Positions 1 to 64,000 of a DNA stretch of 64,000 nucleotides are shown here, piece by piece. Each line of letters opens with the position of its first letter. The stretch's first letter is position 1. The stretch is from contig JADLGE010000088.1 in NCBI GenBank assembly GCA_020849475.1, forward strand, positions 1 to 64,000. Reading direction: 5' to 3'. A program made the translations under genes and the position numbers. This DNA comes from Gammaproteobacteria bacterium. Lineage in GTDB: Bacteria; Pseudomonadota; Gammaproteobacteria; Ga0077536. A model generated the notes under the pieces. It saw only the letters and a list, made by a program, of their open reading frames with translations, made no database searches and was not told where the DNA came from.

Positions 1-1216
1 GCTCCATGCCGATGCGTCGCGCCACCATGTCGACCGCACGCTCGACCGCGAAGCGGGTCGGGAAGTGGCCGAAGGCGCGCGACGGCGTCAAGCTCGCCTT
101 GTTGGTGGTGGCGACCTTGAGGCTGATGTCGCCCGCGCCCCAGGTGTAGGCATTGGGCATTTCCACCGCGCCGAGGAACGGCATGACGAAACCCCAGTAC
201 ACACCGGTGGTGCCGCAGCCATTGTCGGCAACGCCGCGATTGCGGATCGCGAGCAGTTTGCCTTCCTTGCTGGCCGCGACCTCGAGGTAATTGATCTGAT
301 CGCGCTCCTGGCCGACGTTCATCAAGCTCTCGTAACGCGATTCCACCCAGCGCACCGGCTTTTTCAGCGCGCGCGCGGCATGCGCAATCATGATGTTCTC
401 ACGGTAGAACGGCGCCTTCACGCCGAAGCCGCCGCCCTGGTCGCGCGGCGCGATCACACGCACTTTCTCGCCGGGAATGTCGAGGATGTCAATCAAGGCC
501 AGGCGGTCGATATGCGGGCGCTGGGTGGTGATATAGGCCGTCAGCCCATCGCCGTCATTCCAGTCGCACAGCACGCCGCGCGGTTCCATGGGCGTGATGC
601 CGGTGCGGTGCACGCGGAAACGATCTTTCACCACCACGTCGGCCTTCTGGAAGATGGCTTCGACGGCGGCGGCATTGTCGCGTTGCGACTGTTCGGTCTC
701 GCCGCCGGTCAGGCTCATGGTGAAAATGTCGTTGCCACCGTCTTCTTCATGCACCAGCGGTGAGCCGGGCTCGAGCGCTGCTTCCGGATCGAGCACCGGC
801 GTCAGCTCTTCGTAATCGACCACCACCAGTTCGGCGGCGTCGACGGCGGTGTATTTGTCACGCGCGACGACCAAGGCTACTGGCTCACCGTGGAATTTCA
901 CTTTGCCAATCGCGAGTGGCCAGAAGGTCGGGTAGCGCGCCGGCAGATTGGGCTGCACCACCGCCTGCGGCATGGGCTTGATGAGATCCTTGATGGCGTC
1001 GCCGGTGAACACCGCCACTACGCCGGTCAGGGCCAGCGCCTCGGAAGTGTCGATGCTCTTGATGCGCGCATGGGCGTATTCGCTGCGCACGAACACCGCG
1101 TGCAGCATGCCGGGCAGCACCAGGTCGGCGAGATATTTGCCGGCGCCGGTGATGAGGCGCTGGTCTTCCTTGCGCGGCAGTCGCGCACCCAGCCAGTCTT
1201 GTGGATTGCTAGCCAT
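1..1216 (-). CDS. Xanthine dehydrogenase family molybdopterin-binding (large) subunit, 3' part missing
   Basis: Catalytic molybdenum-cofactor subunit of a three-part hydroxylase (Mo, 2Fe-2S and FAD subunits). Only the first 405 residues are inside the window; no stop is reached before base 1. The N-terminal domain begins MASNPQDWLGARLPRKED, and the cofactor-binding glycine motif GGGFGVK lies near residues 261-267. At the active-site loop (about 379-383) the sequence reads SRAFG. CO-oxidising form I enzymes have AYRCSFR there, so CO as substrate is not supported; the retained R, F and G resemble the YRGFG loop of other family members. The gene starts 8 bases after the 2Fe-2S subunit stops, third in an FAD, Fe-S, Mo order. 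Substrate unknown. Confidence 0.88.
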   Translation of the reverse strand, partial: MASNPQDWLGARLPRKEDQRLITGAGKYLADLVLPGMLHAVFVRSEYAHARIKSIDTSEALALTGVVAVFTGDAIKDLIKPMPQAVVQPNLPARYPTFWPLAIGKVKFHGEPVALVVARDKYTAVDAAELVVVDYEELTPVLDPEAALEPGSPLVHEEDGGNDIFTMSLTGGETEQSQRDNAAAVEAIFQKADVVVKDRFRVHRTGITPMEPRGVLCDWNDGDGLTAYITTQRPHIDRLALIDILDIPGEKVRVIAPRDQGGGFGVKAPFYRENIMIAHAARALKKPVRWVESRYESLMNVGQERDQINYLEVAASKEGKLLAIRNRGVADNGCGTTGVYWGFVMPFLGAVEMPNAYTWGAGDISLKVATTNKASLTPSRAFGHFPTRFAVERAVDMVARRIGME

Positions 1217-1224
1217 GCTTCACC

Positions 1225-1698
1225 TCACCCTTGTTCGCGCATGACGCGCGCTGCTTCGCGCACGGCGCGCACGATGTGCACATAGCCTGTGCAGCGACAC
1301 AGGTTGCCGACCAGGCCGCGTCGAATCTCGTCGTCGCTGGGGTCGGGGTTGTCACGCAGGAACTCGCTCATGTTCATGAGGATGCCCGGCGTGCAGAAGC
1401 CGCAGTGCAGGCTGTGGTTGTCGGTGAAGGCCTGCTGCAGCGGCGAGAGCTTGTCGCCGCCGAGGCCCTCGATGGTGGTGAGCGTGTGGCCATCGGCCTG
1501 CACCGCCAGCATGAGGCAGCTCTTCACCGCTTCACCATCGAGATGAATGGTGCAGGCGCCGCATACGCCTTCATAGGTGCACCCGACGTGGGTGCCGGTC
1601 AAGGCCAGTTGATCGCGCAGAAAATCGACCAGCAGCAGACGCTCGGAGACATTCTCCTCGTAGCGCGTGCCGTTGACGGTGACATTGATGACGGGCAT
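1225..1698 (-). CDS. 2Fe-2S subunit of the molybdenum hydroxylase
   Basis: A 157-residue electron-transfer subunit carrying two [2Fe-2S] clusters between the Mo and FAD subunits. The plant-ferredoxin-like N-terminal cluster uses C40, C46, C49 and C61; the spacing of the first two is C-x5-C, one residue longer than the C-x4-C I know from most family members. The C-terminal cluster is seen as HCGFCTPG and LCRCTGY. Length is typical. No export signal is present, so it is cytoplasmic. It sits between the FAD subunit (12-base gap) and the Mo subunit (8-base gap), clearly one operon. Confidence 0.93.
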   Translation of the reverse strand: MPVINVTVNGTRYEENVSERLLLVDFLRDQLALTGTHVGCTYEGVCGACTIHLDGEAVKSCLMLAVQADGHTLTTIEGLGGDKLSPLQQAFTDNHSLHCGFCTPGILMNMSEFLRDNPDPSDDEIRRGLVGNLCRCTGYVHIVRAVREAARVMREQG

Positions 1699-1710
1699 GG
1701 ATGTTTCCTC

Positions 1711-2589
1711 TTAACCGCGCGCGCGGTCGAAGGCGCGCGTCGCGACCTCGCGGCCGAGGCTGCGGATGAGTTGTTTGCGGTAGTCGGCATCGGCCGACAT
1801 GTCGCTGTGTGCGTCGGCCGCATCGGCAATCGCGCCCATGGCAGCATCGATGGCGGCCGTCTCGCCGCGGCTGCCGACGAGTTTTGCCTCGCCGAGCTTG
1901 CCGCGCTGTGCGCCATCGGCGAGACCGGCGAGCGCGATGCGCGCCGCGCTGCACTGGCCGGCGGCGTCGAGTGTGACCGTCACGGCCACGCCGATGACCG
2001 GCAGGGCGTCGGTCACCAGTCCCCATTTCTTGTAGGCGCTGCCGGTGCGTGGCGGCGGCGCCGGCCAACTGACCGACAGCAGGATTTCGTCGTCACGTCG
2101 CGCGGTTTCGAGCGGCCCCAGGAAGAAGTCATCGGCCGCGACGCTGCGTTGACTGCCGTCGGCGGCGGCGAGATTCATGGCGCCGGCCAGCGCCAGCACC
2201 ACGGTCGGCGTGCAGGCCGCGACATAGTTCCAGCACACGCTGCCGCCGATGGTGCCGCGATTGCGCACCTGGCGATCGCCGACATGGCTGGTAGCGTCGC
2301 GCAATGCGGCAAACGCGCCATCGAGTTGCCCATGGCCGGCTATCTCGACGTAGCGCGTCATGGCGCCGATGGTGAGCGCGCCATTGCTCACACTCACGCC
2401 CTTCAGTTCGGCGATGCCCTGCAGGTCGACCACGCATTGCGGGCGCAGCATGCGCGACTTGATGGCTTGCATGGCGCTCTGGCCACCTGCAAGAAATATG
2501 GCGTCGCCGGCGTCGTAGCGCGTGATGGCGGCGAGCGCTTCCGCGACGGAGCGCGGGCGTAGGTATTCTTGAATCCTGGCCGGAAACAT
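1711..2589 (-). CDS. FAD-binding subunit of the molybdenum hydroxylase
   Basis: A 292-residue FAD subunit that passes electrons from the Fe-S subunit to the final acceptor. The two FAD-pyrophosphate motifs of the family are visible as AGGQS near residue 35 and NRGTIGGSV near residue 110. The start MFPARIQEYLRP is chosen because GGGGGAG lies just upstream; an in-frame ATG 45 bases earlier has no good ribosome site. First gene of the operon. It is divergent from the SMP-30-like gene, with the promoters in the roughly 175 bases between them. Confidence 0.92.
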   Translation of the reverse strand: MFPARIQEYLRPRSVAEALAAITRYDAGDAIFLAGGQSAMQAIKSRMLRPQCVVDLQGIAELKGVSVSNGALTIGAMTRYVEIAGHGQLDGAFAALRDATSHVGDRQVRNRGTIGGSVCWNYVAACTPTVVLALAGAMNLAAADGSQRSVAADDFFLGPLETARRDDEILLSVSWPAPPPRTGSAYKKWGLVTDALPVIGVAVTVTLDAAGQCSAARIALAGLADGAQRGKLGEAKLVGSRGETAAIDAAMGAIADAADAHSDMSADADYRKQLIRSLGREVATRAFDRARG

Positions 2590-2765
2590 CGTTCTCCCCC
2601 GAGAGCTGGCGCAGCGTTCGAATGGAACGCGCAACGCCCGGATTGTAGCACCGCCTTTGCGCGCACTTGCTAGCGAGAAAAGCTTGCCCGCGGACGGCTC
2701 ACGCGCCTCTAATACCGGCCGGTCGCGGCCGTCGGTCGCGAAGTGTCAGTGGGGGAACAGCGCGC

Positions 2766-3680
2766 GTGAATTACAGCATCGAGTGTGTGGTTGCGGCCGG
2801 CAATCATCTCGGCGAAGGGCCGATCTGGGACAGCGAACAGGGCGTGTTGTACTGGGTCGATGGCACCGGCAGGCGCGTCGGCAATCCGTCCATCTGGCGT
2901 CTCGATCCGCGCACGGGTGACACCCGTCACTGGTCGCTGGATCACGATGTCGGCGCGATGGCGCTGCGGCGCGACGGCAATGCGGTGCTGGCGCTCGACG
3001 ACGGTTTCTATTTCTTCGATTTCGACAGCGGCAAGCTCGATCTCATCCACGCCATCGAACCCGAGCAACCGCGCTCGCGCTTGAACGACGGCAAGGTCGA
3101 CCGGCGCGGGCGCTTTTTCGCCGGCGGCATGGATGACAAGGAAGAGCTCAAGATGTGCGGCCTGTGGCGACTCGATCCTGATCTCGCGATCACCCGCGTC
3201 GACGAAGGCATCATCTGCTCCAACGGCCCGTGCTGGAGCCCCGATGACCGCACTTTCTATTTCGCCGATACTTTTCAGCAGCTGATGTGGGCCTACGACT
3301 ACGATCTCGCCAGCGGCACGCTGTCGAACAAGCGCGACTTCGCGAGTTCCAGCGCCGACGCCGGCTTCTACGACGGCAGCACCGTCGATGAAGAGGGCTG
3401 CATATGGAATGCGATGGTGATCGGTGGCGAACTCATTCGCTATACACCGGACGGTGAAGTCGAGCGGCGCATCGGCATGCCGGTCAGGAATATCACCAGC
3501 CTGTGCTTCGGCGGTGACAAGCTCGATGAAATCTATGTCACGTCGATGGCGCGCGTCAGCCACCCCGCCACTCACGCGCATTTCGCCAAGCAGATGCAGC
3601 CGCAATTCGGCGCCGGCAGCCTGTTCCGCATCCGGGGGCTCGGCATTCGGGGTTTCGCCGAGCCGCGTTTCGGCGGCTGA
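2766..3680 (+). CDS. SMP-30/gluconolactonase/LRE-like family protein
   Basis: A 304-residue six-bladed beta-propeller of the SMP-30/gluconolactonase family, which hydrolyses sugar-type lactones or related esters using a divalent metal. The family signatures are visible: LGEGPIWD near the N-terminus (metal-binding Glu), LNDGKVDRRGRFFAGGMDD in the middle, and YDGSTVDEEGCIW before the C-terminal blade. The GTG start at 2766 is preferred over an upstream ATG because GGGGGAAC precedes it at good spacing and homology begins there. Divergent from the molybdenum hydroxylase operon, which may reflect a shared catabolic pathway (inference). The substrate cannot be read from sequence. Confidence 0.88.
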   Translation: MNYSIECVVAAGNHLGEGPIWDSEQGVLYWVDGTGRRVGNPSIWRLDPRTGDTRHWSLDHDVGAMALRRDGNAVLALDDGFYFFDFDSGKLDLIHAIEPEQPRSRLNDGKVDRRGRFFAGGMDDKEELKMCGLWRLDPDLAITRVDEGIICSNGPCWSPDDRTFYFADTFQQLMWAYDYDLASGTLSNKRDFASSSADAGFYDGSTVDEEGCIWNAMVIGGELIRYTPDGEVERRIGMPVRNITSLCFGGDKLDEIYVTSMARVSHPATHAHFAKQMQPQFGAGSLFRIRGLGIRGFAEPRFGG

Positions 3681-3693
3681 GCAGAGCGGGGAT

Positions 3694-4731
3694 TCAGGCG
3701 CGCGCGTGCAGCGCGCGTCGCACCGCCGCAGCGAAGTGCTCGACGTCGTCGTGGCTGGTATCGAAGGACGTCACCCAGCGCGCGACCGCGTCGTTTTCGC
3801 GCCAGGTGTAGAAGTGAAATTCCTGCTGCAATGTCTCCAGCACCGCGCGCGGCAGGCGCGGGAAGAGCTGGTTGGTCTCGACTTCGCAGACGAATTCGAG
3901 ACCGGCCACATCGCTGAGCAGCGCGGCGAGACGCGCGGCCATGGCGTTGGCGTGAGCGGCCAGCGTGCGCCATAGCTCGTCATTGAGATAGGCCTCGAAC
4001 TGTGTGGCAATGAAACGCATCTTGGAGGCCAGCTGGGTGCTCTGCTTGCGCGCATAAGCGGCTTCCTCGGCCAACGCCGGATCGAATACCAGCACCGCCT
4101 CGGCGCCCATGAGGCCGTTCTTGGTGCCGCCGAAACTCAGGACATCGACGCCCACTTGCGACGACAGCGCGGCCAGCGATACATCGAGCGCGGCGGCCGC
4201 ATTGGCGAAGCGCGCGCCGTCGACATGCACCAAGAGCTTGTGGGCATGGGCGAAGTCGCACAGCGCGCGCAGTTCTTCGACGCTGTAGAGCGTGCCCCAT
4301 TCGGTCGGCTGGGTCAGTGACAGCACCCGCGGGCGGGCGTGATGCACGCCGCGCGTCGGGCCGAGCGCCGGCGCCAGCAGCGCGGGACTGAGCTTGCCGT
4401 GCTGCGCCGCTACCGGCAGCAGTTTGCCGCCGCAGTAGTGTTCCACCGCCGCGCATTCGCTGTTGAGGATATGGGCGCTGTCGGCGCACAGGATGGCGTC
4501 ATAGCGTCGCGTCACGGTGGCGAGCGCGACGACATTTGCGCCGGTGCCGCCAAAGCACAGCAAGGCTTCGGCGCCACCGCCAAACGCATCGCGCAGCGCC
4601 GCGATCGCGCGCGCCGTCCATTCGTCATTGCCATAGGCCGAGGCATGGCCGTGGTTGGCGGCGCTGATGGCGGCCAGCACGCGCGGATGGATACCCGCGC
4701 CGTTGTCACTGGCGAAGCTGCGTGCCGTCAT
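3694..4731 (-). CDS. ltaE: Low-specificity L-threonine aldolase
   Basis: A 345-residue PLP enzyme of fold type I that cleaves L-threonine or L-allo-threonine to glycine and acetaldehyde. The Schiff-base lysine is K204 in SFGGTKNG, and D171 in HVDGARF should bind the PLP ring nitrogen. The N-terminal FASDNGAGIHP segment matches the family. The start at 4731 overlaps the stop of the preceding gene as ATGA, so translation is probably coupled to the GFA-family gene. It converges on the SMP-30-like gene with a 13-base gap and no obvious terminator. Confidence 0.92.
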   Translation of the reverse strand: MTARSFASDNGAGIHPRVLAAISAANHGHASAYGNDEWTARAIAALRDAFGGGAEALLCFGGTGANVVALATVTRRYDAILCADSAHILNSECAAVEHYCGGKLLPVAAQHGKLSPALLAPALGPTRGVHHARPRVLSLTQPTEWGTLYSVEELRALCDFAHAHKLLVHVDGARFANAAAALDVSLAALSSQVGVDVLSFGGTKNGLMGAEAVLVFDPALAEEAAYARKQSTQLASKMRFIATQFEAYLNDELWRTLAAHANAMAARLAALLSDVAGLEFVCEVETNQLFPRLPRAVLETLQQEFHFYTWRENDAVARWVTSFDTSHDDVEHFAAAVRRALHARA

Positions 4732-5174
4732 GGCGCCACCACCGTCAGCGGCGACCAGTTGCGGCGCCGGCGCGCCAGGCGCTGCTCGAGATCCTCGGCC
4801 TCGAAATCGGTGTTGATACGGGCACACTGCGTGAGCGCGAGGTTGTCGAAAGTATTGGCGTTGACCACCGTGCGCAGTGCGTCTTCGAATTCGCAACGGG
4901 TCAAGGTCAGGATGCCGCAGCGGCGGCAGACCAGGAAATCGGCGCTGGCGGTGCCGAAGCGATAGGGCAGCACGGCTGCTTCATTGTCGATGCAGAGCCT
5001 GACCTCGGCCTCTGGATGGGATGTCCACAACGCGCCATGCCGCGTGCAATAGTCGCAGCCGCAGGCGCGCAAGGTTGGCGCCTCGGCCAGTGGCCAGTGC
5101 AAGCTGTAGTGCAGATTGCCGCAATGGCAGCCACCCGAGATGACGGCGGGCAGAGTCAGGAGCGTGGATGACAT
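4728..5174 (-). CDS. GFA/CENP-V family zinc protein
   Basis: A 148-residue protein of the GFA (glutathione-dependent formaldehyde-activating-like) Mss4-fold family. The zinc cysteines are GGCHCGN near residue 14, CGCDYC near 39 and CRRCG near 83. Family members bind zinc; only some have shown enzymatic roles, so no reaction is assigned. The stop overlaps the start of ltaE. It lies 38 bases downstream of the PP2C-SUMF1 gene and may be in the same transcript. Confidence 0.85.
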   Translation of the reverse strand: MSSTLLTLPAVISGGCHCGNLHYSLHWPLAEAPTLRACGCDYCTRHGALWTSHPEAEVRLCIDNEAAVLPYRFGTASADFLVCRRCGILTLTRCEFEDALRTVVNANTFDNLALTQCARINTDFEAEDLEQRLARRRRNWSPLTVVAP

Positions 5175-5212
5175 GGGGCGCCGTGGGTTGCCAGGCTGGC
5201 GCGGGACGGGCG

Positions 5213-7111
5213 TCAGTTACGCCGCACCACGCGCAGGCCGGATTGATCGTTGCCGCGTTCGACGCGCAGTTTGTCGCGCGCCGAATTGGTCAGACGGTCG
5301 GGGCCCGAACCGTAGCCACCGCCGCGCAACACGCGTACCGAGCAATCGCCGCCTTCGAACACGCCGCCGTCGCCGGGGGCGCCGTCGTAGCTCGAATGAA
5401 AGCAGTCGTAGACCCACTCCTGTGCATTGCCGGCGGTGTCATGGAGCCCGAAGGGATTGGCCTTGAAGCGCCCGACCGCGGTCGGCTGGCGCGGGTCGAG
5501 ACCGGTATCGCAGGCGAAGCAATGGGCATTGCCGCGGCCGATGCCGCGACCCCACCAGTAGGGCGTGCTGGTGCCGGCGCGCGCCGCGTATTCCCACTGT
5601 GCCTCGCTCGGCAGGCTGTATTCCTTGCCGGTCTGCTGTGACAGCCACTTGGCATAGGCCAGCGCGTCGTTCCACGACAGGAAGGTGATGGGGATGTCGT
5701 TCTGCTCGGCCATCGGCCCGAGCTTGGGCATCTTGGCGCCGGTCGCCTGGGCGAACTTGCGGTAGTCGCCGACCGTGATTTCATGCACGCCGATGGCGAA
5801 GGACTTCATGGTCACGCTGTGTTCGGGACGCTCGTCCGACGTCAGCGACAGCGGGTTGCCCATGGTGAAACTGCCGGCCGGCACCCAGGTCATGAGCGGG
5901 CCCTGTCCGCCGCCGCGCAACGCGTCGCGGAACTGGCCGCGCTTGGAGGCGGGCGCTGGCTCTGGCGTCGATTGCGTGGGGTTAGCGGCGACCGCGTCCG
6001 GTTTGGGTTTGGTCGTTTCAGCAGGCTCTATTTCGGAGTCCGGCACATCGTTCGCCGACTTGGCGGGCTGCTCGCTGTCTGTTTCAACGGCTATCTCCGG
6101 CGTAGCTTGCGCAGCGCTTGGCGTCTTGCCCTGATTCTGCAGCCAGTACCAGTAGCCACCGCCGCCCACGGCCAACAGCACCAGCACAATGGCGGCGATC
6201 ATGCCGATGCCGCCTTTGCGCGGTGCGTCATGGTCCATCCGCGACTGCGCGCGCGCACTGGCGCGCGTCGGCGCCGGCGCAGGGGGCGGCACCTCGATGC
6301 GTGGCGCCGGCGCGGGCGCGACTTCGAGCGGCGCTTCGGCTTTTTCGATGACGTCGATGACGATGACGGTGGTGTTGTCCTGGCGCGGCGCGCCGGCGTC
6401 GGTGACGGCCTGCAACAAAGCATCGACACAGGTCTTGGGGGTCGGCTGAGCGGCGCAGATATCGATGATCTGCTGCCTGTCCAGCGTATCGAGGCCGTCA
6501 CTGGAAAGAATCACGCGATCGCCGCGTTTCAGTTGCAGCGGCGATTCGGGGCAGTCGATCTCGGCGATGTCGTCACCGGTCAGCGCGCTCATCAGCATAT
6601 TGCGCGAGAAACCGGCTTCGGCCTCCACCGGGGTGCCGGCTTCGGCCATGCGATCGAGGAAGCCGCCGTAGCTGTGGTCGGCGTTCTTCTTGCTGAGATC
6701 GCCGTTACGCAGCAGGTAGAGATGACTGTCGCCGACGCTGACCCAACGCAAATTGCCGCGCTCGAGCACGCAGGCGACGAGGGTGCAGCCCATGCCCTTC
6801 AGCGCGGCGGTTTCCGACACGGTGGCGGTGATCGAGCCGTTGGCCTGCAGCACCGCTTCGTAGAGAACGTTGGAAACGTTGTCGTTGGGAAAATTCTTGG
6901 ACAGGTGGCGGTTGAAGGTCTGCACCGCCATGTTGCTGGCCACGTTGCCAGCCGCGTGACCGCCCATGCCGTCGGCCACGATCACCATGGAGCCGGCCGA
7001 ATCTGCGTCGGCGTCGCCAAGATGCGTGATCAGGAACGCGTCTTCCTGATAGTCCCTAGCCCCGTCTATCTGCGATCCTGAGATGTCGAAGCTTAAGACG
7101 CTCAAAGGCAT
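5213..7111 (-). CDS. PP2C-type protein phosphatase fused to a membrane segment and a SUMF1-like domain
   Basis: A 632-residue three-part protein. Residues about 8-255 are a PP2C Ser/Thr phosphatase with the metal motifs intact: RDYQEDAF (20-27), VADGMGGH (45-52), SSDGLDTL (203-210) and QDNTTVIV (244-251). Residues 256-300 are a Pro/Ala linker ending in basic residues. Residues 301-324 form one hydrophobic helix, and 325-395 are a Pro/Glu/Ala-rich spacer. Residues 405-632 are a formylglycine-generating-enzyme (SUMF1) fold, with the GLHDTAGNAQEW, RVLRGGGY and GLRVVRRN landmarks. The catalytic cysteine pair of true FGEs is not visible in the C-terminal core, so this domain probably binds rather than oxidises. 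Expected topology is phosphatase inside, SUMF1 domain in the periplasm. In the type VI secretion phosphorylation pathway PppA (PP2C) and TagR (SUMF1-like) are separate proteins; no kinase or secretion gene is nearby here. Confidence 0.9.
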   Translation of the reverse strand: MPLSVLSFDISGSQIDGARDYQEDAFLITHLGDADADSAGSMVIVADGMGGHAAGNVASNMAVQTFNRHLSKNFPNDNVSNVLYEAVLQANGSITATVSETAALKGMGCTLVACVLERGNLRWVSVGDSHLYLLRNGDLSKKNADHSYGGFLDRMAEAGTPVEAEAGFSRNMLMSALTGDDIAEIDCPESPLQLKRGDRVILSSDGLDTLDRQQIIDICAAQPTPKTCVDALLQAVTDAGAPRQDNTTVIVIDVIEKAEAPLEVAPAPAPRIEVPPPAPAPTRASARAQSRMDHDAPRKGGIGMIAAIVLVLLAVGGGGYWYWLQNQGKTPSAAQATPEIAVETDSEQPAKSANDVPDSEIEPAETTKPKPDAVAANPTQSTPEPAPASKRGQFRDALRGGGQGPLMTWVPAGSFTMGNPLSLTSDERPEHSVTMKSFAIGVHEITVGDYRKFAQATGAKMPKLGPMAEQNDIPITFLSWNDALAYAKWLSQQTGKEYSLPSEAQWEYAARAGTSTPYWWGRGIGRGNAHCFACDTGLDPRQPTAVGRFKANPFGLHDTAGNAQEWVYDCFHSSYDGAPGDGGVFEGGDCSVRVLRGGGYGSGPDRLTNSARDKLRVERGNDQSGLRVVRRN

Positions 7112-7230
7112 TTCTCTTTTGAGGTTGTGCAGTCACCTTAAGAAGCGCTCGCATGTTAGCAGTGCCATTGGGATTATGAAAGACAAGACCAGCGCATCCA
7201 GGGCCTGCGCCAGGCGTGCGCGTGGCTGGG

Positions 7231-7236
7231 TATACT
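7231..7236 (+). promoter_or_regulatory. Candidate -10 box for hrpA
   Basis: TATACT lies about 95 bases before the hrpA start, in the 219-base gap between the divergent phosphatase-fusion gene and hrpA. No convincing -35 hexamer is seen at the normal distance. The rest of the gap shows nothing recognisable. Confidence 0.35.
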
Positions 7237-7330
7237 GGGCCGTGTCTGAAGACTGCCCGAGTTTCCCGCGCGTCAGCGCTGCATATCGCGATGCCGCGAG
7301 CGCCAGCTGCGGAGCGCGGCCCGTCCGCCA

Positions 7331-10300
7331 ATGAATCAAGCGCGCATCGACAACGGTGGCGGTGCGGCGCCGACATGGCGTGACGCCTTGCAGGCGCTGG
7401 ACGCTGATCTGCACACCTGTCTGCTGTTTGATCAGCAGCGCCTCGCCGAGCGCCTGCGTGTCTTGCGGCGCAAGCTGCGCGGTCGCGGACGCAAACTCAA
7501 ACCTGCCTACGTCGAGCGGCACCTGCGTGAATTGCGTGATGAGGTCGAGCGTTCGCGCAGCACCCGTGCGCGCCGCGCCGAGCTCGCGCTGCGCCTCGAA
7601 TTTCCCGCCGAACTGCCGTTCACCGCCCACGCCGAGGCCATTGCACGCCTGATTGAACAGCACCAGGTCGTGATCGTCAGCGGCGAGACGGGCTGCGGCA
7701 AGTCGACGCAGTTGCCCAAACTGTGCCTGCGCATGGGCCGCGGTGTGGCGGGGCGCATCGGACATACCCAGCCGCGCCGCATCGCGGCGCGTGCCATCGC
7801 ACGACGACTGGCGGAAGAGACGGGCACGGCGCCGGGCCGCGCGGTCGGCCATTGTGTGCGCTTCGACGACAACGTCGAGCCGCAGGCGCGTGTCAAGCTC
7901 ATGACCGACGGCATCCTGCTGAACGAGATTCATCGTGACCCGCGCCTGACCCAGTACGACACCCTCATCATCGACGAGGTGCACGAGCGCTCCTTGAATG
8001 TCGATTTCCTGATCGGCTATCTCAAGCAGGTGCTGGCCGCGCGGCCTGATCTGAAATTGATTCTGACCTCGGCGACCATCGACGCGGGCGTGGTCGAGCG
8101 TTTCTTCGACGACGCGGTGAGCCATGTCATTCCCGACCGTTCCCATCCCATCGAGATCCGTTACCGCCCGCCACCCGCCGATGACGATGACGAGGTCGAC
8201 ATCGATGACGCCATCGTCGAGGCCATCCGCGAGCTCGACGCCGAGGCGCGCGGCGATGTGCTGGTGTTCCTGCCCGGCGAACGTGAGATCCGCGAAGCCG
8301 CGCAGCGCATCGGCCGCGCGCATTTTGCCGACACCGATGTCTTCACGCTCTACGCGCGCCTGAGCGCGGCGCGCCAGGCACGCATCTTTGAACCGGGCCC
8401 ACGCCGGCGCCTGATCCTCGCCACCAATGTCGCCGAGACCTCGCTGACGGTGCCGCGCGTGCGGCACGTGATCGACACCGGGCTCGCGCGCATCAGTCGC
8501 TACAGCCCGCGCCGCAAGCTGCAGCAGTTGCCGGTGGAGAAGATTCCGCAGGCCAACGCCGATCAGCGCAGCGGTCGCTGTGGACGCGAATCGGCTGGCA
8601 TCTGCATCCGTCTTTATAGTGAAGAGGATTACCTCGCGCGGCGGCCGCGTATCGAGCCCGAGATTCAGCGCACCAACCTGTCGGGCGTGGTGCTGAAGTT
8701 GAAAGCGATGGGCATCGCCGATGTCGAGAGTTTTGCCTTTGCCGAAGCGCCGTCGATACGTCTGATCAAGGACGCCTACCTGGTCCTGCAGGAAATCGGT
8801 GCGCTGGACGGCGAGCGTGAGCTGACTGCGCTCGGCGCGCAGCTCGCGCGCTTTCCCATCGACCCGCGACTGGCGCGGGTGCTGGATGCGGCGAGCAAGC
8901 TCGGCTGCCTCACGGAGTGCCTGATCATTGTTTCGGCCTTGAGCATTGCCGACCCGCGCGAGCGGCCGCACGAGGCGCGTGACGCCGCCGATCGCGCGCA
9001 TGCCGCGTTCGCCGACAAGCGTTCGGACTTCATGTGGTTCCTGCGCGCCTGGCCGTTTGCCAAGGAGTTGCGCCAGTCGCCGCCCAAGAAGCAGCAGCGC
9101 GTGTGCCGCCGCCGGTTTTTGTCGGCGGCGCGCATGGCCGAGTGGACGCAGCTACACGACACCTTGAGCAAGCTCGCCGACGATGCAAGCCTGGCGCGCA
9201 ATCCGCTGCCGGCGACCTATAAATGCATACAGACCGCGTTGGCCGCGGGCTTTTTGAGCCAGGTCGGCGAGTGGCAGCAGGATCATTACGGTGGCTGTCG
9301 CGGCGTCAGCTTTCAGCTGCATCCTTCGTCGGTGCTGGCGCGGCGCGCGGCGCCGTGGGTGGTGGCCGCGGAAGTGATCGAGACCCGCGAGCGCTATGCG
9401 CGCATCGCCGCGCGTATCGAGCCGCAATGGCTGGAACAGGTGGCGACGCATCTCATCAAGCGCAGCTACGAGGCGCCCCATTGGGATGTGAAACGCGGCT
9501 GCGTGCGCGCCACCGAAATCCAGCGGCTATATGGCTTGACCATCAGCCATGCGCGTCTGGTCGACTACCTGCGCATCGATGCGCAGGCGGCGCGGGCCAT
9601 CTTCATCGACACTGGCCTCATGGCCGGTGAGCTCGGCGAGGAGCTCGATTTCCTGCGCCACAACCGCGCGCTGCTGGCCAGCGTGCGCGCGCTTGAGGAG
9701 CGCGCGCGGCGTCGCGATCTGCTGGTCGGCGCCGACCAATTGCATGAGTTCTACGAACAGCGCCTGCCAGCCACCATCGCCACGCGTCGCGACCTGCTGG
9801 CGTGGTTGCGCGAGGACGCGGCGCGTGGCGCGAGCTTGTGCATGGGCGAGGCCGACATCACCAGCGAGCAATTCGCGTCGGTGCAGGCGTGGCTGTTCCC
9901 CGAGCAGCTGAGCATAGGCGGCACGCCCTGCGCGCTGACCTATCGTTTCGAGCCGGGCCATCCGCGCGACGGCGTCAGCGTGCGCCTGCCGCTGGTGCTG
10001 TTGACGCGTCTCAAGCCCGCCGACCTCGACCGTCTCGTGCCCGGCATGTTGAGCGACAAGATAGCCGCCTTGCTGCGTGCACAGCCCAAGGCACGCCGGC
10101 GCCTGGTATCGCCCATCCGCGAATTCGCGATGGCCTGCGTCGAAGCCTTGCACGCCCTCGATGGCCCCTTGCCGCTGGCGTTGGCGAATGCCCTGGAACG
10201 GATTACCGGCCTGCCGTGGTCGCCGGCGGCGTTTGACGATGCGCTGCTCGAACCGCACCAGCGCATGCTGGTCACGCTCGTCGGCGAGCAGGGTGAGGTG

Positions 10301-11236
10301 CTGGAAGAGACCCGCGACGGCGCGCGCCGGCTCGGCCTGCGCGGCGCCGAGGCGCGCGCCGAAAGCGCCGCCGTCGACTGGCGGCTGGCGGGACGCTCGC
10401 AGTCGGGCTGGACTTTCCCGGCCTTGCCGCGCGAAGTCGAGACCAAATCCGGCGGCGCGCATCTGCGCGGCTTCCCTGCCTTGCTCGACGAGCGCGACTA
10501 CGTCGAACTCAAGGTGTTGGACGACGCCTCGCACGCCGCGGCGCTGCATCGTCGTGGCGTGGCGCGTTTACTGGTGCTCGATGCCGCCAGCGATATTCGA
10601 CAGCTTGCGCGCGCGTTTTCCGCGGCGCGCGAATTGGGCCTGCTGGCGGCGCTGTTCGGTCATCAGCACCTGCCGATAGCGGCATTGGTGCTGGGCGCCG
10701 CGGGACGGCTGCTGGCGTCGAGCGCGGCGCCACGCAGCGCCGACGACTACGCGGCCTTGCGCACGCGCTTCCAGGCGCAGCTCGCCGGCGAGATCCCCCC
10801 CCAGGCCCAGGCTTTGCTCGGTCTCATGAAGCGCGCCGCGGCGCTGCGCGCTGGGATCCACAAGGCGCCGCCTGCGACGCGCACCGATCTCGAGTCGCAA
10901 CTGGCGATGTTGCTCGGCCCGACCGCCATGGATCACCTCGACGGTCACGGCATGGCACGCGTCTCACGCTCACTCGACGCTATCGCGCGCCGCCTGGAAC
11001 GCGTCGATTCCAATCCCGGCAAGGATCTGCGCAAGCTCGAAGCGGTGGAGCCTCTGATGCGGCGCCTGCGGGCCTTGGCCGACGCCGCCGGCGAAACCGC
11101 GCCGGCCCTGCGCAGCGTGCAACTCATGCTCGAGGACTATCGCACCAGCGTGTTTGCACCGGAACTCGGGGTGCCCACCCGCATCAGCGCCGATGACATT
11201 GACGCCGCCTTGTCAGCCCTCGAAGGTGATGCCTGA
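7331..11236 (+). CDS. hrpA: ATP-dependent RNA helicase HrpA (DEAH box)
   Basis: A 1301-residue DEAH-box 3'-5' RNA helicase, close to the usual length of about 1300. Walker A GETGCGKST is at residues 118-126, the Walker B box is DEVH near residue 216 (VIIDEVHERSLN), motif III is SAT, and motif VI follows as QRSGRCGRES. The middle carries the helicase-associated winged-helix and OB-type region, and the long C-terminal third is the HrpA-specific DUF3418 region. HrpA proteins act on mRNA and ribosomes in the cytoplasm. The start is the first ATG after the candidate promoter. Complete, no frameshift. Confidence 0.95.
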   Translation: MNQARIDNGGGAAPTWRDALQALDADLHTCLLFDQQRLAERLRVLRRKLRGRGRKLKPAYVERHLRELRDEVERSRSTRARRAELALRLEFPAELPFTAHAEAIARLIEQHQVVIVSGETGCGKSTQLPKLCLRMGRGVAGRIGHTQPRRIAARAIARRLAEETGTAPGRAVGHCVRFDDNVEPQARVKLMTDGILLNEIHRDPRLTQYDTLIIDEVHERSLNVDFLIGYLKQVLAARPDLKLILTSATIDAGVVERFFDDAVSHVIPDRSHPIEIRYRPPPADDDDEVDIDDAIVEAIRELDAEARGDVLVFLPGEREIREAAQRIGRAHFADTDVFTLYARLSAARQARIFEPGPRRRLILATNVAETSLTVPRVRHVIDTGLARISRYSPRRKLQQLPVEKIPQANADQRSGRCGRESAGICIRLYSEEDYLARRPRIEPEIQRTNLSGVVLKLKAMGIADVESFAFAEAPSIRLIKDAYLVLQEIGALDGERELTALGAQLARFPIDPRLARVLDAASKLGCLTECLIIVSALSIADPRERPHEARDAADRAHAAFADKRSDFMWFLRAWPFAKELRQSPPKKQQRVCRRRFLSAARMAEWTQLHDTLSKLADDASLARNPLPATYKCIQTALAAGFLSQVGEWQQDHYGGCRGVSFQLHPSSVLARRAAPWVVAAEVIETRERYARIAARIEPQWLEQVATHLIKRSYEAPHWDVKRGCVRATEIQRLYGLTISHARLVDYLRIDAQAARAIFIDTGLMAGELGEELDFLRHNRALLASVRALEERARRRDLLVGADQLHEFYEQRLPATIATRRDLLAWLREDAARGASLCMGEADITSEQFASVQAWLFPEQLSIGGTPCALTYRFEPGHPRDGVSVRLPLVLLTRLKPADLDRLVPGMLSDKIAALLRAQPKARRRLVSPIREFAMACVEALHALDGPLPLALANALERITGLPWSPAAFDDALLEPHQRMLVTLVGEQGEVLEETRDGARRLGLRGAEARAESAAVDWRLAGRSQSGWTFPALPREVETKSGGAHLRGFPALLDERDYVELKVLDDASHAAALHRRGVARLLVLDAASDIRQLARAFSAARELGLLAALFGHQHLPIAALVLGAAGRLLASSAAPRSADDYAALRTRFQAQLAGEIPPQAQALLGLMKRAAALRAGIHKAPPATRTDLESQLAMLLGPTAMDHLDGHGMARVSRSLDAIARRLERVDSNPGKDLRKLEAVEPLMRRLRALADAAGETAPALRSVQLMLEDYRTSVFAPELGVPTRISADDIDAALSALEGDA

Positions 11237-11340
11237 CGGCCGACCACGGTGCTCGTGGGCAGACGTGCCATGGGTGCTTAGAATGAAACCAGCGCGACGT
11301 GCCATGGCGCGCCGCGAACCCGCAACCACCACGGTGACAC

Positions 11341-11997
11341 ATGAGCCGCGCACTCGATTACCTCATGCAGGCACGCCCGCAAGCGATGGGCGCCTATTTC
11401 AAATTCCTGAAGGACAACGGCAGCCGGCTCGAGCCCAAGACCCGCGCGTTGATCTCGGTCATCACCAAGGTCGCGGTCGAGACCGAACTCGGACTCGTGC
11501 AATACACGCGCAAGGCGCTCGAAGTCGGCGCCAGCCCCGACGAAATCCTCGATGCCTTGATGATGGCGTTTCCGGCCTTGGGCCTGTCGCGCATCGTGTG
11601 GGCGGTGGATGTCTTGATAGAGCACGGCGTGGAAGGCTTCGCCGACCTTGCCGTTGAAGACAGCGAGGAAACGGCGCCCGCGCCGCGCGGCGAGCGCCTC
11701 GATGTCTGTGCGCTGGACCAGTTGCCAGAGCGCCAGACCGTCAAGCGCAACAGCGGTCGCTATCCCTTGTTGCTGTGGCGCGAGGGTGCCACGGTGCGCG
11801 CCTTCAAGGCCTATTGTTCCCATCAAGGCATGGAGCTCATGACCAGCGGCATCAAGGGCGCGCAGGTCACCTGTGCGCAGCACGGCTGGCAGTTCTCACT
11901 GCCCGATGGGCGCTGCAGCCGCGGTGAAAAATGGGGGCTTTCGGAATTGCCGGTCACACTGCGCGGCAACCGCGTGATCGTGCAATGGCAGGATTGA
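11341..11997 (+). CDS. Carboxymuconolactone-decarboxylase-like and Rieske [2Fe-2S] fusion protein
   Basis: A 218-residue two-domain protein. Residues 1-100 resemble the CMD/AhpD helical fold (GASPDEILDALMMAFPAL) but contain no cysteine at all, so AhpD-type peroxidase chemistry is excluded. Residues 118-218 are a Rieske-type ferredoxin domain with complete ligands: C159 and H161 in YCSHQG, C178 and H181 in CAQHGW. An acidic Pro/Ala linker joins them. The protein is soluble with no signal peptide. It is followed 12 bases later by an unknown gene, probably co-transcribed. Role unknown; a redox carrier or regulatory electron-transfer partner is only a guess. Confidence 0.82.
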   Translation: MSRALDYLMQARPQAMGAYFKFLKDNGSRLEPKTRALISVITKVAVETELGLVQYTRKALEVGASPDEILDALMMAFPALGLSRIVWAVDVLIEHGVEGFADLAVEDSEETAPAPRGERLDVCALDQLPERQTVKRNSGRYPLLLWREGATVRAFKAYCSHQGMELMTSGIKGAQVTCAQHGWQFSLPDGRCSRGEKWGLSELPVTLRGNRVIVQWQD

Positions 11998-12009
11998 GGG
12001 GGGACGCCG

Positions 12010-12735
12010 GTGTTTTCGTTTGACACCCTGTTACACGCCGGCGCCGATGAGTTGCTGGCAATCTTTTCGGCGACGCGCACCGCGCCCGACATGGACGCCG
12101 ATCTGCGCCGCGAGCAGCTTGCCCAGCAACTGGGTCTGCGTGTGCCGCAGTTGCTGTGCGGTCTCGGCTTCAATGCCACCGTGCCAAACCTCGACGCCGT
12201 GCAGCGCGCCCTCGGCTTCACGCACTTCGAGGCGCTGGTGGCGGCGCGCAACTACGCGTTCATCCACGATGTTTACCGCGCGCTCACCATCAATAACATC
12301 GTCGAGATCTATGCCGCCATCGCCCGCTTCAGCGAGTCCGGGACTGATTGGTCAGACCTGGTGCTGACGCGCGTGACCAATCTCGAATCGCAGCTCGAGG
12401 AAACCATCAACCCGATATTGATTGGCGGTTACAAGCTTGAGATTCGCGCCATCTATGACAACCGTCTGGCTTCGCCTGGTTTTGTGGCGGGTCGATTGAC
12501 ACCCAATCACGCCGTGATGCGCGATCTCGCCAACGAAAACGCGCTCATGCTGGAACGCGGCGCCATCGAACCGCTGGCGTTTCTGGAATGCGTGGGCCTG
12601 TCGCTGGACGAGAAGCGCCGCGCAGTCTTCAAAGGCCTCATACCGCCGCTGGTCGCCGATCATTTCATTCGCCAACTCGATTCGGTCGAGGAACGGCTGC
12701 GCTTTCGCGAAGCGCTTGGCAGCCTAGGCCAGTGA
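12010..12735 (+). CDS. Hypothetical protein, 241 residues
   Basis: I do not recognise this family. It is a predicted soluble, mostly helical protein of 241 residues with a GTG start preceded by a G-rich ribosome site (GGGGGGAC). There is no signal peptide, membrane segment or cysteine-rich metal site. It follows the CMD-Rieske gene by 12 bases, which suggests one operon and a related function. Its last 12 bases overlap the 3' end of the convergent transglutaminase gene. Base composition matches its neighbours, so it looks like a real resident gene. Confidence 0.7.
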   Translation: MFSFDTLLHAGADELLAIFSATRTAPDMDADLRREQLAQQLGLRVPQLLCGLGFNATVPNLDAVQRALGFTHFEALVAARNYAFIHDVYRALTINNIVEIYAAIARFSESGTDWSDLVLTRVTNLESQLEETINPILIGGYKLEIRAIYDNRLASPGFVAGRLTPNHAVMRDLANENALMLERGAIEPLAFLECVGLSLDEKRRAVFKGLIPPLVADHFIRQLDSVEERLRFREALGSLGQ

Positions 12736-14688
12736 CTCGCCGCAGTAGGCGATGAGGCATTGTATGAAGCGGGCGCGCACGGCATCGGGCGCCGGGCCAT
12801 AGCGCAACTGGTAGTAGAGCCGCACGAGTTCGTCGCTGCTCACCCCACCGCGAGTCGCGGGAGCGGCGCGGCGCAGGAAGTGCGCCACGGTTTCTCCCTG
12901 CGCCGGGTGTTGTCCGGCCGCCGCCAAGGCTTCGAGCAGCGGCGCCAGCAATGACGGCGCCGCGTCGGCCGCCGCGCCAGCGCTGCGAGCCGCATTGCGC
13001 ACCGCTAGTGGACTGCGGCGCAGGCGCCAGTACAACAGCGCCGCCAGCGGCGGCACCAGCCACAGCAACTGGTCGGTGAAATCACTGAGATTGGCCTGCG
13101 CCAGGCGCTGATAGCGATAGACCACCCACGCCGCGAGATCCTGCACGGTCTGCCAGTCGGTGGCGCGCGCGTCCTCAAGTTCATACCAGGTGGCGGGCGT
13201 TGAATCGATGACCTGCCATTGCCCATCGACGAAGGCCAGTGCCCAGGCGTGGGCATGGCGCGCGCGTGCGATGTAGGCGCGTTCGAGCGGGCTGTACTCA
13301 TCGACCATGTAGCCGACGGCATAGCGTGCCGGAATGCCGGCCGCGCGCAGCAACAGCACGCTGGCGGTGGCGAAATACTCGCAGTGACCGCGCCGCGTAT
13401 TGCGCAGGAAGTCGGCGAGCGGTGTGCGCCACGCGAAAGTGTCGGGCTGAATGAGGCTGTATTTGAAGTGGTCGAGAAAGAACGCGCGGATGCGCGCGGT
13501 GCGCTGTGCGGCATCGAGGCCATCGATGCCGACTTCGGCCAGCGTCTCGTCGAGCAGCGCACGGTATTGCGGAGGCACCGCGCTGTCATCTGTGGTGGGC
13601 GGTGTTTGCTGGCCCGCGGTCGGGCCTTGTTCGACGGTGTAGCTCAACGCGCCCGGTGGTGATTCGGCCATCAGCGCGCCAAAGCGGTTGCGCTGCAATT
13701 CGGCAATCTCGTTGCTGGCCACCACCCGCGTGCCGCGCGGCGCCGGCAGCAGACTGAGTTCGCGGCGGTGCTGCAAGCTCAGTTGCAAGCGCGTGCCGGG
13801 CGCGCGCGCGACCTTGTCGAGATCCCACACCGCCGCGCCGGCGCGTTTGTCGAGTGCGGCGAACGGCGCCTGCTGCGCGCTCCAGGTGCCGAAATGGAAG
13901 ACGTCGTAGCTTGCCTCCTGCAACAGCAACGGCAGTTTGACCTCAGGTCCCGGGCTCACACGCAATCGAATCTGATCGGAAAGTTTGAGGCGACCGATGG
14001 CGCCGATGGCGGTCACTTCGCGATTCGCATCGTTCACCGCCCACGGAAACTGGTTGACCCAGTACATCACCGAGTCCTCGACCCAGCGTTGCGCGCGCAG
14101 CACGCCCATCTGCGTGAGCAGCGCCAGGCCGGCGCTGAGGGCGAGGCACAGCATCCAGGTCGTCCACGCATAGCGTCGCGGCCGCGCCGCGCTCAGCAGG
14201 CCCAGCACGATGGCGACGCAAAACGCGCCATAGCGCGCGTCATGGACCGCGCCGGTGCTGGCGGCCAGCAGACACATGGCGAGGTAGTAGGGCGCGACAT
14301 CGAGGCGCGCGGCGTAATCGCGTTGACGGCGCAGGCTGTAGAACAGCGCACTCATGGGAATGGTCTGGGCGGTGCTGGCGCGCTGCACCAGCACCAGCGG
14401 GAAGAAACAGTAGGGCGCGACTTTCAGAATCTGGTAGATGCCGTGCACCGAGTAGCGCGAAAACTGCACGGCCGTGATCAGGGCGAATACCACGCTGGTC
14501 AAATCGGCCGCGCGGTGGAACTCGCGCTCGGCCAGCGCCCATTTCAAAGGTGCGTAACGGATGCCCTCCACCAGCAGCGCCATGACCAGCGCGCCGGCGA
14601 GATTGTCTGTCAGCAAGCCCCAGCCGAGCAGGGCGAAGGCCAGCCATAGCGGCGGCAGGGGCGTGCCGAACTCGCGGGCGTTGCTCAT
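12724..14688 (-). CDS. TgpA-like membrane transglutaminase (DUF3488 plus transglutaminase core)
   Basis: A 654-residue inner-membrane protein. The first ~200 residues contain a string of hydrophobic helices (DUF3488). A periplasmic transglutaminase-like domain follows with the Cys-His-Asp triad visible: C in RRGHCEYFATA (about 435), H in RHAHAWA (about 480) and D in VIDSTPA (about 494). One more membrane helix (LLWLVPPLAALLYW) and a cytoplasmic DUF4129-like tail end the protein. This matches TgpA of Pseudomonas. Its ATG overlaps the DUF58 stop as ATGA. The MoxR-DUF58-TgpA order is a widely conserved module, thought to couple AAA+ chaperoning to metal- or envelope-related function. Confidence 0.9.
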   Translation of the reverse strand: MSNAREFGTPLPPLWLAFALLGWGLLTDNLAGALVMALLVEGIRYAPLKWALAEREFHRAADLTSVVFALITAVQFSRYSVHGIYQILKVAPYCFFPLVLVQRASTAQTIPMSALFYSLRRQRDYAARLDVAPYYLAMCLLAASTGAVHDARYGAFCVAIVLGLLSAARPRRYAWTTWMLCLALSAGLALLTQMGVLRAQRWVEDSVMYWVNQFPWAVNDANREVTAIGAIGRLKLSDQIRLRVSPGPEVKLPLLLQEASYDVFHFGTWSAQQAPFAALDKRAGAAVWDLDKVARAPGTRLQLSLQHRRELSLLPAPRGTRVVASNEIAELQRNRFGALMAESPPGALSYTVEQGPTAGQQTPPTTDDSAVPPQYRALLDETLAEVGIDGLDAAQRTARIRAFFLDHFKYSLIQPDTFAWRTPLADFLRNTRRGHCEYFATASVLLLRAAGIPARYAVGYMVDEYSPLERAYIARARHAHAWALAFVDGQWQVIDSTPATWYELEDARATDWQTVQDLAAWVVYRYQRLAQANLSDFTDQLLWLVPPLAALLYWRLRRSPLAVRNAARSAGAAADAAPSLLAPLLEALAAAGQHPAQGETVAHFLRRAAPATRGGVSSDELVRLYYQLRYGPAPDAVRARFIQCLIAYCGESLA

Positions 14689-16034
14689 GAGCCGGTGCGA
14701 ATCTGCGCGAGATCCGCCGCCAGCTGTTCGGTTCGCAGTCGCTGCACGGCCAAGGAGCTTGGCGCCGGCTCGGCATCATCCTGCCCGCCAACCACCAGCA
14801 GACACAGGGTCGCGAGGCCGTGAGCGCGCAATTCATCGAGCAGGGCCCGACGCTGTGCATCGAAATGGCCGAACACCAGAATGATGCTGGCAAGCTGACC
14901 CATGCGCGCGCGCAGCAACGCGGCGACGCCTGCGATGTCGTCGCTTTCGGCGCCGACCGTTTCAGCGAGATAGGCCAGTGCACGCAGGTTGTCGCCACGG
15001 CCGCGGCCGCCATGGAGTTCCAATACATCGGTGCCGGCAATCACGAGATCGAGAATGGAATCCTGCGCGCGATGTTTCGAGAGCACCGAGGCCGCCACTT
15101 CGATGACGGCTTCGAAGCGTGCCGGTGCCGCGGCGCTGCGCGTGTCGACTATCAAGGCGTGACGGTCGAAGTATTCGTCCTGATATTGCTTGACTATCAA
15201 TTCGCCGGTCTTGGCGAAGCTGCGCCAATGAATATGACGCCGCGGATCGCCGGCTTGATAGGCGCGCAGGGCGGCGAATTCCTGGGAGTCGCCGACGGCG
15301 TGGGCGAGGCTGAGCCCGCCCGGTTGATAGTGACGCCTGGAGGCCAGTTGAATGTCGGGCATGGCGTGACGACGCGGCAGTGCCAGCAGCTTGTCAGCCA
15401 GCGCAACATGGTGACGTGCGCGGCACAGCCCGAGAGGGTCGGGCCGCATCAGGCACAGACTTGCGAAGCGCAGCCAGCCGCGGCGTTGGGCGCTGAGTTC
15501 GACGCGCACCCGCGCGGTCGCGCCTGCCGGTATCGGTGGCAGCGTCACGGCGACAATTTCAGCGCCGCGCTCGCGCCGTCGCATCGCCACCCAGCGTGGA
15601 AATCCCACCGCGCGGTCAAACCAGTTGCCGTCGCCGCCACTGTGCATGTCGCGCAGGGTCTTGAAGCGCGCCAAGGACAAAGGCGGTTGCACAAGCGTGT
15701 CCTGCACCAGCACATCGCTCTCGGTGCGCGGGCCGCGATTGGTGATCTCCAGCCAGTAATGGCTGGCGACACCATGGGTCACCATGTTCGGCAGGATGCG
15801 GCGCACGTCGAGACGCGGCCGCCAGCGCAGCGTCAGCACGAAGCTCGCGACCAGCAACGAGAAGGCCAGCACCGCCAGTTGATAAGCGAGCGTCTGTCCA
15901 ATGTCGATACCGAGTATTGCCGCGCTCAGCAACACGCCCATCAGCAGGCGCCCGGTGAGGGTGAAGCGCTGCTCCAGGGCACGGCTCGCGCGTGCGGCAA
16001 GCGGGAATAATCGAAACAGTGCGCGCGGCGGCAT
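14685..16034 (-). CDS. DUF58 domain membrane protein
   Basis: A 449-residue protein. Two hydrophobic helices near residues 30-75 are followed by a beta-rich region and the DUF58 signature (YQPGGLSLAHAVGDSQEF, then RAYQAGDPRRHIHWRSFAK). A vWA-like fold lies at the C-terminus. The start at 16034 is chosen because homology begins there; it lies 17 bases after the MoxR stop, and no strong ribosome site is visible. Middle gene of the moxR-DUF58-tgpA cluster. Confidence 0.88.
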   Translation of the reverse strand: MPPRALFRLFPLAARASRALEQRFTLTGRLLMGVLLSAAILGIDIGQTLAYQLAVLAFSLLVASFVLTLRWRPRLDVRRILPNMVTHGVASHYWLEITNRGPRTESDVLVQDTLVQPPLSLARFKTLRDMHSGGDGNWFDRAVGFPRWVAMRRRERGAEIVAVTLPPIPAGATARVRVELSAQRRGWLRFASLCLMRPDPLGLCRARHHVALADKLLALPRRHAMPDIQLASRRHYQPGGLSLAHAVGDSQEFAALRAYQAGDPRRHIHWRSFAKTGELIVKQYQDEYFDRHALIVDTRSAAAPARFEAVIEVAASVLSKHRAQDSILDLVIAGTDVLELHGGRGRGDNLRALAYLAETVGAESDDIAGVAALLRARMGQLASIILVFGHFDAQRRALLDELRAHGLATLCLLVVGGQDDAEPAPSSLAVQRLRTEQLAADLAQIRTGS

Positions 16035-16051
16035 GGGCTGCTGCGGCCCGT

Positions 16052-17014
16052 TCAGCGCGGCACCGGCAGTGTGTCCAGCAGTTCGGCGACACAGGTCGCC
16101 GCGCTGGCGCCCGCGAAGCGCGCTTCGGCGCGCACCGCCAGGCGATGGCACAACACCAGCGGCGCGAGTTCCTGGATGAGATCGGGCGTGACGAAGTCGA
16201 GTCCGTCGAACAACGCCAGGGCCTGCGCGCATTTCAACAAAGCGATGGATGCCCGTGGGCTGGCGCCGAGTTCCAGCGCCGGCAACTGGCGTGTGGCGGC
16301 CACCAGGCTGACCAGATAGCGCGCCAGCTCTGCACTTATCGTGACGTGGGCGGCGGCTGCCTGAAACGCCAGCACCTCGGCTTTGCCGACCACCGGCGCG
16401 GCGTGCTCGGCGAACGTGCGCGACGGATCGCGAGTGATGATCGAGATTTCGTCTTCTATCGACACGTAGCCGAGCGCGAGGCGCAGCGCAAAGCGGTCCA
16501 TCTGTGCCTCGGGCAGTGGATAGGTGCCGTGGAATTCGATCGGATTCTGGGTGGCGATGACGAAATAGGGCGGCGTGAGCGCGAACTGCTGCCCCTCAAG
16601 ACTGACCTGTCCTTCACCCATTGCTTCCAGCAGCGCCGACTGCGTACGCGGCGAGGCGCGATTGATTTCATCGGCCAGCAGGATGTTGGTGAATATCGGC
16701 CCCTTGTGGATGACGAAATCCTGGCTGCGCTGGTTGTATATCGAGGCGCCGAGCAGGTCCGTGGGCAGCAGGTCGGGGGTGAACTGGATACGTTGAAATT
16801 CGACGCCCACCGCACGGGCGAGGGCTTTGGCGAGGGTGGTCTTGCCGGTGCCCGGGTAGTCTTCCAGCAACACGTGGCCGCCACTCAGAAACGCGCTCAG
16901 CAGGTGGCGCACCACGCGCTGCTGGCCGGTCACGGCGTCGTTGAGCGCGCGCGCGAGTCGTTCGTGAACGAGGCTGGCGCGGCTGACTTCGGCGGGCGTG
17001 ATGGGGGCGTTCAT
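16052..17014 (-). CDS. MoxR family AAA+ ATPase
   Basis: A 320-residue AAA+ chaperone ATPase. Walker A is EDYPGTGKTT near residues 51-60, Walker B is LLADEINRA near 113-121, sensor 1 is ATQNPIE, and the C-terminal lid contains the LGASPRASIALLKCAQ segment typical of MoxR. MoxR proteins mature metal-centre or vWA-domain partners; the adjacent DUF58 and TgpA proteins are the likely clients. First gene of the cluster, 23 bases after the Hsp15-like gene. Confidence 0.93.
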   Translation of the reverse strand: MNAPITPAEVSRASLVHERLARALNDAVTGQQRVVRHLLSAFLSGGHVLLEDYPGTGKTTLAKALARAVGVEFQRIQFTPDLLPTDLLGASIYNQRSQDFVIHKGPIFTNILLADEINRASPRTQSALLEAMGEGQVSLEGQQFALTPPYFVIATQNPIEFHGTYPLPEAQMDRFALRLALGYVSIEDEISIITRDPSRTFAEHAAPVVGKAEVLAFQAAAAHVTISAELARYLVSLVAATRQLPALELGASPRASIALLKCAQALALFDGLDFVTPDLIQELAPLVLCHRLAVRAEARFAGASAATCVAELLDTLPVPR

Positions 17015-17037
17015 GGTGGGGCGTCCTGCGTCGCGGG

Positions 17038-17475
17038 TCAGTCGTAGTAGCGTTTGAGTCGTTCGCGCTCGCGCCTGTCATGCTTGTCGAGCTTGCCTTC
17101 GCGCGGCGCCTCGCGCACGGCGCTCAGGACCTGTTGCTCGCGCAGTCGCGCGCGCGCCGCGATGCTGGCCTCGCTTTCGCGATAGAGGTCCTGGGCAATC
17201 GCGGCGCCGACCCGTTGCGCGACCGTGCCCAGCACCTCGACTTCATGAACGTAGGGAGGGCGTTGAACGCGCACCTGGTCGCCGGGTTTGACCAGCTTGG
17301 CCGCTTTGGCGCGTACGCCATTGATCTCGACGCGGCCGTTTTCAATCGCTTCGACCGCGAGACCGCGGGTCTTGAAAAAACGCACGTTGCACAACCAGCG
17401 GTCGATGCGCTGACCCGCATCCATCGCGGTCGGATTTGAGGGCGCATCGGCGCGCGGGTTAGGATGGCCAGCCAT
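17038..17475 (-). CDS. hslR: Heat shock protein 15-like S4 RNA-binding protein
   Basis: A 145-residue S4-domain protein. The core QRIDRWLCNVRFFKTRGLA...ENGRVEINGVRAKAAKLV matches Hsp15, which binds free 50S subunits carrying nascent chains. The C-terminal tail is basic, as in the family. The start at 17475 is preferred; a second ATG at 17424, directly before the S4 domain, is possible. Divergent from moaB, with a perfect inverted repeat CGTTGC-CTC-GCAACG at 17483-17497 between the two starts. Confidence 0.85.
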   Translation of the reverse strand: MAGHPNPRADAPSNPTAMDAGQRIDRWLCNVRFFKTRGLAVEAIENGRVEINGVRAKAAKLVKPGDQVRVQRPPYVHEVEVLGTVAQRVGAAIAQDLYRESEASIAARARLREQQVLSAVREAPREGKLDKHDRRERERLKRYYD

Positions 17476-17534
17476 GATGCGGCGTTGCCTCGCAACGTTT
17501 CGAATTCCTTCAACACTACCGCAGGTCGACATTC

Positions 17535-18056
17535 GTGACTACCGAACGCCAATTCCTTCCCCTCTCGATCGCGGTGCTGACCATTTCAGATACGCGCAAC
17601 GAAGACACCGACAAATCAGGCAAGCTGTTGTGCGAGCGGGTGCTGGCCGCGGGCCATCGCGTCCACGAGAAGCGTATCTGTCGCGATGACATCTACGCCA
17701 TTCGCGCCATCGTCTCGCAATGGATAGCCGCCGACGAAGTGAACGTGGTGTTGACCACCGGCGGCACCGGCGTGACCGGGCGCGATGGTACGCCGGAGGC
17801 GCTCGCACCGCTGTTTGACAAGACCCTCGATGGATTTGGCGAAATGTTTCGCGTGCTGTCCTACGAGGACATCAAGACCTCGACTTTGCAGTCGCGCGCG
17901 GTAGCGGGCGTGGCGAACGCCACCTATGTCTTTTGCCTGCCGGGTTCGGGCGGCGCCTGCGCCCTTGGTTGGGATGCCTTGATAGTGCACCAGCTCGACT
18001 TCCGCACGCGGCCCTGCAATCTGGTTGAGCTCATGCCGCGCCTGCTCGAACGCTGA
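17535..18056 (+). CDS. moaB: Molybdenum cofactor biosynthesis protein B
   Basis: A 173-residue MoaB/MogA-fold protein that helps adenylylate or insert metal into molybdopterin. The family signatures are TISDTRNEDTDKSG near residue 17, TTGGTGVTGRDGTPEA near 75, and a C-terminal FCLPGSGGACALGWD segment. It starts at GTG 17535. It fits the molybdenum enzymes of this genome (hydroxylase at 1-2589, XdhC at 61727). It stands alone and is convergent with the phytase-like esterase gene. Confidence 0.92.
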   Translation: MTTERQFLPLSIAVLTISDTRNEDTDKSGKLLCERVLAAGHRVHEKRICRDDIYAIRAIVSQWIAADEVNVVLTTGGTGVTGRDGTPEALAPLFDKTLDGFGEMFRVLSYEDIKTSTLQSRAVAGVANATYVFCLPGSGGACALGWDALIVHQLDFRTRPCNLVELMPRLLER

Positions 18057-18065
18057 GGACTCGCG

Positions 18066-19145
18066 TTACAGACGATGGCGGCTGAGCGGCGCAGCCGGCG
18101 GCTTGGCGGTGCTAGCAGGCGCAGCTTCATCAAGGATTTCGAAGTAGAACAACAGTGTTTGTTGTAGTGCGCTCGCGTTGTCATCGGAAATCATGAAATA
18201 GCGATTGCCATGGTGGCGGGCGACCGATTCGAAGTTGTCCATCGCCCAACCCGCCGTGGTGTCGAAGCGCGCGATTTCCGTTTGTTTTGCCGGCGCTCCA
18301 GCCCGCTCCGGCAGCGTGACGCGACTCAAAGCAATGATCAGCGGTCGGAATGGCGAGATGTAACGACGTTCCAGCACGAGCAGATTGTCGTCCGGCAGGG
18401 TTTCCATGCCGACCACACCGCTGTATTGCGCATCCATGGTGCGAAATTGAAAGCTCGGTCCGCCCAGGCTCACCAAGGGCACGGCCGTGCCTGTGTCGCG
18501 GGCAAGCGGCAGTTCGGGTGCGACGATCACGCCAAAACGCCGAGTTTCGGTGAGCGCTTCGAGGGCGCGATTGGGGTCGCGGTAGCGCGCGCTGTTCGCC
18601 AGCGGGTTCGGCAACGGCAGCGTCGCAAGCCAATGGCCATCGAGCGCATAGCGCACGACGCGTGGCTGCTGCTCGAACGACACCAACAGTTCTTCATCGG
18701 CGGCGCCTGTCCGCGGGCGCAGACTCAGACCTTCCGCGTCGCGCGCCCGGCCGGCCAGCGGCCGGCCGTGTTCATCCTGCAATGCATGGGCTACGCAGAC
18801 GCGCGCGCCGACCAGCATGTCGTCATGGAAGCGGGGCTCGAGCTCCATGACGGAGCCCAAGTCCGATAGCGCCAGCAGACGCTGGCGGATCGGACTCCAG
18901 GCCAGGCCGGAAAGGCCTTGCACGGCCTGGTCATTCACTCGCCGATCGGCGAGACGCACGGCGCCGCGCAGTCGCACGCCTTGAAAGCGTTCACCGTTTT
19001 GGTAGTCAGCATTGAGCGTCACAGGCACGGCGTCCACGCCGGGGCAGTCGGTCGCGAACGCGGACGGCAGGGCTGAACCCAGCCACGCGGCGATGACGAG
19101 GGCGAGCAGGGTGCGGGCCTCGTACTTATGTTGCGCTGCGCGCAT
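18066..19145 (-). CDS. Secreted esterase-like activity of phytase family protein
   Basis: A 359-residue exported beta-propeller protein. An N-terminal signal peptide is clear (basic start, LLALVIAAWLGSALPSAFA, cleavage before TDCPG). The body matches the phytase-like (PF13449) family, with GLSGLAWSPIRQRLLALSD, DAEGLSLRPR and WAMDNFESVARH landmarks. Family members act on phosphate or other esters in the periplasm, but substrate is usually unknown. The start at 19145 is chosen over 19169 because a TATAAT lies just upstream of the latter. Confidence 0.82.
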   Translation of the reverse strand: MRAAQHKYEARTLLALVIAAWLGSALPSAFATDCPGVDAVPVTLNADYQNGERFQGVRLRGAVRLADRRVNDQAVQGLSGLAWSPIRQRLLALSDLGSVMELEPRFHDDMLVGARVCVAHALQDEHGRPLAGRARDAEGLSLRPRTGAADEELLVSFEQQPRVVRYALDGHWLATLPLPNPLANSARYRDPNRALEALTETRRFGVIVAPELPLARDTGTAVPLVSLGGPSFQFRTMDAQYSGVVGMETLPDDNLLVLERRYISPFRPLIIALSRVTLPERAGAPAKQTEIARFDTTAGWAMDNFESVARHHGNRYFMISDDNASALQQTLLFYFEILDEAAPASTAKPPAAPLSRHRL

Positions 19146-19173
19146 TTTTTGATAGGTTCCAGAAACCATCGCA

Positions 19174-19181
19174 ATTATAAT
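19174..19181. promoter_or_regulatory. Overlapping -10 boxes for divergent genes
   Basis: The octamer ATTATAAT contains TATAAT on the plus strand (19176-19181) and TATAAT on the minus strand (19174-19179). It sits between the divergent phytase-like gene and the DUF423 gene, so it may serve as the -10 of both. The GTG start of DUF423 would then lie at about the transcription start, giving a nearly leaderless message. The -35 elements are weak. Confidence 0.4.
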
Positions 19182-19187
19182 GCGTTA

Positions 19188-19610
19188 GTGAAAAACGATT
19201 ACCCCAGTTCAAGCTTGGGCGCATGGAGTGCCGTCGCGATGGCGATCGGCGGCGTGGCCGGTTGCGCGGGCGTGGCGCTGGACGCGCTGTCAGCGCACGC
19301 TTTCAAGCAGCGCTTCAATGCTCACGACGTCGACATCCTTGCCACGACAGCGCGCTATCTGCTGGTCCACGGAGTGCTGCTGTTGCTCGTAGGTAACTGG
19401 CTGCAGTCTGCGCCAGCGTCGCGCCTGCTCAAAGGCGTGGTGCTGTTGGCCGCTACTGGAATCGTTCTGTTTTGCTGCGGTCTGACGGCCAAGGTCGTGA
19501 GCGGCGTAGCGACATTTGGCGCTGCAGCGCCCTACGGCGGCTCGGCGTTCATGGCCGCCTGGCTCGGGTGCGCGCTGCATGCCGTCACCCGACGTGGCCC
19601 TCTTCCCTGA
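19188..19610 (+). CDS. DUF423 family membrane protein
   Basis: A roughly 140-residue inner-membrane protein with four hydrophobic helices, matching DUF423 (YgdD). The family's GAFGAHAL segment appears here as DALSAHAF, followed by ARYLLVHGVLLLLVG and a C-terminal GGSAFMAAWLGCAL. Function is unknown across the family. The GTG at 19188 is the most likely start; a TTG at 19215 or ATG at 19239 is possible. The L,D-transpeptidase gene starts 20 bases after its stop. Confidence 0.8.
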   Translation: MKNDYPSSSLGAWSAVAMAIGGVAGCAGVALDALSAHAFKQRFNAHDVDILATTARYLLVHGVLLLLVGNWLQSAPASRLLKGVVLLAATGIVLFCCGLTAKVVSGVATFGAAAPYGGSAFMAAWLGCALHAVTRRGPLP

Positions 19611-19630
19611 AACTCCAAGTGACAACGAGT

Positions 19631-20635
19631 ATGAAAAGCAGGAACAAAAACACGCTCGCGAGCACGATGCTCGCATGGCTGCTCGCCAATGCCCCGCTAT
19701 CCTCTCACGCCGCCGCGCCGGTCTATCTCATCACGCCGGAGTCGCCCGATGTCATCGGGGAATTGGGTCAGACCACTTCGGTCTACAAAGACACCATCTC
19801 GGATCTCGCCCGCGATTTCGACCAGGGCTATCGCGAGATGCGCCTGGCCAATCCGAAAGTCGATTCCTGGTTACCGGGCGATGGAACTCCGGTGCTCGTG
19901 CCGTCGATGTACATCATTCCGGATGCACCGCGTGATGGCATCACCATCAACATCGCCGAAATGCGCATGTATTACTTCAACGGCAAGGATGCCAGTGGCG
20001 CCAAACGCCTTATGACCTTCCCCATCAGTATCGGTCGTGAACAGTGGGTCACGCCCAAGGGCCGCACCACGGTGGTCGGTAAAGTCAAAGACCCGGCCTG
20101 GCACCCGCCGAAGTCAATACGCAAAGAGCACGCCGAAGAGGGCGACATCCTGCCGGCCGTGGTGCCGCCGGGGCCGGACAATCCGCTCGGCACCCACGCG
20201 CTGATGCTGGGCATCGAGGGCTATCTTATTCATGGCACGGACAAGCCCTTCGGCATTGGCATGCGGGTGACCCACGGCTGCATTCGCATGTATCCCGAGG
20301 ACATCGTGACGATGTTCAAGGCCACGCCCGTGGGGACGCCGGTACATATTGTCAATCAGCCACTCAAGGTCGGAATTTCAAACGGCAACATCTACCTGGA
20401 AGTGCACCCGCATCTGGAAGAAGAGCAGGAAAAGGCCGCTGATGAGCAGTATTCGAAGGCGGTGAAGTTGATTCTCGCGCGGGTCAAAGGTCAGGACGCG
20501 AGCCTGGTGTGGGCGGATATCAAGCACGCGCTGGAGAGCCCGACCGGCGTGCCGCAGGTAGTCGGTACGGTGCAGGCCAAGCTTCGCAACCAAGCGTCGA
20601 ATGGTGAATCCGTGCGACACGTCGCTGGCAATTGA
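19631..20635 (+). CDS. L,D-transpeptidase (YkuD domain)
   Basis: A 334-residue periplasmic cell-wall enzyme that forms 3-3 cross-links or anchors lipoproteins to peptidoglycan. A signal peptide ends near SHAAA. A LysM-like region (DFDQGYREMRLANPKVDSWLP) precedes the YkuD catalytic domain. The catalytic motif is visible: H201 in YLIHGT, H215 and C217 in THGCIRM. The start is the ATG with a typical signal sequence; the frame stays open upstream. The convergent gene encodes an alanine-zipper lipoprotein, and in Lpp-type systems the lipoprotein is a substrate of this enzyme class, so the pairing is suggestive (inference). Confidence 0.93.
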   Translation: MKSRNKNTLASTMLAWLLANAPLSSHAAAPVYLITPESPDVIGELGQTTSVYKDTISDLARDFDQGYREMRLANPKVDSWLPGDGTPVLVPSMYIIPDAPRDGITINIAEMRMYYFNGKDASGAKRLMTFPISIGREQWVTPKGRTTVVGKVKDPAWHPPKSIRKEHAEEGDILPAVVPPGPDNPLGTHALMLGIEGYLIHGTDKPFGIGMRVTHGCIRMYPEDIVTMFKATPVGTPVHIVNQPLKVGISNGNIYLEVHPHLEEEQEKAADEQYSKAVKLILARVKGQDASLVWADIKHALESPTGVPQVVGTVQAKLRNQASNGESVRHVAGN

Positions 20636-20718
20636 GCGTTGAGCGAGGAGCGCGCCGGCCTGCGTCGGCGCGAATCTCCGAGTCTGTGGCACTACGCGAT
20701 TTCAGACCCCGGAAATAA

Positions 20719-20742
20719 AGAACCCCGCCGAAGCGGGGTTCT
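20719..20742 (-). terminator. Intrinsic terminator of the alanine-zipper lipoprotein gene
   Basis: A perfect 10-bp stem (AGAACCCCGC with GCGGGGTTCT, loop of four) is followed on the minus strand by a T-rich tract (TTATTT). It lies 23 bases after the lipoprotein stop. A second inverted repeat (AAGTAACGGA / TCCGTTACTT) at 20751-20771 spans the stop codon. Confidence 0.9.
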
Positions 20743-20765
20743 CGAACACAAAGTAACGGAGTCCG

Positions 20766-21071
20766 TTACTTCTTCATGATCTTCTCGAACACGCGGTCGA
20801 GGCGATCCTTGTTCTCGTTGCAGCAAGCCTGGGCGGCATCGGCACCAGCCTTCGCAGCGTCGGCGGTTGCCTGGGCAGCGGTGGCAGCAGCCTTGGCGTC
20901 GGTGGCAGCCTTAAGCGCTGCAGCGGCGTTGGCAGCGGCAGTCTTGGCATCGGACGCGGCGCTGGTGGCCTTGGCGTCGACGGCAGACAGCTGCTCCGGG
21001 GTCACCGTGGAACATGCGCTGGTCAGGCCCAAAACGGCGCAAACCGCCGCAAGCTTCAATACATTGGTCAT
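20766..21071 (-). CDS. Alanine-zipper outer-membrane lipoprotein (OprI/Lpp-like)
   Basis: A 101-residue lipoprotein. The signal peptide ends in the lipobox LTSAC, with Cys20 as the lipidation site. The mature part is an alanine-rich heptad coiled coil (about residues 30-80). A paired-cysteine segment (QACCNENKDRLDR) and a basic tail ending KIMKK follow; a C-terminal lysine could be linked to peptidoglycan. This resembles Pseudomonas OprI-type alanine zippers. The ribosome site GGAGGAAG is strong, fitting an abundant protein. The 200 bases upstream are AT-rich and hold its promoter, but no clear -35/-10 pair can be fixed. Confidence 0.88.
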   Translation of the reverse strand: MTNVLKLAAVCAVLGLTSACSTVTPEQLSAVDAKATSAASDAKTAAANAAAALKAATDAKAAATAAQATADAAKAGADAAQACCNENKDRLDRVFEKIMKK

Positions 21072-21275
21072 CGTGGTCTTCCTCCTAACTCGGGGGCTAG
21101 TTTATGAAACGTTTGTCTCGAAGTGAGATTAACTAAAGCTCTCGATTGCGTGAATGATGAACGAAAAATTCAAATGACGCAATGCAAATTAACGATCTTT
21201 TCTTAACCACTCCTGAAGTGCCCGAGGGTGCTCCGGCGTGGCCAGCATGCTTTTAGCGTCGCGCCGGGCTCGAAC

Positions 21276-21689
21276 TTAAGGTGACGCGCTCGGTGCGGGC
21301 CCATTGCTCCAACCGCGGCTTGCACCGGGCGGCGATTGCAGACGATGGTCGTGGCGCGCGAGCACCAGCTGCCCGACGGCTCGCTCAAAACTGTCCATTT
21401 TGTGCTCGCCGCAATACTCGTCCAGCCACGTCATGCTCGTTTCGAGCGATTCACCACCAAGTGCATCGTAGGTATTGGCTGCCAGTGTGTTGACTGCAGT
21501 CAAATAGCCCATCAGGTAATCACGGAAGGTCGCGACCTTGGCCGCGTCGGGACGGGCTTGGGAAAATTGATGACACGAACGACTGCCCGCGCCCCAGATA
21601 GCGTAATTGCCCTGTCCGTCGGCAGCGGGCACGACAGCACTGGCGCAGCAGGCGACGATACCCACGAGGCTTCTAAGAGCAAGATTCAT
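21276..21689 (-). CDS. Secreted hypothetical protein
   Basis: A 137-residue protein with a clear signal peptide (MNLALRSLVGIVACCASAVVPAADG). The mature part has conserved-looking features: WGAGSRSCHQF, a helical DYLMGYLTAVNTLA stretch, and DEYCGEHKMDSFERA. Two cysteines could form a disulfide. I recognise the pattern as a proteobacterial protein of unknown function but cannot name a family. Its ATG overlaps the stop of the HNH gene as ATGA, so the two are translationally coupled. Confidence 0.75.
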   Translation of the reverse strand: MNLALRSLVGIVACCASAVVPAADGQGNYAIWGAGSRSCHQFSQARPDAAKVATFRDYLMGYLTAVNTLAANTYDALGGESLETSMTWLDEYCGEHKMDSFERAVGQLVLARHDHRLQSPPGASRGWSNGPAPSASP

Positions 21690-22261
21690 ACGGTGTCCGG
21701 AATGCGAGGATGTCGATTGAATTGTGATTTCAGGAAGTCCATCTGGTCCGCCAGTATGCGGCGATTCGAGAGCACCAGGAATTCCGCCCAATTGGGCACA
21801 TAGGGTATCGCAAGCAAGGGCATGGCCGCCTGCTCGGGGGTGCGCCCGCCTTTGCGGGTGTTGCAACTGCGGCAGGCACTGACCACGTTCGACCAGCGGT
21901 CGGCGCCGCCGCGCGACAGCGGGATGACATGGTCGCGCGTGAGTTGGTGGTCGGAAAATTCGCCGCCGCAGTAGAGGCACAGGTAATCGTCGCGACGGAA
22001 CAGCTCGTGGTTGTTGAGCGGAGGTACGTGACGGCGAGGGTGCTGACCGCGCTTGGAATGCTTGATGGCGATGATCGAATGCACGGTGATCGACGAGCGT
22101 TCACCACGGCCGCGGGCATAGCCGCCCCAGAAGGTGAAGGCATTTTCGCCGGCGGTCCAGGCCACCATGTTGCGGCTGTAAAGACACACCGCGTCCTGCC
22201 ACGGAATCCAGCGTATCGGCGCGCCGGCGACATCGAGTCTCAGTATGAGCGGCGTGGACAT
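21686..22261 (-). CDS. HNH endonuclease family protein
   Basis: A 191-residue protein with a C-terminal HNH nuclease domain: zinc cysteines CLYCGGEF, the HNH core LTRDHVIPLSRGG, then WSNVVSACRSCNTRKGG. The N-terminal ~90 residues are a variable region found in many housekeeping HNH proteins. The start MSTPLILRLD at 22261 is preferred over an ATG 39 bases upstream. There is no adjacent methylase or phage gene, so restriction or homing is not indicated. Coupled to the secreted protein gene downstream. Confidence 0.85.
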   Translation of the reverse strand: MSTPLILRLDVAGAPIRWIPWQDAVCLYSRNMVAWTAGENAFTFWGGYARGRGERSSITVHSIIAIKHSKRGQHPRRHVPPLNNHELFRRDDYLCLYCGGEFSDHQLTRDHVIPLSRGGADRWSNVVSACRSCNTRKGGRTPEQAAMPLLAIPYVPNWAEFLVLSNRRILADQMDFLKSQFNRHPRIPDTV

Positions 22262-22397
22262 AACCCTGCGATTGCGCCCTTTCCTGCTGTCATTGGACAA
22301 CGTGACCGGTTAGATTTTCAGCGCATTGAATATCTGAATCAAGTCTGGCGCCGGGAGTTTGCACGCTCCCCGCGTCGCATGTCTGGAGAAGCCGTCG

Positions 22398-23186
22398 ATG
22401 GCCGATTTGCAGCGCTTGCGCGATTTGATGCAGCGCCTGCGCGCACCCGAGGGTGGGTGTCCGTGGGATTTGGAACAGACCTTCTCGTCGCTGGTGCCCC
22501 ACACCCTCGAGGAGGCCTACGAGGTGGCCGATGTCATCGCGCGCGCGGACTTCGAGCATTTGCCCGGCGAGCTCGGCGACCTCCTGTTCCAGGTGCTGTT
22601 TTACAGCCAACTGGGCGAGGAGCAGCAGCGTTTCGGCATGGACGACGTGATGAGTGCGCTCGAGCACAAGCTCGTCTCACGTCATCCGCACGTGTTCGGT
22701 GACGAACGGCTCGCCGACGCGGCCGAAGTCGCATCGGCGTGGGAAGCGCGCAAGGCGCGTGAGCGCGGCGCGCGCCAGCCGCAGTCATTGGTCAGCGAAC
22801 TTGACGACGTGCCGTCATCGCTACCGGCCTTGAGCCGTGCGCGCAAGCTGCAGAAGCGCGCTGCGCGGGTTGGCTTTGATTGGCCGGACGTCAACGGACC
22901 GTGGTCCAAGCTCCATGAAGAGACGGACGAGCTCGCGCAGGCGGTGGCCGGCGCCGACCGTGGCGAGATCGAAGCGGAAATGGGCGACCTGCTGTTCGCG
23001 GCGGTGAATCTAGCCCGCCATCTCGATATTGATGCAGAGGCGGCCTTGCGCGCGGCCAATGCCAAATTCGAACGGCGCTTTCGGCATATCGAGACGGTGG
23101 TCGCCGGACGCGGCCAGCGCCTCGAAGACAGCGCGCTGAGCGAACTGGATGCTTTGTGGGACGAGGCCAAACGAGCCGGGCTGTGA
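22398..23186 (+). CDS. mazG: Nucleoside triphosphate pyrophosphohydrolase MazG
   Basis: A 262-residue tandem-domain MazG, matching the E. coli length. It hydrolyses NTPs and dNTPs to monophosphates and pyrophosphate. Both domains show the Mg-binding helices: LEEAYEVADVI with GELGDLLFQVLF in the first, and HEETDELAQAV with EMGDLLFAAVN in the second. The CPWDLEQTF landmark lies near residue 22. The ATG at 22398 is chosen because TGGAGAA lies 9 bases upstream. Confidence 0.93.
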   Translation: MADLQRLRDLMQRLRAPEGGCPWDLEQTFSSLVPHTLEEAYEVADVIARADFEHLPGELGDLLFQVLFYSQLGEEQQRFGMDDVMSALEHKLVSRHPHVFGDERLADAAEVASAWEARKARERGARQPQSLVSELDDVPSSLPALSRARKLQKRAARVGFDWPDVNGPWSKLHEETDELAQAVAGADRGEIEAEMGDLLFAAVNLARHLDIDAEAALRAANAKFERRFRHIETVVAGRGQRLEDSALSELDALWDEAKRAGL

Positions 23187-23202
23187 GCCTGCACCCGGCA
23201 CA

Positions 23203-23290
23203 CAAGCAGAAAAAAGAACGGGTGCCGAAGCACCCGCAATAGACCAAAGGGAGGATCGCGAGGGGAGGTCTTCCCTCGCATGTCCCGGAT
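23203..23290 (-). ncRNA. Structured 3' region or small RNA candidate downstream of ispA
   Basis: Between the ispA stop and its terminator are about 240 untranslated bases with several hairpins. On the minus strand the last 90 hold a stem GCGAGGG/CCCTCGC (23258-23279), an exposed pyrimidine stretch containing CCTCCC followed by TTTGGTC, and then an intrinsic terminator. This layout suits a 3'-UTR-derived small RNA. No promoter of its own is convincing, so it may simply be a long 3' UTR. Confidence 0.3.
23205..23236 (-). terminator. Intrinsic terminator downstream of xseB-ispA
   Basis: Stem CGGGTGC/GCACCCG (23219-23236) with a four-base loop (TTCG on the minus strand), followed by a TTCTTTTTTCT tract on the minus strand. 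It points the right way to end the xseB-ispA transcript, about 240 bases after ispA. Confidence 0.75.
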
Positions 23291-23474
23291 GTTGCAGGTG
23301 GCGTGCCAATGTTCAAACGCGGCTGTGCCGGCCGAAAAACACCGGCAGGAGTCGCATGTTCGACGTTTCGGTCCTGCGTCACGGCAGGAAGGCGTGACGG
23401 ATTGTTGACGTTTGGGCCGACCGCGCGGTTTTCCGACGCGGGCGGTTGCTCAATGGCCAGGTGAACTGACCGCC

Positions 23475-24368
23475 TCAGCGATCACGCTTGACGATGAAGT
23501 TCGCAATCATGGCCAGGGTGTCACCGCGCTCAGCCAATGTCGCAAGGCTGGCGATGGCGTCATCGCAAAGCTGGCGGGCAGTGGCCTTGGCCTGGTCCAT
23601 GCCGAGCAGGTTGGGGTAGGTGGGTTTGTCTCTATCGGCGTCCGAGCCTTGTGGCTTGCCGATCACTTCGGTCGCGCCCTCGACATCCAGAATGTCGTCC
23701 TGTACCTGGAATGCGAGCCCGATACAGGTCGCGTAGCGCTCGAGTCGCTGGTCGAGATCGGCGTCTTCATTGCCGCTCGCCAGCAGGCCAAGTTTGACGC
23801 TGGCGCGGATGAGGGCGCCGGTCTTGTGCTTGTGCATGTTCTCAAGCTCGGCCAGCGTCAGCTTCTTGCCGACTGCGGAGAGATCCAGCGCCTGGCCACC
23901 CGCCATGCCCAGCGAGCCGCTGGCCTGGGCCAACACTTGCACCATGGCGAGGCGGCAGCCGTCCGACAGGCTGCCCGCGCTGTCGTGCAGCAGCGCTTCG
24001 AAGGCCAGCGCCTGCAGGGCGTCGCCGGCAAGAATGGCGGTGGCTTCGTCGAATTGCCGATGGCAGGTCGGCCGTCCGCGGCGCAGGTCGTCATCGTCCA
24101 TGGGTGGCAAATCATCGTGAATGAGAGAGTAGGCGTGGATGAATTCCACGGCCGCCGCCGCGGCGTCCAGCACCTTGAGCGACACGCCCAAAGCCTGCCC
24201 GGTGGCATAGACCAAGACCGGGCGGATGCGCTTGCCCGGCGCGAGGGCCGCATAGCGCATCGCCTCGTGCAAGCGCATGGGCGGTTGCGCAGCCGGCGGC
24301 AGAAAGCGGTCGAGGGCGTCGTTCGCGCGCGCCACCAGCGGCGCGATACGTTGTTCTAAAGTGGTCAC
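23475..24368 (-). CDS. ispA: Farnesyl diphosphate synthase (polyprenyl synthetase family)
   Basis: A 297-residue all-helical prenyltransferase that condenses IPP with DMAPP and GPP to farnesyl diphosphate for quinones and undecaprenyl phosphate. The first Asp-rich motif is seen in HDDLPPMDDDDLRRGRPTCH and the second in FQVQDDILDVEG. The length suits IspA. It starts at GTG 24368, 8 bases after xseB, giving the conserved xseB-ispA order. The dxs gene that often follows is not here. Confidence 0.94.
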   Translation of the reverse strand: MTTLEQRIAPLVARANDALDRFLPPAAQPPMRLHEAMRYAALAPGKRIRPVLVYATGQALGVSLKVLDAAAAAVEFIHAYSLIHDDLPPMDDDDLRRGRPTCHRQFDEATAILAGDALQALAFEALLHDSAGSLSDGCRLAMVQVLAQASGSLGMAGGQALDLSAVGKKLTLAELENMHKHKTGALIRASVKLGLLASGNEDADLDQRLERYATCIGLAFQVQDDILDVEGATEVIGKPQGSDADRDKPTYPNLLGMDQAKATARQLCDDAIASLATLAERGDTLAMIANFIVKRDR

Positions 24369-24376
24369 GGCTAGGC

Positions 24377-24628
24377 TCAGCTTTCGTCAGGAAGTTCGAA
24401 GTCCTGCAAGGACTCGTGGTTATTGTCGGCGGCCAGTTTCAGCACCTTCTGCTCGGCCGCGCGCAGGGCGCGCTGACAGGTGCGGGCGAGTTGCATGCCG
24501 CGCTCGAATTGCTTGATGGAATCCTCGAGCGAGAATTCACCTTGTTCCATCTTCTCGACCAGCGACTCCAGTTCTCCCATCGCTGTTTCGAAATCGATGG
24601 CTGTTTCCAGCGGCTCTGTCTTTGCCAC
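24377..24628 (-). CDS. xseB: Exodeoxyribonuclease VII small subunit
   Basis: An 83-residue small subunit of ExoVII, which degrades single-stranded DNA with the XseA large subunit. The core FETAMGELESLVEKMEQGEFSLEDSI followed by FERGMQLARTCQRAL is diagnostic. The GTG start at 24628 gives the usual length of about 80 and has GGGTGAG upstream; longer in-frame starts lack support. Operon with ispA. Confidence 0.94.
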   Translation of the reverse strand: MAKTEPLETAIDFETAMGELESLVEKMEQGEFSLEDSIKQFERGMQLARTCQRALRAAEQKVLKLAADNNHESLQDFELPDES

Positions 24629-24727
24629 GCGCTCACCCGTTATTCGCTCGCGGCCAATCGCGGGCGCTTGAATGCAAGAGGCGGCGACTCTACTGAGGCG
24701 GCTGCTATGGGTCAACGCCGTGACGGC

Positions 24728-24757
24728 TTGACGCTCCTCGGGGCAGGCCTTTAGACT
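24728..24757 (+). promoter_or_regulatory. Candidate promoter of the rubrerythrin operon
   Basis: TTGACG (24728-24733) and TAGACT (24752-24757) are 18 bases apart, matching a sigma-70 promoter of moderate strength. Transcription would begin near 24764, placing the palindrome at 24768-24782 just downstream of the start site. Confidence 0.45.
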
Positions 24758-24782
24758 CGTTCCAAGTTTAGACTTAGTCTAA
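24750..24782. promoter_or_regulatory. Palindromic operator candidate upstream of rubrerythrin
   Basis: A perfect 15-base palindrome TTAGACT-T-AGTCTAA lies at 24768-24782. A direct copy of its left arm, TTTAGACT, lies at 24750-24757, overlapping the candidate -10; the matching TTTAGACT begins at 24767, 17 bases further on. A site of this form just after the transcription start suggests a dimeric repressor, plausibly redox- or iron-responsive given the genes (inference). I cannot match it to a known regulator consensus. Confidence 0.5.
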
Positions 24783-24837
24783 CTTGCCCGCTTCAAAACA
24801 AGCACACACAAGATTTCTCTACGAGGAGGAACCCGTC

Positions 24838-25254
24838 ATGTCACTCAAAGGCACCAAGACCGAAGGCAACCTGAAAGCCGCGTTCGCCGGCGAATCCCAG
24901 GCCAACCGTCGTTATCTCTATTTCGCACAGAAGGCCGACGTCGAAGGCTACAACGACGTTTCCGCCGTGTTCCGTTCCACCGCGGAAGGCGAAACCGGTC
25001 ATGCCCACGGCCATCTTGAATATCTCGAAGCAGTGGGCGACCCGGCGACCGGCAAGCCGATAGGCAGCACCTCGCTGAACCTGCAGGCCGCCATCGCGGG
25101 CGAAACCCATGAGTACTCGGACATGTATCCGGGCATGGCCAAGACTGCGCGCGAAGAAGGCTTCGACGAAATCGCCGATTGGTTCGAGACCCTGGCCAAG
25201 GCCGAGCGCTCGCACGCCAATCGCTTCCAGAAGGCTCTCGACTCGCTGGGTTGA
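24838..25254 (+). CDS. Rubrerythrin (diiron domain only)
   Basis: A 138-residue ferritin-like diiron protein that reduces hydrogen peroxide. All expected ligands are present: E19, E52, H55, E89, E92, E123 and H126. The C-terminal rubredoxin-type Fe(SCys)4 domain of classical rubrerythrin is absent, so an external electron donor is needed. The ATG at 24838 has a strong ribosome site (GAGGAGGAA). First gene of a three-gene set with an Fe-S CCG-domain protein and DUF3501, a grouping I know from other proteobacteria. Confidence 0.92.
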
Positions 25255-25278
25255 TGGCCGGCGGGAAACCGCTATGGC

Positions 25279-25310
25279 AGAAGCCGGGCCCGCGCCCGGC
25301 TTCTTTGTCT
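25279..25310 (+). terminator. Hairpin between rubrerythrin and the Fe-S protein gene
   Basis: An 11-bp stem AGAAGCCGGGC/GCCCGGCTTCT (25279-25304, loop of four) followed by TTGTCT. The downstream gene begins 33 bases later with no obvious promoter between, so this looks like a partial terminator. It could leave rubrerythrin in excess over the two downstream proteins, or protect the rubrerythrin message 3' end. Confidence 0.7.
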
Positions 25311-25336
25311 GTACGAGGTAAAAGCAGGTTGCACCC

Positions 25337-26662
25337 ATGAACGAACGCAGTGGCGAACGGCGCGAAGGCTCCCTGGACGCTCCGACCCGGCATCCGATTG
25401 CGTGGCAAGAAGAGTCGTTTTACGACGAAGCCGCGCTCGAAAAGGAGCTTGAGCGGGTCTATGACATCTGCCACGGTTGTCGGCGCTGCGTAAGCCTGTG
25501 CAATGCGTTCCCGACGCTGTTCGACCTGGTCGACAACTCCAGCACCATGGAAGTGGACGGCATTGCCAAGGCCGATTACGGCAAGGTCGTCGATCAATGC
25601 TACCTGTGCGATCTGTGTTACATGACCAAGTGCCCCTACGTGCCACCCCACGAGTGGAACGTGGATTTTCCGCATCTCATGCTGCGCGCCAAGGCAGTCA
25701 AGTTCAAAAAGGAAGGCGCGTCGCTGCGCGACAAGGTGCTGACCTCGACCGACATGGTCGGCTCGCTGGCCGGCATTCCGGTGGTCGCCGAAGTGGTGAA
25801 CGCGGTCAACGCCAACGGCGCGGCGCGCAAGCTCATGCAGAGCGCCATTGGCGTGCATGCCGAGGCGCCGCTGCCCAAATTCCACAGCAACAATGCGCGC
25901 AAAGTGCTGGCCAAGCGGCCGGCGGCCAGCAACACCGACGATGCAATCGCGCTCTACCTCACTTGCTATGGCAATCGCAATGCGCCCGAGACCGTGGCCG
26001 ACATGGTGGCGGTGTTCGAGCACAACGGCATCGCGGTGCGCCTGTTGGAGAAGGAGGTGTGCTGCGGCATGCCCAAGCTCGAACTGGGCGATCTCGAGAC
26101 CGTGGCCAGGCACAAGGACATCAACATTCCCCCCTTGCTGAGGCTGGCCGAGCAGGGGCTGCGCATTACCGCGCCGATTCCGAGTTGCGTACTCATGTAT
26201 CGCCAGGAATTGCCCTTGCTGTTCCCCGAGGACGAGCGCGTGCAGAAAGTGCGGGCGGCGTTCGTCGACCCGTACGAATACCTCATGGCGCGCCATCGCG
26301 CCGGCAAGCTGCGGACGGATTTCAAAAGCAGCATAGGCAAGGTTGCCTGGCATGCGCCCTGCCATCAGCGGGTGCAGAACATCGGGCAGAAGACCCGCGA
26401 GATGCTGGAACTCGTGCCGGGCACCGAAGTGGTGGTCATCGACCGCTGCTCCGGGCATGACGGCACCTACGCCGTCAAGGAAGAAAATTATGCTTTCGCG
26501 CAGAAGATCTGCCGGCCCATCGTCAAGCGTATCTCTGACAGCCAGGTCGACCATTACGTCAGTGACTGTCCGATGGCCGGCGAACTGATTGAGCATGGCG
26601 TTGCCAATGGCAGCCATGCGACTTCGGCTTTCACTCTACTGAAGCACGCTTACGGAATCTGA
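25337..26662 (+). CDS. GlpC/HdrD-like iron-sulfur protein with two CCG domains
   Basis: A 441-residue cytoplasmic protein. Two [4Fe-4S] ferredoxin-type motifs lie near residues 45-100: CHGCRRCVSLCNAFP and CYLCDLCYMTKCP. Two CCG cysteine-rich domains follow, seen as TCYGN with EKEVCCGMPK, and WHAPCHQRVQN with DRCSGHDG. The layout matches the heterodisulfide-reductase D / glycerol-3-phosphate dehydrogenase subunit C family. As the middle gene between rubrerythrin and DUF3501, it is the natural candidate for the electron donor to rubrerythrin (inference). No flavin or glycerol phosphate dehydrogenase gene is nearby. Confidence 0.88.
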   Translation: MNERSGERREGSLDAPTRHPIAWQEESFYDEAALEKELERVYDICHGCRRCVSLCNAFPTLFDLVDNSSTMEVDGIAKADYGKVVDQCYLCDLCYMTKCPYVPPHEWNVDFPHLMLRAKAVKFKKEGASLRDKVLTSTDMVGSLAGIPVVAEVVNAVNANGAARKLMQSAIGVHAEAPLPKFHSNNARKVLAKRPAASNTDDAIALYLTCYGNRNAPETVADMVAVFEHNGIAVRLLEKEVCCGMPKLELGDLETVARHKDINIPPLLRLAEQGLRITAPIPSCVLMYRQELPLLFPEDERVQKVRAAFVDPYEYLMARHRAGKLRTDFKSSIGKVAWHAPCHQRVQNIGQKTREMLELVPGTEVVVIDRCSGHDGTYAVKEENYAFAQKICRPIVKRISDSQVDHYVSDCPMAGELIEHGVANGSHATSAFTLLKHAYGI

Positions 26663-26671
26663 CCACCTGCC

Positions 26672-27253
26672 ATGCAAAAGCTGACCCGCGCCGAACTGCT
26701 CACTCTCGAGGCCTATCACGAACAGCGTGCCGACATGCGCCGCCGCGTGCTCGCGCACAAGGCCAATCGCAAGGTCTTTATCGGCGCCCACGTGGGGCTG
26801 TATTTCGAAGACCGCCTGACGGTGCAATACCAGATCCAGGAAATGCTGCGCGTCGAGCGCATCTTTGCGAGCGCCGCCATCGAGGAAGAACTGGCGGCCT
26901 ACAATCCGCTCATTCCCGACGGCGACAACTTGAAAGCAACCTTCATGCTGGAGTACGAGGACGTCGCCGAGCGGCAGCTGGCGCTGGCACGCCTGCGCGG
27001 TGTCGAGCACCGCGTGTGGCTGGAAGTCGCCGGTTCGCCGCGCGTGTTCGGCATCGCCGATGAGGATCTCGAACGGGCCGACGAAGACAAGACCTCGGCG
27101 GTGCACTTTCTGCGCTTCCAGCTCGACGCCGACGCAATCAAGGCCTTCCAGCAGGGCGCCGAGGTCAGATTCGGCATCGATCATCCGGCCTGCCAGGCCG
27201 AGGTCGCGTTGACGCCGGCGGTGCGCGAGACCCTTGCCGCCGATTTCAGTTGA
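26672..27253 (+). CDS. DUF3501 family protein
   Basis: A 193-residue soluble protein starting MQKLTRAELLTLEAYHEQR and containing the RFQLDADAIKAFQQGAEVRFGIDHP segment typical of DUF3501. Function unknown; the family travels with rubrerythrin and the CCG-domain Fe-S protein. It follows the Fe-S gene by 9 bases. No cysteine motif is visible, so it is probably not a redox carrier itself. Confidence 0.85.
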   Translation: MQKLTRAELLTLEAYHEQRADMRRRVLAHKANRKVFIGAHVGLYFEDRLTVQYQIQEMLRVERIFASAAIEEELAAYNPLIPDGDNLKATFMLEYEDVAERQLALARLRGVEHRVWLEVAGSPRVFGIADEDLERADEDKTSAVHFLRFQLDADAIKAFQQGAEVRFGIDHPACQAEVALTPAVRETLAADFS

Positions 27254-27288
27254 GGGCGGCGAGCGTTTCGCACAGCCAGGGGCTTTGG

Positions 27289-27294
27289 CATAAT
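27289..27294 (+). promoter_or_regulatory. Candidate -10 box for parE
   Basis: CATAAT, 26 bases before the parE start, with a weak TTTCGC 17 bases further upstream. Confidence 0.35.
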
Positions 27295-27320
27295 CGCGCC
27301 GGTTTTCGCCACGCCAACGA

Positions 27321-29240
27321 ATGCGCCGCCGGCGCGATGGAATCCAGCCTTTGAGCTCACGCTACGACGCCGCGGACATTGAAGTCCTGACCGGTCTTGA
27401 ACCGGTACGCAAACGGCCGGGGATGTATACCGACACCTCGCGCCCCAATCACCTGGTGCAGGAGGTGGTCGACAACAGCGTCGACGAGGCCATCGCCGGG
27501 CACTGCTCGCAAATCGATGTGACGCTGCATGCCGATGGCGCCATCACGGTCGCTGACAACGGTCGCGGTATGCCGGTGGACGAGCATCCGGGCGAGAAGA
27601 TCAGCGGCGTGGAAGTGGTGCTGACGCGCCTGCACGCGGGCGGCAAGTTCTCGCGCAAGAACTATAAGTACTCGGGCGGCCTGCATGGCGTGGGCGTGTC
27701 GGTGGTCAACGCCTTGTCGAAGGAACTCGAGGTGCGCGTGCGCCGTGGCGGCCGCGAGTACATGATGTCTTTCCGCGGTGGCGAAACGCACAGCTCCCTG
27801 AAAGAAGTTGGCACCGTCGGCGCGCGCAACACCGGCACCAGCATCCGCTTTCTGCCCGACGAAAAATATTTCGACACGGTCAAAATCGCCCTGCCGCGCC
27901 TGAAACACCTGCTGCGCGCCAAGGCCGTGCTGTGTCCCGGACTCACCATCAAGTTCCACGACGAAGCGAGCAGCGAAAAGCTCGAGTGGCATTTCGAACA
28001 TGGCCTGACCAGCTACCTTGCCGAAGCGCTGCAAGGTGCGGAGCTGGTGCCGAATGAACCGTTCACCGGCGACATCGAAGGATCGCACGAACACGCAACC
28101 TGGGCCTTGCACTGGGTCGCCGATGAATTCGAGCTGGTGACCGAATCCTATGTGAACCTCGTGCCGACAGTGCAGGGCGGCACCCATGTTGCCGGTCTGC
28201 GGCAGGGCCTGCTGGAGGCGATGCGCGAGTTCTGCGACAACCGCAATCTCCTGCCGCGCGGCGTCAAGCTCGCCCCCGAAGATGTCTTCGAACGGTGCAC
28301 CTACATCCTGTCGGTGAAGCTCGAAGAGCCGCAGTTCTCTGGCCAGACCAAGGAGCGCCTGTCATCGCGCGGTTGCGCGGCCTTCGTCACCGGCGTGGTG
28401 CGCGATGCCTTCAGCCTGTGGCTGCACCAGCACGTGGAAAGCGGCGAGCATATTGCTGAAATCGCCATCAGCCGCGCGCAGCGGCGCTTGAAAGCCGCCA
28501 AGGTGGTGCGCAAGCGCGTGACCGGCAACGGCCCGGCGCTGCCCGGCAAGCTCGCCGATTGCTCGGGCCAGGAGTTCGAACGCACCGAGTTGTTCCTGGT
28601 CGAGGGCGACTCCGCCGGCGGCTCGGCCAAGCAGGCGCGCGACCGCGAGTTCCAGGCCATCCTGCCCTTGCGCGGCAAGATTCTGAATACCTGGGAAGTC
28701 GATTCGGCGCAGGTGCTGGCGTCCAATGAAGTGCATGACATCGCCGTCGCGCTCGGTATCGATCCGGGCGCGCCCGATCTCACCAACCTGCGCTACGGCA
28801 AGGTCTGCATCCTGGCCGACGCCGATTCTGACGGCCTGCACATCGCGACCCTGCTGTGCGCGTTGTTCGTCAAGCATTTCCGTTCGCTGGTCGAGGCGGG
28901 GCGGGTGTACGTAGCCATGCCGCCCTTGTTCCGCATCGATGTCGGCAAGGAGGTCTTCTACGCGCTCGACGAAGACGAGAAGACCGCCGTGCTCGAGCGC
29001 ATCACCGCGCAGAAGATCAAAGGCCGGGTCAACGTGCAGCGCTTCAAGGGTCTCGGTGAAATGAATCCCCTGCAGTTGCGCGAGACCACCATGGCCACCG
29101 CCACCCGTCGCCTGGTGCGATTGAATATCGACAATCCCGAGGAATGTGTGGCCTTGATGGACATGCTGCTGGCCAAGAAGCGTTCCGGCGATCGGCGCGC
29201 ATGGCTGGAACGCAAGGGCAACCTTGCGAGTGTCAATTGA
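27321..29240 (+). CDS. parE: DNA topoisomerase IV subunit B
   Basis: A 639-residue GHKL ATPase subunit of topoisomerase IV, which decatenates chromosomes. The ATP-binding motifs are visible: QEVVDNSVDEA (Bergerat Glu/Asn), VADNGRGMPVDEHP and YSGGLHGVGVSVVNALS. The TOPRIM domain shows LVEGDSAGGSAKQ and DADSDGLH, and the C-terminal QRFKGLGEMNP is conserved. The length (about 630) and the downstream parC distinguish it from gyrB. The start at ATG 27321 is used; a TTG at 27351 also fits. Confidence 0.95.
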   Translation: MRRRRDGIQPLSSRYDAADIEVLTGLEPVRKRPGMYTDTSRPNHLVQEVVDNSVDEAIAGHCSQIDVTLHADGAITVADNGRGMPVDEHPGEKISGVEVVLTRLHAGGKFSRKNYKYSGGLHGVGVSVVNALSKELEVRVRRGGREYMMSFRGGETHSSLKEVGTVGARNTGTSIRFLPDEKYFDTVKIALPRLKHLLRAKAVLCPGLTIKFHDEASSEKLEWHFEHGLTSYLAEALQGAELVPNEPFTGDIEGSHEHATWALHWVADEFELVTESYVNLVPTVQGGTHVAGLRQGLLEAMREFCDNRNLLPRGVKLAPEDVFERCTYILSVKLEEPQFSGQTKERLSSRGCAAFVTGVVRDAFSLWLHQHVESGEHIAEIAISRAQRRLKAAKVVRKRVTGNGPALPGKLADCSGQEFERTELFLVEGDSAGGSAKQARDREFQAILPLRGKILNTWEVDSAQVLASNEVHDIAVALGIDPGAPDLTNLRYGKVCILADADSDGLHIATLLCALFVKHFRSLVEAGRVYVAMPPLFRIDVGKEVFYALDEDEKTAVLERITAQKIKGRVNVQRFKGLGEMNPLQLRETTMATATRRLVRLNIDNPEECVALMDMLLAKKRSGDRRAWLERKGNLASVN

Positions 29241-29254
29241 GGACCTGAACGACC

Positions 29255-31501
29255 ATGGCCAGTGGCGACGATTCATTCGATCTGGAGCAGATCCCCTTAA
29301 GCGAATTCACCGAGCGCGCCTACCTCGATTATTCGATGTACGTGATTCTCGATCGCGCCCTGCCGCATATCGGCGACGGTCTGAAGCCGGTGCAGCGGCG
29401 CATTATTTATGCAATGTCGGAGCTTGGCCTCGACGCCACCGCCAAGTTCAAGAAGTCGGCGCGCACCGTCGGCGATGTGATCGGCAAGTTCCACCCGCAC
29501 GGCGATTCGGCCTGTTACGAAGCGATGGTGCTGATGGCGCAGCCCTTCAGCTATCGCTATCCCTTGATCGACGGCCAGGGCAATTGGGGCTCGACCGACG
29601 ACCCGAAGTCCTTCGCCGCCATGCGCTACACCGAAGCCAAGCTCACGCCCTATGCGGACGTGCTGCTCGGCGAACTCGCGCAGGGCACCGCCGACTGGGT
29701 GCCGAACTTCGACGGCACGCTGGAAGAGCCATCCTTGCTGCCGGCGCGTCTGCCCAATGTGCTGTTGAACGGCACCACCGGCATCGCGGTCGGCATGGCG
29801 ACCGACATTCCGCCGCACAATCTGCGGGAAGTGGCGCAGGCCTGCATCCATCTGCTCGACGAACCCAAGGCCACGCTGGATGACTTGTGCAACATCATCC
29901 CGGCGCCGGACTTTCCCGGCGGTGGCGAGATCATCACCTCGCGCGCCGATCTGCGCGCACTGTACGCAACCGGCAATGGCACGGTGCGCTTGCGCGCGAA
30001 GTACGTGACGGAAGACGGCAACATCATCGTCACGGCGCTGCCTTACCAGAGTTCGGGCTCGAAGATCCTCGAGCAGATTGCCGCGCAGATGCAGGCCAAG
30101 AAGCTGCCACTCATCGAAGATCTGCGCGACGAGTCGTCCCATGAGACGCCGGTGCGGCTGGTACTGGTGCCGCGCTCGAACCGCGTCGACGTCGAGCCCT
30201 TGATGCAGCATCTGTTCGCGACCACCGATCTCGAACGCAATTACCGTGTCAATCTCAACGTGATTGGCGCCGATGGCCTGCCGGCGGTCTACAACCTGCG
30301 CGATCTTCTGAACAACTGGCTGGAGTACCGCGTCAGTACGGTGCGGCGCCGCCTGCAGTTCCGCCTCGACAAGGTCATGGCGCGCCTGCATGTGTTGGAA
30401 GGCTATCTCATCGCCTTTCTCAACATCGATGAAGTCATTCACATCATCCGCACCGAAGAGCACCCCAAGGCGGTGTTGATGGTGCGTTTCGGCCTCACCG
30501 ATATCCAGGCCGACGCCATTCTCGATCTGCGCCTGCGTCACCTCGCGCGCCTCGAGGAAATGCGTATCCGCGGCGAGCAGGCGGAGCTCGAAAAGGAGCG
30601 CAAGGCACTCGAACAGACCCTCGGCTCGAACAGGCGTCTGCGCAACCTGGTGCGCGACGAGATTCACGCCGACATGGAGAAATTCGGCGACGCGCGGCGC
30701 TGCGAAGTCATTGAGCGAGAGGCGGCGCAGGCACTGGCGGAGACCGATCTCATCGCTGCCGAAGCGGTGACGGTGGTGCTGTCGACCAAGGGCTGGGTGC
30801 GCGCGGCGAAGGGCCACGATCTCAATCCGCGCGAGCTGAGTTTCCGCAGTGGCGACGAATACCAGGCCGCGGCGCGCGGCAAGAGCAACCAGAACGCGGT
30901 GTTCTTCGATTCGACCGGCCGCGCCTACACCTTGCCCGCCCATGGCCTGCCATCGGCGCGGGGCCTCGGCGAGCCTTTGTCAGGCCGGCTCACGCCGCCC
31001 GAAGGTGCGACCTTTGCCGGTGTGGTGATGGCGGGCACGCGGCCGTGGGTGTTGATGGCGTCCGATCACGGCTATGGCTTCATCGCCGAAGTCGAAGAAC
31101 TCACCACCAAGAACCGCGCTGGCAAAGCGGTGTTGAGCCTTGCACCCGGCGCACGGGTGTTGTCGCCGGTGGCGTTCGACAATCCCGATGAGGAATGGGT
31201 GGCATGCGCGACCAACAGCGGTCACCTGCTGGTGTTTCCGGTCGCGGAGATGCCACGCATGGCGCGCGGCAAGGGCCAGAAGATCATGCAGATCCCGACC
31301 AACAAGCTGCGCTCGCGTGAAGAGATCATGCAGGCGATTTGCGTGTTGAAGCCGGGCCAGGAATTACGCATCTATTCCGGCAACCGCCACCTCACCTTGA
31401 AGGATGCCGACCAGCAGCATTACGTTGCCGACAGGGCGCGGCGCGGGCTGAAGTTGCCACGCGGCTTTCAGCGCGTTGATCGTATCGAGGCGGTGGAATA
31501 G
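29255..31501 (+). CDS. parC: DNA topoisomerase IV subunit A
   Basis: A 748-residue DNA-cleaving subunit of topoisomerase IV. The catalytic tyrosine is Y125 in [10 protein letters not shown]. The quinolone-resistance region [11 protein letters not shown] has S85 and E89, the susceptible-type residues at positions equivalent to E. coli S80 and E84. A coiled-coil region lies near residues 430-470, and the C-terminal third forms the DNA-wrapping propeller. It follows parE by 14 bases with GAGG upstream, one operon. Confidence 0.96.
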
Positions 31502-31505
31502 CGGG

Positions 31506-31540
31506 ATAAAAAAGGCGGGCCGGCGCAAGCGCCGGCCCGC
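31506..31540 (-). terminator. Strong intrinsic terminator in the parC-epmB gap
   Basis: A perfect 10-bp GC stem GCGGGCCGGC/GCCGGCCCGC (31515-31540) is followed on the minus strand by six T residues. It can end the epmB transcript or a separate small RNA; the stem may also help end parC on the plus strand. Confidence 0.85.
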
Positions 31541-31600
31541 TAGGTTGAACGGACCAGGGAGGGTAGGGATGTTCCGTTCAGACCCCTGTATCGTCCCCAA
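31506..31600 (-). ncRNA. Small RNA candidate with a C-rich hairpin loop
   Basis: On the minus strand an 8-bp stem (31546-31553 with 31573-31580) displays a 19-base loop that reads CATCCCTACCCTCCCTGG, immediately followed by a strong terminator. C-rich loops of this kind pair with Shine-Dalgarno sequences in known small RNAs such as Xanthomonas sX13. The 5' end and promoter are not clear: it may be a 3' UTR product of epmB, whose stop is about 100 bases upstream. Confidence 0.35.
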
Positions 31601-31678
31601 ACGGCCGGCCCTTTAGATTTTTTTTGCGACCTACTGCGCTTTGCGCGCGACGCAGCGAGTCGAGCGATTGGCGGCTTT

Positions 31679-32683
31679 TTACAGCGCCGACAGCGGCAGT
31701 TTGCTGTCCGCGCCTGGTACCTCGCGCACGAAGCGCGGCACCAGATAGCCGGGCAGTCGCGCGCGCAGTGCCTGTTCGATGTGCGCGGCGCGCAGGTCGC
31801 CGGCATCGAAATGCGCGGTGCCGCGCACCCGATCCAGCACATGCACGTAATAAGGCAGCACACCCGCTTCAAACAGCGTTTCGCAGAGCGCGGCGAGCGT
31901 CATCGCGTCGTCATTCACGCCGCGCAATAACACGGCCTGATTGAGCAGAGTGACACCAGCGCGTTTCAGCGCGGCGAGCGCCGCGCGCACTTCGGAATCC
32001 AGCTCCTGTGCATGATTGGCGTGGATCACCAGCGCCGTGTTCATGCGTGCCGTGGCAAGCACATCGAGCAGTCGCGAGGTGATGCGGGCCGGCAGCACTA
32101 CCGGCAAGCGCGAATGGATGCGCAGACGACGGACATGGGGCAGGGCGTCGAGCCGCGTCACCAGCGACGCCAGCTGGGCATCGTCCAGCACCAGTGGATC
32201 GCCGCCACTCAGGATCACCTCGTGCAAGGAAGTGTCGGCCGCGAGGGCGCCGAGCGCGGCGCTGAGGGCGGCGTTGCCGACGCTCTCCCCGTAAGGAAAC
32301 TCGCGGCGGAAACAGTAGCGGCAATGAATGGCGCAGGCGCCGGTCACCATCAGCAAGGCGCGGCCCTGGTATTTGCGAATGAGCGCGCCGTCGGCGTAGT
32401 GGCTGGTCTCCTGCAACGGGTCGGCGCTATAGCCGGCGACGTCCTCGTCCTCGACGGACAAGGGCAGGACCTGGCGGAGCAGGGCGTCATCGACATCGCC
32501 AGGGCGCATGCGCGCCGCAAACGCGCGCGTCACGCGGAACGGAAAGGGGCTGTCAGGCGCGAGGGCGACCGCATCGGCGGCGATGCCGAGGTCGGCCAAC
32601 AGCTGCGCGGGCGAGCGGTAGGCATCACGCAATTGCGCGCGCCAATCCGCCGTCTCCACCACCTGCTGGCTTCGCGCTATCAT
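31679..32683 (-). CDS. epmB: EF-P beta-lysylation protein (radical SAM lysine 2,3-aminomutase)
   Basis: A 334-residue radical SAM/PLP enzyme that converts (S)-alpha-lysine to (R)-beta-lysine for attachment to EF-P. The radical SAM cluster motif is [11 protein letters not shown] near residues 117-127, followed by [10 protein letters not shown]. The C-terminal half contains [17 protein letters not shown] as in E. coli EpmB. The start at 32683 aligns with the E. coli N-terminus; an upstream ATG at 32725 would overlap the efp start. Divergent from efp, with only 34 bases between the two start codons. Confidence 0.92.
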
Positions 32684-32717
32684 GTCGGCCGCCGAAATTC
32701 TGGAAACACCAAGGTCT

Positions 32718-33287
32718 ATGGCCACTTACAGCACGAACCAGTTCAAGCCCGGGCTCAAGCTCATGTTTGATGGGGATCCCTATACCATCATCGACAACGA
32801 ATTCGTCAAACCCGGCAAGGGACAGGCGTTCAATCGTATCAAAATCCGTAATCTCAAGACCGGCCGCACCATCGAAAAGACCATGAAGTCCGGCGATACC
32901 GCGGAAGGCGCCGACGTGGTGGATCTGGAACTGCAGTTCCTCTACACCGACGGCGAGGAATACGTCTTCATGAACCCGCAGACCTTCGACCAGCTCATCG
33001 CGCCGGCCGCCGCCATGGCCGACGCGGCGAAGTGGCTGAAGGGCCAGGAGATGTGCCAGGTCACGCTGTGGAACGACGCTCCCTTGAGTGTTTCGCCGCC
33101 CAACTTCGTGGTGCTGAAAATCATCGAGACCGATCCGGGTCTGCGCGGCGACACCGCCACCGGCGGCACCAAGCCGGCCAAGATGGAGACCGGCGCAGTG
33201 GTCAAGGTGCCGTTGTTCATCGAGCAGGGCGACCTGCTGCGCATCGACACCCGCACCGGTGAATACGTGTCACGCGCCAAGGAATAA
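32718..33287 (+). CDS. efp: Translation elongation factor P
   Basis: A 189-residue EF-P that rescues ribosomes stalled on polyproline. The modified lysine is K34 in VKPGKGQAF, the lysine type recognised by EpmA/EpmB. Both OB domains are present ([14 protein letters not shown] and the C-terminal [22 protein letters not shown]). The ATG at 32718 gives the standard N-terminus [12 protein letters not shown]. Flanked by both modification genes. Confidence 0.96.
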
Positions 33288-33297
33288 GCCGGTTCCC

Positions 33298-34296
33298 TTG
33301 CGCAACCCGGCTTGGCGACCCAGCGCATCGTTGACGACAATGCGCCGGCGCGCGGCGGTGGTGGCGGCCCTGCGTGCCTACTTCGACGCGCAGGGCGTAT
33401 GCGAAGTGGCGACGCCGCTGCTGTCGCCCCAGGCCGCCACCGAGCCGACTCTCAGTAATCTCGCCGTCGCCCATCCTTTCGCCGGCAGCCGCGACTGGTA
33501 TTTGCGTACCTCGCCCGAGTCGGCCATGAAGCGTCTGCTGGCGGCCGGCAGCGGTGACATCTACCAGCTCGGTCCGGTGTTTCGCGCCGACGAGCGCGGT
33601 CGTCATCACTTGACCGAATTCACGCTGCTCGAGTGGTACCGGGTCGGCTACACCTTGAGCGAACTCATGGACGATGTGGCGGGCGCGATGGCGGCCGCCG
33701 GCTTCAGCCGCGCCATCGCACGGCTGTCCTACGATGACTTGTTCGCGGGACAGTTCGGCGCGCCGCCCCAGGTGTTCGCCAATGCCGAGCTGGCTGCGCT
33801 GGCAAGCGCGCGCGGTCTGAACCTTTCGGCTGCCGATCAACAGGATCGCGCGCTGCTGCTCGATTGTCTGTACGCCTGCGTACTCGAACCCGCGCTCAAG
33901 ACCCTGGGCGCGGTGTTCCTTTATGACTATCCGCCTGAACTGCGGGCCTATGCGCGTCTCGGTGCAACGCAGCCAGTGCACGCCGCGCGTTTCGAACTGG
34001 TGGTCGATGGTCTTGAACTGGGCAATGGCTACTTCGAGATAGTCGATGCCGAAGAGCAGGCGCGCTGTTTCGCCGAAGAGAATGCCACGCGCGCCGCGCG
34101 CGAGCTGCCGCTGGTCGCGCCCGATTCGGCATGGCTCGCCGCGCTCAGCCACGGCCTGCCGGACTGTGCCGGCGTTGCCGTCGGCATCGAGCGTTTATTG
34201 ATGGTGCTTGGCCTCGGCGCCAGTGTCGACGAGGTCAGCCTGTTCGCCCACGAACTGGACGACGAGCAGCACGGCGCATGCTCGAGTATCACTTGA
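33298..34296 (+). CDS. epmA: EF-P lysine ligase (GenX/PoxA)
   Basis: A 332-residue class II lysyl-tRNA-synthetase paralogue that attaches beta-lysine to EF-P K34. Class II motifs are visible: motif 2 YQLGPVFRADERGRHHLTEFTLLEWYR, motif 3 GVAVGIERLLMVLG; the tRNA anticodon-binding domain is absent. The N-terminal WRPSAS stretch matches E. coli EpmA, so translation must begin upstream of it. The only suitable start is TTG 33298, 10 bases after the efp stop; the ATG at 33340 would remove conserved residues. Confidence 0.92.
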   Translation: MRNPAWRPSASLTTMRRRAAVVAALRAYFDAQGVCEVATPLLSPQAATEPTLSNLAVAHPFAGSRDWYLRTSPESAMKRLLAAGSGDIYQLGPVFRADERGRHHLTEFTLLEWYRVGYTLSELMDDVAGAMAAAGFSRAIARLSYDDLFAGQFGAPPQVFANAELAALASARGLNLSAADQQDRALLLDCLYACVLEPALKTLGAVFLYDYPPELRAYARLGATQPVHAARFELVVDGLELGNGYFEIVDAEEQARCFAEENATRAARELPLVAPDSAWLAALSHGLPDCAGVAVGIERLLMVLGLGASVDEVSLFAHELDDEQHGACSSIT

Positions 34297-34380
34297 AGTT
34301 CGACATTCTGATTTTTTTGAATCAGTAACTTAAGTAGACTATCTGAACCTGTACATGATTGACGGACTACAGCGCTAGCG

Positions 34381-34857
34381 ATGGGCGTTTACCAGATCGA
34401 CAAATTGATGGGCGAAGCGCGCCGTCTCGCGGCGGAGTATCGCCGTGCGACCGGCAAGACACTGGCCATCAGCGGCGAGATTGCGATCAGCGATGCCATC
34501 ACCCTGCTTGGTCTGGAAGGGGCGCCCAGCGATGCCGAGGGTTACGACGCCTTGCGTCCCATCGAAGGCGGGGCTGACAAATTGCAGATCAAGGCGCGTG
34601 CGGTGTTCGACGACACGCGCCGGCCCCATCGCCTGGGGCAGCTCAAACTCGACAAGGACTGGGACGCGGTGCTGCTGGTTTTGATGGACGAAAACTACGA
34701 GCCGGTCGAAATTCACGAGGCCCGTCGCGCGCCGCTGGAAGCAGCGCTGGCTGAGGCCACACCGAACAAGCGCGGCACCGTGTCGGTCGGCCGCTTCAAG
34801 ATGATCGGTCGCTGCCTGTGGAGCCGTGAAGGCGCGGCCGACCCCGCCCCGCGTTGA
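34381..34857 (+). CDS. Hypothetical protein with a nuclease-fold-like GYD...QIK signature
   Basis: A 158-residue soluble protein. The middle reads EGYDALRP, then KLQIKARAVFDD, then QLKLDKDWDAVLLVLMDENYEP. A D...(Q)xK pattern on adjacent strands is what PD-(D/E)XK-type (restriction-like) folds show, and I recall a similar GYDA...YQIKGR pattern in the DUF6998 group; this assignment is tentative. Its stop overlaps the TTG start of yoaA (TTGA), implying coupled translation. Upstream, TTGAAT (34318) and TAGACT (34335) could be its promoter. Confidence 0.65.
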   Translation: MGVYQIDKLMGEARRLAAEYRRATGKTLAISGEIAISDAITLLGLEGAPSDAEGYDALRPIEGGADKLQIKARAVFDDTRRPHRLGQLKLDKDWDAVLLVLMDENYEPVEIHEARRAPLEAALAEATPNKRGTVSVGRFKMIGRCLWSREGAADPAPR

Positions 34858-36797
34858 GCGCCTCGCGCAGCGCTGACGCCGGGGCGCCTGCCGCCAGCAG
34901 CGCCATGCTGCTCGGCGTAGGCGGTCCGTTCGAGCGCGAGCTCGACGGTTTTCAGCCACGCGAAGTCCAGCAGGAAATGGCGAGCGTGGTTGCCACCACC
35001 CTGCAACGCCAGGAAGTGCTGGTGTGTGAGGCGGGCACCGGCACCGGCAAGACTTTCGCCTACCTCGTGCCGGTCCTGACGTCGGGCTTGAAGACCATCA
35101 TCTCGACCGCCACCAAGACTCTGCAGGACCAGCTCTTCCACCGCGACCTGCCGATAGTGTGCCGGGCGCTCGGCACCGACTGCGATATCGCGTTGTTGAA
35201 GGGCCGCCAGAACTACGTGTGCCTGTACCGCCTGGAACGCGCCGCCGTCAGCGCCGAAGTCGAGCAGCGCCGGCTGCCGCTGTTGGCGGCCATGCAGCGC
35301 TGGGCCGAGAGCAGTGACAGTGGCGATCTCGAAGAAGTACGGCTCCTGGACGATGACCCGGCGCTGCGCGGCGTGGTGACCTCGACCACTGACAATTGTC
35401 TCGGCCAGGACTGCCCGCGCTACGACGAGTGCTTCGTGGTCAAGGCGCGGCGCGCGGCGGCGGCGGCCGACGTGGTGGTGGTCAATCATCACCTCTTGTT
35501 CGCCGATCTCATGCTGCGCGAAACCGGCTTCGCCGAACTGCTGCCCAACGCCGACGCCATCATCCTCGACGAAGCGCACAAGGTGCCGGAAATCGCCTCG
35601 ACGTTCTTCAGCCACAGCCTGTCCGCGCAACAGCTCGTGAGTCTGAATCGGGACATCCGCGTCGGCGCCGACGACGAGGCGCCAGACATGCCGGCGCTGA
35701 AAGCGGCGCTGGCCAATCTTGATTTGGCGGTGGCGATGCTGCGGCAGGTGCTCGGCAGCCAGGCGCGCCGCGTCGACTGGGCGAGCCTGCGCGACTCGCG
35801 GGCGGTGGCCGATGCCACGCAGGATTTCGGCCGTGCCCTGCTGGAGCTCGACGAGACGCTGGAACTCGCCGCCGCGCGCGGCAATCTGCTGGCTAACTGC
35901 AGCGAGCGGCTGGCGGCGTTGCGCCTGCGCTGGGAAGGCTTCAGCGCCACGGCGGACGAAGAACGGGTGCGCTGGGTCGATGTCAGCCAGCGCAATTTCA
36001 CGTTTTACGACACGCCGGTGTCGGTGGCCTCGGAATTCGCCGGCCACCTCGCCAGTTCGCAGGCGGCCTGGATCATGACCTCGGCGACCTTGGCAGTGGA
36101 AGGGCGATTCGATCATTTTCTGAGTGCGCTCGGCATCAGCGCCGCGCGCCAGGAGCTGTGGGCGAGCCCCTTCGACTACGCTCGCCAGTCGCTGCTTTAC
36201 ATCCCGCCGCTGAAACGCGAACCGCGTGAGACGGACTTCGAACGCGAGCTGGTCGATGCCGCCCTGCCGGTGCTGCGCGCAAGCCGCGGCCGTGCGTTCT
36301 TTCTGTTCACCAGTTATCGGTCGCTCGATCTCTGCGCGGCGATGCTGCGCGAAGAGCTCGATTACCCGCTCCTGATCCAGGGCGAAGCGCCGCGCAGTGA
36401 ACTGCTGCGGCGTTTTCAGACCACCGATACCGGCGTGCTGCTCGGCACCGCGACGTTCTGGGAAGGCGTCGACGTGCGCGGCGAGCGTTTGTCCCTGGTC
36501 ATCATCGACAAGCTGCCTTTCGGCGTGCCGGACGACCCGGTGGCGCGCGCGCGCAGCGCCGCCATCGCCGCCGCCGGCGACAACCCCTTCAAGCGCCTGA
36601 CCCTGCCGGACGCCATCACCACCCTCAAGCAGGGCGCGGGGCGTCTCATCCGCGACGTCGCCGATCATGGTGTGTTGATGATTGGCGACGTGCGCCTCAA
36701 GCGCAAATCCTATGGCCGCGCCTTTCTCAATTCGTTGCCACCGATGCCGGTCACCCAGCAGCTGGAAGACGTCGAAGCGTTTTTCCACGGCCGCTGA
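34854..36797 (+). CDS. yoaA: DinG-family ATP-dependent DNA helicase YoaA
   Basis: A 647-residue superfamily 2 XPD-like 5'-3' DNA helicase. Walker A is EAGTGTGKTFAY near residue 60, and the DEAH box is ILDEAHKVP near 240. The Fe-S cluster cysteines are visible in NYVCLYRLER and DNCLGQDCPRYDECF. Helicase motifs IV-VI follow (FFLFTSYRSL, GTATFWEGVDVRGE, QGAGRLIRD). The strong match to E. coli YoaA includes VVVNHHLLFADL. The start is TTG 34854 or the ATG at 34905; neither has a good ribosome site, so coupling to the preceding gene is likely. Confidence 0.92.
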   Translation: MSASRSADAGAPAASSAMLLGVGGPFERELDGFQPREVQQEMASVVATTLQRQEVLVCEAGTGTGKTFAYLVPVLTSGLKTIISTATKTLQDQLFHRDLPIVCRALGTDCDIALLKGRQNYVCLYRLERAAVSAEVEQRRLPLLAAMQRWAESSDSGDLEEVRLLDDDPALRGVVTSTTDNCLGQDCPRYDECFVVKARRAAAAADVVVVNHHLLFADLMLRETGFAELLPNADAIILDEAHKVPEIASTFFSHSLSAQQLVSLNRDIRVGADDEAPDMPALKAALANLDLAVAMLRQVLGSQARRVDWASLRDSRAVADATQDFGRALLELDETLELAAARGNLLANCSERLAALRLRWEGFSATADEERVRWVDVSQRNFTFYDTPVSVASEFAGHLASSQAAWIMTSATLAVEGRFDHFLSALGISAARQELWASPFDYARQSLLYIPPLKREPRETDFERELVDAALPVLRASRGRAFFLFTSYRSLDLCAAMLREELDYPLLIQGEAPRSELLRRFQTTDTGVLLGTATFWEGVDVRGERLSLVIIDKLPFGVPDDPVARARSAAIAAAGDNPFKRLTLPDAITTLKQGAGRLIRDVADHGVLMIGDVRLKRKSYGRAFLNSLPPMPVTQQLEDVEAFFHGR

Positions 36798-36823
36798 GCG
36801 CTGGCGACGCGGCGCGCTGCCGC

Positions 36824-36829
36824 TATACT
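36824..36829 (+). promoter_or_regulatory. Candidate -10 box for the dUTPase gene
   Basis: TATACT, about 31 bases before the start codon, in the 62-base gap after yoaA. No clear -35. Confidence 0.4.
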
Positions 36830-36859
36830 CGCCGCCTTGTCCGGCCGTGAGAATTCCGC

Positions 36860-37513
36860 ATGCAACAACGCGAAGCAATGATCGAGAAGACGCGCGTCAT
36901 GCTCGCCATGCAGAACGACATGAACAGCCATGTCGACGCCGACTGGCTGGAGCGCGAGCGCGAGTGGTATCGCGCCATCTGGATTGAATGCGCCGAGTTG
37001 ATGGAGCACTACGGCGGCTGGAAATGGTGGAAGCACTCGGCCCCGGATTTCCCGCAGGTGGTGCTGGAAATCGTCGACATCTGGCATTTCGGCTTGAGCC
37101 TGCGCATCGATGCCAGCGCCGACTACCACCGCATCGCCAGCGAAATCATCGACGACTGGTACGGCGCGCCGGCGCCGCTGCCCTTCTTGGAGGAAGTCGA
37201 ACGCTTGGCCTTCGCCGCGGTCGGCGAACGGCGCTTCGCGGTCGGCTCGGTGCGCAATCTCATGGCCGCCTGCGAGCGCGACTTCGACGATCTTTATCGC
37301 AGCTACGTGGCCAAGAACGTGCTTAACATGTTCCGCCAGGATCATGGCTACAAGCGCGGCGATTACATCAAGGTCTGGAATGGCCAGGAAGACAACGAAG
37401 TACTGGCCGAACTCATCACCACGCTCGACAGCTCAAAGCCTGGCTTCCGCGATGCGGTGTACCAGGCCTTGAGTGAGCGGTATGCACAGGTTGCGGGAAC
37501 CGCACGGACCTGA
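36860..37513 (+). CDS. Dimeric-type dUTP diphosphatase (all-alpha NTP pyrophosphatase)
   Basis: A 217-residue all-helical dUTPase of the dimeric type (not the trimeric Dut), converting dUTP to dUMP and keeping uracil out of DNA. Metal-binding helices are visible: WIECAELMEHYGGWKWWK near residues 50-65 and VVLEIVDIWHF near 78. YVAKNVLNMFRQDHGYKRGDYIKVW near the C-terminus is typical of the family. Cytoplasmic. Downstream lies a palindromic repeat that may end the transcript. Confidence 0.9.
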   Translation: MQQREAMIEKTRVMLAMQNDMNSHVDADWLEREREWYRAIWIECAELMEHYGGWKWWKHSAPDFPQVVLEIVDIWHFGLSLRIDASADYHRIASEIIDDWYGAPAPLPFLEEVERLAFAAVGERRFAVGSVRNLMAACERDFDDLYRSYVAKNVLNMFRQDHGYKRGDYIKVWNGQEDNEVLAELITTLDSSKPGFRDAVYQALSERYAQVAGTART

Positions 37514-37520
37514 ATTCTTC

Positions 37521-37550
37521 CTGTAGGTGCGAATGAATTCGCAGCTACAG
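37521..37550. repeat. Palindromic intergenic repeat, family 1, copy 1
   Basis: An imperfect palindrome built on GGTGCGAATGAATTCGCA with outer arms CTGTAG/CTACAG. It lies between the convergent dUTPase and trxB genes. Four copies occur in the window, always between genes, as expected for REP-type elements. Confidence 0.75.
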
Positions 37551-37558
37551 GCGTGCGG

Positions 37559-38557
<999 letters not shown>

Positions 38558-38558
38558 T

Positions 38559-38564
38559 TATACT
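38559..38564 (+). promoter_or_regulatory. Candidate -10 box for the quinone oxidoreductase gene
   Basis: TATACT, 35 bases before the ATG, in the 86-base gap between divergent trxB and the oxidoreductase gene. No -35 consensus seen. Confidence 0.4.
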
Positions 38565-38598
38565 CGCGCGTCCTCCCATCAAGCGACGAGCATCCGCC

Positions 38599-39612
38599 AT
38601 GAGCCAAGTCCCCGTTCTTCCTGTCGACATGCAGGCCGTCAGCGTCGCGCAACCCGGCGGGCCCGAAGTGCTGACGCCGGTGCGCATGCCCTTGCCGACG
38701 CTGCGCGCCAGCGAAGTGTTGATTGAAGTGCACGCCGCCGGCGTCAATCGACCCGACTGCCTGCAGCGCGCCGGCCACTACCCGGTGCCAAGCGATGCCA
38801 GTCCCTTGCCGGGGCTCGAAGTGGCCGGCGTGGTGGTCCAACGCGGCGCCGAAGTCACGCGCTGGCAGTTGGGTGACCGCGTCGTGGCGCTGACCCACGG
38901 CGGTGGCTATGCCGAATACTGCGCAGCCAATGCCGGCCACTGCCTGCCGTGGCCGGCCGGCCTCGATGCCGCCGCCGCCGCGACCCTGCCCGAGACCCTC
39001 TTCACCGTGCACCACAATCTCATCGAGCGCGCACGCCTGGCGCGTGGCGAAACCGTGCTCATCCACGGCGGCAGCAGCGGCATCGGCACCACCGCCATCC
39101 AGGTCGCCAAGGCCTGGGGGGCAACGGTCATCACCACCGCCGGCTCGCAGGAGAAAGTCGATTACTGCCTGCGCATGGGCGCCGACCACGCCATCAATTA
39201 CCGCGAAGGGGACTGGGAAGCGACCGTCAAGGAATTGACCAAGCCGCGCGGCGTGGACGTGGTGCTGGACATGGTGGCCGGCCCCTATGTGATGAAGAAC
39301 CTGCGCCTGCTCGGCAACGACGGCCGTTACGCCATGATTGCTTTCCTGATGGGCGCGACCACCGAGGTCAATTTCGCCTACCTGTTGCCCAAGCGCCTGA
39401 CCATCACCGGCTCGACCTTGCGTCCGCAGCCGGTAGAGCGCAAAGCGGCAATTGCGCGCGCCGTCGAGCAGGATTTCTGGCCGCTGCTCGCGAGCGGCAA
39501 GCTCAGCACCCACATCCACGCCCATTTCGCGCTGACCGGCGCCGCCGATGCCCACCGCATGATGGAGGCGAGCGATCACATGGGCAAGCTGGTGCTGGAT
39601 GTGAAAAACTGA
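38599..39612 (+). CDS. NAD(P)H quinone oxidoreductase (PIG3/zeta-crystallin family)
   Basis: A 337-residue medium-chain dehydrogenase of the zinc-free quinone oxidoreductase group. N-terminal GroES-like fold (HAAGVNRPDCLQRAGHYP, PGLEVAGVV), NADPH-binding motif IHGGSSGIGTTAIQVAK near residue 155, and YAMIAFLMG in the C-terminal half. The PIG3-type sequence NRPDCLQRxGxYP is visible. Single-electron or two-electron quinone reduction in the cytoplasm is the family activity. An alternative start at 38629 (MQAVSVAQPGG) is possible. Confidence 0.9.
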   Translation: MSQVPVLPVDMQAVSVAQPGGPEVLTPVRMPLPTLRASEVLIEVHAAGVNRPDCLQRAGHYPVPSDASPLPGLEVAGVVVQRGAEVTRWQLGDRVVALTHGGGYAEYCAANAGHCLPWPAGLDAAAAATLPETLFTVHHNLIERARLARGETVLIHGGSSGIGTTAIQVAKAWGATVITTAGSQEKVDYCLRMGADHAINYREGDWEATVKELTKPRGVDVVLDMVAGPYVMKNLRLLGNDGRYAMIAFLMGATTEVNFAYLLPKRLTITGSTLRPQPVERKAAIARAVEQDFWPLLASGKLSTHIHAHFALTGAADAHRMMEASDHMGKLVLDVKN

Positions 39613-39624
39613 CGCAGCCCTCAC

Positions 39625-39651
39625 TGTAGGTGCGAACGAATTCGCACCTGC
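39625..39651. repeat. Palindromic intergenic repeat, family 1, copy 2
   Basis: Arms GGTGCGAA and TTCGCACC around a CGAA centre, just after the oxidoreductase stop. Same family as 37521, 52074 and 52151. The remaining ~110 bases up to the efflux operon presumably contain its promoter; no clear hexamer pair was found. Confidence 0.75.
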
Positions 39652-39760
39652 GGGACAACCTGTCAGCCTGCGCCTACATCCCATAGCAAATTCGAGGGTA
39701 TGTTTAGCCGCCGTTGGCCAATATCATAGGGCGACTTGGTTTCTAGTCCGGATTGCCTCG

Positions 39761-40930
39761 ATGCTGCCATTCCTGCGCCGCGTGACCGCCGCGGCCCCGC
39801 TGTCTTGTGCTCTGCTGTTGTCCGCCTGTCAGCCGCCTGCGCCACCACCCGCCGCCGGCGCCGGCGGTGCGCCGCCGGTGAGCGTGGCGGCGGCCTTGAC
39901 CCAGGATGTGCAGGACGCCGATGAATTCCCCGGGCGCATCGAGGCCATCGACGCGGTCAAGGTGCGCGCACGGGTCAACGGCTATCTCGAAAAAGTGCTG
40001 TTCACCCCAGGCGCCGAGGTCAAGAAGGGCGATGTGCTGTTCGAGATCGACCAGCGCCCGTTCCGCGCCAAGGTCAACGAAGCCGAGGCGGCGCTGGCCG
40101 CCACGGTGGCGCAGCTCGATCTCGCCAAGCTCGAAGCCACGCGCCAGGAGCAGATGCTGGCCACCCATGCCACCAGTCGCCGCGAATTCGACGCCGCGAC
40201 AGCGCTGGTCAAGAGCCTCGAAGCCTCACGCGCGGCCAATCGCGCCACCCTCGCCAATGCGCGGCTCAATCTCGATTTCACGCGCGTGACGGCGCCGATC
40301 AGCGGCCGCGCGGGCAAGGACGAAGTGACGGTCGGTAACCTCGTGCAGGGCGAGAACCCGGATTCGCCGGTGCTGACCACCCTGGCCTCGGTCGACCCGA
40401 TATATGTGTCCTTCGAAGCCGACGAGCGTGCGTTCCTGAAATACATCGCGCCCAATCGCGGCCAACCCCTGCCGGTGCAGGTCGGGCTCATCGACGAAAG
40501 CGGCTTCCCGCACCAGGCCAAACTCGGTTTCGTCGACAACAACGTCGACGCCAGCAGCGGCACGGTGCGCATGCGCGCGCTGCTCGACAATGCCGAGCGG
40601 CGCTTCACACCGGGCCTGTTTGCGCGTGTGCGCCTCGAAGCCGCCACCGGCGCGCGGCGCGTGGTGCTGGTCGCGGACCGCGCCATCGGCACCGACCAGA
40701 GCAAGCGTTTCGTGCTGGTGGTGGGTAGCGACAACACCGCTGTCTATCGAGAGGTACATATCGGGCGCAAGGTCGGCGCGCTGCGCATCGTCGAAAGCGG
40801 GCTCGAGACCGGCGAGCTGGTGGTGGTCAACGGTCTGCAGCGTGTGCGGCCCGGCGCGCCGGTCACGCCGACCACGGTGCCGATGGAGGAGACGGCCGGC
40901 AAGCCGGCTTCGGCGCCCACGGGGTCTTGA
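39761..40930 (+). CDS. RND efflux periplasmic adaptor subunit (MexE/AcrA-like lipoprotein)
   Basis: A 389-residue membrane-fusion protein linking the inner-membrane pump to the outer-membrane channel. The signal peptide ends in lipobox LLSAC (Cys23). The lipoyl half-motif (RARVNGYLEKVLFTPGAEVKKGD) lies near residue 67, a coiled-coil hairpin follows at about 105-170, then the second half-motif near FTRVTAPISGRAGKDEVT. First gene of a three-gene pump operon. No regulator gene is adjacent. Confidence 0.93.
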   Translation: MLPFLRRVTAAAPLSCALLLSACQPPAPPPAAGAGGAPPVSVAAALTQDVQDADEFPGRIEAIDAVKVRARVNGYLEKVLFTPGAEVKKGDVLFEIDQRPFRAKVNEAEAALAATVAQLDLAKLEATRQEQMLATHATSRREFDAATALVKSLEASRAANRATLANARLNLDFTRVTAPISGRAGKDEVTVGNLVQGENPDSPVLTTLASVDPIYVSFEADERAFLKYIAPNRGQPLPVQVGLIDESGFPHQAKLGFVDNNVDASSGTVRMRALLDNAERRFTPGLFARVRLEAATGARRVVLVADRAIGTDQSKRFVLVVGSDNTAVYREVHIGRKVGALRIVESGLETGELVVVNGLQRVRPGAPVTPTTVPMEETAGKPASAPTGS

Positions 40931-40934
40931 GCGC

Positions 40935-43900
40935 ATGAATGTCTCGCGCGCGTTCATCGATCGCCCGATTCTGGCGGGCGTCTTGTCGGTGCTGGTGTTC
41001 GTCGCCGGCCTGATTTCGATTTTCTTCCTGCCGGTGTCGGAATATCCGAATGTGGTGCCGCCATCGGTGATGGTGAGTGCGGTGTATCCCGGCGCCAATC
41101 CCCGCGTCATCGCCGAGACCGTCGCCGCGCCGCTCGAAGAGCAGATCAACGGCGTGCCGAACATGCTCTACATGTCGTCGATGGCGACCGCCGACGGCTC
41201 GTTGCAGGTGCGCGTGACGTTCAAGGTCGGCACCGATCCGGATCTCGCCGAGAACCAGGTGCAGAACCGCGTGCAGCGCGCGCTGCCGCGCCTGCCCAAT
41301 GAAGTGCGGCAGATAGGCGTCACCACCCAGAAGCAGTCACCGAACCTGACCATGGTCGTGAACCTGGTCTCGACTGACGGCAAGTACGACGAGCTTTACC
41401 TGCGCAATTACGGCGTGTTGAATCTCAAGGACGACTTCCGCCGCCTGCCGGGCATGGGCGAGGTGTTCGTGTTCGGCGCTGGCGATTACGCGATGCGCAT
41501 CTGGCTCGACCCGCACAAGCTTGCCGCGCGCAACCTCACCGCCGCCGACGTGGTGGCGGCCATCCGCGAGCAGAACCAGCAGGTCGCGGCCGGCGTGGTC
41601 GGTGCGCCGCCGGTCACCGAGAACACCGAGTTCCAGCTGTCGGTCAACACCCTGGGACGCTTGTCGACGGTCGAGGAATTCGGCGACATCATCGTCGCCA
41701 TCGCGCCCGACGGCGGCACCTTGCGCCTGCGCGACGTCGCGCGCGTCGAACTCGGCGCCGGCGAGTATTCGCTGCGCAGCCGCGCCAACAACCAGCCGTC
41801 GGTCGCCATCGCGGTGTTCCAGGCGCCGGGCTCGAACGCCATCGCGCTGTCGAACTCGGTGCGCAAGCTCATGGCCAATGCCAAGCCCGGCTTCCCGAGC
41901 GGCGTGGATTACCAGATCGTCTACGACCCGACGCGTTTCGTGCAGCAGTCCATCGAGGCGGTGGTCAAGACCCTGCTCGAAGCGGTGCTGATGGTGCTGA
42001 TAGTCGTGATCCTGTTCCTGAAGACCTGGCGCGCGTCGATCATTCCCCTGATCGCGGTGCCGGTCTCGATCATCGGCACCTTCGCGGTGATGCTGCTGGC
42101 GGGCTTTTCCATCAACACCCTGACGCTGTTCGGCCTGGTGCTGTCCATCGGCATCGTGGTCGACGACGCCATCGTGGTGGTGGAGAACGTCGAGCGCAAT
42201 ATCGAACTCGGGCTGGATGCCAAGGCCGCCACCCATCGCGCCATGGACGAGGTCAGTGGCCCGATCATTACCATCGCACTGACCTTGTGCGCGGTGTTCG
42301 TGCCGATTGCCTTCATCAGTGGCCTGACCGGGCAGTTCTATCGCCAGTTTGCCCTCACCATCGCCATCTCGACGGTGATCTCGGCGTTCAATTCCCTGAC
42401 CCTGTCGCCGGCGCTCGCCGCCACCCTGCTGCGCGCTCACAACGCGCCGCGCGACGGTGTGACGCGCGTGCTGGACGCCACTTTCGGCTGGTTGTTCCGT
42501 GGCTTTGACCGGCTCTTCCATCACGCCGCACGCGGCTATGTGCGCGGCGTGCGCGGCGTGGTGCGGGTGAAATACCTGGTGCTGCTGGTATACCTCGGCC
42601 TGCTGGGTTTGACCTGGTTCGGCTTTCACCAGATCCCGACCGGCTTCATTCCGACCTCCGACAAGCAATACCTCATCGGCATGGTGCAACTGCCGGACGG
42701 CGCCTCGCTCGACCGCACCGACAAGGTGCTGGCGCGGGTCACTGACATGTCGATGAAGAACGAAGGCCTGAATGCCAACAACGCCTTTCCGGGGCTCTCG
42801 ATCAACGGCTTCACCAACGCGCCCAACGCCGGCCTGGTGTTCTTCAACCTCGCGCCGTTCGAAGAGCGCAAGCGCCCCGATCTCAGCGCCGGCGCCATCG
42901 CGCAGAAGCTCAACCAGCAGCTGGCGGTGATCGAGGACGCCTTCATCGCGGTATTCCCGGCGCCGCCGGTCGACGGTCTCGGCGCCATCGGCGGCTTCAA
43001 GCTCGAGCTCGAAGACCGCGCCGGTCTCGGCGACGAGCAGCTCTACCAGGCGACGCAGGCGGTGCTCATGAAAGCCTGGCAGACGCCGGAGCTGGCGGGC
43101 GTGTTCTCGAGCTTTCAGATCAACGTGCCGCAGCTCTATGTCGACATCGACCGCGCCAAGGCCAAGCGCATGGGCGTCGATTTGAATGACGTGTTCGCGA
43201 CCCTGCAGGTCTATCTCGGCTCTTACTACGTCAACGACTTCAACCAGTTCGGCAAGACCTACCGGGTGGTGGTGCAGGCCGACGCGGCCTATCGCGCCAG
43301 CGCCGAAGACATCGCCGCCTTGAAGACCCGCAACAAGGCCGGTGAGATGGTGCCGCTGGCGGCGCTGCTCGACGTCAAGAACAGCTATGGCCCGGATCGG
43401 GCGATGCGCTACAACGCCTTCCCGGCGGCCGACATCAACGGCGCGGCGGCGCCCGGCTACAGTTCGGGCCAGGCGCAGGCGGCGATGGAACGCATCATTC
43501 GTGAAACGGTGCCGCGCGGCATCGGTTTCGAGTGGACCGATTTGACCTACCAGGAGATCCTGGCCGGCAACACCGCGGCGATAGTCTTCCCGCTGTGCGC
43601 GCTGCTGGTGTTCCTGGTGCTGGCCGCGCAGTACGAGAGCTTCAAGCTGCCGCTCGCCATCATTCTGATCGTGCCGATGTGTCTGTTGTTCGCCATCGGT
43701 GGCGTGTGGTTCACCGGCGGCGACCGCAACATCTTCACGCAGATTGCGCTCTTCGTGCTGATGGGGCTGGCCTGCAAGAACGCCATCCTGCTGGTGGAAT
43801 TCGCGCGCGAGCACGAATTGAAACGGCCAACCGACGGGCCCTTGAAGGCAGTGCTGGAAGCCTGCCGCATGCGTCTGCGGCCCATCCTCATGACCTCCAT

Positions 43901-44105
43901 CGCCTTCATTGCCGGCGTCACGCCGCTGGTGCTGTCTACCGGCGCCGGCGCCGAGATGCGTCGCGCGATGGGCACAGCCGTCGCCTCGGGCATGTTCGGC
44001 GTGACGCTGTTCGGTCTGTTCCTGACGCCCGTTTTCTACGTGCTGCTGCACCGTCAGCCGCCGGCCCGGCCGGACGCGGTGACCGCCGCTTCGGAGAGCG
44101 AGTGA
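40935..44105 (+). CDS. RND efflux permease (HAE-1 family, MexF/OqxB-like)
   Basis: A 1056-residue proton-driven inner-membrane exporter with the usual 12 helices and two large periplasmic loops. The start MNVSRAFIDRPILAGVLSVL is 4 bases after the adaptor stop. Proton-relay aspartates are in GIVVDDAIVVVENVERN (helix 4). The sequence tracks MexF and OqxB rather than MexB (SEYPNVVPPSVMV, AAIREQNQQVAAG), suggesting export of quinolone- or chloramphenicol-like compounds (family inference). Complete, no frameshift. Confidence 0.95.
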   Translation: MNVSRAFIDRPILAGVLSVLVFVAGLISIFFLPVSEYPNVVPPSVMVSAVYPGANPRVIAETVAAPLEEQINGVPNMLYMSSMATADGSLQVRVTFKVGTDPDLAENQVQNRVQRALPRLPNEVRQIGVTTQKQSPNLTMVVNLVSTDGKYDELYLRNYGVLNLKDDFRRLPGMGEVFVFGAGDYAMRIWLDPHKLAARNLTAADVVAAIREQNQQVAAGVVGAPPVTENTEFQLSVNTLGRLSTVEEFGDIIVAIAPDGGTLRLRDVARVELGAGEYSLRSRANNQPSVAIAVFQAPGSNAIALSNSVRKLMANAKPGFPSGVDYQIVYDPTRFVQQSIEAVVKTLLEAVLMVLIVVILFLKTWRASIIPLIAVPVSIIGTFAVMLLAGFSINTLTLFGLVLSIGIVVDDAIVVVENVERNIELGLDAKAATHRAMDEVSGPIITIALTLCAVFVPIAFISGLTGQFYRQFALTIAISTVISAFNSLTLSPALAATLLRAHNAPRDGVTRVLDATFGWLFRGFDRLFHHAARGYVRGVRGVVRVKYLVLLVYLGLLGLTWFGFHQIPTGFIPTSDKQYLIGMVQLPDGASLDRTDKVLARVTDMSMKNEGLNANNAFPGLSINGFTNAPNAGLVFFNLAPFEERKRPDLSAGAIAQKLNQQLAVIEDAFIAVFPAPPVDGLGAIGGFKLELEDRAGLGDEQLYQATQAVLMKAWQTPELAGVFSSFQINVPQLYVDIDRAKAKRMGVDLNDVFATLQVYLGSYYVNDFNQFGKTYRVVVQADAAYRASAEDIAALKTRNKAGEMVPLAALLDVKNSYGPDRAMRYNAFPAADINGAAAPGYSSGQAQAAMERIIRETVPRGIGFEWTDLTYQEILAGNTAAIVFPLCALLVFLVLAAQYESFKLPLAIILIVPMCLLFAIGGVWFTGGDRNIFTQIALFVLMGLACKNAILLVEFAREHELKRPTDGPLKAVLEACRMRLRPILMTSIAFIAGVTPLVLSTGAGAEMRRAMGTAVASGMFGVTLFGLFLTPVFYVLLHRQPPARPDAVTAASESE

Positions 44106-45541
44106 TGCGCAGCGTCCTCGCTATCGGCATTGCCCTGTCGCTGTCGGCCTGTTCGCTGGCGCCGGAATTCTCGACGCCCGAAGTCGCTGTGCCTGAGGTC
44201 TACAAGGAAGCGCCTGCGGCTACACCCGCGGCCGACCCTGGCAACGACGCATGGAAGCCCGCCGAGCCGCGCGACGGCGAGGCGCGCGGTGCGTGGTGGA
44301 CGGTTTTCGGCGACCCGCAGCTCGATGAATACGAAACGCGCGCGGCCGGCGCCAACCAGGATCTGGCCGCGGCGCTGGCGCGCCTCGAAGGCAGCCGCGC
44401 GCTGGTGAGGCTCGCGCGCGCCGACCAGTTGCCGCGTCTCGACGCCGCCGCAGGTGCGGCGCGCACCCGCCCGAGCGCCCACCAGCCGGGTAATCCCGTC
44501 GCCGGCAGCAATTCCTATAACAGTTTCCAGTTCGGCCTGAGCGCGCAGTACGAAGTCGATCTTTTCGGTCGCGTGCGTGACAGCGTGCGGGCGGCGCGTG
44601 CCGATGCCGAAGCCGATGAGTCGCTTTACCAGTCCTTGCTGCTGGCGGTCGAGACCGACGTCGCCCAGCGCTATTTCGCGTTGCGCGCGCTCGATGCGGA
44701 ACTCGCGGTGTTGAACGACACGGTCACTACCCGTGAGGCGGAGCTCGCGATATTCGAACAGCGCTTCAAGGCCGGCGACATCGGTGCATTCGACGTCGAG
44801 CGCGCGCGCACCGAACTCGACAGCGCGCGCAGCGAGGTGCAGGCCGTCACGCGGCAGCGCGCCCAGTATGAGCATGCGCTGGCGCTGCTGCTGGGTGAGG
44901 CGCCGGCCAATCTCGATGTCGCGCCCGCGGCGCTCGCGACCCACGTGCCGAATATTCCCGCCGGTCTGCCATCGGCCTTGCTGGAGCGACGCCCGGACAT
45001 CGCCGCTGCGCAGCGCCGCATGATTGCGGCCAACGCGCGCATCGGCGTGGCGCGCGCGGCCTTCTATCCAATCCTGAACCTCACCGCCGAAGCGGGCTTC
45101 AGCGCCGATTCGGCCGGCGATTTGTTCAAATGGGCGAGCCGCACCTGGGCGCTCGGGCCGCTGGCCGGGGCCCTGATAGCCGCGCCTTTATTCGACGGTG
45201 GCCGCAACAAGGCCAACCTGGCGGGCGCCGAGGCCAGCCTCGACGCCGAAATCGCGAGCTATCGTCAGACCGTGCTGAACGCGTTTCGCGAGGTCGAGGA
45301 CGGTCTCGCCGCGCTGCGCACACTCGAACAGCAGAGTGCTTCGACGGCCTCCGCCGCGCACTCGGCGGCGCGGGCGCTGGAGCTGGCCAATGCGCGTTTC
45401 CAGGCCGGCGCCACCGGCTATCTCGATGTGCTCGACGCGCGCCGCACGCTGATGACGGTGCGCCGTCAGCAGAAGCAGCTGGACGGCGCGCGCGCGACGG
45501 CCGCCGTTGGCTTGGTGAAAGCCCTGGGCGGTGGCTGGTGA
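44105..45541 (+). CDS. Outer-membrane efflux channel lipoprotein (OprM/OprN/NodT family)
   Basis: A 478-residue TolC-type channel protein. Signal peptide with lipobox LSAC (Cys15 region), then the two repeated OEP domains; the family's FDVERARTELDSARSEV and LERRPDIAAAQRRMIAANARIGVARAAFYP segments are visible. The ATG overlaps the permease stop by one base (TGATG). Completes the tripartite pump. Confidence 0.94.
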   Translation: MRSVLAIGIALSLSACSLAPEFSTPEVAVPEVYKEAPAATPAADPGNDAWKPAEPRDGEARGAWWTVFGDPQLDEYETRAAGANQDLAAALARLEGSRALVRLARADQLPRLDAAAGAARTRPSAHQPGNPVAGSNSYNSFQFGLSAQYEVDLFGRVRDSVRAARADAEADESLYQSLLLAVETDVAQRYFALRALDAELAVLNDTVTTREAELAIFEQRFKAGDIGAFDVERARTELDSARSEVQAVTRQRAQYEHALALLLGEAPANLDVAPAALATHVPNIPAGLPSALLERRPDIAAAQRRMIAANARIGVARAAFYPILNLTAEAGFSADSAGDLFKWASRTWALGPLAGALIAAPLFDGGRNKANLAGAEASLDAEIASYRQTVLNAFREVEDGLAALRTLEQQSASTASAAHSAARALELANARFQAGATGYLDVLDARRTLMTVRRQQKQLDGARATAAVGLVKALGGGW

Positions 45542-45641
45542 CGACGCGCGCATGAATGCCGAAGTGCCGGCGGCGCCCGCTTTGTGGCAGGCTGGCGGCG
45601 ACTTAAGCTCATCCGCGGGCTTCATCTTCGGCGACTGACCC

Positions 45642-46733
45642 ATGCAAGCATTCGACGCTGAACTGTCCCTGCCCCTCGCGTCGATGAGCCATGCACTGCA
45701 GCGCCTGCTGGCGCGTGCGGTGAAACGCCTGGTGGTCGACTTTCCGCACTGGTTCACGGCCGTCAATCACCGTTTGCACTGGGCCTATCTACTATCGTTC
45801 GTGGTGTTGGGGGGCTGGGCCTGGTGGCGCCACTATCGGCGGCCGGCCGCCGGTGGATTGAAGCCGCTGGTGAAGTTTCTGTTTCCTGCCAACGTCTACC
45901 TGCATCCCTCGGCGCTGCTCGACTATCAGCTGCTGCTCGCCAATCGCGTGCTGGGGCCGGCCTCATGGCTCGGCAGCCTGCTGTTCGGCAGCGCTTCGGT
46001 GGCGGCCGTCGCCCATGCCACGCAGCTCGGCGTGGCGGAGCGGGCGGGGGTGAGTTTCACACCCGGCCACTGGACCTTCGTCAGCGCCTTGGGCTTTGCG
46101 CTGACCATGACCGTGGCGCGCGATTTCGTCACCTTCCTGACCCATCTCGCGCATCATCGCGTGCCGCTGTTGTGGGAGTTTCACAAGGTCCATCACAGCG
46201 CCGAGGTGCTGACGCCGCTGACGGTGTTCCGCAAGCATCCGCTGTACAACGTGTGCGAGCACGGCATGAACATCGCGCTCATTGGGCCGCTGCAGGGCCT
46301 CATTGCGCTGGGCTTCGTCGGTCATGCGCCGCCGGTCACGCTGTTCGGCGCCAATATCGTGTTTGCCTTGTTCCACCTGGCGGGCGCCAATCTGCGCCAT
46401 TCCCATGTGTGGTGGTCTTTCGGTCCGCTTGTGAGTCATGTCTTCAGCTCACCGGCCCAGCACCAGATTCATCACAGCAAGGCGCCCGCGCACGCCGACA
46501 AGAATTTTGGCGAGGTGTTCGCGCTGTGGGATTGGCTGTGCGGCACGCTGTACGTGCCCGGCCGTGAACCCGAGGCCCTGCAATTCGGGCTGGCGGGCGA
46601 GGGCGCGCGCGAACATCGCAGCCTGTGGCGCCTCTACATCCAGCCGTTCATCAATTGCGCGGCGCTGTTGCGACCGGCGCGCGTGGTCGCGCCGACGCCG
46701 ATGGCGGCGCGGACGCCGGTGATCCGCAAGTGA
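45642..46733 (+). CDS. Sterol desaturase / fatty acid hydroxylase family membrane protein
   Basis: A 363-residue integral membrane diiron enzyme. The histidine clusters are present: HLAHH near residue 168, HKVHH near 181 and HQIHHSK near 275. About five hydrophobic helices surround them. The family hydroxylates or desaturates lipids using O2 at the cytoplasmic membrane; the substrate is unknown. Its stop overlaps the GTG start of the acyltransferase gene (GTGA), placing it first in a four-gene set with an acyltransferase and two M14 peptidases. Confidence 0.9.
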   Translation: MQAFDAELSLPLASMSHALQRLLARAVKRLVVDFPHWFTAVNHRLHWAYLLSFVVLGGWAWWRHYRRPAAGGLKPLVKFLFPANVYLHPSALLDYQLLLANRVLGPASWLGSLLFGSASVAAVAHATQLGVAERAGVSFTPGHWTFVSALGFALTMTVARDFVTFLTHLAHHRVPLLWEFHKVHHSAEVLTPLTVFRKHPLYNVCEHGMNIALIGPLQGLIALGFVGHAPPVTLFGANIVFALFHLAGANLRHSHVWWSFGPLVSHVFSSPAQHQIHHSKAPAHADKNFGEVFALWDWLCGTLYVPGREPEALQFGLAGEGAREHRSLWRLYIQPFINCAALLRPARVVAPTPMAARTPVIRK

Positions 46734-47845
46734 ACCGCGTCACTTCGCTGTATCTTGATCTCATCCGTGTCAGCGCGGCGCTGGTGGTGGTGCTGACCCA
46801 TCTCGCCTACACGCGTTTCAGCGGCGGCCAGTTGCTGGCGTGGCGTAGCCTCGGCAATGACGCGGTGATGGTGTTTTTCGTGCTGTCTGGCTATGTCATC
46901 GCCTGGAGCGCCGCCGAGCGCGAACTGACGCTCGGACACTACGCGCTCAATCGCGCCGCGCGCCTGTATTCGGTGGCGCTGCCGGCCGTGGCCTTGACGG
47001 TGTTGCTCGACGCGATTGGCCGCCACTGGTCGCCGGCGCTTTACCACGGCTTCCAATACCAGGGCGGCGAGCCCGCGCTGCGCCTGTTGCACGCGCTGAC
47101 CTTCACCCACGAACTGTGGTTCCAGTCCTGGCGGGTGTTCAGCAACGGGCCCTATTGGTCGCTGGGTTATGAGTGCGGGTATTACCTGCTGTTCGCCTGC
47201 GCCTGGTATCTGCGCGGCGTGTGGCGCGGTATCTCGGTGCTGGCGGGGGCGGCCCTGCTCGGCCCGAAAATCCTGCTGTTGCTGCCGGTGTGGGCGCTGG
47301 GCGTGGTGGTGTATCGCATCAACTCCCGGCATGTACCGGGCGTAGTGACGGGCTTCGTGCTGTGGGCGGCGTCGCTGCTGGCCTACGCCGCGTTTCGCAT
47401 CGACGGCGGCCCGCAGGCCTTGCTCGCCTTCAGCCACGCCGAGTGGGGGCGGCATTTCGTCGAGCACAGCCTGCACTGGTCCAACGAATTTCTGGCGAGC
47501 TATGTGATAGGTGTGCTGGTGGCAATGAATTTCGTCGGGCTGAACGCCTGCGCGCCGCTGCTGACCAAGCAGGTGACGCATTTTGAAAGGCCGATACGCG
47601 CCGGGGCGGCATGCACGTTTTCCATTTACCTTTTTCACTATCCCCTGCTGCAGTGCCTGGCCGCGAGCGGGGCGTTTGCCCCTCGTTCGCCGCTGGCGGT
47701 GGCGCTGCTCGGGCTCGTCACGGTGGCTTTGTGCTGTGCGCTCGCGACAGTGACCGAAAAGCGCAAGCCGTGGCTGCGCGCGGTATTGCTGAGTGGCACG
47801 CGCCGGCTGCGGCAGCGGCTGCCGCGCGCGGGCCTGTCTTGGTGA
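46730..47845 (+). CDS. Acyltransferase 3 family (OafA-like) membrane protein
   Basis: A 371-residue protein with about ten hydrophobic helices. The family's N-terminal signature is visible: YLDLIRVSAALVVVLTHL with the catalytic-type His, then GNDAVMVFFVLSGYVIA, and NGPYWSLGYECGYYLLF in the middle. Such proteins transfer acyl groups to sugars, lipids or peptides at the membrane. The GTG at 46730 overlaps the desaturase stop; the M14 gene starts 11 bases after this stop. Confidence 0.88.
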   Translation: MNRVTSLYLDLIRVSAALVVVLTHLAYTRFSGGQLLAWRSLGNDAVMVFFVLSGYVIAWSAAERELTLGHYALNRAARLYSVALPAVALTVLLDAIGRHWSPALYHGFQYQGGEPALRLLHALTFTHELWFQSWRVFSNGPYWSLGYECGYYLLFACAWYLRGVWRGISVLAGAALLGPKILLLLPVWALGVVVYRINSRHVPGVVTGFVLWAASLLAYAAFRIDGGPQALLAFSHAEWGRHFVEHSLHWSNEFLASYVIGVLVAMNFVGLNACAPLLTKQVTHFERPIRAGAACTFSIYLFHYPLLQCLAASGAFAPRSPLAVALLGLVTVALCCALATVTEKRKPWLRAVLLSGTRRLRQRLPRAGLSW

Positions 47846-47856
47846 GGGCGAGATTG

Positions 47857-49365
47857 ATGTGTTGGCTGGCGGCGGCGTGCCTGCTCGGCGCCTGCGGGGC
47901 GGCGGCCGCGGCCGACTTGCCGTCCGCCACGCCGCTCGAACGGCTGCATTACCAACGCATAAGCCACGCCGCCGAGATTGATGCCGATCTCGAGGCGCTG
48001 GCGGCCGCCACGCCGCTCGCGCGCAAGGAGTCCCTCGGCCTGTCGCTGGAACAGCGGCCGCTGTCGGCGCTGCTGCTGTCGAGCGCCAAGCCGGGTCAAT
48101 CCCATCCGCGCCTGATGCTGGTTGGTTCGCAACACGGCGCCGCCGAGCCGGCCGGCGGCGAGGCCATGCTGCGCCTCGCGCGACAACTGCTGGGTGGCGA
48201 CCTGCGCGATGTGCTCGATGAATTCGACGTGGTGCTGGTGCCCGATGCCAACCCCGATGGCCGCGACACCGGCCACCGTTCCAATGCCGCGCGGGTCAAT
48301 CTCAATACCGATTTCGTGCGCCTGTCGCAGCCCGAGAGCCAGGCCCTGGTGACGGCGCTTGAACGCTATGCGCCACTGGCGGTGCTGGATGTGCACGAGT
48401 CGGCGGTGTTGAAGCGCAAGACCCTGGCGCGTGAAGGCTATCTCACCGATTTCGACGCGCAGTTCGAAGCGGCCAATCATCCCGCCATCCCGAGCGTGCT
48501 GCGTGAACTCGGCCAGCACACCCTGTTGCCGGCCCTGATTGCCGATGCCCGTGCGGCGGGCCTGCCGGCGCAGCGCTACATCGGCGAGATCACGAGCATC
48601 CATCAGGCCGTGAGTAACGGCGGCCTGAGTTTACGCAACTTCCGCAACCTGGCCGGCATGAGCGGTGCGCTGGCCTTCCTGGTGGAAACCAAGCTCGATT
48701 CGCGCGACGACCAATGGCCGACCTGGCGCAACATCGAAGCGCGGGTGGCGCGCTCGCTGGCCTGTCAGCGCGCTTTCGTGCGGCGCATGCAGGCCGAGCG
48801 CGCGGCGCTGGCCAAGGCCGTGGCCAGCGCCAAGGTCACGGCGCAGAAGGAGCCCGTGACGCTGCGCGCGGTGTATGCGCTCGATCACGACCATCCGACC
48901 ATCGAACTGCCGCTGCGACGCTTAGCCGACCGCAAGCTCGAGACCTTGAGCTTCGCGGATCATCGTCGCGTCAAAACCTCCGATGAAATACCGATGCCGG
49001 CCACCTACGTGGTAAGCCAGCCCAGTGATGCGCTGCGCACGGCGCTCGAACGCCATGGCATCCATTACGAGCGCCAGTCCCAGGGCTTCGAACTGCCAGT
49101 GGTGGCAGAGCGTTTTGCGCGGCCCAAGCATGCCTACAGTCGCGCGCGCCTTTTGACCCACAGCGACAAGTTCATCACCACCGCACCGGGCGCCTTGTTG
49201 ATCGACCTCGTGCAAGCCCGTGGTCGACTCGTGCCGCTGCTGCTCGACCCGCGTTCGACCAGCAGCCTGTTCCGCCTGCCGGAATTTTCCCCGCTGCTGG
49301 AAACCGGCAAGGAGTTCGGTGTATATCGCGTGCACAAAGGCGTGATGCGCGCCGGCTCGCCTTAA
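47857..49365 (+). CDS. Exported M14-like zinc carboxypeptidase family protein, copy 1
   Basis: A 502-residue protein. The N-terminus MCWLAAACLLGACGAAAA is a signal peptide with a possible lipobox LGAC. The M14 fold is indicated by QHGAAEPAGGEAM (H93, E97), [25 protein letters not shown] (H180) and FLVETK. The usual zinc motif is HxxE; here the glutamate is one residue further (H-x3-E), as in the next gene. The GTG at 47842 is an alternative start. Substrate unknown; peptide cross-links or lipopeptides in the envelope are possible given the neighbours (inference). Confidence 0.82.
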   Translation: MCWLAAACLLGACGAAAAADLPSATPLERLHYQRISHAAEIDADLEALAAATPLARKESLGLSLEQRPLSALLLSSAKPGQSHPRLMLVGSQHGAAEPAGGEAMLRLARQLLGGDLRDVLDEFDVVLVPDANPDGRDTGHRSNAARVNLNTDFVRLSQPESQALVTALERYAPLAVLDVHESAVLKRKTLAREGYLTDFDAQFEAANHPAIPSVLRELGQHTLLPALIADARAAGLPAQRYIGEITSIHQAVSNGGLSLRNFRNLAGMSGALAFLVETKLDSRDDQWPTWRNIEARVARSLACQRAFVRRMQAERAALAKAVASAKVTAQKEPVTLRAVYALDHDHPTIELPLRRLADRKLETLSFADHRRVKTSDEIPMPATYVVSQPSDALRTALERHGIHYERQSQGFELPVVAERFARPKHAYSRARLLTHSDKFITTAPGALLIDLVQARGRLVPLLLDPRSTSSLFRLPEFSPLLETGKEFGVYRVHKGVMRAGSP

Positions 49366-49382
49366 GGGGACAGCCGCTGACC

Positions 49383-50807
49383 GTGCTCGCCACGCCGCTC
49401 GAAGCCGCTGATTACACGCGCCTCTCGACGCCCGAGGAGATGGCGGGCTACCTCGCGCACCTCGCCGCGCGGACGCCCGGCGCCGAGCTGTGGCCGCTCG
49501 GCCATTCAGCCGGCGGGCGCGCGCTGACGGCCTTGCGTGTGCCGGCGCGTGATGCCCGCGTGCCGCCCCTGCGTGTGCTGCTGGTCGGCTCGCAGCACGG
49601 CGCCTCGGAAGCGGCGGGCGGCGAGGCCTTGCTGTGGCTGGCGCGCGAACTCACCGCGCTGGCGGCGGATGATGTCCGTGCGTCGCTCGAATTCGTGATC
49701 TTTCCCGACGCCAATCCCGACGGCCGCGCGCTCGATTCGGCGCGCAACGCCGACGAGGTCAACATCAACCGCGACTTCGTGCTCTTGACCCAGCCCGAGA
49801 GTCGCGCCCTCGATACGCTGCTGCGCGAGTTCACGCCCGAGGTGGTGCTCGACGCCCATGAATCGGCCAGCCTCAAACAGAAGTCCCTGGCCCGCGAGGG
49901 CTATATGACGGCCTTCGAGACGCAGTTCGATTGCGCCAACAATCCCGGCATTCCGGCCGCCCTGCGTCGCTACGCCGAACACGAACTGCTGCCGGTGTTG
50001 CTGGCACGCGTGGCGGCCGCCGGCGTCGCCGCGCAGCGTTACGTGCGTGAAATCCTCTCGCTCTCGCAGGTCGCCACCCACGGTGGCCTCGGCGCGCGCA
50101 AGTTCCGCAATCGCGCGGGGCTGTCGGGCGCCCTCGCTTTCCTGCTCGAAACGCCGATGGATCCCAAGCACGGCCGCTATCCGAGCTATCGCAACATCGC
50201 GGTGCGGGTGGCGCGGCAGCTGCAGGCGCAGCGCGTGTTCATTGCGACCGTGGCCGAGCGTCGCGTGGCCGTGCAGCGCCTGCTCGCGGCGCATCGCATG
50301 AGCGTCGAACCGCTGATACTGAGCGCGTGCTATGGCGAGCGCGCGCCCGGCGCGCTGTTGCATCTGCCCATGCGCCGCATTGCCGACGGCGAAGTGCAGA
50401 CCCTGGCGTTCGCCGACCATCGGCGCGTGGTCGACGGCGCCGCGATCCCGTTGCCGGCCAGCTACTGGGTGACCGCCCACCAGGCGGGCATGGCGCGGCT
50501 GCTCGAGCAGCATGGCTTTCCTTACGAGGTGTTGCGCGCCGCCGCCGTCAGGCACGGGCGTGTGGCCGGGCAGTCGCCAGGCGGCGAACCGCGGACGATG
50601 ACGGTGCCGGCCGGCAGTCTGCACGTGCCAGTGCGCGGGCCGCGCGCGCGATTGCTGGCCCTGCTGCTCGAGGCCGGCTCCAGCAGCAGTGTGTTCGGCT
50701 ACCCGACATTCGCGCGGCTGTTGTCGGCGGCGGGCGAGGGATTCGTGCTGGCCGACGTCGCACAAATGCCAAGCGGATTGGGCGACAGCCGCTGGCTTGA
50801 GGCATAA
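49383..50807 (+). CDS. M14-like zinc carboxypeptidase family protein, copy 2
   Basis: A 474-residue paralogue of the preceding gene, 17 bases downstream and similar along its whole length, so a tandem duplication. The matching motifs are [13 protein letters not shown] (H72, E76), [26 protein letters not shown] (H159) and FLLETP. It starts at GTG 49383 and has no signal peptide, so unlike copy 1 it is probably cytoplasmic, unless exported in another way. The H-x3-E spacing is shared with copy 1. Confidence 0.8.
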
Positions 50808-50808
50808 T
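50803..50808 (+). promoter_or_regulatory. Candidate -10 box for metK
   Basis: CATAAT, about 80 bases before the metK start and overlapping the end of the M14 gene. TTGGGC lies 19 bases upstream. The leader between shows no SAM riboswitch that I can recognise. Confidence 0.4.
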
Positions 50809-50886
50809 GCCCCCGATTTAACGAGCCGGCCGCAGCCGGGTCCATCCAACATCCATCCCGAAATGCTGAACGCAAGGAGACAGTGC

Positions 50887-52053
50887 GTGCGGTCTAGCTA
50901 CCTTTTTACCAGTGAATCCGTGTCCGAAGGACACCCCGACAAGGTCTGCGATCGCATCTCCGATGCGGTGGTCGACGCCTACCTCGCGGCCGAGCCGCAG
51001 GCCCGCGTCGCCTGCGAAACCTTGTGCACCACCAACCGCATCGTCATTGCCGGCGAAGTGCGTGGGCCGGCCAGCATCACGTCCGAATCGATCGAATCCC
51101 TGGCGCGCGATGCGGTCAAGGCGATTGGTTATGAGCAGGACGGTTTTCATTGGAAGAACGCCGATGTCAGCGTCTATCTGCACAAGCAGTCGTCCGACAT
51201 CGCGCAGGGCGTCGACAGCGCCGAGAGCAAGGATGAAGGCGCGGGCGACCAGGGCATCATGTTCGGTTACGCCTGCCGCGAAACCGAAGTGCTGATGCCG
51301 GCGCCGCTCTACTACGCGCACCGCATCCTGCAGGACATGGCCACCGCCCGCCATGCCGACAAGAATTCCGGCCTCGGTCCGGACGCCAAGAGCCAGATCA
51401 CCCTGCAGTACGAAAACGGCAAGCCGGTGCGCGCCACTTCGGTGGTGGTCTCGACCCAGCATGCCGAGAAGCTCTCCCAGGCAGACGTGCGTGAAATCGT
51501 GCGCCCGTTCGTGATGAAGGCCCTGCCGCAGGGCTGGATGTGCCCGGAGGCCGAGTTCTACGTCAATCCCACCGGTCGCTTCGTGATCGGCGGCCCCGAC
51601 GGCGACGCCGGTCTCACCGGTCGCAAGATCATCGTCGACACCTACGGCGGCGCCGCACCCCACGGCGGTGGCGCGTTCTCCGGCAAGGATCCGACCAAGG
51701 TCGACCGCTCCGCCGCCTATGCCGCGCGCTATCTGGCCAAGAACGTGGTGGCCGCCGGTTGCGCCGAGCGTTGCACCATCCAGTTGTCCTACGCCATCGG
51801 CGTGGCCAAGCCCTTGTCGCTGTACGTCGACCTGCATGGCACCGGCCAGGTCGATGAAGCGCGTCTGGAGAAGGCGCTGGCCGAGGTGATGGACCTGTCG
51901 CCGCGCGGCATCCGCAATCACCTGCAGCTGAACCGTCCGATCTACGAGCGCACCGCCGCCTACGGCCATTTCGGCCGCGCGCCGGAAGCCGATGGCGGCT
52001 TCTCATGGGAGAAGACCGATTTGATCGACGCGCTGAAGAAGGCGCTGGCGTAA
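50887..52053 (+). CDS. metK: S-adenosylmethionine synthetase
   Basis: A 388-residue enzyme making SAM from methionine and ATP. Signatures: [23 protein letters not shown] at the N-terminus, [12 protein letters not shown] near residue 118 and [19 protein letters not shown] near 260. The GTG start at 50887 is preferred because AAGGAGA lies 6 bases upstream and the N-terminus then matches other MetK proteins; an ATG at 50863 would add eight residues. Followed by ahcY, so synthesis of SAM and removal of S-adenosylhomocysteine are side by side. Confidence 0.96.
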
Positions 52054-52064
52054 GGCGTCCGGGT

Positions 52065-52106
52065 CGCGGTTTGAAGGTGCGAATGAATTCGCACCTTGAG
52101 ACCGCG
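52065..52106. repeat. Palindromic intergenic repeat, family 1, copy 3, with extended arms
   Basis: The family core AAGGTGCGAAT...ATTCGCACCTT (52074-52097) is extended outward by CGCGGT/ACCGCG, giving about 18 of 20 paired bases per arm. It begins 12 bases after the metK stop and could act as a terminator or mRNA stabiliser. Confidence 0.8.
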
Positions 52107-52150
52107 ATTCGCCAAATGACCAAGATCGATGCGAGCGATGGCCGTCCGTT

Positions 52151-52175
52151 GTAGGTGCGAATTCATTCGCACACT
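52151..52175. repeat. Palindromic intergenic repeat, family 1, copy 4 (inverted)
   Basis: Core GGTGCGAATTCATTCGCAC. Its asymmetric centre (GAATTCATTC) is the reverse complement of the centre of copy 3, so copies 3 and 4 form an inverted pair between metK and ahcY. No other feature was recognised in the rest of this 179-base gap. Confidence 0.75.
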
Positions 52176-52232
52176 CAGATCCAAAACCCCAACCGCGTCG
52201 TAGCAACAGACACAATCACAGGCGGAGTATTT

Positions 52233-53711
<1,479 letters not shown>

Positions 53712-53717
53712 GCGAAC

Positions 53718-53746
53718 CTCGGCGCCGGCCTCGTGCCGGCGCCGAG
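53718..53746 (+). terminator. Hairpin terminator candidate after ahcY
   Basis: A perfect 12-bp stem CTCGGCGCCGGC/GCCGGCGCCGAG with a five-base loop, 7 bases after the ahcY stop. No T tract follows, so it may be a Rho-assisted or mRNA-stabilising hairpin. Confidence 0.5.
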
Positions 53747-53790
53747 CGTTCCGTGTCGCGAGCGAGTTCGGCGAGGGAGGGCGACTCACC

Positions 53791-54336
53791 ATGCGCATAG
53801 GCAACACCCGCGAATCCTACGGTCTGGTCACCAAGCTGCTGCATTGGGCGACCGCATTGCTCATCATCGGCCTCATCGGTCTCGGCTACTACATGGTCGG
53901 CCTGACCTACTACGACACCTGGTATCACGACTCCCTCGAAGCCCATAAGGCGCTCGGCATGGCGGTGTTCGCGCTCGGTGTGCTGACCCTGGCGTGGCGC
54001 AAGCTGTCACCGTCGCCGCCGCTCCACGACAGCCTCAAGCGCTGGGAGAAAATCGCCGCGACGGCCATGCACCACACCCTGTTTCTGCTGGTATTCCTGA
54101 TCCCGGTCACGGGTTTCCTGGTCTCGACCTCGGAAGGCAAGGCGGTGGCGTTCTTCTCGTGGTTCGAGGTGCCGGCGCTGGTGGTGGTGGGCGAGAGCCT
54201 GCGCGATCTCGCCATTGCCGTGCATTTCTATTGCGCCTACGGCACCGGCGCGCTGGTCGCGTTGCACGCGGCGGCGGCGCTCAAGCATCAGCTGTTTGAT
54301 CGTGACGGCACGCTGGCGCGCATGATCTGGCGTTGA
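53791..54336 (+). CDS. Cytochrome b561 family protein
   Basis: A 181-residue inner-membrane dihaem cytochrome b of the YodB/CybB type with four hydrophobic helices. Likely haem ligands are H18 in LLHW, H52 in EAHKALG, the MHHTL histidines near 94, and H158 or H165 in VALHAAAALKHQ. It could pass electrons from quinol to periplasmic acceptors; the superoxide:quinone activity known for CybB is possible. Good ribosome site GGAGGG upstream. Confidence 0.9.
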   Translation: MRIGNTRESYGLVTKLLHWATALLIIGLIGLGYYMVGLTYYDTWYHDSLEAHKALGMAVFALGVLTLAWRKLSPSPPLHDSLKRWEKIAATAMHHTLFLLVFLIPVTGFLVSTSEGKAVAFFSWFEVPALVVVGESLRDLAIAVHFYCAYGTGALVALHAAAALKHQLFDRDGTLARMIWR

Positions 54337-54375
54337 GCACGGGGCGCCGCAGGGGATTTATGCGGCATCCTTGGG

Positions 54376-54381
54376 TATACT
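54376..54381 (+). promoter_or_regulatory. Candidate -10 box for cysS
   Basis: TATACT, 36 bases before the cysS TTG start. The -35 region is not recognisable. Confidence 0.4.
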
Positions 54382-54416
54382 GCGCCGCTCATTTTTGACC
54401 CCGCGGGGCCGCGACC

Positions 54417-55799
54417 TTGGCTCTCGAAATCTACAATTCGCTGACTCGCCGCAAGGAACTGTTCGTGCCCGCCGATCCGGCGCGGGTCACCATGTACGCC
54501 TGCGGCCCGACCGTCTACAACCCGCCGCATATCGGCAATGCCCGTGCGGCGGTGGTTTATGACCTCTTGTATCGCGTGCTTAAACGTCACTATCCGAACG
54601 TGGTGTACGCGCGCAACATCACCGACGTCGACGACAAGATCAACGCCGCGGCGGCCAGTGAAGGCGTCGAGATCGGTGTCATCACCGACAGGTACACCGC
54701 CGTCTATCATGCCGACGTCGAAGCCCTGGGCACGCTGCCGCCGCCCATCGAGCCGCGCGCCACCACGCATATCGCCGGCATGATCGCCATGATTGAAACG
54801 CTGATTGCCGCCGGCCATGCCTATGCCGCCGCAGGGCATGTGCTGTTCAACGTGCCGAGCTATGCCGCCTATGGTGCGCTGTCGGGCCGTTCGCAGGACG
54901 AGATGATCGCCGGCGCGCGCGTCGAAGTGGCGCCCTACAAGCGCGACCCGGCCGACTTCGTGCTGTGGAAGCCGTCGCCGCCGGAACTGCCGGGCTGGGA
55001 CAGCCCCTGGGGCCGCGGCCGTCCGGGCTGGCACATGGAGTGCTCGGCCATGATCGAGCATCACCTCGGCCAGACCATCGACATCCATGGTGGCGGTAAC
55101 GATCTGAAATTCCCGCACCACGAGAACGAGATCGCGCAGAGCGCCTGCGCCCATGGCGGCGCGGCCCTCGCACGCTACTGGGTGCATAACGGCTTCGTGC
55201 AGATTGATTCGACCAAGATGTCGAAGTCCATCGGCAATGTGCTGCTGGTGCGCGAACTGTTGAAGAGCCACAACGGCGAAACCCTGCGCATGGCGCTGAT
55301 CCGCGCCAAGTACCGCGAGCCGCTGAACTGGAGCGATGAACTGGTGGAGCAGGCCAAGTCGCAGCTCGACCGCATGTACGGCACGCTCGAACGTCTTGCC
55401 GATATCACGCTCGAAGCGCACGAAATCAAGGCCTCCGCGGCGTTCAATGCCGCCATGGACGATGACCTCAATACACCCAAGGCGGTGTCGGTGCTGATGG
55501 AAACGGTGACACTCGCCAACCGCAGTGAAGACCTGGCCGAGCGCCGACGCTGCAAGGCGGAACTATTGGCCGGCGGCCGCGAACTCGGCATCCTGCAGCA
55601 GGATCCTGTCGCCTGGGCCAAGGGCAGCGCCGATAGTGAAGGCACCGATGACGCCGCCATCGATGCGCTGGTCGCCGAACGCGTGGCAGCGCGCGCAGCC
55701 AAGGATTTCAAGCGCGCCGACGAAGTGCGTGATCAGCTGTTGGCGCTGGGCATCCAGATCATGGACGGTGCCAACGGCACCCAGTGGCGGCGCGCATGA
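54417..55799 (+). CDS. cysS: Cysteinyl-tRNA synthetase
   Basis: A 460-residue class I synthetase. HIGH motif is [10 protein letters not shown] near residue 38, KMSKS motif is TKMSKSIGN near 268. Zinc ligands are visible: C in [10 protein letters not shown] in MECSAM, and HHENE. The start is TTG 54417 ([14 protein letters not shown]), needed to retain the conserved N-terminus; no ATG is suitable. The next gene overlaps its stop as ATGA. Confidence 0.95.
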
Positions 55800-56260
55800 G
55801 TGCGTCGGACAACCCGGGCACGCTGGCGCCGGCCGACGAAATCGTCGCCGCGCAACGCGACATCGTCGACACCTTCAAGCTCTTTGAAGACTGGACCGAG
55901 CGCTACCAGTACATCATCGACCTCGGCCGCGAGGCGCCGCCCTTTCCCGAAGAGTGGAAGACCGACAAGTACAAGCTGCACGGCTGCCAGTCGCAGGTGT
56001 GGATAGTCACCGAGCAACGCGGCGACCGTCTGCATTACGCCGCGACCAGCGATTCGGCCATCGTCGCCGGTCTCATCCAACTCTTGCTGCAGGTCTATTC
56101 CGACCGGCGCCCGGCCGACATCCTCGCCACGCCGCCGGATTTCCTGAAGGAAGTACAGCTCGCCGAACACCTCTCACCGACCCGCAGCAATGGCCTGCAC
56201 GCCATGGTCCAGCAGATCCGTCAGCACGCGGTGCAGGCGATGGTGGCGGCGGGGGGCTGA
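55796..56260 (+). CDS. SufE family cysteine desulfurase sulfur acceptor
   Basis: A 154-residue SufE/CsdE-type protein that takes persulfide sulfur from a cysteine desulfurase for Fe-S cluster assembly. The acceptor cysteine is in [10 protein letters not shown] near residue 64, and [16 protein letters not shown] near residue 30 is conserved. The ATG overlaps the cysS stop. No desulfurase gene is nearby. Confidence 0.92.
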
Positions 56261-56291
56261 ACTGGCGCGGCGGCCCTGATCTTTTTCCCCG

Positions 56292-56315
56292 CGGGTCAGA
56301 CTTCAGTTTGACCCA
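56292..56315. repeat. Palindromic intergenic repeat, family 2, copy 1
   Basis: Core GTCAGACTTCAGTTTGAC flanked by GG/CC, between the convergent sufE-like and HD-GYP genes. A single copy; the two other loci (61627-61694, 63290-63361) carry inverted pairs. Confidence 0.75.
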
Positions 56316-56321
56316 CGCAAG

Positions 56322-56342
56322 AAAAAAAACAGCCGGCCGGCT
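56322..56342 (-). terminator. Terminator candidate of the HD-GYP gene
   Basis: The palindrome AGCCGGCCGGCT (56331-56342) overlaps the HD-GYP stop codon and is followed on the minus strand by eight T residues. The stem is short because the palindrome has no spacer. Confidence 0.4.
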
Positions 56343-57573
56343 AATCCTGTAACGACGTCCAGATCTGATCGAATTCCTGGTGATGATCGCTGAAGAGCTC
56401 GATGAGCTTCGGATCGAAATGCCCATGGGGATCGATGCGCTCGTCGCCCTTGGTCAGGATGCTGACCGCCTGCGCATGGGAAAACGACGGCTTGTAGGGA
56501 CGCTCCGAACGTAGCGCGTCGTAGATGTCGGCGAGCTGCACGATGCGTGCCGACATTGGAATGTTGTCGCCGGCAATCTTGTTCGGGTAGCCGGTGCCGT
56601 CCCACTTCTCGTGATGATAGAGCGCTATCTCGGCGCCAAGCGAGAGGCGCGGCGAGGCGGTCAGGATCTGGTAGCCGTACTCGGTATGGCGATTCATTTC
56701 CTCGCGCTCGTCCGGCGTCAACGGACCTTTCTTCTTCAGCACCGCCGCATCCACGCTCATCTTGCCGACGTCATGCAGCTGCGCGCTGTAACGCAGTTCC
56801 TCGCACCAGTCGTCGTCCAGCCCCAGGCGCTTGGCGATGGCGTAGCTGTATTCGTTGACGCGGATGATGTGGTTGCCGGTCTCCTCGTCATGAATTTCGG
56901 CGGCGCGGGCGAGCAGGGTGACCGACACCTTGAAGGCGGCCTCGGTCTCTTCCTGCAGGGCGGCGATGCGTGCGCGCTGTTCGGCGAGCTGGCGATTGCG
57001 GGTCGAGAGGGTTTTGTTCTTGGCGCGAATCTGGTCGAGCATCTCGGCGCGCTCGATGGAGTGACCCACCACGCGCGCTATCGGCGCCACCAGCTGTTCG
57101 ACGTCCCGCGGAAAGGCCGACAGCTTGCGGCTCTTGCCGGTGCGGCGGTTGATCAACTGCACGACGCCAATCACATCGTTCTGCAGGTTGCGCAGCGGAA
57201 AGCAGAACATCGAATGGGTCTTGTAATTGCGCCGTTCGAATTTGGGGTCGAACTTGTAGGGGCTGCGCGGTGGAATCTTGTAGACGTCGTCGATGAGCAC
57301 GGTGCGGCCCTTGTGCGCGACGTAGCCGGCGATGGTGCCGGAGCCGATGGGCACGATGAAATCCGCGCTTTTGACCTTGATGGCGTCGTTCTGAATGCTG
57401 GCCGGTTCCAGCCAGCGGGCGCGGCCGCGGGAGCGGGCGATGAAAATGGTGCCGGCCTCGGCGCCGGTCATGAGCCGGCTTTTTTGCAGCACCTTGTCCA
57501 GCAGTTGGCTTGCCGACTGGTTCTTCTGACCTTCGACAAACTGCAGAAACTCGAGAACCAGGTCTGAACTCAC
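56341..57573 (-). CDS. GAF and HD-GYP domain protein (cyclic-di-GMP phosphodiesterase type)
   Basis: A 410-residue cytoplasmic signalling protein. A GAF domain (about 10-175) is followed by a coiled coil (about 180-220) and an HD-GYP domain (about 225-400). The HD-GYP motifs are intact: HDEETGNHIIRVNEY, LHDVGKM, HHEKWDGTGYPNKIAG and LADIYDALRSERPYK. HD-GYP proteins hydrolyse c-di-GMP. The GTG start at 57573 is chosen because CGAGGA lies 8 bases upstream; the frame is open to 57639. The GAF ligand is unknown. Confidence 0.9.
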   Translation of the reverse strand: MSSDLVLEFLQFVEGQKNQSASQLLDKVLQKSRLMTGAEAGTIFIARSRGRARWLEPASIQNDAIKVKSADFIVPIGSGTIAGYVAHKGRTVLIDDVYKIPPRSPYKFDPKFERRNYKTHSMFCFPLRNLQNDVIGVVQLINRRTGKSRKLSAFPRDVEQLVAPIARVVGHSIERAEMLDQIRAKNKTLSTRNRQLAEQRARIAALQEETEAAFKVSVTLLARAAEIHDEETGNHIIRVNEYSYAIAKRLGLDDDWCEELRYSAQLHDVGKMSVDAAVLKKKGPLTPDEREEMNRHTEYGYQILTASPRLSLGAEIALYHHEKWDGTGYPNKIAGDNIPMSARIVQLADIYDALRSERPYKPSFSHAQAVSILTKGDERIDPHGHFDPKLIELFSDHHQEFDQIWTSLQD

Positions 57574-57691
57574 GCGCAATCCTCGTGGTGATTCTTGATC
57601 GGGCCGGGCCCTCGCTGCGGGGCCGTCAAACCATAGCACAAAGTGTGCGGCGCCAAGAGTGTGCGGGGGCCGCGCGCGAGGCGGCTTCGGC

Positions 57692-57697
57692 TATAAT
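57692..57697 (+). promoter_or_regulatory. Candidate -10 box for ileS
   Basis: A consensus TATAAT, 49 bases before the ileS ATG. GC-rich sequence occupies the -35 region and no good hexamer is seen. Confidence 0.5.
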
Positions 57698-57745
57698 CCC
57701 GGCCGCCGGAATATCCCCATCATCAGCACGAAGCCGACACGGTTC

Positions 57746-60700
57746 ATGACCACTTCCTTTCTTGAAATCAAGGCACTCGATCTGCCGCAGCTTGAGCAGG
57801 CCATGCTCGACATCTGGGCCGCCGAGGACACCTTCGCCGCCAGTATCTCTTCGCGTGCCGATGCGCCGTCCTTCACCTTCTACGAAGGACCACCGACCGC
57901 CAACGGCAGGCCGGGCATCCACCATGTGCTGGGGCGCACCATCAAGGACGTGTTCTGTCGCTACAAGACCCTGAAAGGCTATCGCGTCGAGCGCAAGGGC
58001 GGCTGGGATACCCACGGTTTGCCGGTCGAGATTGAAGTCGAAAAAGAACTGGGCCTGGACGGCCGCGCGGAAGTCGAGAAATACGGCATCGAAGCGTTCA
58101 ACGCCGCCTGTCGCGCCAGCGTGTTGCGCTACAAGAAGGACTGGGACGAACTGACGCGCCGCATCGGCTACTGGGTCGATCTGGAAACGCCCTACGTCAC
58201 CTTCCACAACGAGTACATCGAATCGGTGTGGTGGCTGTTGAAGCAGATGTACGAGCGCGATCTGCTGTTCAAGGGTTACAAGATCCAGTGGTACAGCCCC
58301 GGCAGCGGCACGGTGCTGTCGTCCCATGAAGTGAGCCTGGGTTACGAGGAAGTGACCGACCCCAGCGTCTACGTGCGCTTTCGCGACGCCGAGGACGCGG
58401 GTCTCTCCTATCTGGCCTGGACCACCACGCCCTGGACCTTGCCGTCCAATGTCGCGCTGGTGGTGGGTGAGGAACTCGATTACGTGACGGTGCAGCAGGG
58501 CGAGGAGCGCCTGGTGCTGGCGACCGCGCGCCTCGCGGCGCTGGAGGGCGAGTACGCGGTGCTCGAACACCATCGCGGTCGCGACTTGATGGGCCGGCGC
58601 TACCAGCCGCTGTATCGCGTCGAAGGAGTGGACTACCCGGCCGACTGCTGGCGCATCGCCAGCGCCGACTATGTGACCGTCGAGGACGGCACGGGCATGG
58701 TGCATATCGCGCCGGCCTTCGGCGCCGAGGACTACGAGGTGGGTCGTCGCGAGAACCTGCCGATGGTCAACCCGGTCGCGCCGGACGGCAAGTTCACTGC
58801 CGCCGTGCCGCTGGTCGCGAACCTGTGGTTCAAGGACGCCGACAAACCGATCATGCGCGATCTGAAAGAGCGCGGCCTGCTCTACAAGCGTGTCGATTAC
58901 CTGCACAACTATCCCCATGACTGGCGCAAGGGCACGCCGCTCATGAGCTACCCGGTCGAATCCTGGTTCGTGCGCACCACTGCCGAGAAGGACCGCCTGG
59001 TCAATCTCAACCAGACCATCCACTGGCATCCGCCCGCCATTCGCGATGGCCGCTTCGGCAACTGGCTTGAGAACAACGTCGACTGGGCGCTGTCACGCAA
59101 GCGCTATTGGGGCACGCCGCTGCCGATCTGGGTGTCGGACGCGCCGGGCTCAAGTTATTTCGAAGTGATCGGTTCCATCGCCGAACTGCGCGAGAAGTGT
59201 GGCAAGGACTTGCCGGAAGGCGATGCGCTCGACCTGCATCGACCGTTCGTCGATGCCTACACCTGGCCGGCGCCGGACGGCGGCACCATGCGCCGCGTGC
59301 CTGACGTGCTCGACGTGTGGTTCGATTCGGGCGCCATGCCGTTCGCGCAATGGCATTACCCGTTCGAGAACAAGGAAGCCTTCGAGCGCAATTTCCCGGC
59401 GGATTTCATCTGCGAAGGTGTCGATCAGACGCGTGGCTGGTTCTACACCCTGCATGCCATCGCGACCCTGGTGAAGCACGACGTCGCGTTCAAGAACGTG
59501 GTAGTGAACGGGCTCATTCTCGACGAGAAAGGCGAGAAAATGTCCAAGTCCAAGGGCAACACCATCAACCCCATGGAGGTGGTGGGCCGCTACGGCGCCG
59601 ACGTCGTGCGCTGGTACATGATGAGTAACTCGCCACCGTGGGACAACATGAAGTTCGCCGAGCGCGGCCTGGCTGAAACCCGCGGCAAGTTCTTTGGCAC
59701 CATCGAGAACGTCTACCGTTTCATGGCGAGCTACGCCAACATCGATGGCTTCGTCGGCTCGGAAGCGCCGATTCCGGCGCGTGAACGCAGTGAGCTCGAC
59801 CAGTGGATCCTGAGCCGTCTGAATTCCACCATCGCGCTCGCCGATCAGTCTCTCGAAAGCTACGACTGCACGCGCGCCGCGCGCGCCATGGAGCAGTTCG
59901 TCGAAGAGCTTTCCAACTGGTATATCCGCCGTTCGCGGCCGCGCTTCTGGGCGGCCAAGAAGGCCAGCGCCAGCACCGAGACGGTGTCCGTGCACGACAA
60001 GCTCGCCGCCTACCAGACCACCTTCGACTGCCTTTTCGGTCTCGCGGTCATGATGAGTCCGGTGGCGCCGTTCTTCGCCGACTGGCTGTATCGTCGTCTG
60101 AACGAAGTGGTCAAGCGCGACGCCGCGCCGTCGGTGCATCTCGCGCGTTTCCCGGTGGCCGATGAGAGCGTCATCGATGCCGGTCTCGAAGCGCGCATGG
60201 AGCTCGCGCGCACCGTCGTGCAGCTGGTGCTGCTGCTGCGCAATCGCAGCCACATCAACGTGCGCCAGCCGCTGTCGCGCATGCTGCTGGTCATCGGCCA
60301 TGCGGTTGAGCAGGCGGAAGTCGAACGGGTGCGCGACATCATTCTCGATGAAGTGAACGTGCGCGCCATCGAATACATCGCCGACTCCAGCGGTGTGGTG
60401 AAGTGCTCGGCCAAGGCCGACTTCAAGAAGCTCGGGCCGCGCCTCGGCAAACAGATGAAGGCGGTGGCGGCGCGGATTGCCGCGCTCGGCGACGCCGAGA
60501 TTCGCGCGTTCCAGGCCGCTGGCAAGATAGACGTGACGGTCGATGGCGCCGTCATCGAGGTTGGCGCTGACGAGGTCGATATCCTGTCGGAGGAGATCGG
60601 CGCGTGGACCGTGGCCCAGGATGGCGGCATCACCGTCGCGCTCGACGTGCAGATTGATGACGAGCTGCGCGCCCAGGGCCATGCCCGTGAAGTGGTCAAC

Positions 60701-60934
60701 CGCATCCAGGGCATGCGCAAGACGGCGGATCTCGATCTCACCGATCGCATCCGCGTGCAGTACCAGGCGTCGACGGCGCTGGCGGCGTCGACGGCGGCCA
60801 ATCGCGATTTCATCTGTCGCGAGACGCTGGCGATGGAACTCGCCGAAGCAGCGGAGCCAAAGGGTGACTGGGCGGAGCGCTTCGAGATCGGTGACGAATC
60901 CATCGTGGTCGCCATCACGCGTTCTGCGGTATAA
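57746..60934 (+). CDS. ileS: Isoleucyl-tRNA synthetase, type 2, with GXHH signature
   Basis: A 1062-residue class I synthetase. Its length and sequence (FYEGPPTANGRPGIHH, FCRYKTLKGYRVERKGGWDTHGLPVE) place it with the long type 2 enzymes seen in eukaryotes and Bacteroidetes, not the ~940-residue type 1 usual in Gammaproteobacteria. The canonical HIGH motif is replaced by GIHH (residues 58-61): first and third positions are swapped. The KMSKS motif is GEKMSKSKGN. The CP1 editing region (TTTPWTLPSNVAL, GTGMVHIAPAFGAEDYEVG) is intact. The start at ATG 57746 follows a TATAAT. It is the only ileS in the window. Confidence 0.95.
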   Translation: MTTSFLEIKALDLPQLEQAMLDIWAAEDTFAASISSRADAPSFTFYEGPPTANGRPGIHHVLGRTIKDVFCRYKTLKGYRVERKGGWDTHGLPVEIEVEKELGLDGRAEVEKYGIEAFNAACRASVLRYKKDWDELTRRIGYWVDLETPYVTFHNEYIESVWWLLKQMYERDLLFKGYKIQWYSPGSGTVLSSHEVSLGYEEVTDPSVYVRFRDAEDAGLSYLAWTTTPWTLPSNVALVVGEELDYVTVQQGEERLVLATARLAALEGEYAVLEHHRGRDLMGRRYQPLYRVEGVDYPADCWRIASADYVTVEDGTGMVHIAPAFGAEDYEVGRRENLPMVNPVAPDGKFTAAVPLVANLWFKDADKPIMRDLKERGLLYKRVDYLHNYPHDWRKGTPLMSYPVESWFVRTTAEKDRLVNLNQTIHWHPPAIRDGRFGNWLENNVDWALSRKRYWGTPLPIWVSDAPGSSYFEVIGSIAELREKCGKDLPEGDALDLHRPFVDAYTWPAPDGGTMRRVPDVLDVWFDSGAMPFAQWHYPFENKEAFERNFPADFICEGVDQTRGWFYTLHAIATLVKHDVAFKNVVVNGLILDEKGEKMSKSKGNTINPMEVVGRYGADVVRWYMMSNSPPWDNMKFAERGLAETRGKFFGTIENVYRFMASYANIDGFVGSEAPIPARERSELDQWILSRLNSTIALADQSLESYDCTRAARAMEQFVEELSNWYIRRSRPRFWAAKKASASTETVSVHDKLAAYQTTFDCLFGLAVMMSPVAPFFADWLYRRLNEVVKRDAAPSVHLARFPVADESVIDAGLEARMELARTVVQLVLLLRNRSHINVRQPLSRMLLVIGHAVEQAEVERVRDIILDEVNVRAIEYIADSSGVVKCSAKADFKKLGPRLGKQMKAVAARIAALGDAEIRAFQAAGKIDVTVDGAVIEVGADEVDILSEEIGAWTVAQDGGITVALDVQIDDELRAQGHAREVVNRIQGMRKTADLDLTDRIRVQYQASTALAASTAANRDFICRETLAMELAEAAEPKGDWAERFEIGDESIVVAITRSAV

Positions 60935-60962
60935 GGCAATGAGGCAAGCGAGGGTGCGCGAC

Positions 60963-61592
60963 ATGTGGCAGGCAATGGGAACCGTGCGCACTGTGATGCG
61001 CGTGGTCGCGGTGGTCTCGCTGGTGCTGCTGACGGCGCCGGTGATGGCCGCCAGCACACCGACCGATACCGTCAAGGACGCCATCAACCAGGTCATCGCC
61101 GAATTGAAGGGCCACAGCCTCGAGCGCGAACAGCGCTGGGCCAGCATCGGCCGCATCATCAACGACCGCTTCGATTTCCGCAGCATGTCGCAGAGCGTGC
61201 TGGCGACCAACTGGCAGGACGCGACCACCGAAGAGAAGCGTCAGTTCGTCGAATATTTCTCCCAGTACCTCGAAGACACCTACCGCACCAAGATTGAGTC
61301 CTACTCCGATCAGCGCGTCGAATACATCGCCGAGCAGGTCCGCAAGGACCGCGCCACCGTCGACACCGCGGTCGTCACCAGCGACAAGCGCATTCCCATC
61401 ACCTACCGATTGAAGTTCACCAAGGGCGAGTGGGTCGCCTACGATGTCGTCATCGAAGGCGTGAGCCTGGTGAACAACTACCGCAGCACCTTCAGCGCGA
61501 TTGTGAAAGCCGGCGGCATGGACGGCCTCTTGACCGATCTCGAAGGACGCATCTCCGATTACAAGGCCAAGCATGGCGGGTTGCCGCCCTGA
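60963..61592 (+). CDS. MlaC/Ttg2D-like periplasmic phospholipid-binding protein
   Basis: A roughly 209-residue exported protein with a signal peptide (VRTVMRVVAVVSLVLLTAPVMA). The mature part shows the MlaC pattern: RFDFRSMSQSVLATNW, EEKRQFVEYFSQYLEDTY, then VVIEGVSLVNNYRSTFSAIV. MlaC carries phospholipids between the outer-membrane and inner-membrane Mla complexes. No other mla gene is adjacent. ATG at 60939 is an alternative start, just 4 bases after ileS, so co-transcription with ileS is likely. Confidence 0.87.
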   Translation: MWQAMGTVRTVMRVVAVVSLVLLTAPVMAASTPTDTVKDAINQVIAELKGHSLEREQRWASIGRIINDRFDFRSMSQSVLATNWQDATTEEKRQFVEYFSQYLEDTYRTKIESYSDQRVEYIAEQVRKDRATVDTAVVTSDKRIPITYRLKFTKGEWVAYDVVIEGVSLVNNYRSTFSAIVKAGGMDGLLTDLEGRISDYKAKHGGLPP

Positions 61593-61626
61593 CCGTGCAT
61601 GGCTGCACGCCTGTGCCCCTGGTTCG

Positions 61627-61694
61627 AATGTCAGACTGAAGTCCGACCCATGGCGAGAGGGCATTCATTGTGGGTCAGACTTCAGTCTGACATT
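61627..61694. repeat. Inverted pair of family 2 palindromic repeats
   Basis: Two 24-base copies (61627-61650 and 61671-61694) in opposite orientation, matching at 23 of 24 positions, separated by 20 bases. Each core is itself the palindrome GTCAGACT-TC-AGTCTGAC or nearly so. They fill the gap between the MlaC-like and XdhC genes. Confidence 0.85.
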
Positions 61695-61726
61695 CAGCCC
61701 ACGGCACTCACCCCAATGTCGGAACC

Positions 61727-62686
61727 ATGCAGATGAGCCGCAGCGAAGTAGACATCATCGAACAGGGCCGGCGCTGGCTCGCCGATGGCGAACGCGTGGT
61801 GCTGGCGACCGTTGCCCACACCTGGGGCTCGTCGCCCCGACCGCCCGGCGCGGTGATGGTGATGAGCGATGGCGGGCGCATTGCCGGTTCGGTGTCCGGC
61901 GGCTGCATCGAAGAAGAACTGCTGGCACGGGTGCGTGAGAATTTCCCCGGCGATTTCGAAACGCTTGAATACCATTCCGACACCACGCGCAGCCTGCCCT
62001 GCGGTGGGCGATTGCTGCTGACCCTGGAACCCTTGGCGCAAGTGCCTGAACTGGCGCCCATGCTCGATACCCTGCGCGACGGCGCGGCGGTGGTGCGACG
62101 GCTCAATCTCGCCGATCGCAGCGTCAGCTGGGCGCCGGCCGATGACACGGCGCGCACCGTGCTCGACGGCCCGCTGTTGCAGGTGGTGTACGAGCCGGCC
62201 TGGCGTCTGCTGGTGGTGGGCGCCGGTGAACTCGCAGGCTGGGTGTGTCGCTATGCGCAGTTGCTCGATTACGCCATCGAAGTCTGCGAACCGCGCAGCG
62301 AGTATCGCGAAGGCTGGACCTTGCACGACTTCGCGGTCAGCGCCGACTATCCCGACGACTTCATCAGCGCGCGCAGCTGCGATGCGCACACCGCCATCGT
62401 CGCGCTTACCCATGACCCGAAGGTCGATGACCTCGCCATGCTGGAAGGCTTGCGCAGCCAGGCCTTCTATCTCGGTGCGCTCGGTTCGAAGCGCACCACC
62501 GCCAATCGCGCTGCGCGCCTGGTGGAACACTTCGGAATGGGCGACGACGACGTTCGACGTATCCGCGGCCCCATCGGCATCGATCTAAAGACGCGCAAGC
62601 CGGCCGAAATCGCGCTGGCGGTGATGACCGACATCACCGCCGCCCGCAACGGCGTGCGCATCAGCACTGAGCGGCTCGCGCCCTGA
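61727..62686 (+). CDS. XdhC/CoxI family molybdenum enzyme maturation protein
   Basis: A 319-residue protein of the XdhC family, which binds molybdenum cofactor, promotes its sulfuration and inserts it into xanthine dehydrogenase-type enzymes. The N-terminal domain shows WGSSPRPPGAVMVMSDGG and GSVSGGCIEEELL near residue 55. The C-terminal Rossmann-like domain shows LLVVGAGELAGWV and YLGALGSKRTTANR. Followed 20 bases later by a MocA-like gene. Its client may be the molybdenum hydroxylase at the other end of the window (inference). Confidence 0.92.
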   Translation: MQMSRSEVDIIEQGRRWLADGERVVLATVAHTWGSSPRPPGAVMVMSDGGRIAGSVSGGCIEEELLARVRENFPGDFETLEYHSDTTRSLPCGGRLLLTLEPLAQVPELAPMLDTLRDGAAVVRRLNLADRSVSWAPADDTARTVLDGPLLQVVYEPAWRLLVVGAGELAGWVCRYAQLLDYAIEVCEPRSEYREGWTLHDFAVSADYPDDFISARSCDAHTAIVALTHDPKVDDLAMLEGLRSQAFYLGALGSKRTTANRAARLVEHFGMGDDDVRRIRGPIGIDLKTRKPAEIALAVMTDITAARNGVRISTERLAP

Positions 62687-62706
62687 ACGAGCCACGGTTT
62701 CCGCCC

Positions 62707-63261
62707 TTGACCGGCGTGCTGCTGGCAGGCGGCGCGGCGCGGCGTTTTGGCGGCAACAAGCTGCTGGCCACGCTCGCCAACGGTGACGTGGTGGGCCTGA
62801 GCGCCGCGGCGCATCTGGCGAGCGCCGTCGAACGGATGGTGGTGGTGGTGCGCGCCGGCGACGAAGCCAATCGCGCCGCCTTCAGCGCCGCCGGCTATGA
62901 AGTCGTGCCCTGCCTCGATGCCGACAAAGGCATGGGGCACAGCCTCGCCTGCGGCGTGGCCGCGACGCGCGACAGCGCCGCCTGGATGGTGGCGCTCGCC
63001 GACATGCCGTCCATAGACCCTGCCACCCTGCGCCTGCTCGCAGCCTGCTGGCGACGAGAAGACAGCATCATCCTGCCGCGCTGTGGCGCGTCGGCCGGCC
63101 ACCCGGTGATCTTTCCTGCGCGCTTCGGTGAAGAACTCATGACCCTACACGGCGACCGTGGCGCACGCCGTGTGCTCGACGCCCACGAGCACGAGATCTA
63201 CGAATTCATCACCGACGATCGTGGCGTTCTCTACGACGTCGATACGCCGGCTGATTTGTAA
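62707..63261 (+). CDS. MocA/MobA-like nucleotidyltransferase
   Basis: A 184-residue NTP transferase. The nucleotide-binding loop GVLLAGGAARRFGGNK is at the very N-terminus, and ALADMPSIDP supplies the metal-binding Asp. Small proteins of this kind next to XdhC usually make molybdopterin cytosine dinucleotide (MocA), the cofactor form used by molybdenum hydroxylases. The start is TTG 62707, the only start before the conserved loop. Operon with xdhC. Confidence 0.88.
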   Translation: MTGVLLAGGAARRFGGNKLLATLANGDVVGLSAAAHLASAVERMVVVVRAGDEANRAAFSAAGYEVVPCLDADKGMGHSLACGVAATRDSAAWMVALADMPSIDPATLRLLAACWRREDSIILPRCGASAGHPVIFPARFGEELMTLHGDRGARRVLDAHEHEIYEFITDDRGVLYDVDTPADL

Positions 63262-63289
63262 ATATCGCCGGCCGCGATGGCCATCCTTG

Positions 63290-63361
63290 TGAGTCAGACT
63301 TCAGTCTGACAGTCAGGGACGTTGCAGCAACGCAGTAAATGTCAGGCTGAAGTCTGCCCCA
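63290..63361. repeat. Second inverted pair of family 2 palindromic repeats
   Basis: Copies at 63290-63313 (core GTCAGACTTCAGTCTGAC) and 63338-63361 in opposite orientation, with a 24-base spacer. They lie between the MocA-like gene and the convergent EAL gene. The arrangement is the same as at 61627-61694, 1.7 kb away, so the XdhC-MocA pair is bracketed by repeat pairs. Confidence 0.8.
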
Positions 63362-63382
63362 CAGAGAATGGGAAAAAGAGCT

Positions 63383-64000
63383 CTACAGCGAAGTGATCGA
63401 AGCTATCGGTTCCGGTCTCCCCACCGCGTAGCCCTGCACATAATCCACGCCCAGCGTGCGCAACAACTCGATGGTCGCGCCGCTCTCGACGAATTCGGCC
63501 ACGGTCTGTTTGCCGAGCAGGTGACCGATGTCGTTGATGGAGCGCACCATCGCGTAGTCGATGGAATCGCTGTCCATGTCGCGCACGAAGGCGCCATCAA
63601 TCTTGAGATAGTCGACCGGTAACTGCTTCAGGTAGGCGAGCGAGGAAAAGCCGCTGCCGAAGTCATCGAGCGCGAAGCGGCAGCCGCATTGCTTCAAACG
63701 TTCGATGAACTGCGTGGCGCCGACCAGGTCGGCGATGGCGGCGGTTTCAGTGATCTCGAAGCAGATCTTGCTGGCCGGCACCGCGCCCGGTGCAAAGGCG
63801 GCGAGGATGAAGTCCAGCATGTCGGCATTGCCGATGGACTTGCCCGACAGGTTGATGCTGACCTGCCCGATTTCGTGCAGCGTGAGCGGGCGCGCCGTCA
63901 GCCAGTTGAAAACGCTTTCGATCACCCAGCGATCGATGCGGCAGGAAAGGTTGTAGCGCTCGGCGGCCGGCAGGAACTCGCCGGGCAGGATCAACACGCC
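63383..64000 (-). CDS. EAL domain protein, 5' part missing
   Basis: The C-terminal 205 residues of a protein whose start lies beyond the window. The EAL phosphodiesterase features visible are INLSGKSI, EITETAAI, the loop 6 motif DDFGSGFSSLAYLKQLP, VDYLKIDG, and VAEFVES. The EAL motif itself and any GGDEF or sensor domain lie outside. Active-site Glu, Asp-Asp and Lys residues that can be seen are intact, so c-di-GMP hydrolysis is plausible. Confidence 0.9.
   Translation of the reverse strand, partial: GVLILPGEFLPAAERYNLSCRIDRWVIESVFNWLTARPLTLHEIGQVSINLSGKSIGNADMLDFILAAFAPGAVPASKICFEITETAAIADLVGATQFIERLKQCGCRFALDDFGSGFSSLAYLKQLPVDYLKIDGAFVRDMDSDSIDYAMVRSINDIGHLLGKQTVAEFVESGATIELLRTLGVDYVQGYAVGRPEPIASITSL

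Follow-up and report, generated by a model that had tools for sequence, protein, structure and literature searches.

The window analysed here, a stretch of DNA of 64,000 nucleotides, carries on its forward strand the gene ileS2 (57746–60934), a single ATG-start open frame encoding a type 2 isoleucyl-tRNA synthetase (IleRS2) of 1062 amino acids. Its divergent neighbour on the reverse strand encodes a GAF and HD-GYP-like protein (56341–57639), in a synteny kept across much of the family, and an MlaC-like protein is encoded immediately downstream on the forward strand (61014–61592), in a synteny kept within the family. The ileS2 product scored 911.7 bits against the NCBIfam model TIGR00392 (ileS; cut-off value of 621.4), which identifies it as an isoleucyl-tRNA synthetase, and it contains the Pfam domains tRNA-synt_1, Anticodon_1 and DUF5915. 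The last of these, the type 2 C-terminal domain, was matched with 185 bits at residues 864–1059 (60335–60922; forward strand), and the protein has no CxxC zinc motif, two of which are found in the C-terminal part of all 11 gammaproteobacterial type 1 enzymes (IleRS1) compared; the presence of DUF5915 together with the missing CxxC pair indicates a type 2 C-terminus, in agreement with the type 2 assignment of the initial annotation. Identity to gammaproteobacterial IleRS1 was 26–31%, and the IleRS tree separated the window protein from IleRS1 with 100% support and grouped it with the type 2 enzymes.

The forward-strand active-site motifs were then placed on this frame. The class I HIGH signature reads GIHH (GGC ATC CAC CAT; residues 57–60, 57914–57925), with its first and third positions exchanged; the initial annotation had already noted this swap, and in the alignment GIHH falls exactly at the HIGH position (context GPPTANGRPGIHHVLGRTIKDV, also given as GPPTANGRPGIHHVLGRTIKD). 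The KMSKS loop is canonical (residues 598–602; 59537–59551), so that the protein combines G/A-X-H-H at the HIGH site with a retained KMSKS, the combination that defines the GXHH subset of IleRS2. The CP1 editing domain carries WTTTPWTLPSN (residues 225–235; 58418–58450), which is kept in the Priestia megaterium enzyme PmIleRS2. The staphylococcal resistance enzymes MupA and MupB belong to the same IleRS2 superfamily, but the window gene is a chromosomal sole copy, and with 845 and 818 bits it scored below both NCBIfam exception cut-offs (1900 for each of NF000257 and NF000258); an identity with either was rejected.

Comparison with published enzymes provides an expectation for the function of this motif. 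A sizeable subset of IleRS2 carries the G/AXHH motif (Brkic et al. 2023, PMC10485003), including the enzymes of Streptomyces griseus and Deinococcus radiodurans, which are likewise normal type 2 synthetases with exchanged HIGH positions 1 and 3 and a KMSKS loop; the window enzyme differs from them in that its host is a whole gammaproteobacterial order in which ileS1 is gone from its operon. The same study reported mupirocin Ki values of 35–6600 µM for G/AXHH IleRS2 versus 0.2–8 µM for HXGH IleRS2. The natural ALHH enzyme of D. radiodurans had a Ki of 6.6 mM that became 823-fold lower once the canonical order was restored, two canonical IleRS2 given the reverse swap showed a Ki increase of about 200-fold or more, and IleRS1 was inactive after the swap (PMC10485003). 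These reports match the statement of the initial annotation that GXHH marks a subset of type 2 enzymes that is active and strongly resistant to mupirocin. Structurally, the third-position His was described as taking over the role of the first, and was modelled to clash with bound mupirocin (PMC10485003). The best PDB match of the window protein was the engineered GVHH mutant of P. megaterium IleRS2 (8c8w; 923.9 bits, residues 15–1056 aligned), above the canonical-motif chains 8c8u and 8c8v (918.5 bits), and for this close homologue a full-length crystal structure exists. Wild-type PmIleRS2 has HVGH and stands alongside an IleRS1 in one genome, whereas the window enzyme has GIHH and is the sole copy. 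Two IleRS1 contacts to mupirocin appear to be absent from the window enzyme, as judged from motif spacing: the Asn70 position is probably occupied by Gly63 and the Phe586 position by Leu590, the latter being His582 in PmIleRS2. Taken together, the missing contacts and the published effect of the swap lead us to expect mupirocin resistance of the window enzyme, by analogy with its homologues. In whole organisms, mupirocin tolerance is confounded by Gram-negative permeability and efflux.

Within its own assembly, a 137-contig draft rated 95.8% complete, ileS2 is the only ileS. The remaining class I matches are ValRS, LeuRS, MetRS and CysRS; a tRNA-synt_1 match on contig C4 was considered as a second ileS and rejected, as it is ValRS. 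The gene rpoB was also not found in this draft despite its completeness rating, presumably owing to an assembly gap, an observation that bears on claims of absence. In nine of nine GXHH genomes checked from other gammaproteobacterial families exactly one ileS was present. The ileS2 gene thus stands as the single ileS, consistent with the housekeeping role first assigned to it, and its standing as the only copy of an essential gene suggests that the enzyme is catalytically active in isoleucine activation.

In Gammaproteobacteria, ileS normally lies between ribF and lspA. The ancestral operon order is murJ-ribF-[ileS]-lspA-ispH, and contig C30 of the window's assembly keeps murJ, ribF, lspA and ispH in this order with ileS missing and with ribF and lspA overlapping. 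All 19 type 1 gammaproteobacteria compared have ileS1 immediately upstream of lspA, whereas ribF directly precedes lspA in each of 18 type 2 genomes, the hit ends lying −10 to 129 nt apart; no ileS1 remnant was detected between the two genes in any of these 18 genomes, which span families f1, f26, f96, f120, f140, f161 and f162 (GXHH) and f189 (HXGH). Nothing in the data speaks more strongly than this operon scar for the replacement of a resident type 1 gene by a type 2 gene. In the Salinisphaera-like genomes G205 and G312, lspA is present as two or three paralogues, and a single one of them lies in the murJ-ribF operon. The operon also bears on the reading in which IleRS2 serves only as an additional copy for resistance and the main type 1 ileS was missed: a 137-contig draft without rpoB leaves some room for it, but the slot that ileS1 fills in the 19 type 1 relatives was recovered in the assembly with ribF joined to lspA, and a second or type 1 ileS was seen in none of the order's genomes, so we regard it as highly improbable. 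Loss of a second ileS from the draft through incompleteness is possible in principle but unlikely given the operon gap and the relatives. The initial annotation had named a main type 1 ileS elsewhere in the genome as the finding that would overturn its proposal; the search of the assembly returned none, and the operon survives without ileS.

To describe the distribution of the gene within the host's order, we used a sample of 36 genomes, all from one family. GIHH was present in all 26 genomes with an assembled N-terminus, which argues against a chance occurrence of the exchanged motif. Nine genomes had no match at 1e-150. On direct searching, four of these proved to carry type 2 genes truncated at the end of a contig, and the other five, all drafts, yielded no IleRS of any type; a type 1 gene was thus indicated in none of the nine. 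Family drafts G001 and G033 (94% and 92% complete) yielded neither IleRS type, presumably through assembly gaps. The neighbourhood cysS-sufE-(HD-GYP)-ileS2-mlaC is common to much of the family and recurs in several separately assembled MAGs; these neighbours were not found beside ileS2 in loci of other clades or of Rhodothermota, some of which offered a flank of 1.5 kb only. The conserved GIHH and neighbours indicate that the replacement is older than the family and was inherited vertically within it. A record titled Klebsiella pneumoniae isolate ZE-13nov19-135 (CAMCBY010000218.1) encodes an IleRS2 that is 92% identical to that of the window with the same neighbours, and its organism name is almost surely wrong.

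The closest sequences outside the class are those of Rhodothermota and Balneolota, with 53–62% identity over the full length; they share GXHH and differ from the window gene in phylum and gene neighbourhood. Such proximity would also result if a piece of a Rhodothermota genome had ended up in a gammaproteobacterial MAG during binning. Such contamination is nevertheless the least credible of the explanations considered, because several MAGs of the family, assembled independently, have the gene with its cysS-sufE-HD-GYP-mlaC neighbours, none of these neighbours was matched beside it in the tested loci of Rhodothermota, GC is 63.4% against 64.8% for the window, and the complementary loss of ileS1 sits on another contig.

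We therefore favour, with a probability of about 0.9, a sole housekeeping IleRS2 related to those of Rhodothermota and Balneolota that was acquired by the ancestor of the order, followed by the loss of ileS1, with hyper-resistance to mupirocin as a prediction. The ancestor of the whole order would have gained the type 2 gene, and the resident type 1 gene would then have been lost from the murJ-ribF-ileS-lspA-ispH operon. The present enzyme would carry out isoleucine activation and the charging of tRNA-Ile as class I synthetases normally do. In this reading the His at position three of GIHH probably substitutes for the first His of HIGH, as the published PmIleRS2 mutant structures indicate, and would also collide with bound mupirocin.

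The number of such events was evaluated with the IleRS tree. Clade A (families f1, f120, f140 and f96, including the window protein) lies among Rhodothermia, far from gammaproteobacterial IleRS1, and clade B (f26 and f162, with records named Oceanococcus and Salinisphaera) also lies among Rhodothermia. The initial annotation had suggested a phylogeny of both enzyme types and had anticipated a horizontal replacement; the grouping of the window protein with Rhodothermota type 2 rather than with gammaproteobacterial IleRS1, together with the empty ribF-lspA slot, supports that view. The GXHH IleRS2 of f161 groups with Caldilineae and Anaerolineae of Chloroflexota. Most families of the order that includes f161 have the type 1 enzyme; f161 itself has GIHH, and f189 has a canonical HXGH type 2 enzyme (L224 and L256 in G420, L241 in G408; GPPFATGLPHHGH) with KMSKR; the f189 sequences, which stand outside the tree, were compared by identity alone, at about 41% to other type 2 sequences. 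Genome G420 shows the same ribF-lspA gap as the other type 2 genomes, and f189 is an independent replacement. With clades A and B counted together, and with f161 and f189, type 2 was acquired at least three times in Gammaproteobacteria. Across an even draw of 369 gammaproteobacterial genomes, 13 (~3.5%) carry GXHH and 2, both of family f130, carry an HXGH type 2-like motif, the other pattern matches being due to chance. The f130 motifs read PHCGH and PHHGH (G276:C1:328289-328327 and G371:C1:251743-251781) and occur in reduced genomes of about 1 Mb.

In the IleRS trees, support was weak for the branches that connect the gammaproteobacterial clades with subclades of Rhodothermia, and for this reason a donor can be named only tentatively. 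We infer that transfer was into Gammaproteobacteria from type 1 being the norm of the class; the dating of the transfer and its selective agent would likewise be matters of interpretation. Clades A and B may themselves go back to a single entry into Gammaproteobacteria, from which the gene then passed between lineages of the class, a refinement of the favoured explanation to which we give slightly less than even odds: their monophyly was not rejected on the IleRS tree (p-AU 0.49), while it was weakly rejected on RpoB (p-AU 0.035) and one faster tree placed a Rhodothermaceae sequence with B (97). The RpoB result speaks against common vertical descent, yet not against spread within the class. 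As to the cause, the exchange may be near-neutral in IleRS2 and the gene uptake unrelated to mupirocin-like antibiotics, a rival to the selective cause only. A published natural non-canonical enzyme is as efficient as canonical IleRS2, and a natural reversion is known (PMC10485003), but the two positions must switch jointly, and neither HXHH nor GXGH intermediates were found among the 369 gammaproteobacterial genomes, unlike the expectation for free drift; we consider this a possible but not a probable account. Somewhat more doubtful still is the proposal that at least three replacements of type 1 by type 2, from Rhodothermota-like, Chloroflexota-like and HXGH sources, each with ileS1 dropping out of the same slot and mostly with GXHH already swapped, reflect repeated mupirocin-like selection.

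A 2016 study (PMC4861432) describes IleRS1 as the general form in proteobacteria and mentions alphaproteobacteria in connection with IleRS2 transfer; this is in line with the initial view that Gammaproteobacteria usually have type 1. The main text of the 2023 study (PMC10485003) makes no mention of proteobacteria, and some of the present cases may already be in the trees of the supplements to the two studies. Already known are the IleRS2 type, the swapped motif and its tie to mupirocin hyper-resistance (PMC10485003); what is new is that an essential gene has been taken over throughout an order, leaving an operon scar, and that this recurs elsewhere in the class. The analysis thereby goes beyond the replacement first proposed for this gene: the feature characterises the order as a whole, and Gammaproteobacteria have undergone comparable replacements repeatedly. 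Across the order, a foreign and probably drug-insensitive form has taken the place of an essential translation enzyme, with the scar of the loss still legible. These natural replicate replacements provide a test set for the published proposal that ileS2 spreads because it confers antibiotic resistance, and they raise the possibility of intrinsic insensitivity to mupirocin-type IleRS inhibitors in entire gammaproteobacterial groups.
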